From positions 13,023 to 77,022 of the forward strand of contig JAKUTS010000007.1 of the NCBI GenBank assembly GCA_022447925.1: a stretch of DNA of 64,000 bases, in the 5' to 3' direction. Made by a program: the position numbers and the translations under genes. The stretch comes from SAR202 cluster bacterium (GTDB lineage Bacteria; Chloroflexota; Dehalococcoidia; Lucifugimonadales; UBA2962). Under the pieces are notes generated by a model, which saw nothing but the letters and a program-made list of their open reading frames with translations, ran no database searches and was not told where the DNA came from. This document shows positions 1 to 64,000 of the stretch, one piece after another (the stretch's first letter is position 1; each line of letters begins with the position of its first letter).

Positions 1-444
1 ATCCCATGGGTTGTTGGTTCTTCCGAATACTCTATTATCAGTTTCCCACCAAAGTGTGAATTCTGGTGTGTTTGTTTTACCGAGTAGTATCCCACCAGCG
101 TTTTTTAATCTTTCTGCAACTGGGGCATTTTCTGTGGCCTTTAATTTTGATGTAAGTAAAGAACCACTTGAAGTCCTGTAACCTTCAACATTTATACTGT
201 CTTTGATCGTGTATGGCACCCCATGAAGTGGACCAATTTCACATCCACTGTTATATAAAGCATTTTCTGCTTCCTTGGCTCTATCGATCGCATCAGCTGC
301 GAATTCAACTATAGAATTTAAGGAAGGGTTTAATCGATCAATTTGATCCAGGTGAGATTGTATTAGTTCAACAGGAGAAATTTCTTTGTTTGCTACCTTT
401 GATGCCATGTCAGTAGCATCTAGCTTGTTTAATAAATCCTCCAT
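1..444 (-). CDS. Amidase signature family protein (GatA-like), N-terminal part, runs off window start
   Basis: My reverse translation from ATG at 444: MEDLLNKLDATDMASKVANKEISPVELIQSHLDQIDRLNPS...GPLHGVPYTIKDSINVEGYRTSSGS; GGAGG ribosome-binding site upstream. Not in ORF track because it lacks a stop in the window. Confidence 0.9.
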   Translation of the reverse strand, partial: MEDLLNKLDATDMASKVANKEISPVELIQSHLDQIDRLNPSLNSIVEFAADAIDRAKEAENALYNSGCEIGPLHGVPYTIKDSINVEGYRTSSGSLLTSKLKATENAPVAERLKNAGGILLGKTNTPEFTLWWETDNRVFGRTNNPWD

Positions 445-790
445 TTGTTAAACACCTCCAAAGTTAGTGTAAAGGCCTGTTCACTATCCCAGATAAGCCC
501 ACTGGATTCAAGTTTGCGCTATAGTACACCCGCCGATGCCGCGCTGCAATATGTCCGAACAGAAATAAAATAAAAGCAATCAAGCGAATGGTCCAAATTA
601 ACATGTAAAGATAAGACAGAATTATTAAATGGGTATCCATATTATTTAATCAGGTGATCTCTTGTCGTTATCACTCGAAGGTAAAATTAATCTAATTAAA
701 TCGTCTATTGTGGTCAATAGACTATGATATTTGTGCTAGCCGGGTATAAGTTAGTAATTTCATTTAAACCTAATTAGGTATACATGGGGG

Positions 791-819
791 TTGACACCCA
801 TTAAAAGGGTATGTAAATT
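791..819 (+). promoter_or_regulatory. Sigma70-like promoter: TTGACA - 17 bp - TAAATT
   Basis: TTGACA 791-796, TAAATT 814-819, upstream of permease gene; ACCC-N7-GGGT inverted repeat lies in the spacer. Confidence 0.5.
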
Positions 820-903
820 ACCTGCACGCCGGTGACACCGTTTTGGTTGTTTAACGAAATTTAAAGGTGCTGTTGGTAGTCTTATGTATTTTTGGAGGTT
901 GAC

Positions 904-1845
904 GTGCAGAGGTACTTAGTACAGCGCATTCTATCTTCTATACCTGTTCTTTTCATTTTAGCGGTCATAGTGTTCGCAGTGTTAAGAGTTTCTGGTGGTG
1001 ATCCTGCCGCAATAATTGCAGGCAAGGATGCTCCGCAGTGGCAGATTGAAGCTATTCGTAATGACTTAGGATTGAATAAGCCGGTATATTTTCAGTTAGG
1101 AGTTTACTTAGGAGATGTCCTCCAAGGTGATCTCGGAGAATCTATTAACTCCAAAAAGCCAGTCGTAACTTTAATAAAGGAACGAATTGTTCCTACTTTG
1201 TCTTTGGCAATTATGACAGAGATATTGACGCTACCTATATCCATTCCTTTGGGAGTTCTAGCCGCGTGGAAAGCAAACACATGGGTTGATAGGAGCATAT
1301 TAATATTTAGCACCTTGGGATTTTCTATTCCGATATTTTTCCTAGGATTCCTTTTGATAAAGGCTTTTGCCTTGGAGTTGCCTTGGTTCCCAGCGGCAGG
1401 ATACGTGCCTCCGGAAGAACATTTTGGCAAATTCCTGCATCGAATAATACTGCCGAGTTTATGTACAGCAATCCTGTTCTGGGCGTTTTTAGTTCGAATG
1501 ACTAGAGCAACAATGATTGAAGTTTTGCGAGAGGATTATATTCGTACGGCTCGGGCTAAAGGCTTAGCTGAAGGCGGAGTTTTAATCACTCATGCGTTGA
1601 AAAACGCTGCGCTACCAATAGCAACAGTTATAGGTTGGGGTATAGCTGAGTTGTTTGCTGGAATCGTTGTTACTGAACAGGTATTTGCCATTCCAGGCAT
1701 GGGTAGATTAATTGTTGACTCGATTGTTCGTAGAGATTACCCAGTAATTCAGGGTTGTATGTTGACTATCGCAGTCCTACAGGTCATTGTGAACCTGTTG
1801 ACTGACATGTCATATGCACTCTTTGACCCAAGGATTAAATACTAA
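904..1845 (+). CDS. Peptide/opine-type ABC transporter permease, DppB-like
   Basis: ORF 892..1845; homology by eye to DppB family (DYIRTARAKGL EAA loop, VFAIPGMGRL). GTG at 904 with GGAGG at 894-898 is a better start than TTG 892. Confidence 0.92.
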   Translation: MQRYLVQRILSSIPVLFILAVIVFAVLRVSGGDPAAIIAGKDAPQWQIEAIRNDLGLNKPVYFQLGVYLGDVLQGDLGESINSKKPVVTLIKERIVPTLSLAIMTEILTLPISIPLGVLAAWKANTWVDRSILIFSTLGFSIPIFFLGFLLIKAFALELPWFPAAGYVPPEEHFGKFLHRIILPSLCTAILFWAFLVRMTRATMIEVLREDYIRTARAKGLAEGGVLITHALKNAALPIATVIGWGIAELFAGIVVTEQVFAIPGMGRLIVDSIVRRDYPVIQGCMLTIAVLQVIVNLLTDMSYALFDPRIKY

Positions 1846-2759
1846 TGCAAGAACAAATGAAAAATACATTAAGTGTAGTCCAACCTGTAATTGATCAGGT
1901 TAAGAAACAATGGGGACCATTCTTAGTAAAATTAGAATGGACAAAACGTAGACACCCAATGTTGTTGGTGGGAATAGGGATTCTAATTTTAATGGCACTT
2001 TTGGCTATATTCGCTCCATATTTATGGACGATGGATCCAACAGCAGTTGATCCACCTAATAGACTTAAAGAGCCAGGTTCAGACTGGTGGTTTGGAACTG
2101 ACTTTGTCGGACGCGATGTTTGGTCAAGAACTATTTATGGAACAAGAGTTTCATTAGCAGTAGGATTTGCAGTTGGAGCATTGTCCGCTGTGACTGCTGC
2201 GTTTTTTGGGCTTTTAGCAGGATACTTTAATACTTTCGACCTAATAATAATGAGAATTATGGATGCAATTATGTCCATACCTCATATCTTATTAGCTATC
2301 GCGTTGGTGTCGATGGTTGGAGGGAGCGTTCCTATAGTAATCTTCGCTATATGGTTCGTAACTTTCCCAAGGGCAGTTAGGGTGGTGAGATCATCGGTAC
2401 TAAGTTTGCGTGAAGAGGTCTATGTTGAAGCTGCTAGAGCTATTGGAGCAAAAACGCCTCGAATTTTATGGTTTCATGTATTGCCTGGTACTATAGCACC
2501 GTTGATGGTGACCGGAACATTGATCATAGCCGGTTCAATTCTAACCGAAGCTATTCTTAGCTTCCTTGGAGCGGGAATTGATCCTGAAACACCAGCTTGG
2601 GGCTCAATGATGGCTGACGGTAGAAGGACCATCTCTCAGGCAATGTGGGTTGTTGGTATACCAGGTGGTTTCTTAACTCTCACGGTCCTTGGTATCAATA
2701 TGATTGGAGACAACTTAAGGGATATATTAGATCCGAAATTGTCTCGATCAGGAACTTAG
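1845..2759 (+). CDS. Peptide/opine-type ABC transporter permease, DppC-like
   Basis: WWFGTDFVGRDVWSRTIYGTRVSL and EAARAIGAKTPRILWFHVLPG motifs; TAATG overlap with upstream gene. Confidence 0.93.
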   Translation: MQEQMKNTLSVVQPVIDQVKKQWGPFLVKLEWTKRRHPMLLVGIGILILMALLAIFAPYLWTMDPTAVDPPNRLKEPGSDWWFGTDFVGRDVWSRTIYGTRVSLAVGFAVGALSAVTAAFFGLLAGYFNTFDLIIMRIMDAIMSIPHILLAIALVSMVGGSVPIVIFAIWFVTFPRAVRVVRSSVLSLREEVYVEAARAIGAKTPRILWFHVLPGTIAPLMVTGTLIIAGSILTEAILSFLGAGIDPETPAWGSMMADGRRTISQAMWVVGIPGGFLTLTVLGINMIGDNLRDILDPKLSRSGT

Positions 2760-2779
2760 AGCATATAATCTGATAAATT

Positions 2780-2817
2780 AATAGGCCTGAGCAATGTGCT
2801 CGGGCCTATTTTTTTTT
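2780..2817 (+). terminator. Rho-independent terminator
   Basis: AATAGGCCTGAGC-aatgt-GCTCGGGCCTATT followed by T tract. Confidence 0.9.
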
Positions 2818-2846
2818 AGCAAAGTTAGCAACAGTATAGATGGTTA

Positions 2847-5162
2847 ATGATTAGTATTCTAAACAATTTAAAGCATGTGAAGTATATTTCACTTAATACT
2901 ATTATCTTAGTTATCCTTGTCTTAATAGGAGCATATGGTTGTACCGAAGAGTTAAGCATAGATGAAAAATCTGAGATAGGGTCGCAAGTTGAGATCAGTA
3001 TTACCCCGCAAATTGTCTGCGTTCAAGGAGTATGTATTGATAGTGTGACTGGCGAGATGATTGAAGGGGAAATGAACGATCGTATTGATTCTACGCTTGT
3101 CGAATCTTGGGGAGAATCCATAAGAAACGTCGTTATTCGCGGAGAAGCTGCAAGACAGTCTCCTTCAGATTTAGGACAGAACGAAAAAGAAGTAATAATT
3201 CCATTTTCTAACATAGCGGAAAAGGTTTTAGGTTCTGATTGGAGATTATGGAATGATAGACCTGGTATTGTTGTTTTTGACTTTGATCGTGATGATGATC
3301 ATGACCTCTATTTCACATCACAAGCACAGAAACCCAACATACTGCTTAGAAATGACGGGAACAATACTTTTACAGATGTAACCGAGTATGCGGGAGTCAG
3401 CTTAATTAATAGTCATAGCACTGGTGCCATGGCATGTGATGTCAATAATGACGGGTTTCAAGATTTGTATGTTGGGGCCTGGGGAGATCCAATGGATGAA
3501 TTAGATTTTCGTTCAGCCGATGGGATCAAAGGAAGCGCGGATTCTTTGTTTATAAATGATAAGGACGGTACTTTTACAAATGTCACTGAAAACGCTTTTG
3601 GGGATTATGTAAATATTAGATCGGCTACTTCTATTTCGTGCGCAGACGTAAATTTAGACGGTTATTTAGATATCTTTGTTGGTAATCTTATGGCCCAAGA
3701 GTTCCGAACTTTTTCAGGTGCCAATCATCCGGGTCACTATGACGTTTTATATATAAATAACCAAGATTTGACTTTCACAGAAATTGCGGAGTCTGCGGGT
3801 GTGAGAGGGTCTGAGATCGTTATGCGTGACTTCAACAGCAAGCCTATCTTGTTCGAAGATCCGTCTAATAACAATTGGTATGAAGGCTGGGATCCTACAT
3901 GGACTGATGATCAGGGCAACCAAATAGGGGAGCCAACTTATCAAACACATAGTTCGATGTTTTTTGATTACGATGATGATTCTGATCCTGACCTATTTAT
4001 TGCTAGTGATGGAGATATATTTCGCATCTACCGAAATGACACAGATTCTGAGGGTGTTAAATTCACCGAGGTGTCTAGAGCGTTAGGTTTAGATAAAGTT
4101 GGTGCTTGGATGGGGTTTGCTATAGGAGACATTGATTCAGATGCAGATCTTGACGTGTTTGTAACTAACATTGGATACCATCCCAATACCCGTCCACCGA
4201 TGAGAGGACCAAGTGGTTCATGTGAATATCATCAGAGGTTCATTTGGGGTACTTGTCTCCACTATTTACTTAGAAATGATGGCACCATGGAAATTGAAGG
4301 AGTTGGCACTGTTGGTCTGTTTAAAGATGTTGCTGCTTCTACAGTAGTTGTACCAAGCCCTTATATGCCACCCGATTCCTTGGAAATTGCAAAAATTAAC
4401 TCGTTGCAAAACGTTCCCACTGGTTTACAATCTTATGATTTCGGCTTTGGGTCAACTTTTTTTGATATGGATAATGACGGAGACCAGGATTTATATTGGC
4501 TTGGGTCAACAGTTGCCTCTGGACAGGGACCTGGAGGAGAGGCATTCCAAGGGGCAGGTAGGCTTTTAATGGGTGACGGTGCTGGTAATTTTGAGGACGT
4601 TACGGTTCGAGCTCAGGTTTTGGATATTATAGGAGTGAATTACAGAGACCTAGACGACCCAGACTCAATATATTCAATGAAAGCCAGAAAAATATCTTCT
4701 AGGTTTCATGAAAACGGTAAAGGATTAGCTCATGGAGATATTAATAACGATGGATATGTTGATTTAATAGGTACCAACAGTAGTGGCCCAATTTGGGAGG
4801 GCACAGAAAGTTCAATTATGGAGAGCCCTGGTCCTGTATTCGTTTGGCTTAACGGAGGAGGCGATAACAATTGGATAAAGCTATTATTACGTGGGAGGAT
4901 GGCCATCGATGGTACGGGTAGTAATGCCGATGGAATTGGAGCTAGGGTGTATATCCGAACGATAATAGAAGGTGAAGAATTGATTCAAGTCCAAGAAGTT
5001 AGAGCGGGATCGAGTTATATATCTATGGATAGCATAGATTTAGAGTTTGGAATTGGTAAAGCTGAATTAGTTAACGAGCTCGTTGTATACTGGCCGAATG
5101 GGACAATTCAAATAATGAAAAACTTAGCAATAAACAAGTTACACAAAATAATAGAACCATGA
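2847..5162 (+). CDS. FG-GAP/VCBS repeat protein with C-terminal ASPIC/UnbV domain (CRTAC1-like), probable secreted or lipoprotein
   Basis: Repeated Asp-rich DxDxDxD/DVNNDGFQDLYVG motifs; C-terminal ELVVYWPNGTIQ; hydrophobic N-terminus ending GAYGC. Confidence 0.88.
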   Translation: MISILNNLKHVKYISLNTIILVILVLIGAYGCTEELSIDEKSEIGSQVEISITPQIVCVQGVCIDSVTGEMIEGEMNDRIDSTLVESWGESIRNVVIRGEAARQSPSDLGQNEKEVIIPFSNIAEKVLGSDWRLWNDRPGIVVFDFDRDDDHDLYFTSQAQKPNILLRNDGNNTFTDVTEYAGVSLINSHSTGAMACDVNNDGFQDLYVGAWGDPMDELDFRSADGIKGSADSLFINDKDGTFTNVTENAFGDYVNIRSATSISCADVNLDGYLDIFVGNLMAQEFRTFSGANHPGHYDVLYINNQDLTFTEIAESAGVRGSEIVMRDFNSKPILFEDPSNNNWYEGWDPTWTDDQGNQIGEPTYQTHSSMFFDYDDDSDPDLFIASDGDIFRIYRNDTDSEGVKFTEVSRALGLDKVGAWMGFAIGDIDSDADLDVFVTNIGYHPNTRPPMRGPSGSCEYHQRFIWGTCLHYLLRNDGTMEIEGVGTVGLFKDVAASTVVVPSPYMPPDSLEIAKINSLQNVPTGLQSYDFGFGSTFFDMDNDGDQDLYWLGSTVASGQGPGGEAFQGAGRLLMGDGAGNFEDVTVRAQVLDIIGVNYRDLDDPDSIYSMKARKISSRFHENGKGLAHGDINNDGYVDLIGTNSSGPIWEGTESSIMESPGPVFVWLNGGGDNNWIKLLLRGRMAIDGTGSNADGIGARVYIRTIIEGEELIQVQEVRAGSSYISMDSIDLEFGIGKAELVNELVVYWPNGTIQIMKNLAINKLHKIIEP

Positions 5163-5237
5163 CATATTATGTCGATGTAATGAATTAACTGTATCGCATA
5201 TTTTCGTTAAAGGAGAGATACCGACTAAAGGGCAGGC

Positions 5238-6791
5238 ATGAGTAGTAAAACACGAGTTGTAATTGTAGGTGCAGGTCATAACGGTTTAGTGGCTGCCGGC
5301 TATCTTGCCAGAGCTGGATTAAATGTCAAAGTGCTGGAAAGACGTAACGTAATTGGTGGCGCAGCGGTAACTGAGGAATGGTTTCCTGGATACAAGATCT
5401 CGACATGTTCATATGTTTGCCACATTTTGCAGAAAAAAGTCATCGACGATTTACAGTTGCGTAAGTACGGCTTCCATGTTTACCCTATTGATCCCGGGCG
5501 GATCCACCCTTTTCCAAATGGGAAAATCATTAAATTATGGCATGATGATGAAAGGACATCGGAGAATATACGTCTCATATCATCACACGATGCTGACGCA
5601 TGGCTAGACTGGGCAGATTTTTGGCACCGAGCAGTGCGTATACTCAGCGACTATTACTTGACGCCTCCACCCTCTATGGAACAACTCACCGAAAGATTTC
5701 GAGCAGAAAATGAAGAGGAGCTTCTGGAAACGCTTCTGACCGTTCCTCTTAAATATATTATTAATCATTATTTTGAATCCGACGAAGTCAAAGCCATTGT
5801 AAGTACTGGTGCGTTCGATATGGGAGACATAAGTGCTCCAGGCAGTGCCTATATCACTGCGCTTTACAGATACAGTGCATACCGAGAAGACACTGAAAAT
5901 TACGGAATAGTTCGTGGAGGCATGGGTGGAATTACTCAATCTATGGCAAAATCTGCACAAGCTCATGGAGCGTCTATAAAAACGGATGCTGAAGTGAAAC
6001 TTATTTTAACAGATAACCACGAGGTTACCGGAGTTGAACTTGTAAACGGCGAGGTGTTTGAGGCCGATATCGTTATGTCGAATGCTGACCCAAAACGGAC
6101 CTTCCTTAAGTTGCTAGATCGTAAAGACGTAGGATCCAATTTTCTCGGTGACATCAAATCGTTGAAAACGGATTCGGCTTCAGCTAAATTCCTTTGCTCT
6201 ATGAAGGAATTGCCTGATTTCTCAGCATATCTCGGTTTGGAATACGATCCTAAAAATTTAGCTATGGTCTGTATTTGTCCCTCATTAGAACATTCCCAGA
6301 AAAGTTGGATTGATTCCAAGAACGGCATCGTAAGTAATACCCCCATAATCCAGGTGCAAATTCCATCCGTATATGACAAAACTGTGGCTCCTGAAGGTCA
6401 TCACGTATTATCGATGTGGGTTTACTTTGTTCCTTCACACGTTAAAGATGGTTCTTGGGCTGATGTTAAACAAGAGTTTGGGGAATGGCTTATTACAGAG
6501 GTATGTAAGTATGCTCCTAATTTCAGGGATGCAATCATAGACTGGACCGTGTTAACTCCTGAAGACATTGAAGACCGGATAGGGCTTACAGATGGTAACA
6601 TAAGGCACCTTGACATGGTGCCACAACAAATGATGTCTAAACGACCTCTATCAGGATGGTCAGACTACCAAACCCCTGTAAAGGGATTGTATCTTTGTGG
6701 ATCAGGTACTCACCTAGGAGGAGAAGTAACCGGTGCTCCTGGGCACAACTCTGCTCACGTTGTATTGGAAAAACTGGGTTTAGTCGTGTAA
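5238..6791 (+). CDS. Phytoene desaturase-like FAD-dependent oxidoreductase (PYROXD2-like)
   Basis: VVIVGAGHNGLVAAGYLARAGLNVKVLERRNVIGGAAVTEE dinucleotide-binding motif; C-terminal GLYLCGSGTHLGGEVTGAPGHNSA. Confidence 0.9.
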   Translation: MSSKTRVVIVGAGHNGLVAAGYLARAGLNVKVLERRNVIGGAAVTEEWFPGYKISTCSYVCHILQKKVIDDLQLRKYGFHVYPIDPGRIHPFPNGKIIKLWHDDERTSENIRLISSHDADAWLDWADFWHRAVRILSDYYLTPPPSMEQLTERFRAENEEELLETLLTVPLKYIINHYFESDEVKAIVSTGAFDMGDISAPGSAYITALYRYSAYREDTENYGIVRGGMGGITQSMAKSAQAHGASIKTDAEVKLILTDNHEVTGVELVNGEVFEADIVMSNADPKRTFLKLLDRKDVGSNFLGDIKSLKTDSASAKFLCSMKELPDFSAYLGLEYDPKNLAMVCICPSLEHSQKSWIDSKNGIVSNTPIIQVQIPSVYDKTVAPEGHHVLSMWVYFVPSHVKDGSWADVKQEFGEWLITEVCKYAPNFRDAIIDWTVLTPEDIEDRIGLTDGNIRHLDMVPQQMMSKRPLSGWSDYQTPVKGLYLCGSGTHLGGEVTGAPGHNSAHVVLEKLGLVV

Positions 6792-6841
6792 ATTGCCTGC
6801 TATAAATGTTATTTAAACTCGTGCATTATTAAAGGAAAACA

Positions 6842-7846
6842 ATGGGTATAAAGATTGGTTTAATAGGATGTGGGGGACATGGGCGACAGAGACTTTCAAA
6901 GATACTGCGTAACATGGAAGATCTATTAATTCTCGTTGCATGTTCAGATACTGACATGTCTTCTGCTAAAGCGACGGCATCGGAGGATGGATATTTAAAG
7001 GCATATGACAATTATATAAATATGCTCGAAAAAGAGGATCTCGACGCTGTTGTAATTGCATTACCTCATGATCTGCTAAAGTCAGCCACAATATCTAGTC
7101 TACAAGCTGGAGTGGAAGTGTTTGTCGAAAAACCTGCTGGTGTTAATTCCAATGAAATAATAGAAATTATAGAAACGGAAAATAAAGCAAACAAAAGCGT
7201 GATGGTCGGGTACTGTATGAGATATAACCCCGCGCGCCAACACTTGAAAGGGTTATTGAACAAAGAATCTGTAGGGGGAATAATCCAGATTCATGGACAT
7301 AAATCTGGTAGCCAACTAGATTCTTGGAATGCTCGTATGGAACATGGAGGAGGCCAACTTAGATGGCATGGTGTTCATATCGTTGATCAGATTTTATGGA
7401 TTATGGGTGATGTTATGCCGTCTAACGTGTATTGTGAAACACGCTGGGATGCACAACTAGGATCAGATCAAGACTCTGCATTCAATATTATGTTTGATAA
7501 TGGTATTAGTGCATCCGTAACAGTTAGTTCTAGGACTCAACAGATTTTTGATGTTTTAGATGTGTATGGTACGAACGGTAGGATAAGGTCAGAGTGGCCA
7601 TCTGAGATTATAGAGGTTCAAAGTAGTATCTTGTCCGAATACCACAACGCACAAAGAATCGTTCCGGATTCTCCAGACTACATGGAAATGTATACGATAC
7701 AAATGAGAGATTGGGTAGATTCAATCATCAATGGAACGAAGGTACCCATAGGAACCATGGATGCTTTAAAAGTTTACAAAATAATAGATGCTGCCTATAA
7801 GTCGGCTCAGTCAGGCACATCAATAAATATAACAGGATTAAACTGA
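6842..7846 (+). CDS. Gfo/Idh/MocA family oxidoreductase
   Basis: KIGLIGCGGHGRQR Rossmann motif; VFVEKPAGV motif. Confidence 0.92.
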   Translation: MGIKIGLIGCGGHGRQRLSKILRNMEDLLILVACSDTDMSSAKATASEDGYLKAYDNYINMLEKEDLDAVVIALPHDLLKSATISSLQAGVEVFVEKPAGVNSNEIIEIIETENKANKSVMVGYCMRYNPARQHLKGLLNKESVGGIIQIHGHKSGSQLDSWNARMEHGGGQLRWHGVHIVDQILWIMGDVMPSNVYCETRWDAQLGSDQDSAFNIMFDNGISASVTVSSRTQQIFDVLDVYGTNGRIRSEWPSEIIEVQSSILSEYHNAQRIVPDSPDYMEMYTIQMRDWVDSIINGTKVPIGTMDALKVYKIIDAAYKSAQSGTSINITGLN

Positions 7847-8929
7847 ATGATTATTACTAATGTTAAAACCACACCTCTGAAAACAGGTGCTTTAATCGTC
7901 GAAATTGAAACAGATGAGGGAATAAAAGGTTTAGGTGAATGTTATATCGTTGATCCAATTGTCACAAAAACTTTTATTGATCAGAAATTGACTCCACTAA
8001 TCAAAGGTAAAGACCCCACAAATGTTGTTTCTCTATGGGATGAAATGTTTTATAGTACGACCCGTTTCGGACCGATGGGTTTACAGACATCTGCCATTGG
8101 AGCGTTAGATATCGCTTTGTGGGATATCGCCAGTAGAGCTGTTGGATTGCCTCTATATAAATTCCTCGGCGGAGCTGCCAAAACCAATATACAACTATAT
8201 ATTAGTCAAGGGATGGGTAGATTAAAAGAGCCATTAGAAATGAGATCTGAAATGGAAAAAGCACTTGAGGACGGTTATCGGGCTTTCAAGATTCGCATGG
8301 ATTGGGATTCACATCGTCTCGACAGAGATCCGAAAAAAGACATGTTGCGTTTTGAGGTTTGCAGAAATTTTCTCCCTGAAGATATTCCATTAAGTTTCGA
8401 TGCAAATAACGGATACTCTAGTTCCGTTGCAATAATGCAGGGCAGGGTATTAGAGGACATGGGAGCGGCACATTTCGAAGAGCCCGTAGCTCAACACGAT
8501 CTGCAAGGTTTAAAAGAGTGTGCAAGAGCCCTAGATATACCGGTGTCTTTTGGAGAGCAACAACACACGCGCTGGCAGTTTAGAGATTTGATAGAGTTAG
8601 GTAATCCAGACATTTTACAACCAGATATAGTGCTCGCTGGAGGTGTAACAGAATCTAGGCGTATATATGATTTGGCGGGTACTTATGGGAAGCTGGTCAT
8701 GCCTCATTGCCCCTCGGCAGGTATTGCTAGCGCGGCTAGTTTACAGCTCTATTCAACTTATTTAACTACTGTAAGGCCTCATGAGTACTCTACAGAATTT
8801 TCGGGACAAGCAAGCGAACTTTTTAAACAGCCATATAAAATCTCCGGGGGTCATGTTGAACTGCCGGACGAACCAGGGCTTGGTCTTGAACTCAACCAGA
8901 AAACCTTACAGACATTGATAGCAGAGTGA
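7847..8929 (+). CDS. Enolase superfamily (mandelate racemase/muconate lactonizing enzyme) protein
   Basis: FKIRMDW, SFDANNGY, FEEPVAQHD, FGEQQ, MPHCPSAGIASAAS motifs. Confidence 0.92.
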   Translation: MIITNVKTTPLKTGALIVEIETDEGIKGLGECYIVDPIVTKTFIDQKLTPLIKGKDPTNVVSLWDEMFYSTTRFGPMGLQTSAIGALDIALWDIASRAVGLPLYKFLGGAAKTNIQLYISQGMGRLKEPLEMRSEMEKALEDGYRAFKIRMDWDSHRLDRDPKKDMLRFEVCRNFLPEDIPLSFDANNGYSSSVAIMQGRVLEDMGAAHFEEPVAQHDLQGLKECARALDIPVSFGEQQHTRWQFRDLIELGNPDILQPDIVLAGGVTESRRIYDLAGTYGKLVMPHCPSAGIASAASLQLYSTYLTTVRPHEYSTEFSGQASELFKQPYKISGGHVELPDEPGLGLELNQKTLQTLIAE

Positions 8930-9354
8930 AATTAGTAGCCATCAAATATCAACAATTTATACTTTGGACTATGAGTGTATTAGCTTTTTTTGTAATAATA
9001 TTTCTAAGCCTTGGCTGTACTGAAATGATCGATAACCAAATTGATCAAAAAGAGCAATATGTTGTAACAGAGGATTCTCCAATAATTGTTTTACCTGATA
9101 GTGAAATCAAAATACAGTTCATCGAAGTTTTTGATGGGAACCAATGTGGTAAAGGAAAGTTATGTGCCGTGCGCGGCGAAGGTAAAATAATGATTGGTAT
9201 ATCGGGTCCTGGATTGATGCCTTTCCCAACGGAATTGACGCTAGGTATAGCATCCAACTCTTTATTTGGATACTCGATTACACTTGAAAATATTGACAGA
9301 ACTGAGCCTATTGACTCTGTCACGCTATCTATTAAGAGAAATGAAGCTAAATAA
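8926..9354 (+). CDS. Putative lipoprotein of unknown function
   Basis: GTG start overlapping upstream TGA (GTGA); N-terminal hydrophobic segment ending SLGC; CxxxxxC-x-x-R-G pattern (QCGKGKLCAVRGEGKI). Confidence 0.65.
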   Translation: MKLVAIKYQQFILWTMSVLAFFVIIFLSLGCTEMIDNQIDQKEQYVVTEDSPIIVLPDSEIKIQFIEVFDGNQCGKGKLCAVRGEGKIMIGISGPGLMPFPTELTLGIASNSLFGYSITLENIDRTEPIDSVTLSIKRNEAK

Positions 9355-9372
9355 ATACCTGGCCTAGTTTAT

Positions 9373-10281
9373 TTATTCATGTTTAGTAGTGCGAAGCTTA
9401 ATTCCCGTTCTTTCTTCCTGTATCTCAACAATGGCCGGGAAGTTTTTCTTTTGCCAACCTCTGTTCATAGCTTCAATTAATATTTCTTCGACGGCATTAC
9501 CTAAAGTTAGAGGCACATCTATTTTCCTAGCCATTTCATTTGCGAGTTTTATATCTTTAGCTGCAAGTCCGAGGTAAAAGCTTGTCTCAGTCCCTTTCAG
9601 ATTTCCTGTAAACACGTCCTGGTAGAATCTACCTAGCGGAGGAACTTTACCCATAACCCCCTTAGATATTGAATCTGCCAAAATCTCCAGGTCAACGCCT
9701 GCTTTAACTCCCAAAGTTAATATTTCACCACCAATTTGCAATATAGCCATAGCTAGTAATTGGTGACTCAATTTACAAATAGTTCCAGCACCTATAGGGC
9801 CGCAAAAGTTGACATTTTTACCGATTAATTTTAATACACTCTCAACTCGACTAAATGTATTTTGAGATCCTCCGACAAGAACAACTAAATCTCTGGAATT
9901 TGCACCTTCTACACCACCACTTACAGGAGAGTCGAGAAATTCAATACCATTGTTTTGAAATTTGTTTTCGATCGCACGGACCATTTCCAGCGAATTTGTG
10001 GACATATCGATGACTATGCTTCCTGGTTTGAGTCCATTAATTATGCCATTATCACCAAAGCAAACTTTTTCTACGTCATCAGGCATCGGAAGTGACATCA
10101 TAACTAAGTCATTCGACGTTGATGCTTTTTCAGGAGAATCAGCCCAATGTGCACCCATTTCTAATAGTGGACGAGCATTGTCTTTTACCAAGTCGTACAC
10201 TGTGAGACTATGGCCCGCCTGAGCTACATTGCGGGCCATAGGTAGGCCAATGTTTCCTGCACCTATCCAACCGATGTTCAT
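9373..10281 (-). CDS. NAD-binding beta-hydroxyacid dehydrogenase (3-hydroxyisobutyrate dehydrogenase-like)
   Basis: IGWIGAGNIGLPMARNVAQAGHSLTVYD; DSPVSGGVEGA; GAGTICKLSHQ. Confidence 0.9.
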   Translation of the reverse strand: MNIGWIGAGNIGLPMARNVAQAGHSLTVYDLVKDNARPLLEMGAHWADSPEKASTSNDLVMMSLPMPDDVEKVCFGDNGIINGLKPGSIVIDMSTNSLEMVRAIENKFQNNGIEFLDSPVSGGVEGANSRDLVVLVGGSQNTFSRVESVLKLIGKNVNFCGPIGAGTICKLSHQLLAMAILQIGGEILTLGVKAGVDLEILADSISKGVMGKVPPLGRFYQDVFTGNLKGTETSFYLGLAAKDIKLANEMARKIDVPLTLGNAVEEILIEAMNRGWQKKNFPAIVEIQEERTGIKLRTTKHE

Positions 10282-10287
10282 CTTCAG

Positions 10288-10797
10288 CTAGAGCCGCACA
10301 TCACCTGGGGAAGGGTTTACGGAAGTTCTTTGATGGATAGTAAATTGCTGCTCATTATGAACCGCATCTTCATCAAGCTCAATCCAGTTACCCCAAGGAT
10401 CCTGTAAGTAAACGCTTCTATACCCGTCCATCAAAGCAACAGGCTGATTATTCAGAACTGCTCCCATAGGTACTAATCTTTCAATGATTGCGTCCATATC
10501 AGTTACGTTAAATGAGATGTGTGCAGCGCCGGTCGCGTTTCGCTTATGCTGTTCTGATGCATCTCTAACTTCTGTTTTTGGCGACAGATATTCAATTATC
10601 TCGACTGAGTGTCCATCAATTCCACCAACGAATGCTGCTTTTACCTGCACGTCATCATATCCAAGCAGTTGAGATAGCTCAGCCCCACCTGCTTCAACTT
10701 GAAACCTAAGCTCAAGTCCTATGCCTTCGCAGTAAAACTGCAGTGCTTTTTCTATATCGGTTACCACAACTCCAGTGTGGTTCATTGTTACGCTCAT
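10288..10797 (-). CDS. VOC/glyoxalase family protein
   Basis: HTGVVVTDIEKALQFYCEGIGLE...AHISFNVTDMDAIIERL...YLQDPWGNWIELDE. Confidence 0.88.
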   Translation of the reverse strand: MSVTMNHTGVVVTDIEKALQFYCEGIGLELRFQVEAGGAELSQLLGYDDVQVKAAFVGGIDGHSVEIIEYLSPKTEVRDASEQHKRNATGAAHISFNVTDMDAIIERLVPMGAVLNNQPVALMDGYRSVYLQDPWGNWIELDEDAVHNEQQFTIHQRTSVNPSPGDVRL

Positions 10798-10855
10798 ATA
10801 AATCCTCCGTTTATATTGGTAAATTAGTTCAGAACTGACATGTTATCAATAAATG

Positions 10856-11887
10856 TTATGTGTAGTCGCGTCGTTTTAACTCTTCTGCAAAATCAAATAG
10901 TTCAGGTAGGCCTCCGGTATGTATAAATAACACGGTATCCTGTTCATTAAATTTACCGTTTCTTGCGTAATCAATAACAGCTGCCATTACTTTTCCGGTG
11001 TAAACAGGGTCGAGTAAAATCCCTTCTAATTCGGCAACCATTCTTATAGCTTCGATGCAATCTTCCCCAGGAATTGCGTATCCAGGTCCGATATACTTAT
11101 CGAGCTGCTCGACTTCACTCCAGTCTAAGCGTTCTGAAAAACCCAAATGATTCAACGCATTATTCGACCATGTCACAACATCTGCGTATGATTCTTCAGG
11201 CTTGCCTACAATCACTCCATGAATATTCCAGGGCAAGTTTAAGGCCTGTGAAGCCAACATCAATCCGCCCTGTGCACCCCCGCTGGCTATAAAAACCTCT
11301 AAATTTTCAACAAACTCATGATTTTCTAGTTGTTGATCAATTTCTAATGTCGCTTCCATGTACGAGATTGTTGCTGATGATCGAGACATATGCTCTTTAA
11401 CATGGTTGTACACAGATTTACCCTGCTCAATTAATTTGGTTTCTAATTTATCAACATATTCGTGAACCTTCTTATGATCAGATGTATCTAATAAGTGCAG
11501 ATCTGTTCCAAGAATATCCTGAATCAACAAGTTACCTTGTATTGGTCTCAACTTGCTTGCAGGAGCAACATTAATATAATCAAGTCCGACGATTTTAGAA
11601 GCAGCTCCGATAATGCGTGCATTATTAGACATCCATGGATTGATATTTAAAGATACTTCAGCCCCTTTCTCTATGGCATCTGCCATACAAAAATCCATGT
11701 GTCTTACCTTGTTACCTCCCATTGCTAAACCGGTGAGGTCATCTCTTTTTATCAAGATTCGTACACCGAGCTCTTTAGATAAACGAGGAGCCTCTTGAAG
11801 CGGCGTAGGGAGCAAAGCAATATTTACTCTAGGCAAGGAATCGATTTTTGACTTTAATTGTTGTTTACTTAAAGATGGCATTTTCAT
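10856..11887 (-). CDS. PLP-dependent D-cysteine desulfhydrase / ACC deaminase-like protein
   Basis: LPTPLQEAPRLSKELGVRILIKRDDLTGLAMGGNKVR; GGAQGGLMLASQAL; LLDPVYTGKVM. Confidence 0.85.
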   Translation of the reverse strand: MKMPSLSKQQLKSKIDSLPRVNIALLPTPLQEAPRLSKELGVRILIKRDDLTGLAMGGNKVRHMDFCMADAIEKGAEVSLNINPWMSNNARIIGAASKIVGLDYINVAPASKLRPIQGNLLIQDILGTDLHLLDTSDHKKVHEYVDKLETKLIEQGKSVYNHVKEHMSRSSATISYMEATLEIDQQLENHEFVENLEVFIASGGAQGGLMLASQALNLPWNIHGVIVGKPEESYADVVTWSNNALNHLGFSERLDWSEVEQLDKYIGPGYAIPGEDCIEAIRMVAELEGILLDPVYTGKVMAAVIDYARNGKFNEQDTVLFIHTGGLPELFDFAEELKRRDYT

Positions 11888-12009
11888 TTTAGATATCCCA
11901 ATTTAAAAACTCATGTCAAGTGAAATCAAGCATCGTAAGTTTGGCATGGATCATACTTATATACAAGTGATCTAAATAGACAATAAAATTAACATCTTAT
12001 AGAACGGTG

Positions 12010-12083
12010 TGGGCCCGCAGGGATTCGAACCCTGGACACCCGGATTAAAAGTCCGGTGCTCTGACCAACTGAGCTACAGGCCC
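12010..12083 (-). tRNA. tRNA-Lys (anticodon TTT)
   Basis: GGGCCTGTAGCTCAGTTGGTCAGAGCACCGGACTTTTAATCCGGGTGTCCAGGGTTCGAATCCCTGCGGGCCCA; full cloverleaf pairing; CCA not encoded. Confidence 0.96.
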
Positions 12084-12175
12084 TAGAGAATGCTCAAAAT
12101 CTGTTAAACAATTTACCTTATTCTATTCAACACCTTTGATGCATTTTTTGAAATACATTTTTACATGATTATTAA

Positions 12176-12748
12176 TTATCTTAGATCATCAACTAAATTA
12201 GAAATAGGCCAATAACTTATTAATGCCTTGCCAGAAATGTTTTCAGAGGAAATTAAACCGAATGACCGAGAGTCTTGGCTATTTTGCCTGTTGTCACCTA
12301 GAACATAATACGAACCTCTAGGTATGGTTATCGGACGCACATTCTCATTAGTCGGATGGTATACATAAGGTTCACTAATAACTTTACTATTAACAATTAC
12401 TGTCCCAGCCTTAATTTCGAGTGTATCTCCTGGGATGGCTATTACGCGTTTAACAAATTTCCGACTTTGATCATAAGGATAGTCAAAAATAACTAAGTCA
12501 CCTCTCATAGGACCATGGAAAAGATATTTATGATCAATAGTTTCAACAAAGGGCATTTTCCAGTATGTTATTTTGTTAACAATTACGAAATCACCTGATT
12601 TCATAGTTGGGTCCATACTACTGCCCTCAACCTTATATGGCTGAAGACTGACTTGTAGAATGGCGAATATAGCTACACCCAAAATAATGGTTTGAAAAAT
12701 TTCTTTGATAAAGCTCTTAAGATTGGATGTTTTCTGTGTGTCTGGCAT
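12176..12748 (-). CDS. lepB: Signal peptidase I
   Basis: VEGSSMDPTMKSGDFVIVNK; RGDLVIFDYP...KFVKRVIAIPGDTLE; YYVLGDNRQNSQDSRSFG. Confidence 0.96.
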   Translation of the reverse strand: MPDTQKTSNLKSFIKEIFQTIILGVAIFAILQVSLQPYKVEGSSMDPTMKSGDFVIVNKITYWKMPFVETIDHKYLFHGPMRGDLVIFDYPYDQSRKFVKRVIAIPGDTLEIKAGTVIVNSKVISEPYVYHPTNENVRPITIPRGSYYVLGDNRQNSQDSRSFGLISSENISGKALISYWPISNLVDDLR

Positions 12749-12874
12749 GGCAAAGTTTTACTTACATAACAAATTATACTTTTGTAAAACGTATAATTCA
12801 CTATTTAGTAATGGCCAGTTATTAGTTCTTGAGTAAGAAATCGTATCAATTACTAGTTAATTAGTGATAGATTA

Positions 12875-12904
12875 TTGCCCAGTTTAAAATACCGTTGCTA
12901 GAAT
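12875..12904 (+). promoter_or_regulatory. Possible promoter for dcd-rib operon (TTGCCC-18-TAGAAT)
   Basis: Spacing and -10 match; -35 is weaker. Confidence 0.35.
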
Positions 12905-12923
12905 GCAAATAAGGTGAAAAATT

Positions 12924-13490
12924 ATGGTTTTAAGTGATCGGACAATTAAAGAAGAAATCGAAGCAGGGAATATAGTTATTGACCCACTGGACCCAATTAA
13001 TATTCAGCCTGCTAGTGTAGATGTTAGGCTAGACAGAAGGGTTTTAGTTTTTAGAAACTCTAGATTGCCATACATAGATGTGCGTAAAGATGTTAGTGAC
13101 CTAACTGAAGCGGAAGAGATCTCAGAGGATCAACCATTTATTTTGCATCCCGGTGAATTTGTATTGGCATCTACTTTAGAACATATTGAGATACCTGCAG
13201 ATATAGTTGCCCGACTTGAAGGTAAAAGCTCATTAGGCAGGATAGGTCTTTTAATTCATTCCACAGCAGGATATGTTGACCCTGGATGGAAAGGACACCT
13301 GACTCTTGAATTGAGTAATGTAGCTAGCTTACCGATAACTCTGTACTTCGGTATGCCTATCGGTCAGTTGTCTTTTCTAAGACTTAGCACCGCTGCCGAA
13401 AACGTTTATGGTTCTAATGCGCTTAATAGTAAATATTTAGGCCAAACAGAGCCTACAGCAAGCCGTATGCATAGAAACTTTCAGGAATGA
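12924..13490 (+). CDS. dcd: dCTP deaminase
   Basis: VLSDRTIKEEIEAGNIVIDP; EGKSSLGRIGLLIHSTAGYVDPGW. Confidence 0.95.
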   Translation: MVLSDRTIKEEIEAGNIVIDPLDPINIQPASVDVRLDRRVLVFRNSRLPYIDVRKDVSDLTEAEEISEDQPFILHPGEFVLASTLEHIEIPADIVARLEGKSSLGRIGLLIHSTAGYVDPGWKGHLTLELSNVASLPITLYFGMPIGQLSFLRLSTAAENVYGSNALNSKYLGQTEPTASRMHRNFQE

Positions 13491-13496
13491 TCGATC

Positions 13497-14597
13497 GTGG
13501 GCTTAGAAATTGATTACATGCAGCATGCAATTCTTGCTGCTCGTTCAGTTGATGGTAAAACCAAACCCAATCCACCTGTAGGGGCGGTCATAGTTTATGA
13601 AGGTACAGTAGTTGGGTTGGGAGCAACTCAAACGCCGGGGCAAGACCACGCCGAAATTGTGGCGATTAAACAAGCTGGCAATGATTTAATTGGTGCAGAA
13701 ATGTATGTTACTTTGGAGCCATGCAGCATGTTTGGGAGGACACCGCCATGCGTAGATGCAATCATTTCCTCGGGAATCTCTAGATTAAATATTGCTATTT
13801 TAGACCCTAACCCTAACGAAAATGGTCATGGAATAAATAAATTAAAAGCAGCTGGTATTGAAGTTTCGATGTGGGAAGCAGAAGAACTTGTTTTTCAAGC
13901 CCAGCAACTCGTTGAGAGTTATGCAAAAAATATTGTTACCGGTGATCCGTTTATTACACTAAAGTATGCCATGAGTATTGATGGGAAAATTGCGACTTCA
14001 ACTGGCAAATCGAAGTGGATTTCAGGGCAGGACTCAAGACAAGAAGTGCACCGAATGAGGTATACATCGGATGCTGTCTTAGTGGGTATTGAAACAGTTA
14101 TATCAGATGATCCCAAGTTGACTGCCAGAGATCTCAATGGAGTAAATTTAGACAATCAACCTTTGCGTGTAGTAATTGATACACGTGGGCGAATCCCTTT
14201 GGATTCAAAACTTGTAACTGATGGTGGAGCCACATTAATTGTATGCGCAGAAATGGAATCGAATAAACAAAACCGTTTAGAGTCTCTAGGTGTAAGCGTA
14301 GAGAAAGTTGCTAAGCACGAAAATGGTATAGATTTACGGGCGGTTATAGAGGTGTTACGTTCCAGAGGAATACTCACAATTCTGATCGAAGGTGGTAGTC
14401 GAATTGCGGGAAATCTCGTGGACCTTCGCATTATTGACAAATTCGTAGTTTTTATAGCTCCAATAGTTATAGGGGGCTGTGACTCCATTGGGCCTATAGC
14501 AGGATTTGGGATAGATAATATCTCTGACGCTCTGAAGTTTAAAAGTGCTCATTTACAAAAATATGGTGATGATATTGCTATTATCGGATATCCTTAA
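13497..14597 (+). CDS. ribD: Bifunctional diaminohydroxyphosphoribosylaminopyrimidine deaminase / reductase
   Basis: TKPNPPVGAVIV, GQDHAEIVA, VTLEPCSMFGRTPPCVDAI; reductase domain FITLKYAMSIDGKIAT; GTG start (or internal ATG). Confidence 0.96.
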   Translation: MGLEIDYMQHAILAARSVDGKTKPNPPVGAVIVYEGTVVGLGATQTPGQDHAEIVAIKQAGNDLIGAEMYVTLEPCSMFGRTPPCVDAIISSGISRLNIAILDPNPNENGHGINKLKAAGIEVSMWEAEELVFQAQQLVESYAKNIVTGDPFITLKYAMSIDGKIATSTGKSKWISGQDSRQEVHRMRYTSDAVLVGIETVISDDPKLTARDLNGVNLDNQPLRVVIDTRGRIPLDSKLVTDGGATLIVCAEMESNKQNRLESLGVSVEKVAKHENGIDLRAVIEVLRSRGILTILIEGGSRIAGNLVDLRIIDKFVVFIAPIVIGGCDSIGPIAGFGIDNISDALKFKSAHLQKYGDDIAIIGYP

Positions 14598-14603
14598 AAG
14601 ACA

Positions 14604-15179
14604 ATGTTTACAGGAATCGTAGAAACTATTGGAGTCGTTAATTCGATAGATGGAAATACTATCTCTATAGAAGCTGAGAAATTTTCACATAGATTATCCA
14701 TTGGAGGTAGTGTCAGTGTAAAAGGCGCATGCCTAACTATTACCTCATTTGAAAATGGACAATTTACTGTTGATGTTGTTGATGAGACTCGAAGGAAAAC
14801 AAACTTGGGAGATTTAAAAATTAACTCTAACGTTAATTTGGAATTACCAGTTCCGGTAACCGGTTCTTTTGATGGGCATATTGTCCAAGGTCATATTGAC
14901 AACACGGTCCAGGTAATGTCAATCTTAGAGGAATCGGATTCACAAATAATAACCTTTAAGACAGATCCTTTAGATGCAAAATATTTGGTAAAAAAGGGAT
15001 TCGTAGCATTAGATGGTGTGAGTTTGACGATTGTAGATTGTCATGCAGAATCGTTTTCAATAGCATTAATACCTCATACTTCAAAATTTACCACTTTAGG
15101 TGAATTGATAGTAGGCGATTCCATTAATTTAGAATTAGATCTATTTGCCAAATATGCTGAAAAGTTTTTAAACAGTTAA
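14604..15179 (+). CDS. ribE: Riboflavin synthase alpha chain
   Basis: MFTGIVETIG; two lumazine-binding repeats; GHIVQGHID. Confidence 0.95.
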   Translation: MFTGIVETIGVVNSIDGNTISIEAEKFSHRLSIGGSVSVKGACLTITSFENGQFTVDVVDETRRKTNLGDLKINSNVNLELPVPVTGSFDGHIVQGHIDNTVQVMSILEESDSQIITFKTDPLDAKYLVKKGFVALDGVSLTIVDCHAESFSIALIPHTSKFTTLGELIVGDSINLELDLFAKYAEKFLNS

Positions 15180-15210
15180 AAACATTAGATATTTCTAGTA
15201 GTATTTACTT

Positions 15211-16449
15211 ATGAATCAAAACCATACATTTATATCACCTGTTGAAACCGCTATTGAAGATATTAAAAACGGCAAGATGGTGGTTATAGTTGATGATGAA
15301 GATAGAGAAAATGAAGGTGATCTTGCAATGGCAGCTGAGCTTGTAACTCCTGAGGCCATTAATTTCATGAGTGTCGAAGGTAGGGGTTTGATATGTACTC
15401 CTTTAACTGAGTCTCGATTAAAAGAATTAAGATTGCCTATGATGGTGCAAGATAATACGGCCAGGCATGAGACTGCTTTTACTGTTTCTGTAGATGTATT
15501 AGATGGAGCGACTACGGGTATATCAGCTCATGATAGATCTGCAACAATTCAAGCATTGGTATCTGATAAAACCAAACCTGAGGATTTAGCGCGACCCGGA
15601 CATGTATTTCCATTGCAATATATGGAAGGCGGGGTGTTGGTAAGAGCAGGTCAAACAGAAGCTATTGTCGATTTAACTAAGTTGGCCAATTTAAAGCCAG
15701 CTGGCATAATCTGTGAAATCATAGATTCTGATGGAAGTATGGCACGTATGCCTAAGTTAAAAGAATTTGCAAAGACACATAAACTCAACCTCGTCTCGGT
15801 AGCTGACATCATTGCTTATAGAAGAATTAATGAAAAACTCGTAGATCGAGTGGCAGAGGCACGTTTGCCAACCGCTTACGGTGACTTCACAGCTATATCG
15901 TACAAAAGCAAGGTGGACTCTGATGAACACGTTGCTTTAATTAAAGGACAGCCTGACCCAGAGAAGCCTATATTGGTGCGCGTTCATTCGGAATGTTTAA
16001 CTGGTGACGTTTTCGGAAGTGTTAGATGCGACTGTGGTCAACAAGCAGCACTGGCACTTCAGGCTATTAATAAAGAAGGATCAGGCGTCTTTTTATACAT
16101 GAGACAAGAGGGTCGAGGTATTGGGCTACACAATAAATTGAAAGCTTACAACTTACAGGACAATGGATTAGATACCGTCGATGCAAATTTGTCATTGGGC
16201 TTCCCTCCAGATTTAAGACATTATGGGGTTGGAGCACAAATTTTAGTTGAACTCGGAGTAAGGAAATTGAAACTGATGACTAATAATCCTAAAAAGGTTG
16301 TTGGTTTAGAAAGTTATGGGCTTGAGTTAACTGAACGAGTTCCTATTAATGTTGAACCCAATGATCAGAATCGTGAATATCTAGAGACCAAAAGGTTAAA
16401 GATGGGCCACTTGATCGAGCCTGATAATAAGGCTAAGAGGAATAAATGA
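15211..16449 (+). CDS. ribBA: Bifunctional 3,4-dihydroxy-2-butanone-4-phosphate synthase / GTP cyclohydrolase II
   Basis: [24 protein letters not shown] cyclohydrolase part [23 protein letters not shown]. Confidence 0.97.
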
Positions 16450-16946
16450 CCAGAACTCAACCAAACGAACTGCCCAAAATCAAATCAGAATTGAACGGTG
16501 TTGGGTTAAAAATCGGCATTGTTTTTTCTAGGTTTAACAGTTCAATTACATCTGATTTGCTGCAAGGTGCAAAAACAACTTTGCTTGCTTCTGGAGTGCA
16601 GGGTAGCGATATAGAGATTATTGATGTGCCTGGTGCTCTTGAGATTCCGTACGCTGCGCAACTGTTGGCCAAATCGGATAATTTTGATGCATTGATCGCA
16701 ATTGGTTGTGTTGTAAGGGGAGAAACTTCTCATTACGATATAGTTTCGACACAAGCGGCTGAAGGAATTAATCAAGTATCTTTAAATCACGGTATTCCTA
16801 TAACATTTGGAGTTCTAACTACGGAAAATTTCGATCAAGCAAAGTCCAGATCTGGTGGAGATAAAGGAAATCTTGGCAGTGAAGCAGCATGGGCCGCCAT
16901 AGAATTAGCATCTTTGACTAAGAAACGATTTAATTTTAAAAATTAA
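16446..16946 (+). CDS. ribH: 6,7-dimethyl-8-ribityllumazine synthase
   Basis: [42 protein letters not shown]; overlaps ribBA stop. Confidence 0.96.
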
Positions 16947-16996
16947 ATCAATATATAAATTAAGTTTAAAAAGTTTGTTAGAATAACTATCTCTTA

Positions 16997-17070
16997 TGGG
17001 GATTCGTCTAATGGTAGGACAACAGACTCTGAATCTGTAAGTCGAGGTTCGAATCCTCGATCCCCAGCCA
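16997..17070 (+). tRNA. tRNA-Gln (anticodon CTG), CCA encoded
   Basis: TGGGGATTCGTCTAATGGTAGGACAACAGACTCTGAATCTGTAAGTCGAGGTTCGAATCCTCGATCCCCAGCCA; cloverleaf pairs. Confidence 0.96.
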
Positions 17071-17090
17071 AATCGCATTGTGAACACCAC

Positions 17091-17167
17091 GCCGCGTTCG
17101 TCTAGTGGCCAAGGACACCGCCCTCTCAAGGCGGAGATCACGGGTTCGAATCCCGTACGCGGTACCA
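17091..17167 (+). tRNA. tRNA-Glu (anticodon CTC), CCA encoded
   Basis: GCCGCGTTCGTCTAGTGGCCAAGGACACCGCCCTCTCAAGGCGGAGATCACGGGTTCGAATCCCGTACGCGGTACCA; cloverleaf pairs. Confidence 0.95.
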
Positions 17168-17227
17168 CTTTATTGTGTATAGTATACCGGTTACATATAT
17201 ACATGCATGTTTAAAAGGGGGCGACAA

Positions 17228-18145
17228 ATGCAGCGAGAACTTCCTACCCGTAAAGAGGTGGAATGTTACCTGGCAGATAGAAGAAATTGGGGTAGATGGA
17301 AGGAAAACCCATCAGCGGGTACTATTAATCTTATAACTTCAAAGAAAATAGTTGATGCGTCTCGTTTGGTTAAAACAGGTGAGTCAATCTCATTATCAAA
17401 TCCTTTGCCGGTAGAGTCATCTCCTGCCAATAGTAGACCTGTAGATTTCTATTTAAAAAAATTAGATTGGATTGATCAGGGTGGAGGGGTTTTGGATTAT
17501 ATTGGCCTCTTTCAACACGGATTAACCGTCACGCATCTTGATGCCTTATGCCATGTGTGGGACCGGCATGGTATGTGGGAAGGCATGAACCCGGATGAAA
17601 TTCTGACATTTGATGGAGCGAGGTTTGGAGGTATAGAGGCCTGGCAGAGGGGTATTTTAACAAGAGGTGTATTGCTTGACGTACCGAAACATAGAGGCAC
17701 TGATTATGTTGACATAGATCAACCAGTACATGGATGGGAGCTGGAAGAGATAGCTGCTGCCCAAAATGTTGAATTAACTTCTGGAGACGCTCTACTCGTA
17801 TATTCCGGTAAAGAAGCGTATGAAGCTGAAAACGGACCCTATGGTGGTGATATGGAAAATGGTTATCCAGGGTTACATGCATCATGTCTTCCATATATCA
17901 GAGACAATGATATATCGGTTTTGTTATGGGATATGGAAGATGCTCATCCCAATGAATATAATCTAGCTTGGACAATTCATGGAGCTATCCATGCTTACGG
18001 ATTAGCAATTGTTGACGGAGCTAGATTAGATAATTTGGCTAAGTTTTGTGCTGAGAATAACACTTATGAATTTATGGTGACAATAAACCCACTTATCGTT
18101 AATGGAGGGACCGGTTCCCCAGTCAACCCTGTTGCCGTATTTTAA
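17228..18145 (+). CDS. Cyclase family protein (kynurenine formamidase-like fold)
   Basis: THLDALCHV metal-binding motif, RGVLLDV; internal ATG at 17228 preceded by AAAGGGGG preferred over 17207. Confidence 0.85.
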   Translation: MQRELPTRKEVECYLADRRNWGRWKENPSAGTINLITSKKIVDASRLVKTGESISLSNPLPVESSPANSRPVDFYLKKLDWIDQGGGVLDYIGLFQHGLTVTHLDALCHVWDRHGMWEGMNPDEILTFDGARFGGIEAWQRGILTRGVLLDVPKHRGTDYVDIDQPVHGWELEEIAAAQNVELTSGDALLVYSGKEAYEAENGPYGGDMENGYPGLHASCLPYIRDNDISVLLWDMEDAHPNEYNLAWTIHGAIHAYGLAIVDGARLDNLAKFCAENNTYEFMVTINPLIVNGGTGSPVNPVAVF

Positions 18146-18196
18146 TCAAATCCTCAATAACAATAAGATCAAGCGAATTTTAGAGAGGTTCATATA

Positions 18197-18961
18197 ATGA
18201 GAGGCATCAATAAATTAGATAACAGAGTTGCGATCGTGACTGGAGGGGCTGGAGGCATAGGTAAAGAAATTTGCAGATGCCTAATAGGAGAGGGAGCAAA
18301 AGTAATCATGGCAGACTTATCAGAATCTTCAGCAATGACCGCAATTAACGAAATAAATCCTGAAGGAGATAAAGTCACTTATTTTAGACTAGATGTAGCT
18401 GATGAAGAATCTTGGCAGAGTCTTTATAAATATGTCGATACCGATTTCAGAAGACTAGATATTCTTGTAAACAATGCCGGGATATATCTGTTGAAAGACA
18501 TTGAAGAAACTTCTTTGTCTGACTGGCAAAACGTGATGAATGTTAATGCGACCGGAGTTTTTATTGGAACCAAATTGGCTTTACCGCTGATGAGACCTAC
18601 AGGTTCCGGTTCAATCATTAATATCTCATCGACATCGGGTATTACCGGCAGTCCTTTTGAAGGAGCTTATACTGCTTCTAAGGGAGCGGTTAGATTATTT
18701 ACTAAGTCTGCAGCTCTTCACGCCGCCAAAGATAATATAAGGATAAATTCTGTGCATCCTGCGACAACAGATACGTCGATGGTTGAGGTGATATGGAACT
18801 CTAGCCCTGATATAAAGAAAACTGTTACCGAAAATGTGCCACTTGGCAGGTTGGCAGAACCTTATGAAATTGCTAAGACAGTATTATTCTTGGCATCAGA
18901 TGATTCTTCATATATGACCGGCAGCGAATTAATAGTGGATGGTGGCATGACGGCAATCTAA
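18197..18961 (+). CDS. SDR family NAD(P)-dependent oxidoreductase
   Basis: AIVTGGAGGIGKEI, VNNAGIY, SSTSGI...YTASKGAV, C-terminal SELIVDGGMTA. Confidence 0.95.
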   Translation: MRGINKLDNRVAIVTGGAGGIGKEICRCLIGEGAKVIMADLSESSAMTAINEINPEGDKVTYFRLDVADEESWQSLYKYVDTDFRRLDILVNNAGIYLLKDIEETSLSDWQNVMNVNATGVFIGTKLALPLMRPTGSGSIINISSTSGITGSPFEGAYTASKGAVRLFTKSAALHAAKDNIRINSVHPATTDTSMVEVIWNSSPDIKKTVTENVPLGRLAEPYEIAKTVLFLASDDSSYMTGSELIVDGGMTAI

Positions 18962-19053
18962 TCATAAATCCTATTTTTGATACTAATGGACTGAAACGTC
19001 ACTTATACAATATTATTGGGATCTAAATAGCTTTCAACAAATTGGGGAATTAA

Positions 19054-20391
19054 ATGCAACAAAATCGTGATCTATTACATAAAGATAATATGTTGATTGC
19101 CAACTCAACTAAAGTTAGGTATAACCCTATGGTGATTCAATCTGGATCTGGATCACGTTTAAAGGATGATAAAGGACGTAGTTATCTCGATTTTGGCGGC
19201 AATTGGGCTCTGGCGAACTTAGGATATGATAATAAAAATGTACAAGCTGCGATTCAAAAGCAGTTAGAAAACACAAGTTACGCAGGTATAGTCTCCAGCA
19301 TCAATGAGCCAGCTCTGCTATTAGCAGAAAAGCTTGTGCAGTTAATGCCAGGTGATTTTCATAAAAAGGCTTGGTTTGGTTTATCAGGATCAGATGCAGC
19401 GGAAGCAGCACAAAGAATGGTTTTAGCAAGTTCAGGTAAGAGTCGTATTCTGTCATTTGTTGGCGCTATGCATGGAACAAATGATACTGGTATGGGATTA
19501 TCTGGCCTGCCTGGTGCAGGAGGTGTGAAATATGGATCACATGTAATAAAAGCTCCGTTTCCAGATCCATACAGATCTCCTTTTCCTGGAGATAGTTTAG
19601 GATTGGCGGATCGTTGTACTTCCTTTATCGAAGACTATCTTTTTAAAACTATTTGTCCGCCCAGCGACATTGCAGCAGTATTTGTTGAAACTGTACAAAG
19701 TGATAGCGGGGATGTAGTACCACCTGATAATTTTATGCCTCTTCTTAGGAAATTATGTGATGAACATAATATTTTATTAGTAATTGATGACATCAAGATT
19801 GGATTGGGTAGGACAGGTCGAATGTTCTCATATGAACATTATGGTATTGAAGCTGACCTCATTTTACTTGGAAAATCATTGGGAGGAGGCTTGCCATTAA
19901 GTGCAGTTGTAGGGAGAGCTGATGTGTTGGATAGTGGGTTTGCTGGATTCACTACATCTGGTAATGCAGCCTGCTGTATAGCTGGGTTTGAGACTTTGAA
20001 TGAAATAGAGCGACTAAACCTGGTTGAACATTCAGCAATTGCAGGAAAATACCTAGGAGATAAATTAGCTTCTACTCTAGGAGATTATGAAATAGTTGGA
20101 GACATCAGAGGTCGCGCTTTAATACAGGGCATAGATTTGGTTCAGGATAAGATTTCAAAATTGCCTAATAGGCAAGCAGCATCCAGTATAGTGTACAGAT
20201 GTTGGGAATTAGGGTTATTACTTTATTATGTTGGGAATTCTGGAAACGTATTGGAAATAACCCCTCCATTAGTATTAACTGCTGATGAGATTGATGAAGG
20301 CACAAGCATATTAGATCAGGCATTTAACGATTATATGGACGGCAAAATTGATCAAGCCAAAGTAGCAGAATTCTCAGGTTGGTTTGTGTGA
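19054..20391 (+). CDS. Class III PLP-dependent aminotransferase
   Basis: YLDFGGNWALANLGY; LLVIDDIKIGLGRTGRMFSYEHYGIEADLILLGKSLGGGLPLSAVVGR. Confidence 0.92.
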   Translation: MQQNRDLLHKDNMLIANSTKVRYNPMVIQSGSGSRLKDDKGRSYLDFGGNWALANLGYDNKNVQAAIQKQLENTSYAGIVSSINEPALLLAEKLVQLMPGDFHKKAWFGLSGSDAAEAAQRMVLASSGKSRILSFVGAMHGTNDTGMGLSGLPGAGGVKYGSHVIKAPFPDPYRSPFPGDSLGLADRCTSFIEDYLFKTICPPSDIAAVFVETVQSDSGDVVPPDNFMPLLRKLCDEHNILLVIDDIKIGLGRTGRMFSYEHYGIEADLILLGKSLGGGLPLSAVVGRADVLDSGFAGFTTSGNAACCIAGFETLNEIERLNLVEHSAIAGKYLGDKLASTLGDYEIVGDIRGRALIQGIDLVQDKISKLPNRQAASSIVYRCWELGLLLYYVGNSGNVLEITPPLVLTADEIDEGTSILDQAFNDYMDGKIDQAKVAEFSGWFV

Positions 20392-20474
20392 ATAAACAGC
20401 TGTTAGCATACATCATACTAGGTTTAGGTTTTTTAATTATTGTCGCATTGATAATTCTTTTGATATTAGTTTAA
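20388..20474 (+). CDS. Putative 28-aa single-pass membrane micropeptide
   Basis: GTG start overlapping aminotransferase TGA (GTGA): VNKQLLAYIILGLGFLIIVALIILLILV*; not in ORF track because of length. Confidence 0.45.
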   Translation: MNKQLLAYIILGLGFLIIVALIILLILV

Positions 20475-20505
20475 GCACATAACATAATTAATTAGTATAA
20501 AGGAG

Positions 20506-21363
20506 ATGAATATGAGTGATCTAAATGATCTAAGGTCCAATGTTTTAGGGCTATTTAATGAATTCTCTGGCACCGCGAGTGTTTGTGCCAATAATTTAAC
20601 AACGGGAGATGTACTGTGTATTAATGAAAAACAAGTGCTTCCTGCACTCAGCGCTATCAAAATAGGCATTATGGCGGAACTTTTTTTTCAGATCGAGGAA
20701 GGAAAATACAATTTACTCGATCGAGTAAAGATAAATGGTCTCGATCTTAGAGGAGGCACAGGAGTTTTTAGAGAAATGGAAACTCCTTTTGAAGTCACAT
20801 TAAAAGACATCTGTATGATGATGATTGTAGTAAGTGATAACACTTGTACATGGAAGCTTAGTTCTATGCTGGGAATAGATAATATAAACGAAAGAATGAG
20901 GTCGCTGGATATGAATGAATTTTCACTGAATCATGATCTGGGTCCGACCGCGTTTGATGATATGCAGGGAAAGGATGTCGATGCATATTCAGAGTGCTCT
21001 GCCAGGGACTTTACTACTCTTGTTACCTTGATGGCTAAGGGCGAATTGGTATCAAAAGACTCATCTGATGCAATGCTTGATATTATGGGCCGATGCCAGC
21101 ATATTGAGTGGCTTGGCAGGTATCTTCCATTGGATCAATTTCCTGCTGAATCTGGAGTCGTACCTAAAGTCAAAATGTATAACAAACTTGGAGCGTATTT
21201 ACATGCCAGATGCGACACGGGTCTTATTAAGTCAGAAAACAGTGATTATGTTATCACGGTGTTTGCTTCATACAGTAAGGACGAAAGTCTACTTTTATGC
21301 CCTCATGAGGGATCAAGATTGATTGGAAAAGTATCAAAGGCAGTATATGGCGTTTGGGGTTAG
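20506..21363 (+). CDS. Beta-lactamase-fold (class A-like) serine hydrolase without obvious signal peptide
   Basis: SAIKI (SxxK), SDNTC (SDN) and YNKLGA (K-x-G) motifs; AAAGGAG upstream; likely start 20506 or 20512. Confidence 0.82.
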   Translation: MNMSDLNDLRSNVLGLFNEFSGTASVCANNLTTGDVLCINEKQVLPALSAIKIGIMAELFFQIEEGKYNLLDRVKINGLDLRGGTGVFREMETPFEVTLKDICMMMIVVSDNTCTWKLSSMLGIDNINERMRSLDMNEFSLNHDLGPTAFDDMQGKDVDAYSECSARDFTTLVTLMAKGELVSKDSSDAMLDIMGRCQHIEWLGRYLPLDQFPAESGVVPKVKMYNKLGAYLHARCDTGLIKSENSDYVITVFASYSKDESLLLCPHEGSRLIGKVSKAVYGVWG

Positions 21364-21378
21364 TGATTGAATCTAACT

Positions 21379-22281
21379 CTATGATCTGCGTTTGATCTTT
21401 GGGTCTAGTATGTCCCTCAGACCATCTCCTGAGAGGCTCATTCCTAGAACTGTAAATGTTAAGAATAGACCAGGAAAAATTATCATGTATGGTGCTCTGC
21501 TGAGATAGTCTTTAGCTCCTGCTACCATATTACCCCAACTCGGTATTTCCTCTGGTGGACCCGCGCCAAGGAAGCTGAGGTATGCTTCTAATAATACTGC
21601 TGCTGACGCTACATATGTGGCATGTACAATCAATGGAGCCACGATATTAGGCAAAATGTGTCTAATCATAATACGAGGTGTTGTAGCTCCAATTGATCGA
21701 GAAGCTTCAATGTAGGTTCGTTCTCTTAAGCTCAAAACAGCTGATCTGACTACTCGTGTGGCTATAGGGATCTCGGTAACACTTAATGCGATGATAACAT
21801 TCTGTACACTTCCACCTAACAACGCCATCAGCGCAATCGCTAATATTATTGAAGGGATTGACATTAGGCCGTCCATGAATCGCATGACTACCATGTCAAA
21901 CTTTTGAGAATATCCAGCGGCTACTCCAATGATGGTTCCAGCACTAATTGCTATTATAGCAACGGATACTCCAACTGTTAATGAAATGCGACTGCCATAT
22001 AATGCTCGTGACCAAATGTCCCTACCTATGTTGTCCGTGCCAAACCAATGGCCTGCTGTCCAAGGTCCGGTGAATCTATCTAGAGGAGCAGGCATAGATG
22101 GATCGGATGTCCAGAGAAGTGGGGCAAAAATAGCTATTACCACGGCAAACAAAAATATTGAAATTCCTACAGCCATATTCGGATGTCTTTTCAATAACGA
22201 TAGTAAGCCTTTGACTCTGTCTTTTATAGTTAAGTCAGGAGGCTTTATCCATGCTGAAGTTGAGGTTTGATTCTTATTCAT
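21379..22281 (-). CDS. Peptide/opine-type ABC transporter permease, DppC-like
   Basis: HWFGTDNIGRDIWSRALYGSRISL; EASRSIGATTPRIMIRHILPN. Confidence 0.93.
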   Translation of the reverse strand: MNKNQTSTSAWIKPPDLTIKDRVKGLLSLLKRHPNMAVGISIFLFAVVIAIFAPLLWTSDPSMPAPLDRFTGPWTAGHWFGTDNIGRDIWSRALYGSRISLTVGVSVAIIAISAGTIIGVAAGYSQKFDMVVMRFMDGLMSIPSIILAIALMALLGGSVQNVIIALSVTEIPIATRVVRSAVLSLRERTYIEASRSIGATTPRIMIRHILPNIVAPLIVHATYVASAAVLLEAYLSFLGAGPPEEIPSWGNMVAGAKDYLSRAPYMIIFPGLFLTFTVLGMSLSGDGLRDILDPKIKRRS

Positions 22282-22284
22282 TCG

Positions 22285-23229
22285 TTATTTATATCTAATC
22301 CTAGGATCCAGTAGACCGTAAGACAGATCTATTAATAGATTTATAAATGCAACTATAGCTGCGAAAACTAAAACCGTTCCTTGAATGACGGGGTAATCTC
22401 TATGGCTTAAAGCATTGACCAAAAGTCTACCCATTCCAGGTATCGCAAAAACATTTTCTGTAACCACGACTCCACCTAACAGTAAAGCTAAGCTGATTCC
22501 ACATACAGTTATAATTGGCAGCATTGCATTTCGTAATGCATGTGCTAGTAAAACACGAGTTTCTGCTAGGCCTTTAGAACGTGCGGTTCTGATGTAATCT
22601 TCCGAAAGCACTTCTAGCATTGTTGCTCGAGTCATTCTTCCTATAAGAGCCATTACTACTAAACCGGTAGCTAGTACTGGTAGCACCATATGATAAAAAT
22701 ACTTACCTACATTTTCAGTAGGGGCAGTGTAACCGATTGCTGGAAACCAATTCAGCTTTACCGCAAATGCCCACATCAATATGAAACCAAGCCAAAATAA
22801 AGGTACCGAGTATCCTAAAGTCGTAAAGATCATTACTGACCTGTCTATCCAACTGTTAGCCTTCCATGCTGCAATTATGCCTAATGGTATTGCTATAGCC
22901 ATGGAAAATATGAGGGTAAATGCTGCTACAGAAAATGTTGGAACTATACGCTGTCCGATCATTTTTGTAACGGATGTTTTTCCAAATAGTGATTCTCCGA
23001 GGTCTCCTTGGAAAAGGTTGCCAAACCAGATTCCTAATTGAACATACATTGGCTTATTAAGACCTAGACTCTCTCTAATTAATTCGTATTTTTCTTCTGT
23101 TGCATGTGTGCCTACGATTAAAGCAGCAGGGTCTCCAGGAGCTATATGGATTAAAGCAAATACTACCAAGGCTACAACAAGTAGAACCGGTATCATTGCT
23201 AACAATCTTCTGAGTATATATCCACTCAT
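22285..23229 (-). CDS. Peptide/opine-type ABC transporter permease, DppB-like
   Basis: MSGYILRRLLAMIPVLLVVALVVFALIHIAPGDPA; DYIRTARSKGLAE; VFAIPGMGRLLV. Confidence 0.93.
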   Translation of the reverse strand: MSGYILRRLLAMIPVLLVVALVVFALIHIAPGDPAALIVGTHATEEKYELIRESLGLNKPMYVQLGIWFGNLFQGDLGESLFGKTSVTKMIGQRIVPTFSVAAFTLIFSMAIAIPLGIIAAWKANSWIDRSVMIFTTLGYSVPLFWLGFILMWAFAVKLNWFPAIGYTAPTENVGKYFYHMVLPVLATGLVVMALIGRMTRATMLEVLSEDYIRTARSKGLAETRVLLAHALRNAMLPIITVCGISLALLLGGVVVTENVFAIPGMGRLLVNALSHRDYPVIQGTVLVFAAIVAFINLLIDLSYGLLDPRIRYK

Positions 23230-23316
23230 TAAAACCTAGTTTTGTCTCCTGATATTTATCCGACCGAATTAGTCGCGTTTATGTTTATTAATTCAACTGT
23301 TAAATTGAACTAACAA

Positions 23317-23350
23317 ACAAGCTCTTTGAGCGTTAACTCAAAGAGCTTGT
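23317..23350 (-). promoter_or_regulatory. Perfect 14-bp stem hairpin between substrate-binding protein and permease genes
   Basis: ACAAGCTCTTTGAG-cgttaa-CTCAAAGAGCTTGT; no long T tract. Confidence 0.75.
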
Positions 23351-23388
23351 CTGCTCTTAACTTATATTTCCGCCTGTTTAGTTTCGAT

Positions 23389-25086
23389 TTATCTATCTAA
23401 CCAAGCATTTATATAAACTGGAAATACCGGTACGTCAAAGTCTTTAACGACCTTGCTATATGGGTAAATAGATGCCCATTGAGCGAGCATTACTTGAGGT
23501 GCAGAATCGTAAAGTGCGAGCTGCATCTCTCCGATAAGTTCCATCTGTTTTGATGCATCAGGCTCAAAAGCATATTGAAGTCGCAATGCTTTTGTCCTTT
23601 CTACTTCCGGATCATCTCCGAAGTTACCAAAATACAGTGTTCCTGAAAGCATAGGATCAGCCACAGGATCTGGAGAAGCCCACTGAACCCACCAGTCTGT
23701 AATAGCATCCCAATCTGGATCAGGCAGTCTTGATAGCAAAGTCGCCCAGTCCATTGATGGCATTTCAACTGTTAATCCAACTTCTTCGAACAGAGGCTTT
23801 AACACCTGTCCCATTGGAGTAATAGTTGCATAGTCATTTGGATTCATAAGCAAGAATGTTTCTCCAGCATAACCAGAGTCAGCAATCATTTTCTTTGCTT
23901 TTTCAACGTCTTTTTCGTTGTAGTACTCTTCACCAACAGTGCTGGCGAGTGGAGTTCCACACCTGTACCTTGATGGGCACAGTGACCATAGATCACTCGG
24001 TCCCATTGATGCTGCTAACGCTTCAATGTCTGTAGCCGCCTGCAAAGCTTGTCTGATCATTTTATTGCTAGCTGGCCCTGTAGAACTGACATAGAAGTCA
24101 TAGGTCCAGAAGTGCTTGTCATACTTAGCTACATCGATATTTGGATCATCAACCATTTCTGTGAAGAAATCCAATCCAGCACCGTCCCACACATCAATTT
24201 CGCCTGTTTGCAATGCAGCTTTCTTACTTTCTTCGGATGGAATTTCTAACCATTCGATTGTATCGATATACGCAATTTTCGAACCGGCCAGATAACTGCC
24301 AGCCTCGTCTGTTCTAGGGACGTATGCATCAAATCGTTCTACAACTAATTTGTCTCCACGTACCCACTCAGAAACTTTATATGGTCCTGAGCCAATAGCG
24401 TTTTCTTCTCCATAATCTTCCTGTGCAGGGGTGTTTGCAACACTTTCTGGCCATATGTTAGAGAGAGGCCATGGCGCTGCCATTCCTGAAATTACTACAC
24501 CCATTGGCTGTTTGAAAGTCAAAGAAAAAGTATGGTCATCGATTTCTTTCCAGCCATCTTCTACCATCTGACCTTTTAACATGTCACCCGCGGCAGTAGT
24601 TTCCCACATTCTCTTTAGAGAAGGGATAACGTCACCTGACGTTACAGATGAGCCATCATGGAATGTCATACCATCTCTGAGTGTGAAAGTATATGTGGTG
24701 CCAGCGTCATCAACTTCCCAGCCAGAAACCATTTGTGGCTTTGCATTGAAACCGGCATCTCGTTCAAATAGTCTTTCCCAAACGTGAGCAGAGATTGTTG
24801 TAACAACATAAGCTCCTGAGAATGAGGTATCTAGTGTCTCCAGGCTAGCTTGGGCCGCCACCTTAAGGGTTCCGCCGAATTTTTCTCCTGATTTCATGTC
24901 TCCAAGAGTTTTTAGCGTCGAATCACTTACTGGTTCAGTTGTGTCAGCAGTGGATTCACTTACCTCAGTGCTTTCTGTCGTTGTTACCGCATCTGAAGTA
25001 GCAGCTTCTTCATCTTCACTACAAGCTACTATCGATAAGGACAATGCACAGATCAACACTACTAACAAGGTTAATCTACTAAGCAT
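23389..25086 (-). CDS. ABC transporter substrate-binding lipoprotein, SBP_bac_5 family
   Basis: Lipobox LSLSIVAC; WEVDDAGTTYTFTLRDGMTFHDGSSVTSGDV; GSGPYKVSEW. Confidence 0.94.
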   Translation of the reverse strand: MLSRLTLLVVLICALSLSIVACSEDEEAATSDAVTTTESTEVSESTADTTEPVSDSTLKTLGDMKSGEKFGGTLKVAAQASLETLDTSFSGAYVVTTISAHVWERLFERDAGFNAKPQMVSGWEVDDAGTTYTFTLRDGMTFHDGSSVTSGDVIPSLKRMWETTAAGDMLKGQMVEDGWKEIDDHTFSLTFKQPMGVVISGMAAPWPLSNIWPESVANTPAQEDYGEENAIGSGPYKVSEWVRGDKLVVERFDAYVPRTDEAGSYLAGSKIAYIDTIEWLEIPSEESKKAALQTGEIDVWDGAGLDFFTEMVDDPNIDVAKYDKHFWTYDFYVSSTGPASNKMIRQALQAATDIEALAASMGPSDLWSLCPSRYRCGTPLASTVGEEYYNEKDVEKAKKMIADSGYAGETFLLMNPNDYATITPMGQVLKPLFEEVGLTVEMPSMDWATLLSRLPDPDWDAITDWWVQWASPDPVADPMLSGTLYFGNFGDDPEVERTKALRLQYAFEPDASKQMELIGEMQLALYDSAPQVMLAQWASIYPYSKVVKDFDVPVFPVYINAWLDR

Positions 25087-25401
25087 ATAGACCTCCTTTT
25101 ACCTTGATTGTTCTACTATAAAGTTTTACAACATTAATCGTGAAATCTATCTGCAAATCAATCTATACTCGTTACTAAATATAATAACTTCTACGATAAC
25201 TGTTGTTGGTTGGGAACTGTCTCACAAGCGATATACCATGTCAACATCGTGAGGGAATTCACATAATACCCGAATACCAATGAAATGAGCCTTTGATATT
25301 GTATTGAAACATCTGCGCTGCTACACTCCTTCAACTGATACGGTCTAATTTGGTGATTTAGAAACCAATATGAAAAATAAATCAAACTGAGGGAGACTGA
25401 A

Positions 25402-26493
25402 ATGAATAGAATTAAGGGAGCTGTATTGTATGAATACAATCAGCCAGTTGTAGTAGAAGATATGGACTTAGGTGCCCCCCAAAATGGGGAGGTTTTGGTG
25501 AAGATGATGGCTAGCGGAGTGTGCCATTCTGACTGGCATGTAGTAAAAGGGGAGTGGTCAAATATTCCAACACCTGTCATTCTTGGGCACGAAGGAGCGG
25601 GGGTCGTAGAAGAGATTGGACCGGGTGTTACAAAACTAAAACCGGGAGATCACGTTATACTCTCATGGATGCCGAGTTGTGGTTTATGCGAAGCATGCCA
25701 GATTGGACGACCAAATGTATGTTACAGGCCCCCTGCGAGTACTAGAACGGCGCGCACGACTTCAACGAATAAAGATATATCCTTTCTTTCAGGATTGGGT
25801 ACCATGTCTACTCATGCCATAGTAACTGAAGAAGCGGCGGTTTCGATTGATAAAACGATGCCATTTCCCCAGGCATCTCTAGTTGGATGTGGCGTTATGA
25901 CAGGCGTTGGAGCAGCTATAAACACAGCAAAAGTACATCCTGGATCTAGTGTTGCTGTATTTGGTGCAGGAGGTGTAGGTCTTAATGTGATACAAGGCGC
26001 AGCAATTGCCGGAGCAACAACTATTATCTCAGTAGATCTTTTAGATAATAAATTAGAATTAGCAAAACAATTTGGTGCGACTCACACCGTAAATTCTAAA
26101 GATACAGATCCTGTTGAAGCAATAAAAGATCTTACAGGGGGGCTAGGAGTTCATTACTCTTTCGAAGCAATTGGCTTAGTGCCGGAACCATTCGTTCAAT
26201 CAATACATGCAGTTAGAAACAGAGGTTTAGCGGTATGGGTCGGCCACGCTCCTCTTGAAACTCCCGTCACAATCGATGCAAGAGATATTATGTGGGAGAA
26301 AAAAGTTATTGGATCAATGTACGGCAGTGCGCGTCCACACATCGATTTTGGACGGCTAATATCGCTGTATCAGTCCGGTCAATTGAAGTTGGATGAATTA
26401 ATTACTCGTAGTTTCAATATTGATGATGTGAATACAGCCTTCCAAGTTCTTGGTGAAGGTAAAGTTGCAAGAAGCGTTCTAACTTTCGATTGA
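25402..26493 (+). CDS. Zinc-dependent alcohol dehydrogenase (class III / NDMA-dependent-like)
   Basis: GVCHSDWHV, GHEGAGVVEEIGPGV, CGLCEACQIGRPNVC, VAVFGAGGVGLN. Confidence 0.93.
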   Translation: MNRIKGAVLYEYNQPVVVEDMDLGAPQNGEVLVKMMASGVCHSDWHVVKGEWSNIPTPVILGHEGAGVVEEIGPGVTKLKPGDHVILSWMPSCGLCEACQIGRPNVCYRPPASTRTARTTSTNKDISFLSGLGTMSTHAIVTEEAAVSIDKTMPFPQASLVGCGVMTGVGAAINTAKVHPGSSVAVFGAGGVGLNVIQGAAIAGATTIISVDLLDNKLELAKQFGATHTVNSKDTDPVEAIKDLTGGLGVHYSFEAIGLVPEPFVQSIHAVRNRGLAVWVGHAPLETPVTIDARDIMWEKKVIGSMYGSARPHIDFGRLISLYQSGQLKLDELITRSFNIDDVNTAFQVLGEGKVARSVLTFD

Positions 26494-26533
26494 TAGAAAA
26501 CAAAATTAATCTTAACAATATCGGTGGAATATA

Positions 26534-27568
26534 GTGAAATTTGGTAACTGGATTTTCCCTATCAGCCTAGCTGAGGATTATGACGGCAAATTAATACATG
26601 AGGTTTTATGTGAAATAAAATTGTGTGAAGAGAATGGTTTTCACTCAGTTTGGTTGAACGAGCACCATTTTGATGGAACATCAGCCTTTGCAGATCCTGT
26701 AACTTTTTCCGCAGCGGTTGCCATGTGCACAAAAAATATAAAGATTGGTTTTGCTGTCCTTGAAATAGCATTACACAATCCAGTTAGACTTGCAGCACAG
26801 TGTTCTCTTATAGATCATCTTACTAAAGGTAGGTTGATTGTCGGACTGGGAAGAGGCTCTATCGCAAATCACTATGAGTATGATGGATTTGATGTGTCTA
26901 TGGATATGGGTGCTGGAGCTTTGGAGGAGGCAGAAGAATTATTAATAAAGTGTTGGACAGAAAAAGACGTAACTCATTCAGGAAAGTATTGGAACACCAA
27001 GTTTCCTGCAATACGTCCGGTCACATATTCAGTACCCCATCCTCCGATAATGCGATCTGCTATCAGCGAACGCAGTATAAGTAATTTAGCGAGTTTGTGT
27101 CGTCCTTTTCTTACTGCGGGAGGCAAACCAGCAGACATAATTAGAAAACTGACCTTGTATAAAGAACATGCTACAAAGTCTGGCTATACCGATTCAGAGA
27201 TTCAGTCAGCCGTAAACGATATATGGTTTACCTCAGATATATTAGTAGCTGACTCTACCAACGAAGCTGAGAAAATAGCTAGAGAACATTTAGAAATAGA
27301 ACAGAAATTTATTAGCGACGCAAGAATAAAATTGAATTCATCTGAATGGGTTAATTCAAAAGAAGGACAGGGTCATCTTAAACACGAAACACTTGAGGAT
27401 GGGTTTATTTTTGGATCAGTTGGTAAAGTTAAGGATCAAATTAATGACCTTCGCCAGGCAGGTGTAAATAATCTAATGTTAAAGGTGAATACAGGGCAAA
27501 TGGATTATCGAGTTGTTGAAAAAACAATTCGACTATTGGGTGATGAGGTCATACCGTTTTTCACCTGA
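26534..27568 (+). CDS. LLM class flavin-dependent oxidoreductase
   Basis: Luciferase-like: GFHSVWLNEHHFDG, KIGFAVLEIALHNPVRLAAQ, GRLIVGLGRGS. Confidence 0.92.
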   Translation: MKFGNWIFPISLAEDYDGKLIHEVLCEIKLCEENGFHSVWLNEHHFDGTSAFADPVTFSAAVAMCTKNIKIGFAVLEIALHNPVRLAAQCSLIDHLTKGRLIVGLGRGSIANHYEYDGFDVSMDMGAGALEEAEELLIKCWTEKDVTHSGKYWNTKFPAIRPVTYSVPHPPIMRSAISERSISNLASLCRPFLTAGGKPADIIRKLTLYKEHATKSGYTDSEIQSAVNDIWFTSDILVADSTNEAEKIAREHLEIEQKFISDARIKLNSSEWVNSKEGQGHLKHETLEDGFIFGSVGKVKDQINDLRQAGVNNLMLKVNTGQMDYRVVEKTIRLLGDEVIPFFT

Positions 27569-27582
27569 AATAAAAATCAATT

Positions 27583-27924
27583 TTAAAAATCCACATAAAA
27601 ACCTAGGCGCTTTCCTCCTATCAGGTGCAAGTGACCATGTTCTTGGGTTTGTAGCCCGTCATTTCCAAAATTGGATAATAATCGATATCCATTTGGACAC
27701 ATCTCTCTACCTATGTCTACCGCCAATGCCGAAATTTTATTGAAAAGTTTTTTGTCCTGCCACAACTGGCTTTGAGATATGTGTGCTTTAGGCACGAACA
27801 AAATCATAACGGGTGCCCAATCTAGTACATTATCAAACACAGATATTTCGGTGTCTTGATAATGGATTTTACCAGGAGAACGCCCATGCGCTACTTCGCA
27901 AAGTATGCAAATTGTGTCTTTCAT
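27583..27924 (-). CDS. HIT family protein
   Basis: C-terminal EHGHLHLIGG histidine triad; ICILCEVAHG. Confidence 0.88.
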   Translation of the reverse strand: MKDTICILCEVAHGRSPGKIHYQDTEISVFDNVLDWAPVMILFVPKAHISQSQLWQDKKLFNKISALAVDIGREMCPNGYRLLSNFGNDGLQTQEHGHLHLIGGKRLGFYVDF

Positions 27925-27999
27925 ATGATGGGTTAATTTATTAAGTTAAGTTTTTAATTTGATCAAACTTCAACTATATGAAGTGTTTTATTGTTGACT

Positions 28000-29337
28000 T
28001 TATCGGCGCCGAAAGTCTTTTGATACTATGGTTAGGACATATCCAACTGCCTTGTCGGCTGCCCGAGAACGTATTGGTCCGAGTTCTCCAGTAAAGTCAT
28101 CTAGTGTTGTTATTATGGTGGGCAACTTCAGATTATGTCTATGAACTAACAATTGATATAATTTCTCTTCTGCCCAAGGGCCTCCTCTTTCTTGACCAAG
28201 GTCATCAAGAATTAGGACGCCAGCATTTCTGATTCTTTCGAAAATCTCATCATATCTAATTGCACTATTTGGTGTGTAGCTACTTCTTAGGTAATCTAGT
28301 AGGTCAGGAACGAAAGCAAAGAAAACATCATCACCTTCCCTAATCCGTTGACTGCCAATGGCAACTGCTAGATGAGTTTTACCAACTCCGGTGGAACCGG
28401 ATAAGGTCAGCCATCCATCAGGATATGAAGCATATGTTTTACTTACTTCCAATGCTAGTTTCAAGCTTGCTTTTTCTTTGGAATTTATACCTGTAGTGGT
28501 TGTTTTATATGAATCTAGAGTCATCCGGTCTTGCAGGTCTTTAGGGATGCTACCTAAACCAAATCCAATATCTGAAGGCTTTAACCTAATAATTTTTGAG
28601 AGGTGCTCAGTTTTTAATCTAGATCGAATGTAAGAATCCAATGAACTAAGTTCTTGTGAAGTTGCTATAACTGTTGGCAATTCTGCATTAAATCTATGAT
28701 TGAGTATTTGCTGCAATTTCTCTAATGCCCAAGGAGTAGGGTATGCGCTACCTAAGTCATCGAGAATCAGCAAGGGAGTATTTCGAACCCGATCGAACAG
28801 CTCACTGTAAGAATATGGTGTGTCAGGTGCGAAGCTACTTCTTAAGTGATCCATCAAATCTGGTACATCTATATAAATTGCAATATGCCCGTTCTGTATG
28901 CATTGGTTTGCAATTGCAGCAGATAAATGGGTTTTTCCGGAACCATGTGGACCAACTAATACTAACCAGCCACGCGGAGACATTGTGTATTCTACAGCTG
29001 CATCTTTCGCAGTTTTAATCAGCGATTGTATATCTGGGACACTAGAAAATTCAGGGACAAAAGATTCGAAATCAAACCTTACTAAATAACCTAAATTACT
29101 GTACCGAATTAATTGAGAATTGTTCTGTTCAAGTAAATTATCTTGCTGGCATGAGCAAATTACAAATCTACCGAAGTCTGGGTGGTCAATTGCAACATCT
29201 TCTGTAAACCAACCTAGATCACTACATCGATCGCAATCGATTTCAACATCATCTTCCTTTTGAGGCTGGATCTCTGATTTAGTATCTTTTGCTGGTGCTT
29301 TGTCCAATTTCTTTAATATGTCGCCGATTTCGTCCAC
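28000..29337 (-). CDS. DnaI/DnaC/IstB-type helicase-loader ATPase with two tandem AAA+ domains and N-terminal Cys motif
   Basis: Walker A GPHGSGKT (about 28930-28953) and GSTGVGKT (about 28375-28398); Walker B LLILDDLG and VLILDDLG; C-x2-C...C-x-C near N-terminus. Track start is 29376; GTG at 29337 with AGGAGGAAAA is a better start. Confidence 0.92.
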   Translation of the reverse strand: MDEIGDILKKLDKAPAKDTKSEIQPQKEDDVEIDCDRCSDLGWFTEDVAIDHPDFGRFVICSCQQDNLLEQNNSQLIRYSNLGYLVRFDFESFVPEFSSVPDIQSLIKTAKDAAVEYTMSPRGWLVLVGPHGSGKTHLSAAIANQCIQNGHIAIYIDVPDLMDHLRSSFAPDTPYSYSELFDRVRNTPLLILDDLGSAYPTPWALEKLQQILNHRFNAELPTVIATSQELSSLDSYIRSRLKTEHLSKIIRLKPSDIGFGLGSIPKDLQDRMTLDSYKTTTTGINSKEKASLKLALEVSKTYASYPDGWLTLSGSTGVGKTHLAVAIGSQRIREGDDVFFAFVPDLLDYLRSSYTPNSAIRYDEIFERIRNAGVLILDDLGQERGGPWAEEKLYQLLVHRHNLKLPTIITTLDDFTGELGPIRSRAADKAVGYVLTIVSKDFRRR

Positions 29338-29986
29338 TTTTCCTCCTGTCAGGGTTATTAGTCTGGGATCGCCCATTTACCTGCCAATTTTCTAGTATGC
29401 TTTCAATATACCGCCATGACCTAGCGTTATTCTTAACTGCCTCGCGAAAAGCCTCATTAATCCAATCATCAGGATAACGTTGCTGCGCGTATTTTAACTC
29501 TTCTGTTATTAGAGGGTTAAGTGTGCCAATATTATTTTCGTATAGACTAAAAATATTCTCGGTAGGATTGTTGTTTTCAATTACATCTAACTTACTGTCA
29601 TGGTCTTCATTGATTATGCGGTCAATATTAGATTTTGCATCGAAAGTGTTTAGTACTAGTATTCGAGCTTCTCGATCTGTTTTTAAATAAGCACGTCGTA
29701 TTAACCCATTGTTGATGCATTTATCTATCGAATCCTGAATTTTTTCCTTGGATCCGATTACTGTTTGCAGCACCTGGTCAGAAACTAACAAATTTTCCTC
29801 TACCCACTTAGGACTCCCTTTTCTTATATGAATTAAGTTAAGGAACCTCAAAATACACACAAGGTCATTGTAATCCCGGATTTGTTCTAGCATTGGGCCG
29901 AGTAAAGGACTGGGAACTGGAGTAAAATGCACTCCTTTAGGAAACCCTGCCCCGTAATTTTTACTATGCATAGACTCTGCTTTCAT
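29279..29986 (-). CDS. DnaD-domain replication protein
   Basis: NIFSLYENNIGTLNPLITEELKYAQQRYPDDWINEAFREAVKNNARSWRYIESILENW; YxxxIxxxW motif of DnaD domains. Confidence 0.85.
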   Translation of the reverse strand: MKAESMHSKNYGAGFPKGVHFTPVPSPLLGPMLEQIRDYNDLVCILRFLNLIHIRKGSPKWVEENLLVSDQVLQTVIGSKEKIQDSIDKCINNGLIRRAYLKTDREARILVLNTFDAKSNIDRIINEDHDSKLDVIENNNPTENIFSLYENNIGTLNPLITEELKYAQQRYPDDWINEAFREAVKNNARSWRYIESILENWQVNGRSQTNNPDRRKSGRNRRHIKEIGQSTSKRY

Positions 29987-30019
29987 TTGTGCTGTCAGAT
30001 AAAGTAATCTGGTATCTTT

Positions 30020-31396
30020 CTATACCAATTCTCTAGATCTGGATCTTCTTTCTAAACTCTCAAATTTAACTAATTCTTTGCGGAAGTACAGTGGTACAGC
30101 ACCTGTAGGACCGTTTCTATGTTTTGCCACAATTATTTCTGCAATGTTTTCAGGATATGGTCTTGAGGGCTCTTTTCGCTCCCAGTCCTCTTTAGTTGTA
30201 TAGTGATCTTCTCTATAAATAAAAGCTACCACATCTGCATCCTGTTCAATGCTTCCACTTTCACGTAGGTCTGACAGTATTGGTCTATGTGAAGGACGAT
30301 GCTCCGGCGCACGGCTTAACTGAGATAGAGCCAAAACTGGCACATTTAGATCTCTAGCTAATGCCTTTAATGATCTCGATATGTCGCCCAATTCTGTTGT
30401 TCGATTGTCAGATCTGCGGTTTGAATCGCCCATTAATTGCATGTAGTCCACTATGACTAAATCTAATCCTCTTTCAGCTTGTAGACGTCTGGCTTTACCT
30501 CGAATTTCGACTGTACCCTGTATAGGCGTATCGTCCATGTATATTGGTAGTTCAGATAGGACTCCAATGCCGTCTAGCACACGCCTTTCCTCAGATTCGC
30601 TTAAAACACCCAAACGTAGCCTGTGGCTATCGACACCGGCTTCTGCCGAAAGTAATCTGTTTCCAATTTGCTCAGCACTCATTTCCAGGCTAAATATACC
30701 TGTTCGTATTTGTTTTTCAGCAGCATTCCTCGCAATGTTAAAAGCCAGACTGCTTTTGCCTAAACTAGGCCGAGCGGCTAAAACTATCAAGTCAGATCTT
30801 GCAAGGCCATTACCGAGTATTTTATCCAGGTCAGGGAAACCTGTTTGTATTGGAGTAAGGTTTGCATCATCAAAATCGATGCTTGCGGTTTGTTCCATGT
30901 ATTCGTCAAGAATAGTACGAATATGCTGGAAATCACCTGTTGCTCTATTAGTTCGAATCCCGTAAAGCAACGTTTCAGCATCTCGTAGTGAAACATCACT
31001 ATCAGAAGATCCTTCATATCCAATAGTGGCTATATCGCCGGCAACAGAGATTAATTGACGCATTACTGCAGATGTTTGTACTATCCTTGCATAATGTTCT
31101 ATATGAACTGAAGTGGGAACTGTTCTTACTATTTGCCCAAGATAATTAGAGCCTCCTACATCGTCTAGCAATTCTTTCAGCGATAATTCATGAGCTACTG
31201 TCACCTGGTTTATTGCCTCTCCTCTGTCAAAAAGAGTCATGAAGGATTCATAACATGACCGGGTCCTGGATAAGTAGAAATCATCTGGTCTTAGAAAAGA
31301 GGATATTTGGGTTAGAGCAGTCGGATCAATAAGGACAGCTCCTATTACAGCTTCCTCGGCATCCGCGTCATGTGGCAGCAATCTCTCCGCGTACAA
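30020..31396 (-). CDS. dnaB: Replicative DNA helicase
   Basis: LPHDADAEEAVIGAVLIDP; LIVLAARPSLGKSSLAFNIA; VIVDYMQLM; SQLSRAPEHR. Confidence 0.97.
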   Translation of the reverse strand: MYAERLLPHDADAEEAVIGAVLIDPTALTQISSFLRPDDFYLSRTRSCYESFMTLFDRGEAINQVTVAHELSLKELLDDVGGSNYLGQIVRTVPTSVHIEHYARIVQTSAVMRQLISVAGDIATIGYEGSSDSDVSLRDAETLLYGIRTNRATGDFQHIRTILDEYMEQTASIDFDDANLTPIQTGFPDLDKILGNGLARSDLIVLAARPSLGKSSLAFNIARNAAEKQIRTGIFSLEMSAEQIGNRLLSAEAGVDSHRLRLGVLSESEERRVLDGIGVLSELPIYMDDTPIQGTVEIRGKARRLQAERGLDLVIVDYMQLMGDSNRRSDNRTTELGDISRSLKALARDLNVPVLALSQLSRAPEHRPSHRPILSDLRESGSIEQDADVVAFIYREDHYTTKEDWERKEPSRPYPENIAEIIVAKHRNGPTGAVPLYFRKELVKFESLERRSRSRELV

Positions 31397-31411
31397 TTCT
31401 AAAAACTATCC

Positions 31412-32095
31412 TCAGGATTTTTTCTCGTCCACTTTACCGTCAGTGTCCGAGTCTAATTCAGCTTCTACTATATCTGCATCTTCTGTTTCAGTCTGTTCTT
31501 CTGAACCTGATTCGTCATTTGACTTGTCTGGTTCATTTGAAGATTCTGTATTAATTGTATCTGTATCATTATCATCTTCAACTAACTCAGTTTCATCGGG
31601 GTTGGAATCCTGATCAGCTAATTGTTGTATAAAAGTTTCTGGGTCTGTATCGGTAGGATGTACTAATAGTTCCACTTCCACATCTACTTCTTGATGTAAT
31701 CGTATTTTAGCCGTAAATAAACCGACGTTTCTTATTGAGTCAGAAATCGCGATAATTCTTCTGTCTATAGTAGTTTCGAGCAGCTCCGAAAGTTTTGCCG
31801 CTACAATTGCATTAGTTACTGAACCATAAAGACGGCCACCAGGCCCCGACCTCATTTCCAGGTCCAGCCTTATTCCTGTTAACTTGTCTCCAAGCAATGT
31901 CATGTCATTCAACTTTTTGATTCTATCTTTTTCAGCTTGATTGCTAAGCTTATCCAACCTTTGAAGAGAATCATGAGTTGCAATTACAGCAAGGTTTTTA
32001 GGTATTAAATAATTTCTAGCAAACCCAGGCTTGACATCTTTAACCTCTCCTCCGTTAGCTACGCCTTCTACGTCTTCAAGAAAAACCACTTTCAT
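31412..32095 (-). CDS. rplI: 50S ribosomal protein L9 with extended acidic C-terminal tail
   Basis: MKVVFLEDVEGVANGGEVKDVKPGFARNYLIPKNLA; after residue ~148 a D/E/S/T-rich tail. Confidence 0.95.
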   Translation of the reverse strand: MKVVFLEDVEGVANGGEVKDVKPGFARNYLIPKNLAVIATHDSLQRLDKLSNQAEKDRIKKLNDMTLLGDKLTGIRLDLEMRSGPGGRLYGSVTNAIVAAKLSELLETTIDRRIIAISDSIRNVGLFTAKIRLHQEVDVEVELLVHPTDTDPETFIQQLADQDSNPDETELVEDDNDTDTINTESSNEPDKSNDESGSEEQTETEDADIVEAELDSDTDGKVDEKKS

Positions 32096-32315
32096 TTGTA
32101 AATCCTATATGTACATCTTGACTCATACGAAATATCAATCGCGATATACTAAATTTTTGTAAATTAAGAATTCAGTACATTAAGTCTGCAAAAATAATGC
32201 CTGATAATGTTACAACTATACTGTGATATCAGTCGCTAACACAAGCTTTCGATATGGAAGCAGGCGTTAATAAAAACAATTCAACATATTCGTCTGATAC
32301 CGGCCCCATACCTCG

Positions 32316-32345
32316 TTGACAGCTAGTTATAGCTAATACTAGACT
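32316..32345 (+). promoter_or_regulatory. Possible promoter for rpsP operon (TTGACA-18-TAGACT)
   Basis: Consensus -35; weak -10; 40 nt before start of rpsP. Confidence 0.4.
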
Positions 32346-32385
32346 AAATTATAGGTTACAAACAGAGATTTGTATTGGAGATTTT

Positions 32386-32643
32386 GTGCTTAAGATTCGA
32401 CTTAGAAGAGTAGGGGGCAAAAAACAGCCTTCTTACAGAATAGTTTTAGCTGATTCGCGAGAAGCTCGTGATGGTGCGTTCATTGAACAATTGGGATTAT
32501 ATGATCCTAAAACGGATCCTCCTACAATAGTTATCGACACGATAAAGACACAGGAGTGGATATCTAAAGGTGCGCAAGCCACTGACTCTGTGTCTAGAAT
32601 TTTAAACACTCATGAAAATCAGTCCAAACAAAAAGACGTATAA
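32386..32643 (+). CDS. rpsP: 30S ribosomal protein S16
   Basis: LKIRLRRVGGKKQPSYRIVLADSREARDGAFIEQLGLYDP. Confidence 0.97.
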   Translation: MLKIRLRRVGGKKQPSYRIVLADSREARDGAFIEQLGLYDPKTDPPTIVIDTIKTQEWISKGAQATDSVSRILNTHENQSKQKDV

Positions 32644-32664
32644 GGTTCTTATAGGGGGATAAAA

Positions 32665-32898
32665 ATGAAGGAATTGTTGGAATTCATTGTCAGATCAATT
32701 GCTTCTAATCCTGATGAGGTGAAAGTTACTGAGAGCAGAGAAGATAACGGTAATAAAGTTTTACTTCAGCTTGAGGTTTCACCTAATGACAAGGGTAAAG
32801 TGATCGGTCGTCAAGGTCGTGTGGCTCAGTCAATAAGGACTTTATTAAGAGTCGCATCAATCAAAAATGGCACTAGGGCTGTTCTAGAAATACTCTAG
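32665..32898 (+). CDS. khpA: KH domain RNA-binding protein (YlqC/KhpA)
   Basis: MKELLEFIVRSIASNPDEVKV...DKGKVIGRQGRVAQSIRTLLR. Confidence 0.94.
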   Translation: MKELLEFIVRSIASNPDEVKVTESREDNGNKVLLQLEVSPNDKGKVIGRQGRVAQSIRTLLRVASIKNGTRAVLEIL

Positions 32899-32936
32899 GA
32901 TAGAACTGCAGCTTTAGCAATTAGTTGTAGATTTCA

Positions 32937-33467
32937 GTGGTCGGCTCACAAAAACCTGACTCATCAAACCAAGAAGTAGTTGTAGGCCGCGTTGTGGGCA
33001 CTTGGGGCATTAACGGCCATGTTAAAGTCAAAAGATTCGGTAGCTCAAACGGTGTATTCACACCAGGTTCAGTCCTAACTCACACTGATGGTGATTTAAT
33101 CGTTATTTATGTCCGGGCAAAAACTTCACAAAACAATGATATGTTGGTTGTTAAGTTTAAATCAATTGACAACGTATCTATGGCGTCAGCACTAACCGGC
33201 ATAGAATTAAAAACATCGTCATCTATATTGGAAGATTTACCAGATTGGAACTATTATCATTATGAGCTAATAGGCTTAAAAGTATTATCCAATAATGGGG
33301 AACATATTGGGACACTAGACAAAATCATCGAGACTGGAGCAAACGATGTATATGTCGTTACTTCTAGTGATGGCGATGAATTACTATTTCCCGCAATACG
33401 GGATGTGATAAAAGAGGTGAATATAGAAACTCAGGTTTTGATAGTAGAACCACAAGATATAATTTAA
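32937..33467 (+). CDS. rimM: 16S rRNA processing protein RimM
   Basis: VVVGRVVGTWGINGHVKVKRF; PRC-barrel YHYELIGLKV...GANDVYVV. Confidence 0.93.
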   Translation: MVGSQKPDSSNQEVVVGRVVGTWGINGHVKVKRFGSSNGVFTPGSVLTHTDGDLIVIYVRAKTSQNNDMLVVKFKSIDNVSMASALTGIELKTSSSILEDLPDWNYYHYELIGLKVLSNNGEHIGTLDKIIETGANDVYVVTSSDGDELLFPAIRDVIKEVNIETQVLIVEPQDII

Positions 33468-33485
33468 CAGTTATATATATAACTG
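33468..33485. repeat. Perfect 18-bp palindrome CAGTTATATATATAACTG
   Basis: Direct reading; lies between rimM stop and yebC ribosome-binding site. Confidence 0.9.
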
Positions 33486-33497
33486 GGAAGGAAATAA

Positions 33498-34250
33498 ATG
33501 TCAGGTCACTCTAAATGGTCGACAATCAAGCATGCTAAAGCGGTTACAGATGCACGCCGTGGCAAGATGTTTACTAAGTTGTCTAAAGAAATTATTGTTG
33601 CCGCTCGGGCTGGGGGCGGCGATACGGAATCAAACTTTAAATTGCGAATGGCGGTTCAACACGCTAAAGACGCTAATATGCCTTCAGATACGATTGAACG
33701 TGCAATTCAAAGAGGTACAGGGCAGTTAACTGAAGGAGCTCAATTGACTGAGATGAGATACGAAGGCTATGGCCCAGGAGGAACAGCTATATTACTTGAA
33801 GCTTTAACTGATAATAGAAATCGTACTGCCTCTGATGTGCGTTCAACATTCTCCAAAGGCGGTGGCAGCTTAGCAGAAGTTGGCTCCGTTGCCTGGCAAT
33901 TTGAACAGAAAGCTTTGTTTATAGTTAAATGTGACTCAAGTATTTCTGAAGATATTGCTATGGTCGCTATTGACGCGGGAGCGGTTGATTTTGATATCGA
34001 TGATTCATTGATGGAAATATATTCTCCCGTGGAACAATTTGATTCTGTTAGGAAGGCGTTGAACACTCATGATACCGAGATAGCTTCATCCGCTGTATCA
34101 ATGATCCCTGTTAATACTGTTGAACTTGATTTGAAAAACGCTAAGCCTACATTGAGGCTATTAGAGAAATTGGAAGACCTAGACGATGTCCAAAGAGTTT
34201 ATTCGAATGGAAATTTTCCGCAGGAAGCAATAGATCAGTATGGTAATTAA
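33498..34250 (+). CDS. yebC: YebC/PmpR family protein
   Basis: MSGHSKWSTIKHAKAVTDARRGKMFTKLSKEI. Confidence 0.97.
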   Translation: MSGHSKWSTIKHAKAVTDARRGKMFTKLSKEIIVAARAGGGDTESNFKLRMAVQHAKDANMPSDTIERAIQRGTGQLTEGAQLTEMRYEGYGPGGTAILLEALTDNRNRTASDVRSTFSKGGGSLAEVGSVAWQFEQKALFIVKCDSSISEDIAMVAIDAGAVDFDIDDSLMEIYSPVEQFDSVRKALNTHDTEIASSAVSMIPVNTVELDLKNAKPTLRLLEKLEDLDDVQRVYSNGNFPQEAIDQYGN

Positions 34251-34256
34251 TCTCTA

Positions 34257-34748
34257 ATGCGGATCCTTGGCGTTGATCCAGGCACAATTAATATGGGAGT
34301 TGGACTTGTGGAAGTCATTGATGATCAGTTGATTCATTTATACTCATCGACATTAAAATCTCCTAAGTCGCATGATTTGCCTAAACGATTGTCGTCTCTG
34401 TTGTATTCGTTGAGAGAATTAGTTGGACAATGGGAACCAGATACTATTGCTATAGAGCATCCATTTGTTGGGAAAAATGTTAAGTCTGCTTTAGCGATAG
34501 GACAGGCTCAAGCTTTAGCAATGATTGTTGCTGCAGAAAAGGATATCGAATTATCTCTATACAGTCCTACTGAAATAAAAAAATCTGTTACTGACTATGG
34601 AGGGAGTTCCAAAGATCAGGTAAGGTCTATGGTGACTGCTATTTTAGACCTTGATGACGATAACATGAGCATGGACTCATCTGATTCTCTTGCTGTCGCA
34701 CTGTGTCACTACAATGCAATTCGATATAGAGATATCATGGAAATATAA
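34257..34748 (+). CDS. ruvC: Holliday junction endodeoxyribonuclease RuvC
   Basis: MRILGVDPGTINMGVGLVE; IAIEHPFVGKNVKSALAIGQA. Confidence 0.96.
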   Translation: MRILGVDPGTINMGVGLVEVIDDQLIHLYSSTLKSPKSHDLPKRLSSLLYSLRELVGQWEPDTIAIEHPFVGKNVKSALAIGQAQALAMIVAAEKDIELSLYSPTEIKKSVTDYGGSSKDQVRSMVTAILDLDDDNMSMDSSDSLAVALCHYNAIRYRDIMEI

Positions 34749-34761
34749 ATGGTGTTGAAAA

Positions 34762-35334
34762 ATGATTACTAATGTTAAAGGTAAAATTCTAAAAATTGGC
34801 ATAGATTGGGTGGATATAGATCTGGGGCCAATAGCGCTAAGAATTAATGTTCCAAGTTCATCAATTTATTCTTTAGGCAAAAGTGGAGATACTGTCATTC
34901 TTTTTACGAGCATGCAAGTTAGAGAAGATAGTATGACTTTATATGGTTTCGAATCAGACGAATCCAGATCGAGTTTTGAATCTCTCATCTCTATTAATGG
35001 AGTAGGTCCGAGGTTAGGACTTGCTATTATGTCTATGTTTTCGGTTAGTGACTTGACACAAGCTGTAAATACAGAGGACCAACTAGCATTTAGTAAAGTC
35101 CCTGGTGTAGGCAAGAAGACAGCCGGAAGAATCATTCTGGAATTAAAAGGACAGTTAGCTAAAGGTTTATCAGCGGTAGATACAGGTGAGTCACATACAG
35201 AAGTGCTGGAAGCATTAACTGCATTAGGTTATTCGATTAACGAAGCTCGAGAGGCAGTGAAGCTTAGCGAAACGGATGCCGATTTACCGATGGAAGAACG
35301 AGTTCGAGCTGCATTAGAACATCTTTCTGGATAA
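34762..35334 (+). CDS. ruvA: Holliday junction DNA helicase subunit RuvA
   Basis: SINGVGPRLGLAIMS; VPGVGKKTAGRIILELK; C-terminal domain III. Confidence 0.96.
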   Translation: MITNVKGKILKIGIDWVDIDLGPIALRINVPSSSIYSLGKSGDTVILFTSMQVREDSMTLYGFESDESRSSFESLISINGVGPRLGLAIMSMFSVSDLTQAVNTEDQLAFSKVPGVGKKTAGRIILELKGQLAKGLSAVDTGESHTEVLEALTALGYSINEAREAVKLSETDADLPMEERVRAALEHLSG

Positions 35335-35337
35335 ATA

Positions 35338-37317
35338 ATGGAACAATCCTTTTCTGTTGTATCCGACTTTAAAGCTACTGGAGATCAACCTGAAGCCATC
35401 AAGAAACTAAGTATTGGCGTTGGACAGGGCGTAAAACATCAAACCTTATTAGGCGTCACTGGTAGTGGTAAAACATTTACCATTGCAAATATGGTTGCTG
35501 AAATACAGCGTCCCACATTAGTAATAGCGCATAATAAGACGTTGGCAGCTCAGTTAGCGACCGAGTTCAAGGAATTTCTACCAAATAATGCTGTCGAATA
35601 TTTTGTTAGTTACTATGACTACTATCAGCCTGAAGCTTACATACCTCGGACTGACACTTACATCGAGAAGGATGCCGATGTTAATGAACAGTTAGACAAA
35701 CTGAGACATTCTGCGACCAGAGCTTTGTTGACCAGAAAGGACGTACTAATTGTGGCATCAGTCTCATGCATCTTTGGATTAGGGTCTCCTGAAGAGTATG
35801 AATCTTTCGTTGCTTATGTACGTAAAGGTGAAAACCATTCCCGAAAAAAACTAATACGTAAATTGGTTGATATGCAATACGAGCGAAATGATTTCGATTT
35901 GTCGAGAGGTCGATTTCGCGTGCGAGGAGATACTTTGGAATTGATGCCTGCTTACGAAGAAGCCTTGGGTGTGAGAATTGAATTTTGGGGCGACCAGATT
36001 GATAGAATTGTGTCACTTGAACCGTTGACTGGAGAAATATTATCTGAGTTAGAAGACATTGAAATTTATCCAGCTAAGCACTTTGTAACCTCTGAAGATA
36101 AACTCAAAAACGCGATTAATGATATCCAAGAAGAGCTAAGCTGGGCTCTAAAAAGTTTACGTGAACAAGATAAGTTAGTAGAAGCGCAACGTCTAGAATC
36201 AAGGACGTTATACGATATCGAGATGTTACGAGAGACAGGTTATTGTGCAGGTGTGGAAAATTATGCACGTCATTTATCTGGCCGCACACCCGGTAGCGTT
36301 CCTTATACGCTTATCGATTACTTTCCTGATGACTTCGTAATTGTTGTTGATGAATCTCACATGACATTGCCTCAAATTCGGGCGATGTACGGAGGAGACA
36401 GGTCTAGGAAAGAGGTTTTGGTTGAACATGGCTTTAGATTGCCTTCGGCCTTAGATAATCGCCCGCTCAGTTTTCCAGAGTTTGAAGATCATGTGAATCA
36501 AATAGTATATGTTTCTGCAACTCCGGGCCCATATGAGATGGAGCATAGTAAAAATGTAGTAGAGCAAGTAATCAGGCCTACTGGATTAATCGATCCAATT
36601 ATTGAAGTAAAACCGACTCGAGGACAAATTGATGACCTGCTTGAGATGATTAGAAACCGGGTCGCTGAAAATCAGCGATGTTTGATAACTACCTTAACAA
36701 AGAGAATGGCAGAAGAATTATCAGATTATTTACGAGAAGTTGGCATCAAGACACACCACATGCATTCCGAGATAGACACATTAGAACGGAGTGAGATATT
36801 AAGAGATTTGAGGCTAGGCATTTATGATGTGGTAGTTGGGATAAATTTGCTTCGCGAAGGTATTGATCTTCCTGAAGTTAGCTTAGTTGCGATACTAGAT
36901 GCAGATAAAGAGGGTTATTTGAGGTCTCAAACAGCTTTGATTCAAACAATTGGACGCGCTGCAAGGCATGTTGATGGGTATGTTGTTATGTATGCAGACA
37001 AAGTTACCAAGTCAATGAATAAAGCAATTGATGAAACTAATCGTCGAAGAGTGATACAAGAATCGTACAACTTGGAGTATGGGATAACCCCTCAAGGCAT
37101 AAGGAAAACAATTCATGACATTACAGAACGTGTTCGGGAAACTGTTCAAAAAGACGAGTTTATAAACTCTCAAGGCAATCTGCCTAAAGATGAACTGGTA
37201 AAATTGATAAATGATTTACAGTTACAGATGAAGGATGCAGCTAAAAAGCTCGAATTTGAAAAAGCTGCCTTATTACGGGACCAAATTGTAGATCTTAGAA
37301 AAGTATTAATAGATTAA
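35338..37317 (+). CDS. uvrB: Excinuclease ABC subunit B
   Basis: [48 protein letters not shown]-terminal UVR domain. Confidence 0.98.
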
Positions 37318-37343
37318 AAAACCATTAGGAATATCAAATTCCG

Positions 37344-37373
37344 TTGACATAGCTTCTTCTGTAACAATACAAT
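37344..37373 (+). promoter_or_regulatory. Sigma70-like promoter TTGACA-18-TACAAT
   Basis: Near-consensus hexamers, upstream of DUF59 gene. Confidence 0.55.
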
Positions 37374-37446
37374 TTTAAAGATACGTAATGCATAACCGTT
37401 TAACTGTCATTAAACCCGAAATATAAAAACCTATGGAGATTAACTT

Positions 37447-37764
37447 ATGACCAGCGAAACAACAGTCTTAAACAAAGACATTGTAATGGAAGCGCTTCGC
37501 GATGTTTATGACCCCGAAATACCAATAAACGTAGTAGATTTAGGTTTGATTTATGACTGTGCGGTAGATGAAGGAAATGTTGACATCAAGATGACTCTTA
37601 CTTTTGCAGGCTGTGGTATGGGACCTTATATCGCGCAACAAGCAGAATGGAGAATAGCTGAACTAGATGGAGTTGATGATGTTAATGTTGAACTAGTTTA
37701 TGATCCTCCATGGACACCTGACTTAATTTCAGAAGAAGGTAGATCAGAGTTAGGGATCGATTAA
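37447..37764 (+). CDS. MIP18/DUF59 family metal-sulfur cluster assembly protein (SufT/PaaD-like)
   Basis: ALRDVYDPEIPINVVDLGLIYD; MTLTFAGCGMGPYIAQQ; VELVYDPPWTPDLIS. Confidence 0.93.
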   Translation: MTSETTVLNKDIVMEALRDVYDPEIPINVVDLGLIYDCAVDEGNVDIKMTLTFAGCGMGPYIAQQAEWRIAELDGVDDVNVELVYDPPWTPDLISEEGRSELGID

Positions 37765-37787
37765 GTTCATATTGACTGTTAAAACCT

Positions 37788-37814
37788 AAAAAGGGGTCAT
37801 AGAGGCCCCTTTTT
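37788..37814 (+). terminator. Rho-independent terminator
   Basis: AAAAAGGGG...CCCCTTTTT. Confidence 0.8.
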
Positions 37815-37868
37815 GTATTACATTAGAATTATTCATGTCTTGAAAAGTACTAAATTTAGAGGGAAATA

Positions 37869-38699
37869 ATGACGCAAAAACCGAATAACCCAGCACAGAA
37901 TGCCCAAGCTCGCGCAAAAATTGAATCTATGAAGCGTCAGTTTGAACAACGTAGGGCAATTAGTTCGGCTTTAGAAACCGTTAAAAATAAAATAGGGGTT
38001 TATAGTGGTAAAGGTGGAGTAGGCAAAACAACTGTCTCAGTAAACCTGGCTGTTAGCCTGGCTGAAGCAGGGAATTCTGTAGGTATTTTAGATGTAGACA
38101 TAGATTGTCCAAATGTTGTTAGAGCGATGAAGATATTTGAACCTCCAGAAATGGCCGAGGACAAGAGATTGATACCTCCCAGCCGGTTTGGTGTATCTGT
38201 GATGTCGATGGGCTTTTTTCAACAAAAAGAAGACGAGGCAATAATATGGCGAGGGCCGATGGTTCATAATGCGATAAATCAATTATTGCAATCGACAGTA
38301 TGGGGTGAACTAGATTTCCTGATAGTCGATCTTCCGCCAGGTACTTCAGATGGTCCATTGACTGTAATGCAAACTTTAGATTTGGACGGATTTGTTATTG
38401 TAACCGCTCCACAAGAGTTAGCTATGATGGATGCTAAAAGATCTATAAATATGATTAAAACATTAAAAGTTGATGTGTTAGGTGTAGTAGAAAATTTTTC
38501 GGGAGAAATATTTGGCAGCGGCGCTGGCGAAGAGATATGTAATGAACTGGATTTGCCATTTCTTGGTAAATTAGGATTAAGTTCAGATTATCGAGATGAA
38601 ACCAAACCAACAGTTTTGACGAGTGATACCGTGCGAGATGAATACAGGGTAGTAGTATCCCAATTGGAAATTGAATTAGATAAAAAACAAGCTTCATAA
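37869..38699 (+). CDS. Mrp/ApbC (NBP35) family P-loop ATPase lacking the CxxC segment
   Basis: GVYSGKGGVGKTTVSVNLA; GELDFLIVDLPPGTSDGPL; sequence after VVENFSGE goes directly to IFGSGAG. Confidence 0.93.
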   Translation: MTQKPNNPAQNAQARAKIESMKRQFEQRRAISSALETVKNKIGVYSGKGGVGKTTVSVNLAVSLAEAGNSVGILDVDIDCPNVVRAMKIFEPPEMAEDKRLIPPSRFGVSVMSMGFFQQKEDEAIIWRGPMVHNAINQLLQSTVWGELDFLIVDLPPGTSDGPLTVMQTLDLDGFVIVTAPQELAMMDAKRSINMIKTLKVDVLGVVENFSGEIFGSGAGEEICNELDLPFLGKLGLSSDYRDETKPTVLTSDTVRDEYRVVVSQLEIELDKKQAS

Positions 38700-38763
38700 A
38701 GATATTAAACGCCAATTTGACATCAATTAGAATAAATTATTTCATTGGTGTTTATTAAGCAAT

Positions 38764-39588
38764 ATGCAGGATTTCGATATAAAAACTAATGACAAATCTA
38801 CTGGAGATGAGATCCTGAATAATCGAATTGAGATTTCGAACATTAGTAAAAGCTACTTATCTAGTAATGGAGTTGTGAGTAAGGTGCTTAACTCTGTTAA
38901 TTTCGAAATTGCTCGATCAGAATTTGTATCATTGCTGGGGCCTAGTGGATGTGGTAAGACTACTTTGTTGAAAATCATATCTGGTTTAATCGCCCCAGAC
39001 TCAGGTGAGGTTAAAATTGAAGGTAGCTCGCCAGCAAATTCTCGTAGAGATAAAAGTATTGGATACATGTCTCAGGATCCTGCTTTGATTCCATGGCGCA
39101 CGGTTTATGAGAACGTAAGATTGCCGGCTGAAGTTAATAAAGCCTTTACTAATGAAAATTATAGAACTGTTGAAGAACTTGTTTCGTTAGTGGGCTTAGA
39201 TGGATTCGAGTCTCATTACCCATACCAGTTATCCGGGGGAATGCGGCAGAGAGTTTCATTGGCAAGGGCTCTATCAATTAATCCTAAAGTGTTGTTGATG
39301 GACGAACCATTCGGTGCTTTAGATGAAATAACAAGAGAAGCGATGCGTTACGAACTGCTTAACTTATGGAATAAAACTAAACCAACAGTATTATTTGTTA
39401 CCCATAATTCAACGGAAGCCGTCCTCTTATCTGATCGAGTTGTTGTTATGCCTAAAACAAGTGATGGTGTTATTACCAACATAAATGTGCCTCTAGATCG
39501 TCCTAGGTCAGAAAAGATAGAATTTACTTCAAGTTTTATTCAGCTTATCAATCAAGTTAGAAACTCATACAAATGTCAGCCCAATTGA
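38764..39588 (+). CDS. ABC transporter ATP-binding protein (NitT/TauT/thiamine-precursor type)
   Basis: LLGPSGCGKTTLLKIISGL; YQLSGGMRQRVSLARAL; LLMDEPFGALDE. Confidence 0.95.
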   Translation: MQDFDIKTNDKSTGDEILNNRIEISNISKSYLSSNGVVSKVLNSVNFEIARSEFVSLLGPSGCGKTTLLKIISGLIAPDSGEVKIEGSSPANSRRDKSIGYMSQDPALIPWRTVYENVRLPAEVNKAFTNENYRTVEELVSLVGLDGFESHYPYQLSGGMRQRVSLARALSINPKVLLMDEPFGALDEITREAMRYELLNLWNKTKPTVLFVTHNSTEAVLLSDRVVVMPKTSDGVITNINVPLDRPRSEKIEFTSSFIQLINQVRNSYKCQPN

Positions 39589-40373
39589 TCAGCATGATAA
39601 AACAGGCTTACTACTGGATAGGTCCCCCAGTAATTGTTTTTTTATTGGTGTTTGCTGTGTGGGAAATTTCGGTTAGATTGTCTGAGATTGAAGATTATTT
39701 ATTGCCTGCTCCTTCTGCAATCATTACGGAGGTTTTAACCAATATTTCGGATTATGCCTTCAACACTATAGTCACAATAGGAGAAGCGATTGGAGGGTTT
39801 GTTTTGGGATCTATCTTTGCAATAATTGGAGCATCAATTATGTACCAATCTCGGTTTTTGGAACGTGGCTTACTCCCTGTCGCGATATTGATAAAGGTGA
39901 CTCCAATTATTGCGATAGCACCGTTATTTGTTATTTGGTTCGGATTTGGCCTGCTTCCTAAAATATTAATCGCTGCGATAATCACCTTTTTCCCGGTACT
40001 TGTGAATTGTCTGTCTGGGATGAGGGCAACTAGCAGCGATATAACGGACTTACTTAAATCATTAAATGCTTCCAAATCTGAGATAATGATAAAAGCAAGT
40101 TTCCCGAATTCTTATCCCTACTTGTTCGCCTCGTTTAAAATTGCTATTCCACTGGCAGTGATAGGAGCAGTAGTGGCCGAGTGGTTTTCAGGAGACAGAG
40201 GATTGGGGAGTATGATTATAAGAGCTAACAATAATTTGGATATGCCGCAATTATTCGGAGCAGTTTTCGTATTAGCTTTGATGGGCGTCGTATTAACATC
40301 ATTGGTTATATATATAGAAAAGAGGGTTCTTTTTTGGCATGATAGCCAAAAAGTAGAAAATGAAATTTGGTGA
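39573..40373 (+). CDS. ABC transporter permease (NitT/TauT/thiamine-precursor type)
   Basis: Polytopic; TPIIAIAPLFVIWFGFGLLPKILIAAIITFFPVLVN. Confidence 0.93.
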   Translation: MSAQLISMIKQAYYWIGPPVIVFLLVFAVWEISVRLSEIEDYLLPAPSAIITEVLTNISDYAFNTIVTIGEAIGGFVLGSIFAIIGASIMYQSRFLERGLLPVAILIKVTPIIAIAPLFVIWFGFGLLPKILIAAIITFFPVLVNCLSGMRATSSDITDLLKSLNASKSEIMIKASFPNSYPYLFASFKIAIPLAVIGAVVAEWFSGDRGLGSMIIRANNNLDMPQLFGAVFVLALMGVVLTSLVIYIEKRVLFWHDSQKVENEIW

Positions 40374-41410
40374 AAATTCTGGCTGTGGGAAAAGGAAGAA
40401 AAATGGTTTCAAGATTAAGTTTAATGGCACTTATCATTGCTGTTTCGATCATTGTTGGGTGCGCTGAAAATAATAAAACAGTAGATGAGATAGTTTTTAT
40501 GGCCGGTTATAAGCCTCAAGCAAATTTGCCGTTTGTGGGCGTGTATGTTGCTGATAATAATGGCTATTTTGAACAACAAAGCCTAAATGTGGATATCAAA
40601 CATGCTTCATCAGGTGAACACGTCAAATTGTTATTGTCAGGAGATATTCAGTTTTCTACATCTGATGCGGGTTCAGTATTAAAACAAATATCCAATTCGG
40701 AAGCACCTTTAACGGCTGTAGCTCTACTTGGACAAAGGGGTCAACAAGGATATATAGCATTAGAGGATTCTAAGATTGACTCACTAACAGACTGGGAGGG
40801 TAAAACTTTTGGATATAAAATTTCTATACCCTCTGACTATATGGCGATGATGGAGTCAGAAGGAGTATTAAGAGAAAACATAAAAGAGGTTAGTGTAGGG
40901 TTTGATCCGAGGATATTGACCGAAGGAAAGGTTGATATTCTCGCGGTGTACAAATCCAATGAGCCTGACACAATTAGATCTCTGGGATATGAAGTAACTC
41001 TTTGGGATCCGTACGATTATGGAGTACCAACTTTAGGGTTAACCTATATCACTACTAACGACTATGCCAATGAAAACCCTGACGTGGTTAGACGTTTTCT
41101 GAAAGCGACTTTGCAAGGTATACAGTTTGCAAGAGATAACCCTGATGCAGCAATAGAAATAGTGTTACAGTATGCTCCAGAGACTACAGTAGAACATCAA
41201 GGTTTTATGTTGAAAACAGAGATAACAGATGCGATAAGTGAATTAACTGATACAAACGGACTTGGTACTATGACAGATTCACAATGGAAATCTCTTTATG
41301 ATCATCTTATGGAATACAATGCTCTTGAGAATGAATTTGATTACAAAAATGCCTTCAGGTCAGAGTTTGTGGATGAGATATATGAATCAGGAGATTTGGT
41401 ATGGCCGTAA
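40367..41410 (+). CDS. NMT1/THI5-like ABC transporter substrate-binding lipoprotein
   Basis: Lipobox IIVGC; NLPFVGVYVADNNGYFEQQSLNVDI; LLLSGDIQFSTSDAG. Confidence 0.92.
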   Translation: MVKILAVGKGRKMVSRLSLMALIIAVSIIVGCAENNKTVDEIVFMAGYKPQANLPFVGVYVADNNGYFEQQSLNVDIKHASSGEHVKLLLSGDIQFSTSDAGSVLKQISNSEAPLTAVALLGQRGQQGYIALEDSKIDSLTDWEGKTFGYKISIPSDYMAMMESEGVLRENIKEVSVGFDPRILTEGKVDILAVYKSNEPDTIRSLGYEVTLWDPYDYGVPTLGLTYITTNDYANENPDVVRRFLKATLQGIQFARDNPDAAIEIVLQYAPETTVEHQGFMLKTEITDAISELTDTNGLGTMTDSQWKSLYDHLMEYNALENEFDYKNAFRSEFVDEIYESGDLVWP

Positions 41411-41443
41411 CTAATAATCAGTTTAATTCCACCAACCTAGTGT

Positions 41444-42232
41444 ATGAAAAAGAAACCAACTCGTAGAAGCCATTATTCTGCTGGACTGCGGACCTACTAT
41501 CTCGATTGGGGAGGAAGTAGCCAGCATCATATGTTACTTCTGCATGATTTAGGGGATTCGTCTCGTACTTGGGATTTAATTTCAGCGAAATTTAGGGAAA
41601 AATATAGGATTTATTCAGTTGAGCTAAGGGGCCACGGACATAGTGACAGACCTTCCGATCCAAATTATAGATTCAATGACTTCTATTCTGATATTAAGAG
41701 CTTAGCAGTTTCTCTTAATTTAAATAAAGCAGTAGTAGTTGGCCATGGAGCTGGATCAAGATTGGCAGCAAAGTTGTCGGTTGAAAACCCTCAAATGGTG
41801 TCTAATCTTATTCTTTATGACCTAGAACAAAATTCTATTTCTGATGTTACTAAATGGATATCTATCGAAGACACGATCAGATTTCTGCAATCGCAACGTC
41901 CAAGGGTGGATCTAGATAGCATTAATCGTCAGGCCAGAAATTTAACCAGTGGAGGCCTCGATGGAAGTAGAGCATATGTTCATGACACTTCCTCTTACTC
42001 AGTCTATATGGATGAAGATTTATGGGCCGACTGGGCTGGCATTAATTGCCCGGCATTAATTTTAAGAGGCAGGCTAAGTCAAGATCTTAATCATTCTGAT
42101 GCAATAAAATTAGCAGAAACGATTTCAAAATCTAGGCTTGTGGAGTTAGAAAATGCCGGCCATTGGCTACATCAGGAATTGCCAGACGAATTTAATGATG
42201 TAATTGAATGGTATCTAGATAACTCCAGCTAA
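41444..42232 (+). CDS. Alpha/beta hydrolase
   Basis: HMLLLHDLGDSSRTWDLIS; VELRGHGHSDRP; VVVGHGAGSRLA; AGHWLHQE. Confidence 0.9.
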   Translation: MKKKPTRRSHYSAGLRTYYLDWGGSSQHHMLLLHDLGDSSRTWDLISAKFREKYRIYSVELRGHGHSDRPSDPNYRFNDFYSDIKSLAVSLNLNKAVVVGHGAGSRLAAKLSVENPQMVSNLILYDLEQNSISDVTKWISIEDTIRFLQSQRPRVDLDSINRQARNLTSGGLDGSRAYVHDTSSYSVYMDEDLWADWAGINCPALILRGRLSQDLNHSDAIKLAETISKSRLVELENAGHWLHQELPDEFNDVIEWYLDNSS

Positions 42233-42233
42233 T

Positions 42234-43094
42234 TTAATCACCGTTAAACGAAGGTTTTCTTTTCTGCAGAAACGCAGACACTCCCTCTTTATGATCGTTT
42301 GTTTTTTTTGCAATACCTTGAGCAATGCCAGAAATATCCATACTTTCTTCAAAATTTATGTCAGAAGATAGTTGAGTTAGCCGTTTAATGATAGCTATAG
42401 AGTATGCTGGTCCCTGGGCCAGTTTACTACAAAGATTACTAGCTTCCTCCATTAATTTATCAGGCTCTGTCACTTTAGAAACAAGACCAAGTCGATAAGC
42501 TTCGCTAGCGTTAATAACTTCTCCGGTGTACTGATACATCAGGGTATTACTTAGTCCAATCATTCTAGGCAAGTACCAGCTGGAACCATCTGCGGGGATC
42601 AATCCAACGTTTACAAATGCTTCTCTAAAAATAGCATTTATGCTTGCTAGGCGAATATCGCAGCTGAGAGCTAGCCCCATGCCAAAACCGATTGCCGGTC
42701 CGTTTACTGCAGCAATAGAAGGTTTCCTAAGGTTGTAAATATGTTTTGTTATATTTCGGACGATTTCAATTTCATCAGATGTCGGTTCTGTTAAATTGCT
42801 TTTAATCGATTTTTCTAGTTCTGCCCAAGGGTCAGGATCAAGTTTTGATTTATTGGACGAAACATCTGCGTTTGCTTTCATCATGCGGACATCAGCACCT
42901 GAACAGAATGAATCATTATCGCCCGTGATCAAAATAACTTTGCTTTGGCTATCTTTTGAAAAATCACTTAGTATATTGATTAATTGATTGGCCATTTCAG
43001 CGCACATTGCGTTTTTCGTTTGAGGGTCATTTAAAATTAACGTTAAAACTCCCTCTTTTAGGCTGGTATTTATGTAGTGTTTTTTATTTGTCAT
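42234..43094 (-). CDS. Enoyl-CoA hydratase/isomerase family protein
   Basis: LTLILNDPQTKNAMCAEM; DNDSFCSGADVRMM; KPSIAAVNGPAIGFGMGLALSCDIRLAS. Confidence 0.94.
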   Translation of the reverse strand: MTNKKHYINTSLKEGVLTLILNDPQTKNAMCAEMANQLINILSDFSKDSQSKVILITGDNDSFCSGADVRMMKANADVSSNKSKLDPDPWAELEKSIKSNLTEPTSDEIEIVRNITKHIYNLRKPSIAAVNGPAIGFGMGLALSCDIRLASINAIFREAFVNVGLIPADGSSWYLPRMIGLSNTLMYQYTGEVINASEAYRLGLVSKVTEPDKLMEEASNLCSKLAQGPAYSIAIIKRLTQLSSDINFEESMDISGIAQGIAKKTNDHKEGVSAFLQKRKPSFNGD

Positions 43095-43530
43095 ATATCT
43101 TGGTTTTATATTTTAGTGAACTAAATAATTTCTCTAATAAATTTGATGCAGTTTCTTCTATGAATGCAGATCCTAAACTCCCTAAAAACCCTTTAAGTTC
43201 TGCTTCCCCAACTACAACTACTTTTGTTCCATTAGATATGCCTTTAAAAGTCACTTTCGCTTCAGCCCTAATTCCGCCTACAGTTCCGTCTCCGATGACA
43301 ATAACGCGAATAGCATCGGGTCTATTAATATCAATAAGCTCTAGGGTTGCTGTATATAGTTCTTCTATCGGTCCAAACATCACTTTGTTAGAGAATGCGT
43401 AGGAATTCTTGCCGGTGCATTCAAAAGATTCACAACCAGGAAGTAAGTTTTGTAAATTTAGTGGATCGATTAAAGTTTCAAAAGCAGATTCTTTAGGTAA
43501 TGGCAAATCATGTGAATATTGTAATTTCAT
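43084..43530 (-). CDS. SRPBCC/CoxG family protein
   Basis: LPLPKESAFETLIDPLNLQNLLPGCESFE; G-rich C-terminal LGSAFIEETASNLLEKLF. Confidence 0.85.
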   Translation of the reverse strand: MKLQYSHDLPLPKESAFETLIDPLNLQNLLPGCESFECTGKNSYAFSNKVMFGPIEELYTATLELIDINRPDAIRVIVIGDGTVGGIRAEAKVTFKGISNGTKVVVVGEAELKGFLGSLGSAFIEETASNLLEKLFSSLKYKTKIYDK

Positions 43531-43675
43531 ACTGTAAGATAATTTACCATAATATATTGTTAAATGATTTAAGAAATCCTATAACAGGGTGATAACTAAA
43601 AATATTACTTTTTTGAAATATTAAATCACTTTTAAAATTACTATAATTGATTGCAACATCAATTCGAGATTAGGA

Positions 43676-44521
43676 ATGTCAGAAAATAGTGACCACTCCA
43701 TACCGCATTTAATTGCGGAATATTTAAAAGGCGCCTTGATTGCTTCAGATTTAGCATCAGAGGCCTTGATGGGTAAATTTAGCTCGGTTACCCCAGCTGT
43801 GGAAGCAATGGGACTCTCATCTTGGGAGAAGGCTCCCGGCGAATTAGTTACAGAGGCCGACCTAGAGTCTGATAAATCAATAAAATCTGTACTAACCAGT
43901 ATAAAAGCCCCTGGAGATATATATTCTGAAGAAGGATTCATGGCAAATGGAGGCGGAGAATATTCATGGTTGATTGACCCATTGTGCGGTACCAATTGTT
44001 ATGCATCGGGTTTAGCAACATTTGGTATTTGTATATCATTGCTTGGCCCAAATGGCACTTTAGTCCTAGGTGTTATAACTATGCCTTCCATAAAGGAACG
44101 TTTAGCAACAGTCGTTACAAAAAGTGTGACACGCAATGGCAGGCCTTGGTTACCTACAGGACCTAAAAGTGAATTAAAAAATACCTTAATAGGGGTGTCT
44201 GTTGGCGGTTCATGGGGGAATATAGGCAATAGTCTCGTCTGGGCAGGTGAAACTGGAGGCATAATTTCCTTTGGTTCAGCGCCATATAGTTTATTTCATC
44301 TAGCTAGTGGTCACTTAGGTGCTCAGCTATTTTTTAATGCCGGCGTCGAACATATTGCTGCAGGAGCAGCTGTATGCCAGCAATTAGGTTTGGAAGTTAC
44401 CGATGCCTCAGGTAGTGATATCGACTGGAGAGTTAATCAGATATATGACTGTGTATTAATATCTTGGCCTCAGTATCATGATGAACTTACTGATCTTTTG
44501 TCTAAGGATAGTTTTCAATGA
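43676..44521 (+). CDS. Inositol monophosphatase-family protein with altered metal motif
   Basis: ELVTEADLESDKSIKSVL; SEEGF; WLIDPLCGTNCYASG; C-terminal GVEHIAAGAAVCQQLG. Confidence 0.82.
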   Translation: MSENSDHSIPHLIAEYLKGALIASDLASEALMGKFSSVTPAVEAMGLSSWEKAPGELVTEADLESDKSIKSVLTSIKAPGDIYSEEGFMANGGGEYSWLIDPLCGTNCYASGLATFGICISLLGPNGTLVLGVITMPSIKERLATVVTKSVTRNGRPWLPTGPKSELKNTLIGVSVGGSWGNIGNSLVWAGETGGIISFGSAPYSLFHLASGHLGAQLFFNAGVEHIAAGAAVCQQLGLEVTDASGSDIDWRVNQIYDCVLISWPQYHDELTDLLSKDSFQ

Positions 44522-45447
44522 AGCAATTCAAGATAGCTGCTTTTTATGAATTCAAAAAAGTAAGTCATTTAAGCTTCTTATTAAAGTCGTTAAAAGTTGC
44601 ATGTGGAAAACATAAATTGCGTGGATCGGTAATTATAGCCTCGGAGGGTATTAACGGAACAATAGCGGGGTTGCCTGCTGGTATAGATGAATTCCTTGAA
44701 TATCTAGGCGATATGGGTTTTCATAATCTCAATATTAAATTTTCCCAAACACCAAATATGCCTTTTTACAGAAGTAAAATCAAGATAAAAAGAGAGATAG
44801 TCACCTTTCTGAATAATCCGGTTGATGACCAGGCAGATCGAGCTGAACACATTGCACCTAAAGATTGGAATGATTTTGTAAATCAAAAAGACGTAATTAT
44901 TATCGACGTAAGAAATGATTATGAAACGAAAATTGGATCCTTCAAAAATTCCGTGTCACCAAACACGAAATCGTTCGTTGAGTTTAAAGAGTATGTCGAC
45001 AAACAATTATCGGCCAATAAAGATCAAAAGATTGCTATGTATTGCACAGGTGGAATCAGGTGTGAAAAAGCTTCATATTACATGAAAGAAATAGGCTTTC
45101 ATAACTTGTTTCAACTTGATGGAGGGATATTGAAATACCTAGAAGAAGTCGACAATAAAGATTCCATATGGGATGGAGAATGTTTTATTTTTGATAATCG
45201 TGTTTCTCTAAATAAAGATCTTAAAACAGGCAAGTATGATCTATGTCATGGATGCAACGAACCAGTAGCTCCATCTGATAAAGAATCTATAAAGTATGAA
45301 GAAGATGTCTCATGCCCTCAATGTTATGACAATATGACAGAAGACAAGAAAAGTCGTTCTAGAGAAAGATCCAAACAGATTAAGCTTTCGGCACAGAGAG
45401 GCACATCGAATGTTTATCTTCCCAAAAGCGCTGAAGAGTATGTCTAG
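44518..45447 (+). CDS. trhO: Rhodanese-domain tRNA uridine 5-hydroxylase family (TrhO/YceA)
   Basis: GSVIIASEGINGTIAG; VIIIDVRNDYETKIGSFKNS; MYCTGGIRCEKAS. Confidence 0.9.
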   Translation: MKQFKIAAFYEFKKVSHLSFLLKSLKVACGKHKLRGSVIIASEGINGTIAGLPAGIDEFLEYLGDMGFHNLNIKFSQTPNMPFYRSKIKIKREIVTFLNNPVDDQADRAEHIAPKDWNDFVNQKDVIIIDVRNDYETKIGSFKNSVSPNTKSFVEFKEYVDKQLSANKDQKIAMYCTGGIRCEKASYYMKEIGFHNLFQLDGGILKYLEEVDNKDSIWDGECFIFDNRVSLNKDLKTGKYDLCHGCNEPVAPSDKESIKYEEDVSCPQCYDNMTEDKKSRSRERSKQIKLSAQRGTSNVYLPKSAEEYV

Positions 45448-45488
45448 GAATTTAACTAGTAGGAATAATTATTAATTTTGACAGTGGC

Positions 45489-47585
45489 CTAGTCGTCCCC
45501 GAAATTTTGAACCTCTAACTCCAGTTTTTTACGCTCGCCTTCAGGCACTGCATCCATCGCTTTCTTAGCAGCTTGTACCTGCTTTGTTATTGGCTCTACA
45601 ATTTCAGGGTTTGATAAAGTAGTTGTATCTCCAGGGTCCATGAAATTAGATATCGCCGCAATTACCCTTCGCATTATCTTGCCTGAGCTTGTTTTTGGTA
45701 GATCACTAGTCACCCATATATGAGACGGTCTAGCAATGGGACCTATCATTTTTTCGATTGTGTTTTTCACTTGCACATCGACGCCTGAAGGATCAAATCC
45801 TGGTTTCAGAGATATGTATAGTTCAGGGACTCTGCCTTTGAGTTCATCATAAGCCGGTACTGCGGCGGCTTCTCCCACTGCTTCGACAGTGAGAGCAGCT
45901 GATTCTAGTTCCTTAGTTCCTAATCTATGGCCGGCCACATTTATCACATCATCAACTCTTCCGAGAATCCTGATATATCCATCTTCTGATAGCGTGCCTC
46001 CATCTCCCGTTACATACGGCCAATCTTGCCACTTCTTACTATCTCTTTTTGCGAATTTACCAAAATAGGTTTCTACAAACCTGTCTGGATCACCATAAAT
46101 GGTTTGCATGCGTCCGGGCCAAGGGTTTTTCATGCATAAATTACCCGCACTTCCTGGTTCAACAGAATTACCATCATCATTTAATACAACAGGTTGCATG
46201 CCGAGCGCACCTGGTCCACAGCTTCCTGGTTTCATCGGCTGTAAAGCGGGTAGAGTAGTGCCTATAAAACCGCCGGTCTCTGTCTGCCAGTATGTGTCAA
46301 CAATAACAGCTTCCCCTTTCCCGATATATTCGTAGTACCAACGCCAGACCTCTGGTTCAATGGGCTCACCCACTGTGGTCATATGTTTGAATTGGAAGTT
46401 ATATTTTGCAGGCTCATCGGGTCCAAGTTTACGTAACATTCTAATTGTTGTGGGAGCGGTGTGAAATATGTTGACTCCTAACTGCTCCGCAATTCTCCAT
46501 GGCCGGCCAGCATCAGGGTATGCTGGTGATCCTTCGTATACAACAGCAGTCGCAGCGTTTGCTAATGGCCCATAAACGATATATGAGTGTCCTGTTATCC
46601 ACCCGATATCTGCAAAACACCAGTAGACGTCTTCCGGATGAACATCTTGGTAGTACTTTGTCGTTCCAGCTACGTATGACATGTACCCACCAGTAGAATG
46701 TTGACAGCCTTTCGGCCTAGCAGTGGTGCCACTTGTATACATTAGAAATAGGGGTGCATCTGCGTCCATAGACTCAGGCGCAACCCGTGCGCCCTTTTTC
46801 CTCTTAAGCAAGTCATCTACATAAAAATCTCTACCATCAGTCATTTTGGAGTTTGAAGAAACTTTTCCAGGGTATCTTCTCCATATTAGAACTTTGTCTA
46901 CATTGTTTCCTTGGGATTCTGCATGTTTTACTGCGATATCAGCTTTTTCTTGATGATTAAGTAGTTTACCTGCTCGATAGTAAGTATCAGACGTTATAAG
47001 GATTCTGCTCTCAGAATCCACAATACGATCCCCGCATGCCTCTCCAGAAAAACCACCAAAAACCTGGGAATGGACTACACCCAATCTTGCGCAGGCTAAC
47101 ATGGTTACTGGTAGTTCGGGTACCATAGGCATATGAAGAGTTACACGGTCACCCGCTTTTAGTCCGCACTCATCCTTTAATACCGCCGCAAATTCGTTAA
47201 CTCTTACCCACAATTCTTGATATGTGATTACTTGATGAGCCTCCTCTTCAGGCTCAGGAACCCATATTAAAGCTGCTTTGTTTCTGTGTTCTTTAAGGTG
47301 CCTGTCAACGCAATTGTAGGAAGCATTTAGCTTGCCTCCAACCCACCAATTATAAAACGGAGGATTGCTTGTATCGACTGTTTTACTCCAGCGCTTGTCC
47401 CAATCAAGAAGCTCTGCGTACTCTTCGTAACAATCTGGCCAGTTCTCAGCTTTAAACCGATCTAAAACGTTTGGATCTGCCATGTTGGCTTGATCAACAA
47501 ATTCCTTTTTAGGATGAATAATTCCCTCTTCTTGCCAGTGTACTGCGATTTCTGATTCTTTTACCTTGTCTTTTGCCAATTCCAC
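45489..47585 (-). CDS. acs: Acetyl-CoA synthetase (AMP-forming)
   Basis: LFLMYTSGTTARPKGCQHSTGGY; DVYWCFADIGWITGHSYIVYGPL; TGDGG...ILGRVDDVINVAGHRLGT; SGKIMRRV. Confidence 0.94.
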   Translation of the reverse strand: MELAKDKVKESEIAVHWQEEGIIHPKKEFVDQANMADPNVLDRFKAENWPDCYEEYAELLDWDKRWSKTVDTSNPPFYNWWVGGKLNASYNCVDRHLKEHRNKAALIWVPEPEEEAHQVITYQELWVRVNEFAAVLKDECGLKAGDRVTLHMPMVPELPVTMLACARLGVVHSQVFGGFSGEACGDRIVDSESRILITSDTYYRAGKLLNHQEKADIAVKHAESQGNNVDKVLIWRRYPGKVSSNSKMTDGRDFYVDDLLKRKKGARVAPESMDADAPLFLMYTSGTTARPKGCQHSTGGYMSYVAGTTKYYQDVHPEDVYWCFADIGWITGHSYIVYGPLANAATAVVYEGSPAYPDAGRPWRIAEQLGVNIFHTAPTTIRMLRKLGPDEPAKYNFQFKHMTTVGEPIEPEVWRWYYEYIGKGEAVIVDTYWQTETGGFIGTTLPALQPMKPGSCGPGALGMQPVVLNDDGNSVEPGSAGNLCMKNPWPGRMQTIYGDPDRFVETYFGKFAKRDSKKWQDWPYVTGDGGTLSEDGYIRILGRVDDVINVAGHRLGTKELESAALTVEAVGEAAAVPAYDELKGRVPELYISLKPGFDPSGVDVQVKNTIEKMIGPIARPSHIWVTSDLPKTSSGKIMRRVIAAISNFMDPGDTTTLSNPEIVEPITKQVQAAKKAMDAVPEGERKKLELEVQNFGDD

Positions 47586-47739
47586 ACACCTCGTAATTGA
47601 TTTCTATTAATTGGTTGAATTCGGTGAGATTATACACAAATCTAGAGAAATACTCATATTAATTTCTGTTTACACTATTTCTCAGTTTGACTCTATAATT
47701 AGATTTATATGATTATTAAAAAATTAATTAAGGTTAAAC

Positions 47740-47883
47740 ATGGTTTATAAATCGATTATTCTAGAGAAAGAAGCTGTTGTTTCTACCATAGTTCTAAATA
47801 GACCCACACTCCTAGATGCACTAAATAAAAACATATTTGCTGAAATTTACAATTCGTTAAAAGATTCACAGATTATTAAGTAA
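47740..47883 (+). pseudogene. Truncated crotonase/enoyl-CoA hydratase N-terminal remnant (47 aa)
   Basis: Read directly: MVYKSIILEKEAVVSTIVLNRPTLLDALNKNIFAEIYNSLKDSQIIK*; matches crotonase N-terminal VxTIxLNRPxxLNAL pattern and then stops. Confidence 0.6.
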
Positions 47884-47895
47884 AAGTGTAAATAT

Positions 47896-48147
47896 ATGAT
47901 ATCTGTACATGTCAAACCCTTTGCCAGATATAGAGAGATAATAAGTAAAAATATGATAATAATGGAGCTCCCTAAGAGCTCATCAGTTTCAGATTTACTT
48001 GCCGACTTAATATTAAAATTCCCTGAATTGAAACCTTATGAGGGCATAATGGTCGTAGCGATTAACTATGAATATCAAGAACATAACTACGTTTTGCGAG
48101 ATGATGATGAAGTAGCTTTGATACCTCCGGTTTCTGGTGGAAAATAA
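47896..48147 (+). CDS. moaD: MoaD/ThiS family protein (molybdopterin synthase small subunit)
   Basis: VHVKPFARYREI...DDDEVALIPPVSGGK ending GG-K. Confidence 0.9.
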   Translation: MISVHVKPFARYREIISKNMIIMELPKSSSVSDLLADLILKFPELKPYEGIMVVAINYEYQEHNYVLRDDDEVALIPPVSGGK

Positions 48148-48148
48148 A

Positions 48149-48622
48149 ATGAATCAAAAAAATAATCATCCTAGAATAAATGTAGGTATCACTGACAAAA
48201 AGTTAAGCGCAGATTATTCAATTAAGTTTGTAACTAATAATAGTAGTGGTGCAATATCCACATTTTTAGGAAATACACGGGATAACAATTTAGGCAGGAC
48301 TGTGAAATTTCTTGAATATGAAGCATACGAAACGATGGCAGATATGAAATTATATGAGATAGCAAATGATATGTTGAGTAAGTGGCAGATTAGTAAGGTT
48401 TCAATTCAGCATCGTATTGGGCATGTTTCTTTGGGGGAGACATCATTAGTTGTCGCTGTATCTTCGAAGCATCGAAAGGAAGCATTTTCAGCTTGTGAAT
48501 ATGCGATTAATCGAATAAAAGAAATAGTTCCGATTTGGAAAAAAGAATATTATGATGATGGAGAGATTTGGATAGGCTCGCAAACAGGAGTAGAATTCTC
48601 TCCAATAAAAAAAGATATATAG
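48149..48622 (+). CDS. moaE: Molybdopterin synthase catalytic subunit MoaE
   Basis: GAISTFLGNTRDNNLGRTVKFLEYEAYETMA; IQHRIGHVSLGETSLVVAVSSKHRKEAFSACEYAINRIKEIVPIWKKE; ATG 48149 preferred to GTG 48137. Confidence 0.93.
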   Translation: MNQKNNHPRINVGITDKKLSADYSIKFVTNNSSGAISTFLGNTRDNNLGRTVKFLEYEAYETMADMKLYEIANDMLSKWQISKVSIQHRIGHVSLGETSLVVAVSSKHRKEAFSACEYAINRIKEIVPIWKKEYYDDGEIWIGSQTGVEFSPIKKDI

Positions 48623-48634
48623 CAGGTAGGTATT

Positions 48635-49939
48635 TTGGATAGTTACTATATTTGGACAGTAGGATGTCAAATGAATCAAGCCGATTCAGAGCGACTTGAA
48701 AGCGCGATGAATCAGCTTGGCTTAACAAATGTCGAGAAACCAGATAGCGCGGATGTCGTTGTGTTGAATAGCTGTGTTGTGCGGCAAAGTGCAGAAGACC
48801 GAGTGATCGGCAATCTCACACGCCTAGCTCCTTTGAAGAGATCAAAACCAGATAGAGTATTTGCACTCATGGGCTGTATGGTTGGCCCTAAAACAGATGA
48901 ATTGCATAAAGCTTTTCCTTATGTAGACGTGTTTATGAGGCCACAAGAGTTTGACCCGTTAATTGATTTGATTAGTGAACGCAAAAACATTGATAAAGAA
49001 GGATGTATTGGCATTCTAGAGGCTAAACCTGCGATAGCTACTCATGTGCCTATAATCCATGGCTGCGATAAATTCTGCACATTTTGTATTATTCCGTATA
49101 GGAGGGGAAGAGAGAAAAGTAGATCACCGGGTGAATTGGTTAGAGAAGCCGAAATGCTTGTGAAAAGAGGCGTAAAAGAAATTACTTTACTGGGGCAGAA
49201 TGTAGATTCATATGGACATGATTTAGAAGGTGACATTGATTTAGGAGATCTTTTTAGAGACATTGATTCAGTTGAACGATTAAAAAGAATCAGGTTTTTA
49301 ACTTCGCATCCAAATGATATGAGTAAACATATTATTGATTCAATTGCTGAGCTCGATAAAGTATGTGAGCATATCAATCTACCTATTCAAGCAGGTTCTG
49401 ATTCCGTTCTCTACAATATGCGTCGTGGCTATACTAGAGATCAGTATTTAGACAAAATAGACCAAATTCGTCAGACTATACCTAATGTGTCCCTTAGCAC
49501 TGACGTAATCGTAGGGTTTTGCGGTGAGTCGGATAAGGATTTTGATGAGACATTAGACATAATTAAAAGTGTGAGATTTGATAAGGTTCACGCCGCTGTT
49601 TATTCAAACAGGCCTGGAACTATCGCGTCACGTAAATTTGATAACGATATTCCAGATGATGTGAAAAAAAGCAGATTTGTAGAATTGGAAAATCTTCAAA
49701 AGAAAATCTCCACCGAGATAAATGAAGGCTATCTGAATCGTGTGGAGCAAGTATTGGTTGAAGAGGTGAAAAATAATAGAGCAAAAGGTCGTAGCCGGAA
49801 TGATAAGATAGTACACTTCGAAGGTGTAGAGAGCATGGTAGGAGAAATCGTCGAAGTTAAAATCGAGAAAACGGGTCCGTGGTCGCTACAAGGTAACATC
49901 GTTAGCCGGGTTAAAGTATTATCTCAGGTTGAATCTTAA
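48635..49939 (+). CDS. miaB: tRNA-2-methylthio-N6-dimethylallyladenosine synthase (MiaB family methylthiotransferase)
   Basis: WTVGCQMNQADSERL; HGCDKFCTFCIIPYRRGREKSRSP radical-SAM CxxxCxxC; TTG start. Confidence 0.93.
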   Translation: MDSYYIWTVGCQMNQADSERLESAMNQLGLTNVEKPDSADVVVLNSCVVRQSAEDRVIGNLTRLAPLKRSKPDRVFALMGCMVGPKTDELHKAFPYVDVFMRPQEFDPLIDLISERKNIDKEGCIGILEAKPAIATHVPIIHGCDKFCTFCIIPYRRGREKSRSPGELVREAEMLVKRGVKEITLLGQNVDSYGHDLEGDIDLGDLFRDIDSVERLKRIRFLTSHPNDMSKHIIDSIAELDKVCEHINLPIQAGSDSVLYNMRRGYTRDQYLDKIDQIRQTIPNVSLSTDVIVGFCGESDKDFDETLDIIKSVRFDKVHAAVYSNRPGTIASRKFDNDIPDDVKKSRFVELENLQKKISTEINEGYLNRVEQVLVEEVKNNRAKGRSRNDKIVHFEGVESMVGEIVEVKIEKTGPWSLQGNIVSRVKVLSQVES

Positions 49940-49976
49940 AACGTTTTGTTAAAAATAACCTATCCTAGGGAAATGA

Positions 49977-51185
49977 ATGACATCTACGAAATATAGACCA
50001 AGAACAATACCAATTACAGAAATTGAACAGTCTGCATTTTGTCGGAGTTCTTCAAACTTGAAGTCGAAAACTTTAGCTGAAGAATTAAAGGCAGGGGTAA
50101 GGTGGCAAACTGTGCCTGCGGAGTATCGAACCCTCGAAAGTGATCAAGTTGTAGAAAGGATACAAGCCGCAAGGTCAAAGTTGGGCGAAAGGGTAATGGT
50201 TTTAGGCCACCATTACCAAAGAGATGAAGTGATACAGTTCGCTGATTTCAGAGGGGATTCATACAACTTAAGCAAGTATGCTGCAGAGACCAAAGGGTTG
50301 GAGGCAGTGATTTTCTGTGGAGTACATTTTATGGCAGAAACTGCTGACATACTGACTGATTCGGATGTTTCGGTTATTCTTCCAAACTTGATGGCTGGAT
50401 GCTCTATGGCTGATATGGCTAAGATAGACGATGTGGAAGAATGTTGGGATGAGCTCACTGAAATCTACGATGACGAGAAGATAATACCGATAACATACAT
50501 GAACTCGACTGCAGCAATTAAGTCGCTTTGTGGTTCAAATGGCGGCATTGTGTGCACTTCATCAAATGCCACTAAAGTATTTGAATGGGCGTTTGAGAGA
50601 GGCCAAAGAGTCCTTTTTCTACCTGACCAACATTTAGGTAGAAATACCGGATTAAAATTAGGTATCGGTGAAGATGAGATGGTTGTTTGGAGCCCTTTTA
50701 AAGGAAGCGGGGGTAATTCGTTAGAACAATTACAGAAAGCCAAAGTCGTGCTATGGGAAGGTCATTGTTCAGTACATACTAGATTCACAGTTGAACAAAT
50801 TCATACAGCTCGTGAGGAGCATCCTTCAGTTAATGTAATCGTCCATCCAGAGTGCCCGCAGGATGTCTTAGCTGAGGCTGACATGAATGGTTCGACCGAA
50901 TTAATCATAAAGACTATATCGGAGGCAGATTCGGGATCGAAGTGGGCAGTTGGAACCGAAATCAGTTTGGTCAATCGTTTGGCTAAAGAGCATCCCGATA
51001 AAACTGTTTTTTGTTTAGATCCAGTAGTTTGCCCGTGTTCAACTATGTATCGAATTCATCCTACATATTTATTATGGGTGCTAGAAGCTCTCAATGATGG
51101 CGTTGTTGTTAATCAAATAAAAGTAGGGTTGGAAACGCAGCAAAACGCCCTGATAGCTCTTGAAAGAATGTTAAGAGTTAGCTGA
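49977..51185 (+). CDS. nadA: Quinolinate synthase
   Basis: VLGHHYQRDEVIQFADFRGDSYNLSK; FCGVHFMAETADIL; LPDQHLGRNTG; VHPECPQDV. Confidence 0.96.
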   Translation: MTSTKYRPRTIPITEIEQSAFCRSSSNLKSKTLAEELKAGVRWQTVPAEYRTLESDQVVERIQAARSKLGERVMVLGHHYQRDEVIQFADFRGDSYNLSKYAAETKGLEAVIFCGVHFMAETADILTDSDVSVILPNLMAGCSMADMAKIDDVEECWDELTEIYDDEKIIPITYMNSTAAIKSLCGSNGGIVCTSSNATKVFEWAFERGQRVLFLPDQHLGRNTGLKLGIGEDEMVVWSPFKGSGGNSLEQLQKAKVVLWEGHCSVHTRFTVEQIHTAREEHPSVNVIVHPECPQDVLAEADMNGSTELIIKTISEADSGSKWAVGTEISLVNRLAKEHPDKTVFCLDPVVCPCSTMYRIHPTYLLWVLEALNDGVVVNQIKVGLETQQNALIALERMLRVS

Positions 51186-51208
51186 AGTAAATTTTTGTAA
51201 AAATACTG

Positions 51209-52063
51209 ATGTCTAAAATTCCTTCTGTAGACGAAATAGATCGATTTATCGCAGATCTTATCGCTGAAGATTCCGCCGATCACGATATAACAAGTATTTC
51301 AGTTTTTGATAATAATATTAAATGTAATGCTGTGATTGAATCTCGAGACCATGGTGTTTTGTGTGGTATTGACTTTGCAGAGATGGTTTTTAGGCAAATT
51401 GATTCGACCATTCTTATCAGCAAGGTTATTGAGGATGGAACCGAAATTTTCGAAGGCGATGTTGTTCTTGATTTAAAAGGCAACGTTAATACAATTTTAG
51501 CTGGTGAAAGAATTGCGCTTAATTTACTCCAGCATTTGAGTGGTATTTCAACTTTAACAGCCCAGTTCGTTGAGTCTGTTAAATCGACTGATGCAGTCAT
51601 AATGGATACTCGGAAAACAATACCAGGTTTACGCAAAATACAAAAATATGCCGTCAAAATGGGTGGTGGACATAATCACAGAATGAACTTAGCAGATGGT
51701 GTATTGATCAAAGATAACCATATCAAGTTTAGTGAAATTAACGGTTTATCAATATCTGATGTTGTTAATAAAGCCAGATCTAAAGTGGGGAAGTCAGTAA
51801 AAATTGAAATAGAAGTAGATGATTTGGATCAGTTTAGGAAAGTAATCGATGTAAGACCTGACATCATACTTTTGGATAATATGGATGTTGAAACGATGGA
51901 AATGGCTGTGAAAATAAATGAGGGCAGAGCTATTTTGGAAGCATCAGGCGGTGTCAAAATCAATAATGTTAAATCAATTGCCGAAACTGGGGTTGATTTG
52001 ATATCGGTTGGCGCTTTGACTCATTCAGTAAACGCACTAGATATGAGTTTGACTATTTTGTAA
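51209..52063 (+). CDS. nadC: Nicotinate-nucleotide diphosphorylase (carboxylating)
   Basis: ALNLLQHLSGISTLT; DTRKTIPGLRKIQKYAVKMGGGHNHRMNLADGVLIKDNH. Confidence 0.96.
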   Translation: MSKIPSVDEIDRFIADLIAEDSADHDITSISVFDNNIKCNAVIESRDHGVLCGIDFAEMVFRQIDSTILISKVIEDGTEIFEGDVVLDLKGNVNTILAGERIALNLLQHLSGISTLTAQFVESVKSTDAVIMDTRKTIPGLRKIQKYAVKMGGGHNHRMNLADGVLIKDNHIKFSEINGLSISDVVNKARSKVGKSVKIEIEVDDLDQFRKVIDVRPDIILLDNMDVETMEMAVKINEGRAILEASGGVKINNVKSIAETGVDLISVGALTHSVNALDMSLTIL

Positions 52064-52092
52064 ATTATCAATTATTGAGTTTGAAACCGCCT

Positions 52093-52545
52093 CTAAATTT
52101 CTAGATCCCTAGAATCAATCAGGATTGTTACAGGACCATCATTAATTAAAGATACATGCATGTGGTGTTGAAACTTACCCGATTCAACTTTCAAGTTTGA
52201 CTCTTTAAATCTATCTACTAATTCGTTAAACATACCCTTTGCTTTTTCAGGATGAGCGGATCTAACGAAGCTGGGTCGTCGGCCTTTATTAGTGTTGGCA
52301 TACAATGTGAACTGGCTGATTATGAGCAATTCAGCATTTATATCTAGAGCGGAAAGATCGAATTTACCATCAGTGTTTGGGAAAATTCTAAGATTCAGGA
52401 TTTTATCTACTAAATAAGTAACATCTTTATCATTATCAGTTTCTGCAATTCCAACAAATATGCATAAGCCCTTGCCTATGTCACCTACGATTTGATTGTC
52501 GACATCACCTCGAGATTCAGATACTCGCTGAAGTAAGGCTCTCAA
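52093..52545 (-). CDS. dtd: D-aminoacyl-tRNA deacylase
   Basis: MRALLQRVSESRGDVD; LLIISQFTLYANTNKGRRPSF; VSLINDGPVTILID. Confidence 0.95.
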   Translation of the reverse strand: MRALLQRVSESRGDVDNQIVGDIGKGLCIFVGIAETDNDKDVTYLVDKILNLRIFPNTDGKFDLSALDINAELLIISQFTLYANTNKGRRPSFVRSAHPEKAKGMFNELVDRFKESNLKVESGKFQHHMHVSLINDGPVTILIDSRDLEI

Positions 52546-52548
52546 GAT

Positions 52549-52893
52549 TTACTTTCCCGAAGAACTTGATTTGCTCTTCGAGGTTTTTGAACCGGATGCT
52601 TTGGCAGGTTTGGATTCTGGAGTTTTAGACTGTTTAGAATCCTTGGATCCATTGTTTGACGAGCCTTCTTTGGAATCTGAAGAAGAACTGTTGGGTGTTG
52701 CTGAGCTTTTTTTGCCGTAATCATTTACATACCAACCAGAGCCTTTAAACACGATAGGTACTGAACTAAATTGCCTTTTCGATAAAGTCCCACAAATAGG
52801 ACAGTCAGCTACAGGTTCAGAATCAAAACTTTGTTTTAATTCGAAAGTGTAACCGCCTTCACAGTTATTACATATGTAATCATATCTGGGCAA
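52549..52893 (-). CDS. FmdB family zinc-ribbon protein with Ser/Lys-rich tail
   Basis: MPRYDYICNNCEGGYTFELKQSFDSEPVADCPICGTLSKRQFSSVPIVFKGSGWYVNDYGKK. Confidence 0.93.
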   Translation of the reverse strand: MPRYDYICNNCEGGYTFELKQSFDSEPVADCPICGTLSKRQFSSVPIVFKGSGWYVNDYGKKSSATPNSSSSDSKEGSSNNGSKDSKQSKTPESKPAKASGSKTSKSKSSSSGK

Positions 52894-53022
52894 AGAAATT
52901 CTCCGATTATCTAAGGGTGAAATATTAATATATAACTTGTATTTTGGTTAAATAATTTAGTATCCACAATTGAATGTAGCATTTTACGAAAAGCACTGTC
53001 AATTTGTTATCTTGTCATTATT

Positions 53023-55227
53023 TTAACTTGGTGGAATGCTTGCATGCCAATATTTACTTAACGTTGTTACTGAAATTGACTCTTTAATACCTATTTCAAG
53101 TTTTGCTCCGCCCACTACACCTAGTTCCATAAAAGGGATTCCAGATTTATTAATCAATTCTATGGTCTCAGTTTTATTTTCTGGAGATATAGAAATAATA
53201 ATTTGAGATTGTTTTTCCCCAAAATAAGCGATATCCCATCGCTCATCGGTGCATTCAATCATTTTAAAACCAATGTTACCAATGATACAGCTTTCTGCGA
53301 TTGCAGATAACAATCCTCCCTCACTTATATCATGAGACGATTTTACTAGATCTTTTGTAATTAGTTGCCTGCAAAGAGCTTGCAAGTTGTATTCGAAATC
53401 TAAATCTATAGACGGCTGTCCTTCTACTAAACCATGTACCGTTTCGAGAAATTCACTACCGGCCAGACTTGAAAAATCGTCATCAAATTTATCCATACCT
53501 AAAAGAAACACTATGTCTGTGTCCGATACAAATCCTGATGCGGCGATCTTATCTATATCATCAATTACTCCCAGTGCTCCAATGATTGGGGTTGGATAAA
53601 TACTTTGGCCGTGTGATTCGTTATATAGACTAACGTTACCACTCACTATTGGTACCTTGAACTTTCGTGCAGCGTCCCCAATGCCTTTGACACATCGGTT
53701 TAATTGGAAAGCTACGTCATTCGTTTCTGGATTTCCGAAATTTAGACAATCGGTTAATGCCATAGGAGTAGCTCCTGTACAAGATATATTCCGACAAGCC
53801 TCGGCAACTGAGATAGCTCCTCCAACCTCAGGGTCCAGATAGCATAAACGTCCGTTCCCATCAATTGATGTGGATATTCCTTTTTGTGACCCCTTTAATC
53901 TTAAAACGGCCGCATCGCCTTTTCCTGGCTCTATTACTGTGTTGGTTTGTACATGATGGTCATATTGTTCATAAACCCACTTTTTGCTACTAACATTACT
54001 CGAAGCTAAAATTGTAAGTAATGTTTCTATTGCTCCCGATTCTGGCTTCTTTAGCTTTGACAGGTCAAAGGATTGTAATGACGTAAGCCAGCTGGGTTTT
54101 GTTCCATTTACTTCATATAATGGTGGGTCAGTTAGCAACTCTACAGGAATATTCGCTTGTTCCTTCCCGCCGCTTTTAATAATTACGTTTCCGTTATCAG
54201 TAACTAATCCGATTTTGGTCGCTTCCAATCCCCATTTACCAAAAATCTGACGCACCTTCATGACTTGATCGGGAGTGGCAATAACTAGCATTCTTTCCTC
54301 TGATTCAGAAAGCATTATTTCATAAGGCGAAAGGCCGGATTCTCTTAGAGGAACTTGGTCTATATCTATTTCTAATCCCGTTTTACTTTTTGATGCACAC
54401 TCAACTGATGCACTCGTCAGGCCAGCTGCGCCTAAATCTTGCAAACCAACATAATCGCCGGATTGTATTAATTCCAAACAAGCTTCTATTAGTACTTTTT
54501 CGAGGAAAGGATTTCCGACTTGAACTGTCGGCCTAAGTTCTTCACGCCCTTCTTCAAACGTCTGAGATGCTAGCCCGGATGCGCCATGTATTCCGTCTTT
54601 ACCAGTATCAGCCCCGACAAGCAATAAAACGTTGCCAGGATCTCCTGTTACAGCGCGAGCCATATATTTTGGCTCCACAAGCCCAATACACATTGCGTTT
54701 ACTAACGGATTGCCGGCATATGTTGTAGAAAAGCCTATTTCTCCTCCTATGTCCGGTACCCCTATACAGTTACCATAACCAGATATTCCAGATACCACTC
54801 CTTGGAATATTCTTTTACTGTATGGTTCACTTAAAGGGCCAAACCTTAATGAGTTCAAAAGGGCGATTGGTCTGGCACCCATAGCTAGTATGTCCCGTAC
54901 TATGCCTCCGACGCCAGTCGCAGCTCCCTCATATGGTTCAATAGCGGAGGGATGATTATGAGATTCTACTTTCATAACAACTGCTATCTCGTCTAAATCA
55001 ATAACTCCTGCGTTCTCTACTCCGGGCTCAACTAGTAACTTGTCGCTTTCATTAGGAAGAGTTTTTATTAATAATTTCGAATGTTTATATCCGCAGTGTT
55101 CCGACCAGAGAGAACCGAATAGGCCCAACTCTAAATGATTCGGTTCGCGGCCTAATCGTTTTACTATCAATCGGTATTCTGAGTTGGATATCGCAAGCTC
55201 AGTTAATTCTTTATTTGTGATTTTCAT
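53023..55227 (-). CDS. purL: Phosphoribosylformylglycinamidine synthase subunit PurL (small type)
   Basis: LFGSLWSEHCGYKHSK; VMKVESHNHPSAIEPYEGAATGVGGIVRDI. Confidence 0.97.
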   Translation of the reverse strand: MKITNKELTELAISNSEYRLIVKRLGREPNHLELGLFGSLWSEHCGYKHSKLLIKTLPNESDKLLVEPGVENAGVIDLDEIAVVMKVESHNHPSAIEPYEGAATGVGGIVRDILAMGARPIALLNSLRFGPLSEPYSKRIFQGVVSGISGYGNCIGVPDIGGEIGFSTTYAGNPLVNAMCIGLVEPKYMARAVTGDPGNVLLLVGADTGKDGIHGASGLASQTFEEGREELRPTVQVGNPFLEKVLIEACLELIQSGDYVGLQDLGAAGLTSASVECASKSKTGLEIDIDQVPLRESGLSPYEIMLSESEERMLVIATPDQVMKVRQIFGKWGLEATKIGLVTDNGNVIIKSGGKEQANIPVELLTDPPLYEVNGTKPSWLTSLQSFDLSKLKKPESGAIETLLTILASSNVSSKKWVYEQYDHHVQTNTVIEPGKGDAAVLRLKGSQKGISTSIDGNGRLCYLDPEVGGAISVAEACRNISCTGATPMALTDCLNFGNPETNDVAFQLNRCVKGIGDAARKFKVPIVSGNVSLYNESHGQSIYPTPIIGALGVIDDIDKIAASGFVSDTDIVFLLGMDKFDDDFSSLAGSEFLETVHGLVEGQPSIDLDFEYNLQALCRQLITKDLVKSSHDISEGGLLSAIAESCIIGNIGFKMIECTDERWDIAYFGEKQSQIIISISPENKTETIELINKSGIPFMELGVVGGAKLEIGIKESISVTTLSKYWHASIPPS

Positions 55228-55229
55228 TT

Positions 55230-55724
55230 TTAACCATTGCTAACTAATGTTATACCGATTACTACCAGTATCGCTCCACAAATTGTTTTCCAGGTTATAC
55301 GGTCTAACCTCCTGATGAAAATCCAAGCAAGTATTATTGATACCAGCGGATATGCACCGACTAGTGGTGCAGATACTACCAAAGGTAGCTTTACCATTGA
55401 AAGAAACCAGAATGTTACGCCTATTGAAGCTGATATGCCAGTGAAAATTACTGGTATCCATGCTTTTGTTGGACTAGATTTAAAATCAGATATCAAATCC
55501 TTGTAAAACAATCCTAAAACTAAGATGGCACCAAAAAGCAAAGAGAACGCTGTAGCAGTTATAGGCCCTGTATGATGAGTGACAACGTGCTTACTAGCTA
55601 TGGCGCCTGAACCATATCCTAGCGCTGAAATTAAAGCGGCTGTGACACCAATCCATCGGTGATCGAGACGGTTATATATGTGGTGGTTAAGCATGCTAGA
55701 TATATGATCTCTCACCTTTTGCAT
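55230..55724 (-). CDS. EamA/DMT transporter, C-terminal half, separate ORF
   Basis: One EamA repeat of about 5 hydrophobic segments; starts at ATG immediately after the in-frame TAG of the upstream ORF. Confidence 0.8.
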   Translation of the reverse strand: MQKVRDHISSMLNHHIYNRLDHRWIGVTAALISALGYGSGAIASKHVVTHHTGPITATAFSLLFGAILVLGLFYKDLISDFKSSPTKAWIPVIFTGISASIGVTFWFLSMVKLPLVVSAPLVGAYPLVSIILAWIFIRRLDRITWKTICGAILVVIGITLVSNG

Positions 55725-56213
55725 CTATCGTCCTTTTCCGGTTGGGTTAGATGTATCGAAATCAACTTGCGGACGGTTGTTGGATTTGTCGCTAAAGATT
55801 AATGTGATTCCTATTAAAATCAGCATAGTTCCTCCTAGTATCATAAGAGTTAGTTTTTCATCTGTTAACCACACTGCGAGACCAATTGTAATTAAAGGAG
55901 CTATTCCAATTACACTTGATGCTCTAGATGCTCCAGCGTATTTAACTCCGATGAAGTTGAAAAGACGTCCAATTGGGTATGAGAGTAACGCATTTAATAA
56001 TATGAATAGCAAAGCGACAATTGAAATAGAAGTGAGTTCTTCAAGTTCTAAAGTAAGCGCTACAATGAAAACTATTACACTTCCAACAACAAGCGAAATT
56101 ATCGTAATGCTCGCTGGTTTAACATACTGCATTCCCGACTGGGCCAGTACTGCAGTAGCACCGAATCCGATAGTTGATGTTATTGCCAGGATTATTCCAT
56201 CTAAGTAGCTCAA
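55725..56213 (-). CDS. EamA/DMT transporter, N-terminal half, separate ORF
   Basis: One EamA repeat; track start 56297 lies inside purQ, TTG at 56213 right after the purQ stop with AGGA is a likelier start; ends TAG. Confidence 0.75.
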   Translation of the reverse strand: MSYLDGIILAITSTIGFGATAVLAQSGMQYVKPASITIISLVVGSVIVFIVALTLELEELTSISIVALLFILLNALLSYPIGRLFNFIGVKYAGASRASSVIGIAPLITIGLAVWLTDEKLTLMILGGTMLILIGITLIFSDKSNNRPQVDFDTSNPTGKGR

Positions 56214-56221
56214 AAAAAATC

Positions 56222-56917
56222 CTATTTTATAGAAGTTGAGCTTAGGATTGATTGAAATATACTGAGGCCGTCTGATGATCCAAGAATGTCCTCGCACGCT
56301 TTTTCTGGGTGGGGCATCATTCCTAGTACATTTCTTTTTGAATTAACTATTCCTGCAATATTGTTTATTGAGCCATTGGGGTTGGATTCCGTTGTGACAG
56401 CTCCATTAGGTTCACAATATTTAAATACGATTCGATCTTCAGCCTCTAATTCTTTTAGGGTGTCATCACTAGCATAATATTGTCCTTCTCCGTGTGATAC
56501 CGGAACACGGAGGGTGTTCGCTTTATTAATGGTGCTTGTGAATGGCGTGGACACAGTTTCTACTTTTAAATTTACCCATTGGCATCGAAATTGTAAGTGG
56601 TCGTTTCGCATCAGCGCACCGGGCAATAGGCCAGCTTCACATAAAACTTGGAATCCATTACAGATTCCAATTACTAGGCCACCTTTGTCAGCAAAATTAT
56701 TAACAGATTTCATCACCGGAGCAAATCTTGCGATGGCGCCGGCTCTCAAATAATCTCCATAGGAAAAGCCTCCTGGGATTACTATGCAATCGTACGCACT
56801 AAGATTGGTTTCCTGGTGCCATATATATTCTGTGGATTGTTTTAAAACGTCTCGGAACACGTGCATGCAGTCTTTATCACTCCATGTGCCAGGGAAAATA
56901 ACTATTCCTGTCTTCAA
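56222..56917 (-). CDS. purQ: Phosphoribosylformylglycinamidine synthase subunit PurQ
   Basis: [52 protein letters not shown]. Confidence 0.96.
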
Positions 56918-58395
56918 TTTCGATCTCCGTAAGAATTAAGTTTTTGGATTGCCATGTTTATAGCATTGATTGTGGTGTCTCTACCGATTATTTCCAGACT
57001 TTCAAATAAAGGAGGGGACACTTTTTGTCCCGTTGTTGCTATTCTAAGAGTCCCAAAAAGTTGGCCTGGTTTTATATTCAATGTTTCAGACAATGTTCGT
57101 AATGAAGTCTCAATGTTATTAGCATTAAAAGGGCTCGTTTGATTCATAACGTCCAAAGATTTATTAAGCGCAGAAATAGTTGATTCACAATCCATCTTTT
57201 TTTGAATCAACAAATCTGTATCATATGAAATTTCTTTCGAGAACAAAAATTTGATCATAGGAGCAGCTTCTTGCAATGTTTTTATTCGATCCTGAATTAG
57301 GGGGAGAACCGATACTAACGTGCTGGTTTCGGGGTCCATTTCAAACGGGTCTTCTGGCAAGTAAGACCAATAGTTTTGTAGTTCGTTGATCAGTTTAGAT
57401 TGGTCCGATTCTCTAATATAATGTCCATTCATCCATTCTAATTTTTGATTGTCAAATATAGCCGATGACTTTGATACTCGCTCAATAGAAAAGTATTCTA
57501 TTAGTTCTTTGTCAGTGAATATCTCTGTTTTGTCGTCAAATGACCATCCTAATAAGCAAAGGAAGTTGAGCATAGCAGAAGGCAGATACCCATTTGATCG
57601 AAATTCCTTTATCGATGTTGCTCCATGACGCTTGCTTAATTTAGTTCGATCAGATGCCAGAATTATTGGCACATGGGCGAAAATTGGTGGATCTGCTTCA
57701 AGAGCCTTATATAAATTGATATGTTTAGGCAAAGAAGGCAGCCATTCCTCGGCTCTAATTACATGGGATATTTCCATGGCGTGATCATCAATAACATTTG
57801 CAAGGTGATATGTAGGGAATCCATCTGACTTCAAAATAACAAAATCATCCATAAGTGAATTCTCGAATTCTATGTCTCCTCGAATTACATCCGATACTTT
57901 AGTTATGCCTGCATTAGGCATGGCAAACCTGACAACTAGTTTTGCAGAGTTATCTGATCCTTTTGATAATTGTTTCTCTCTGCAATGGCCGTCATATCCA
58001 GGCGGTTTGCCGGATTTCATTTGATTTTGGCGTAATTCATTAAGCCTTTCAGGAGTACAAGAACAATAATATGCGTCTTTAGATGTTATGAGTTTATCGA
58101 TAGCTTGAGAGTATATGCCAAGTTTCTGTCTTTCTGATTGGATATAAGGGCCGTATTTGCCTGCTTTATCAGGCCCTTCGTCCCATTCAAGTCCAAGCCA
58201 GCTAAGAGACTCTAGTATTGAATCAACCGCTCCATCCACCAATCGAGCTTGATCAGTGTCCTCCACTCTGATTATGAATGAACCTTTGTTTGCTCGGGCA
58301 AATAACCATGCGAATATTGCTGTGCGAATATTACCGACGTGAGGTTCCCCTGTAGGGCTAGGAGCAAATCTTGTCCGCGGATTTGTAGTCTTCAT
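56914..58395 (-). CDS. gltX: Glutamyl-tRNA synthetase
   Basis: [41 protein letters not shown] (KMSKS-like). Confidence 0.97.
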
Positions 58396-58397
58396 TT

Positions 58398-59327
58398 CTA
58401 TGCAGTATCTTTCATATTGCCAGCAGATTTCAAGCTTTCTAGATACTGACTCAGCTCTAATGGAAGATCTAAATTAAAAGTTAATAACTTTTCGCTAATC
58501 GGATGGTTAAATGTTAGGGACGATGCATGGAGGAATTGCCTACCTAATTCAATTTCTGGCTTACCATATGTTTGATCCCCTAATACACTGTGGCCGATTG
58601 ATTTTAAATGCACTCTAATCTGATGGGTTCTACCTGTTTTTGGGAACACTTTTAACAGGCTGTGATCCGTATATGTCTCAATAACCTCGTATTGTGTAAC
58701 TGCGGTTTTGCCAGTGGATACTATGTCCATATGTTGGCGATTAAAAGGGCTGCGACCTATCGGTGCGTCAATAACGGCCTGAAGTTCTATCGGTATTCCG
58801 TTTACCACAGCTAAATAAGTCTTTTGTACGTTCCGGTCAGCAAATTGTTGACTGACTTTTCTATGTGCTAACTCTGTTTTTGCTGTGACTAGCAGTCCGG
58901 ATGTTTCCATGTCCAAACGATGGATTATACCTGGCCTGGACTTTGTTCCTATACCTGATATGTTTGGGTCATGGTTAATTAGCGCGTTGGCAATCGTTTT
59001 ATCACGGTGTCCTGGAGCAGGATGAACTGCAATTCCTGAAGGTTTATTAATAACTAAGATATACTCGTCTTCGTAGACTATTTCCAGTTTTAATTGCCAT
59101 GGATCTAGGTTTGATATTGCATCGTTTCGGATTGTGATTTCTATGGTTTCGCCAGATTTTACTCGATAAGAAGGATTTACTTTATTGTGATTAACCAGCA
59201 CAGAAGAGTCGCGAATGAGCTTTAAAACTTTAGCGCGTGAGAGATCATCTATTTTCTCCGTTACATATTTATCTAACCTAACCCCTTGATCAGTTTCAGA
59301 GACATGTAATTTGATGTTTTTGCTCAA
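58398..59327 (-). CDS. rluD: RluA/RluD family 23S rRNA pseudouridine synthase
   Basis: S4-like N-terminus; RPGIIHRLDMETSGLLVTAKT; KTGRTHQIRVHLKSIGHSVLGD. Confidence 0.93.
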   Translation of the reverse strand: MSKNIKLHVSETDQGVRLDKYVTEKIDDLSRAKVLKLIRDSSVLVNHNKVNPSYRVKSGETIEITIRNDAISNLDPWQLKLEIVYEDEYILVINKPSGIAVHPAPGHRDKTIANALINHDPNISGIGTKSRPGIIHRLDMETSGLLVTAKTELAHRKVSQQFADRNVQKTYLAVVNGIPIELQAVIDAPIGRSPFNRQHMDIVSTGKTAVTQYEVIETYTDHSLLKVFPKTGRTHQIRVHLKSIGHSVLGDQTYGKPEIELGRQFLHASSLTFNHPISEKLLTFNLDLPLELSQYLESLKSAGNMKDTA

Positions 59328-59355
59328 AATGGTACTCGGCTTTGATCAGACGTAT

Positions 59356-59880
59356 TTAAATATCCTTGTCAGGCTTAGGCTTGCTTAGCTCCGGGAAAAC
59401 GACCGTTACTAATATCAATAAAAATATCCCACAGGTTATAGCTGAGTCAGCTATATTGAATACTGGCCACATCCCAACATCAATGAAATCCGTGACTTCG
59501 CCCATTGAAACCCTGTCTATAAAATTTCCTATAGCTCCACCAAGAAGTAATGCTATGGCCAGACGTAACCAACCCCCGACATTTTTCTGCGTCTTGTAAA
59601 AAAAGATAAGACAGGCTATCGCTACAACGGATGCAATTGTTAGGATGACTGGGATGTTAGGGAACAGACCAAATATAGTCCCTGAATTAGTGTAATAAGT
59701 TAACCTGAAAAATCCCGACTCAGGTATAGACTCCCCATAGCTCATAAAATCTCTTACTAGGTACTTTGTTAACTGGTCGAACCCCACAATCAATATAGTT
59801 GCCATAAATAACATCCAGTCTTTGTAAATTGGTATGCTAGTGGATTCAGTTATATTGTTAGGCTTTTTGTTGTCAGGCAT
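59356..59880 (-). CDS. lspA: Lipoprotein signal peptidase
   Basis: GFDQLTKYLVRDFM; LLLGGAIGNFIDRVSMGEVTDFIDVGMWPVFNIADSAITCG. Confidence 0.96.
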   Translation of the reverse strand: MPDNKKPNNITESTSIPIYKDWMLFMATILIVGFDQLTKYLVRDFMSYGESIPESGFFRLTYYTNSGTIFGLFPNIPVILTIASVVAIACLIFFYKTQKNVGGWLRLAIALLLGGAIGNFIDRVSMGEVTDFIDVGMWPVFNIADSAITCGIFLLILVTVVFPELSKPKPDKDI

Positions 59881-59975
59881 TATTCGATTAAATCTGAGTG
59901 AGTTTGGTGAACTTGTTTACTTATTCTACTACGCTATTATCACAGTTGATTGCACACAAGCATGGCGACAAATGT

Positions 59976-61064
59976 TTAATTTTTGATTGATTTGGCTTGT
60001 GCATCAGAGAATGCAGATATAATTTCCTCATTGGGTCTTTGAAGTATTGTCGCATTAATATGCAGGTATATTTCACCGGATGGTTCTGTGTAAATAAAGA
60101 TTCCAGATTTCTTGAGTTCTGCTATTAGATCTTCAACTAAGATGGAACTCGAAAATGCTAGTCTATATATGTTTGAACCATGATCGAACTCATGTATTTG
60201 TATGTGATCTAATTCATTTAAAGCTGGGAAAAGTTGACTGGCTTTTTGCATGGACTCAGAAAATTTATGCTCGAACCCGTCGAGTCCGTTTAAAGCGAGA
60301 GCTGCTATAAGCGACGCGTTAGCAAGCCCGCCACCGAACATTCTTCTTTCATGAAACATACCCTCAATAAACTCGATCTCGCCTGCCAAAATACTACCGA
60401 AAGGAGTGCCCAAATACTTGTATAGCGAGACATATACAGAGTCAAAAAGTGAAGAATATTCCTTAACAGATTTACCTGTAACAGCTGACTGCATAAATAT
60501 TCTAGCTCCATCAAGGTGACACTGGATTTCGTTGGTTTTGCAAAACTCAGTAAGTTTTACTAAGTGTTCCCATGGAACAACTTGACCGTATTGCCTTCGT
60601 ACCGGGGTTTCAATGGAAACGACGGAGATGGGATTTAATACTCTACCTGTAACTGAGGTCCGATACGCTTTATCTAATTCATTTGTGTCAAAGTAAACTC
60701 TGTTTTGCGCCAATGGTACAAGATTAATCCCACTCAGCCTCTGAATCGAGTCACCAGTATCATTGAATATATGGCTTTGCTCTTGAACCACAGCTCTTCC
60801 TGCGGTACCAGCATGCCTTCTAATAGCTAAATGATTTGCTAATGTCCCTGTGGGCATAAATATCGCTGCCGGCTTGCCCAGTATAGCGGCCATTTCATTT
60901 TCTAGCTGTCCAACAAGTCCTCCCAAAGAAAAGTCGTCATCTAACAGCTGATGATTCTCAGTAAACTCGTTCAGTCTACTGAGAAGGGTTTTTGCTGTTC
61001 TCGGTTCCCCATCTCCACGAAAGACCACTGAATCGTTATCGTCAAATTTATATATCCTCTTCAC
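59976..61064 (-). CDS. Threonine aldolase/beta-eliminating lyase family PLP enzyme
   Basis: ENEMAAILGKPAAIFMPTGTLANHLAIR; CHLDGARIF; VYVSLYKYLGTPFGSILAG. Confidence 0.9.
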   Translation of the reverse strand: MKRIYKFDDNDSVVFRGDGEPRTAKTLLSRLNEFTENHQLLDDDFSLGGLVGQLENEMAAILGKPAAIFMPTGTLANHLAIRRHAGTAGRAVVQEQSHIFNDTGDSIQRLSGINLVPLAQNRVYFDTNELDKAYRTSVTGRVLNPISVVSIETPVRRQYGQVVPWEHLVKLTEFCKTNEIQCHLDGARIFMQSAVTGKSVKEYSSLFDSVYVSLYKYLGTPFGSILAGEIEFIEGMFHERRMFGGGLANASLIAALALNGLDGFEHKFSESMQKASQLFPALNELDHIQIHEFDHGSNIYRLAFSSSILVEDLIAELKKSGIFIYTEPSGEIYLHINATILQRPNEEIISAFSDAQAKSIKN

Positions 61065-61181
61065 TTTGAGCCCTTTCTTGTTTTAAACAATTGTCCGCAG
61101 TCTTAAGCTGCTAGCGGTGGTTTTCTGTACCAGCCCTGACATTTATAATTCTATATACTATTTTAAAATAGAGCATATTTT

Positions 61182-62246
61182 ATGTATTTTGAATGTATAA
61201 ATTGTAATACTTCTGTTGATGCACACATTTCCATCTCACTATGTACTCATTGCGGGTATCCATTAACAATTAGACATAATGGCGATCCAGAAATGCAAAC
61301 TAATAACGAAGCAGTAACTTTGGGTGAAGGTCACTCTAAAATGATTACTTTGGCTAAAGTCGCTAATTCACTTGGGGTGTCAAAGATCTATGCTAAACTC
61401 GAGAATTCCAACCCAACAGGCTCATTTAAAGACAGAGGCAGTTCTGCAATGCTTAGTGCCATAAAATCCGCAGGTATTAGTAGTATTGTTGAGGACTCAT
61501 CAGGCAACGCCGGTGCTTCTATTGCTGCTTATGCTGCGCTTGCAGGAATCACGGCTCATATCTTTGTTCCTGAAAACGCTCCTAAAGCAAAAGTTGATCA
61601 AATACTGGTTTACGGAGCAAATGTTCATAAAATTCCTGGACATCGAGATAACGCAGAAATACAGGCAAAGAATTTTGCTTCAGAACAAAAACTTTTATAT
61701 GCGTCGCATAATATTAATCCCTACTTTTTGGAAGGGACTAAGTCATTCGCCAGAGAAGTTGTAACTGAGTTTGAGCCCAACTTGCCTGACCACATCATAA
61801 TACCGGTTGGAAACGGGTCATTGTTAATCTCAACTTACTTGGTCCTTAAAGAATGTTGGGTATCAGGTAATATATCCAAGATACCCAAACTTTATGCAGT
61901 ACAATCCGAATCAATCAAACCGATCGTTAGTAGATTGCACAATATTGGATGGAGTTTTAACCCAGAGCAAAACACTTGTGCGGATGGTATCGCATCTCTC
62001 AATCCCCCAAGAATGAAACAAATTGTAAATTCAATAATAAAAACTAAAGGTGATTCAATCGGTGTTAGTGAGGAATCAATACAAAAACACCATCGGCTTG
62101 TAGCTGAGAATGAAGGAATATACATGGAGCCGACCTCTGCTGTGTCGTTTGCTGGCCTCGAAGCTCTTGTCAATAATAAAACAATAGACTCAGGCGATTC
62201 TGTTTTGATTCCTATTACCGGTAGTGGCTTAAAATCCTCGACTTGA
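61182..62246 (+). CDS. thrC: Threonine synthase-like PLP enzyme with N-terminal zinc ribbon
   Basis: CINCN...CTHCG; KIYAKLENSNPTGSFKDRGSSAML; EDSSGNAGASIAAYAALAGI. Confidence 0.85.
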   Translation: MYFECINCNTSVDAHISISLCTHCGYPLTIRHNGDPEMQTNNEAVTLGEGHSKMITLAKVANSLGVSKIYAKLENSNPTGSFKDRGSSAMLSAIKSAGISSIVEDSSGNAGASIAAYAALAGITAHIFVPENAPKAKVDQILVYGANVHKIPGHRDNAEIQAKNFASEQKLLYASHNINPYFLEGTKSFAREVVTEFEPNLPDHIIIPVGNGSLLISTYLVLKECWVSGNISKIPKLYAVQSESIKPIVSRLHNIGWSFNPEQNTCADGIASLNPPRMKQIVNSIIKTKGDSIGVSEESIQKHHRLVAENEGIYMEPTSAVSFAGLEALVNNKTIDSGDSVLIPITGSGLKSST

Positions 62247-62248
62247 CT

Positions 62249-63430
62249 CTAAGTGTGATTCAAGAAAACCTTCCTGAATCCATCGATGCAGTTATGTAAT
62301 GTGTGCTCGTCTACGCAATAAGATATGCGAAAGTAACCGGGTGAACCAAAACCAGATCCTGGAACTACTAAAACATTTTTTTTCCTAAGCTCGTTTACGT
62401 ATTTAACGTCATCCTCAATCGGCGACTTCGGAAACATATAGAACGCTCCTTGAGGCTTGATAACTTCGTAGCCGATATCAGTAAGGTTTGTCCAAAGAAA
62501 ATCTCTGCTTTGCCTATAGTCATCTATGTTTACTGTTTCGCTTTGTAAATTAATAATCAGATGTTGCATTAGGGCAGGCGCATTAACAAACCCAAGAACC
62601 CGATTGCTGAACGTTAGGCCATCGATGATTTCGTCCTTATTTTCGTTGTCTGGGTTTACCGCGACATAACCAATTCGTTCACCGGCCAACCCTAGATCTT
62701 TAGAATGAGAAGTAGCAACAATAGTGTTTGAATGTGTCGAGAAAATATGGTTGTAACTAATGTCGTCATAGATAATCTTTCGGTATGGTTCGTCACTAAC
62801 AATAAAAATGTCTCTGCCATATTTAAGTTCGAGTTTCTTAATACTCTGACCTAGTGTCTTTAATACACTGTTCGGGTAAACTACGCCCGATGGGTTGTTT
62901 GGAGAATTCACTATCACCATTTTTGTTTTCTCGTTGACAATTTCTTCAAGCATGGACAGCTTAGGCATAAAATCGTCGTCGTGATCCAAAACTACACATT
63001 TACCTCCATGGTTATCTGCATAGAAGAAGTATTCAGCAAAGTATGGGGCAAAAACAACAATTTCATCACCTGGGTCTAAAAGCGTTTTAATAATGATGTT
63101 AAGAGCTCCTCCTGCTCCACAGGTCATCACGATATCTTCTTTGCTAAATATTAAACCTGTTTCATTTGTTAAGTTTTTAGCCACAGCTTCTCTGGTTTCT
63201 GCCAGGCCCGCATTCGGCATATATCGATGTAACCCACTGGCAGGGTTTTCAATGTAATTTCTCAGTAGTTCGATGAATTTGGGCGGAGGCTCATAGATGG
63301 GGTTTCCTAAGGAAAGATCATAGACTTTATCTGCGCCTATCTTAGTTTTCAATAAGATGCCTTCTTCAAACATCTTGCGGATCCATGACCCTTGTTCCAT
63401 CGATTTTTTCAGTTTTGTAGATATAGTCAC
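62249..63430 (-). CDS. Class I/II pyridoxal-phosphate aminotransferase
   Basis: MTCGAGGALNIIIKTLLDPGDEIVVFAPYF; VNSPNNPSGVVYP; VATSHSKDLGLAGERIGYVA. Confidence 0.93.
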   Translation of the reverse strand: MTISTKLKKSMEQGSWIRKMFEEGILLKTKIGADKVYDLSLGNPIYEPPPKFIELLRNYIENPASGLHRYMPNAGLAETREAVAKNLTNETGLIFSKEDIVMTCGAGGALNIIIKTLLDPGDEIVVFAPYFAEYFFYADNHGGKCVVLDHDDDFMPKLSMLEEIVNEKTKMVIVNSPNNPSGVVYPNSVLKTLGQSIKKLELKYGRDIFIVSDEPYRKIIYDDISYNHIFSTHSNTIVATSHSKDLGLAGERIGYVAVNPDNENKDEIIDGLTFSNRVLGFVNAPALMQHLIINLQSETVNIDDYRQSRDFLWTNLTDIGYEVIKPQGAFYMFPKSPIEDDVKYVNELRKKNVLVVPGSGFGSPGYFRISYCVDEHTLHNCIDGFRKVFLNHT

Positions 63431-63565
63431 TGTTTACCTGCCACTTATTGAGATATTCTATTATCTTCCAGATCAGGTTAAAAACAACATTTATTATCAA
63501 AGGATTATTTCTATATAGCCCGGAACTGTATGATTGTATTAGGTTTTGCGCTATCAACACTTTAG

Positions 63566-64000
63566 ATGAACAACACAAATACGTATATTAATAAGTCTAT
63601 ATTGGGTATATTTGCTCATCCTGATGATGAAACTTCTGGGGCTGGATGCACTTTTACAAAATTTGCTCGAATGGGAGCAAATGTAACTGTTATCACAGCT
63701 ACAAGAGGTGAGCTTGGAACATTAGGCACAGGAGATCTATCAGTTAGTAGGGAGCAATTACCAGGAGTACGTGAAAATGAACTGCGACAGGTATTAGCAT
63801 TGTTCGGAGCAAATCCCCCGATACTGCTTGGTTATAAAGACCAAGAAGTACAACATGAAGAAACGGAAGTCATAGCAGGCACACTGCTCAATTATATGAA
63901 ACGTATTGAACCTGATGTGGTAATTACTTTTGGTCCTCAGGGAATATCTAAGCATTCTGATCATATTGCTATACATAACGCGTCGCTCAGCGCATTCAAT
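63566..64000 (+). CDS. PIG-L/LmbE family deacetylase, N-terminal part, runs off window end
   Basis: Read directly from ATG 63566: MNNTNTYINKSILGIFAHPDDETSGAGCTFTKFARMGANVTVITATRGELG...; AHPDDE motif. Confidence 0.9.
   Translation, partial: MNNTNTYINKSILGIFAHPDDETSGAGCTFTKFARMGANVTVITATRGELGTLGTGDLSVSREQLPGVRENELRQVLALFGANPPILLGYKDQEVQHEETEVIAGTLLNYMKRIEPDVVITFGPQGISKHSDHIAIHNASLSAFN

Follow-up and report, generated by a model that had tools for sequence, protein, structure and literature searches.

A putative tandem AAA+ helicase loader in the Chloroflexota class Dehalococcoidia

The loader locus and its domain architecture

The window, a 64,000-nucleotide stretch of contig JAKUTS010000007.1 (assembly GCA_022447925.1) from a SAR202 cluster bacterium, contains on its minus strand a gene block in the order rplI-dnaB-dnaD-loader. 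The first gene of this conserved block is rplI, which encodes ribosomal protein L9 (31412-32095, minus strand; assigned by reading the sequence and from synteny). It is followed by the gene for the replicative helicase DnaB (30020-31396, minus strand; TIGR00665, 488 bits), the presumed client of the loader, and by a gene for a DnaD-domain protein (29279-29986, minus strand; PF07261, E 7e-14, and TIGR01446, as well as synteny) that is likely a co-loader. The coding sequence of the loader overlaps the 3′ end of this upstream DnaD-domain gene by 59 nt. The loader open reading frame extends over 28000-29376 on the minus strand and encodes 458 amino acids if read from the ATG at 29376. The GTG at 29337 is the better start, because a Shine-Dalgarno sequence read as AGGAGG (29342-29347, minus strand) lies 4 nt upstream of it and homologs begin there, aligned at M-E-x-L-G-D-I-L. 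The coding sequence (28000-29337, minus strand) would then specify a protein of 445 residues.

Profile matches divide this protein into a zinc-type N-terminal domain of the DnaI/PRK08116 kind and two complete AAA+ modules, referred to here as D1 and D2. The initial annotation described two DnaI/DnaC/IstB-like ATPase modules and proposed a profile search for them, and the search found both: the Pfam model IstB_IS21 matches two stretches of the protein (E 1.1e-28 overall), and PRK08116, which is the best NCBIfam model, matches it twice, with one match spanning residues 37-254. Both AAA+ folds are also predicted by AlphaFold, mostly with pLDDT >90 and a mean of 85.8 for the whole model, but with a pTM of 0.58; the individual domains are confident and the D1-D2 arrangement is not. 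Canonical DnaC and DnaI consist of one helicase-binding domain and one AAA+ domain (PMC8213410), whereas the DnaC/DnaI-type AAA+ domain is present here in two copies per chain.

The N-terminal domain (29053-29244, minus strand), a putative zinc and DnaB binder, contains C48, C51, H65, C74, and C76 and lies within a PRK08116 match. The C-x2-C...C-x-C pattern recognized in the initial annotation is present as C48-x2-C51...C74-x-C76, and across 20 relatives C51, C74, and C76 do not vary. D1 comprises residues 112-268 (28573-29043, minus strand) and D2 comprises residues 286-457 (28006-28521, minus strand). The linker between them (residues 269-285; 28522-28572, minus strand), taken with the residues after it, is a repeat of the F-E-S-F linker ahead of D1. 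On the same strand, D1 contains the Walker A motif GPHGSGKT (28930-28953), the Walker B motif LLILDDLG (28750-28773), the arginine finger R253 (28618-28620; placed by alignment and conservation), and R179, F182, T214, and W216 (28729-28842), which are equivalent to the ssDNA contacts K143, F146, S177, and Y179 of DnaC in an alignment to the DnaC structure 6qel (PMC8213410). The corresponding features of D2, also on the minus strand, are the Walker A motif GSTGVGKT (28375-28398), the Walker B motif VLILDDLG (28195-28218), the ssDNA-contact equivalents R364, Y367, position 399, and W401 (28174-28287; from conservation), the arginine finger R438 (28063-28065), and a Sensor-II-like D-F-R (28009-28017). 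All four Walker motifs are as first reported. When the two halves are aligned, D1 and D2 are 42% identical across 153 residues with no gap (E 1e-42), which bears out the proposal of an internal duplication, albeit an ancient and class-wide one.

The gene order rplI-dnaB-dnaD-loader is conserved phylum-wide for tandem and single-AAA+ forms of the loader alike. Among loci with enough upstream sequence, with some genomes represented in both of two collections, dnaD lies upstream of the loader at 131 of 140 tandem loci and 22 of 26 single-AAA+ loci, and dnaB lies upstream at 93 of 95 and 17 of 20, respectively. At loci L050, L051, L052, L054, L057, L066, and L092 the loader directly follows dnaB with no DnaD-domain open reading frame detected between them, and the presumed co-loader was possibly lost or relocated there.

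In most bacteria the helicase is loaded by DciA, an ATP-independent loader that is the usual alternative. A search of class genomes detected no DciA in 117 of 118 Dehalococcoidia genomes, the window genome included; the sole match (G095:C84:80-340) lies at a contig end and may represent contamination or genuine coexistence. In a search of the window genome, no IstB/DnaC-family match was found besides the loader, except in its DnaA. Because of the dnaB/DnaD operon, the absence of DciA, the family matches, and the lack of a second loader in the genome, we strongly infer from homology and gene order that the chromosomal loader of the DnaB helicase is the product of this gene, in agreement with the identity first assigned to it. 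The generic Pfam name IstB_IS21 would suit an IstB-like transposition ATPase, and the protein could in principle be a redundant paralog and not the main replicative loader. Such a role is highly improbable, with the best NCBIfam models being PRK08116/DnaI-type and not IstB, an IstB equivalog score of 123.5 bits that falls below the cut-off of 200, a conserved chromosomal locus beside dnaB, and no transposase recognized among the open reading frames neighboring the loader, where IstB would need a linked istA. Second loader-like matches do occur alongside the tandem loader in three genomes (G109:C1:424538-424975, G169:C5:22895-23353, and G193:C8:193793-194287); they fall in open reading frames of 217-346 aa that are possibly prophage genes.

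Distribution and ancestry of the tandem form

The tandem loader occurs as a single intact open reading frame in 4 of 4 congeners, with 84-94% identity. Among named records, 'SAR202 cluster bacterium OSU_TB35' (94%) and SAR202-II-3 (85%) come closest. Nearly all of the 60 genomes searched within the window's order have the tandem form. A sample of 128 genomes from the class gave a loader match in 125 and, by our own count from the match table of this sample, 117 of these encode the tandem form in one open reading frame, 6 encode a single-AAA+ form (5 in family code f57 and 1 in f68), and in the remaining 2 the gene is split or truncated at a contig end. Complete genomes of 1.4-2.1 Mb from family code f52 also carry the tandem loader. 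The window genome is a draft in 44 contigs, which could suggest a recent fusion or an assembly artifact of two neighboring single-AAA+ genes, but the same architecture in the congeners and in 117 of 125 class genomes, along with the rejection of a genus-level duplication described below, makes this explanation vanishingly improbable and excludes the assembly fusion that the initial annotation had raised as a concern. Across the genomes sampled, the tandem architecture is standard for the class Dehalococcoidia.

Outside the class, tandem loaders are found in other Chloroflexota families, including named Thermoflexia, Thermoflexales, and Anaerolineae records, and further Chloroflexota families have single-AAA+ loaders. 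Our systematic survey covered the Chloroflexota; the scope beyond this phylum is a scan of named genomes and its best 80 loci, which are all from Chloroflexota bar one probably misnamed record. That record (L151, JAJPGT010000047.1), titled 'Proteobacteria bacterium', encodes a tandem loader of the usual Chloroflexota kind, preceded by rplI and dnaB, and is probably a misnamed bin. Five single-AAA+ loaders (L084, L085, L082, L091, and L093, from genomes G532, G377, G344, G370, and G580) have long N-terminal extensions of up to ~400 residues ahead of the zinc domain. The extension in L084 is Q/P-rich and looks disordered, and in L084 and L085 it is not a DnaD fusion, with dnaD there being a separate open reading frame just upstream.

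Domestication of dna[CI] has been recorded in Chloroflexi (Brezellec et al. 2016; PMC5109545), and the main text of that paper contains no word beginning with 'duplicat'. We found no published description of a tandem helicase loader in searches of the open-access literature. The initial annotation had allowed that tandem loaders might already be described as standard in the lineage: they are standard by sequence and apparently undescribed in the literature searched.

A tree of the individual AAA+ domains places D1 of the class and of several other families in one clade (100/100), and D2 of the window's order in a separate clade (100/97); a third clade (100/99) holds the majority of single-AAA+ loaders from other families. 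Constraining D1 and D2 of the window's genus to group together, as for a genus-level duplication, was rejected (AU p=0.001), and constraining D1 and D2 of the order together was borderline rejected (p 0.0485). Because a genus-level origin is rejected, the duplication is, as judged from this tree, ancient and class-wide and not local, and a recent duplication is ruled out. The domain phylogeny suggested in the initial annotation as a means of dating the event thus sets a limit on its age and leaves one or two older duplications within the Chloroflexota, since neither a constraint uniting all D1 domains (p 0.385) nor one imposing a separate duplication on the Thermoflexia/Anaerolineae-like families (p 0.358) is rejected.

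A phage source of the tandem form was considered and discarded, since 80 of 80 viral relatives have a single AAA+ domain. In phage and plasmid records that span most of the query, the stretches of ~260 codons are single-AAA+ proteins that match the N-terminal domain and one AAA+ domain.

D1 has been lost repeatedly, with D2 as the domain that remains each time. Single-AAA+ loaders inside the order (f15, f26, and f18) nest with the order's D2 domains in the tree. In one of them, L049, a D2-type linker directly follows the N-terminal domain (RYSNL and then QPEMLQRMTFESF; compare ...IEPxMLxRMTFETF ahead of D2). The in-order single-AAA+ loaders, which nest with D2 and carry this linker after the N-terminal domain, are in-frame losses of D1, plausibly through recombination between the duplicated linkers. 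D1 is lost in several families, the domain left matches D2 in f15, f18, f26, f57, and f68, and within the class, genes truncated at contig ends aside, a loader reduced to D1 was never encountered.

Conservation of ATPase and coupling residues in D1 and D2

Residues were counted in 120 distinct tandem proteins, with DnaC numbering taken from the literature (PMC8213410) and from an alignment to 6qel. A gap-free phmmer alignment sets DnaC Arg216 opposite R253, a register that we disfavored because even single-AAA+ loaders would then be without an arginine finger. Instead, we used the register R-x-x-S-R, in which the last Arg is the finger (Arg220) and the Arg four residues before it is the coupler (Arg216), because this is the spacing at which the two arginines occur in single-AAA+ relatives.

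The Walker A lysine is present in 119/120 D1 and 120/120 D2 domains, and the finger arginine in 114/120 and 116/120. Among the ssDNA-contact equivalents, K143 is R or K in 119/120 D1 and 117/120 D2 domains, F146 is F or Y in 118/120 and 116/120, S177 is S or T in 119/120 and 113/120, and Y179 is W in 120/120 of both. Where the initial annotation saw a finger-like R-S-R stretch, the last Arg, which is the finger itself, is conserved, but the first occurs in only 72/120 D1 and 14/120 D2 domains. Other residues are more variable: the catalytic Walker B acid is lost from D1 in 30/120 proteins (29 Gly, 1 Ser) and from D2 in 7/120, the Sensor-I Asn is present in 39/120 D1 and 11/120 D2 domains, the coupler Arg is present in 59/120 and 53/120, and a Sensor II of the D-Y-R type was identified in 16/120 and 73/120. 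Both domains keep the residues that bind ATP, contact ssDNA, and reach the neighboring subunit, while those for hydrolysis and coupling decay unequally, and D1 and D2 seem to divide the jobs of the motor between them. In DnaC, losing any one of Walker A, Walker B, Sensor I, the finger, or Sensor II is reported to abolish ATPase activity, which requires Sensor-I Asn203 as well as Sensor II; Arg216, invariant in DnaC/I proteins, engages Sensor I and couples ssDNA binding to hydrolysis (PMC8213410).

Read across the sequences, the loss of Sensor I, the coupler, and the catalytic acid is graded across lineages. Tandem proteins of other classes (n=20) have a near-canonical D1, with Sensor I, coupler, and acid present in 19, 20, and 20 proteins, and a D2 with 9, 16, and 19. 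The same residues are present in 5, 11, and 13 D1 domains and 1, 8, and 13 D2 domains in the rest of the class (n=13), and in 2, 4, and 12 D1 domains and 0, 0, and 28 D2 domains in the window's order (n=29). For single-AAA+ loaders (n=26, including those within the order), 22 have both the Sensor-I Asn and the coupler, and all 26 have the acid. The window protein has an intact Walker A, Walker B, and finger in D1 and D2, as expected if both copies kept their catalytic residues. That claim of the initial annotation fails for the Sensor-I Asn and the arginine coupler, which are missing from both domains, and for Sensor II, which is found only in D2; it also does not extend to relatives, most of which in the order have Gly in place of the D1 acid (LDG). 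The window's genus has LDD at this position, by retention or reversal.

In four of the 120 proteins (L146, L153, L155, and L113) the Walker B acid is replaced in both domains; in L146, L153, and L155 the D2 finger is missing too and D2 contains an insertion. All four are possibly ATP-binding-only loaders. Proteins with a catalytically dead D1 keep the D2 finger in 26 of 26 cases and keep the D1 finger too. With the fingers of both domains persisting in these proteins, a comparison of Walker B loss with finger loss does not separate an alternating ring from stacked rings.

The erosion of D1 could mean that it is a regulatory or recruitment module outside the ATPase ring, acting through the DnaD-like protein, through DnaA, or by autoinhibition. 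Consistent with such a role are the loss of D1 from several families, the 30/120 proteins without its Walker B acid, the absence of Sensor II from D1 in 104/120, and the overlap of the DnaD-like gene with the loader gene. However, the Walker A Lys (119/120), finger (114/120), and Trp (120/120) of D1 exceed the needs of a mere docking domain, and D1 persists at loci with no adjacent dnaD (L051, L054, and L057). We consider a D1 that stands outside the ring unlikely.

A possible covalent loader dimer and its relation to known loaders

The reading that we put forward, with our confidence evenly divided, is that the chromosomal loader is a covalent, asymmetric dimer that arose by tandem duplication and has D2 as its core motor. 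Within this reading we infer the loader function, the ring geometry, the 3:6 stoichiometry, and the control that replaces the coupling switch. An ancestral single-AAA+ loader of the DnaI type, encoded in the rplI-dnaB-dnaD-loader block, would have undergone tandem duplication of its linker-plus-AAA+ unit to give a zinc N-domain followed by D1 and D2. The protein would most likely act as a covalent loader dimer, with the zinc N-domain docking onto the C-terminal ring of DnaB and with D1 and D2 adjacent in a cracked AAA+ spiral that grips ssDNA. Three chains could fill the six AAA+ positions of the canonical DnaB6-loader6 complex. The different loading stoichiometry or asymmetric ATP use suggested in the initial annotation is thus plausible and takes a more definite shape in this reading. 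D2, which keeps the acid and Sensor II and survives when D1 is deleted, would be the indispensable motor, and D1 would bind ATP, touch ssDNA, and provide an arginine finger while hydrolyzing little or no ATP across a good part of the order. The DnaC-type switch from ssDNA binding to hydrolysis, formed by the coupler and Sensor I, is dismantled in both domains of the order. With this switch lost from both, release would have to be timed in another way, possibly by communication between D1 and D2 or by the DnaD-like partner encoded in the overlapping gene.

A crystal structure of DnaB-DnaI contains one helicase hexamer and three loader dimers, with the two monomers of a dimer touching the helicase differently (PMC3791466). 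A fused dimer fits well with these three dimers per ring (PMC3791466). Several findings weigh against parts of the reading: the packing of D1 against D2 comes from a model with a pTM of only 0.58, three chains would offer only three N-domains for six DnaB subunits, the D2 finger persists where D1 is dead, and a few proteins (4/120) have both Walker B acids replaced. The fullest form of the proposal is that three N-D1-D2 chains build a six-position spiral in which a motor D2 alternates with a low- or non-hydrolyzing D1, the DnaC coupling switch having been removed and release following some other signal in a large share of the Dehalococcoidia; we advance it tentatively, as a possibility that is more doubtful than the covalent dimer itself.

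Six chains per DnaB hexamer could instead form a two-tiered loader like p97 or NSF, with a stacked D1 ring for assembly and a D2 ring as the motor. The single zinc N-domain of each chain would then give one for every DnaB subunit of the hexamer, the finger and Walker A persist in D1 as well as in D2, and the top Foldseek matches to the model are p97-type tandem AAA+ proteins. These matches superpose poorly (TM 0.3-0.4, rmsd 12-19 angstrom, from a model with a pTM of 0.58), whereas single loader domains superpose at TMt 0.64-0.75 (DnaI 2w58, DnaC 3ec2, and DnaB-bound DnaC 6qem). Furthermore, the DnaC/DnaI ssDNA-contact residues in both domains fit a single strand track, although they are compatible with two tiers too. 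A stacked arrangement strikes us as improbable.

Loading of the helicase commits a cell to replication, and how many loader chains take part and how ATP is used around the DnaB ring is still debated. A class whose members joined two loader motors in one chain and afterward allowed one of them to degenerate is a natural experiment on hydrolyzing versus binding-only sites, and the covalent pair makes a trimer-of-dimers geometry directly testable. Some lineages have abandoned the arginine-coupler switch that has been called invariant in DnaC/DnaI, yet retain the ssDNA contacts.

Among known systems, p97/Cdc48 similarly has two AAA+ modules per chain with a possible division of labor, but it belongs to a different AAA+ clade and the domain arrangement predicted here superposes poorly on it (model pTM 0.58). 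The Walker A, finger, and ssDNA-contact positions align with those of E. coli DnaC, which differs in having one AAA+ domain and a different N-domain, and in the Sensor-I Asn, Sensor II, and coupler, which are missing or confined to one domain in the tandem loader. DnaI and PRK08116 share with the tandem loader the zinc-type C-x2-C ... C-x-C N-domain, the F-x-S-F linker, and the DnaC/DnaI AAA+ fold, and in the case of DnaI also the location of the gene near dnaB and a DnaD-domain partner; DnaI has one AAA+ domain per chain, in contrast to the two here that have diverged in their catalytic residues. The single-AAA+ loaders of Chloroflexota have the same locus and the same N-domain and are the presumed ancestral form, but their one AAA+ domain has a full Walker B and, in 22 of 26 proteins (those that lost D1 included), both the Sensor-I Asn and the coupler.
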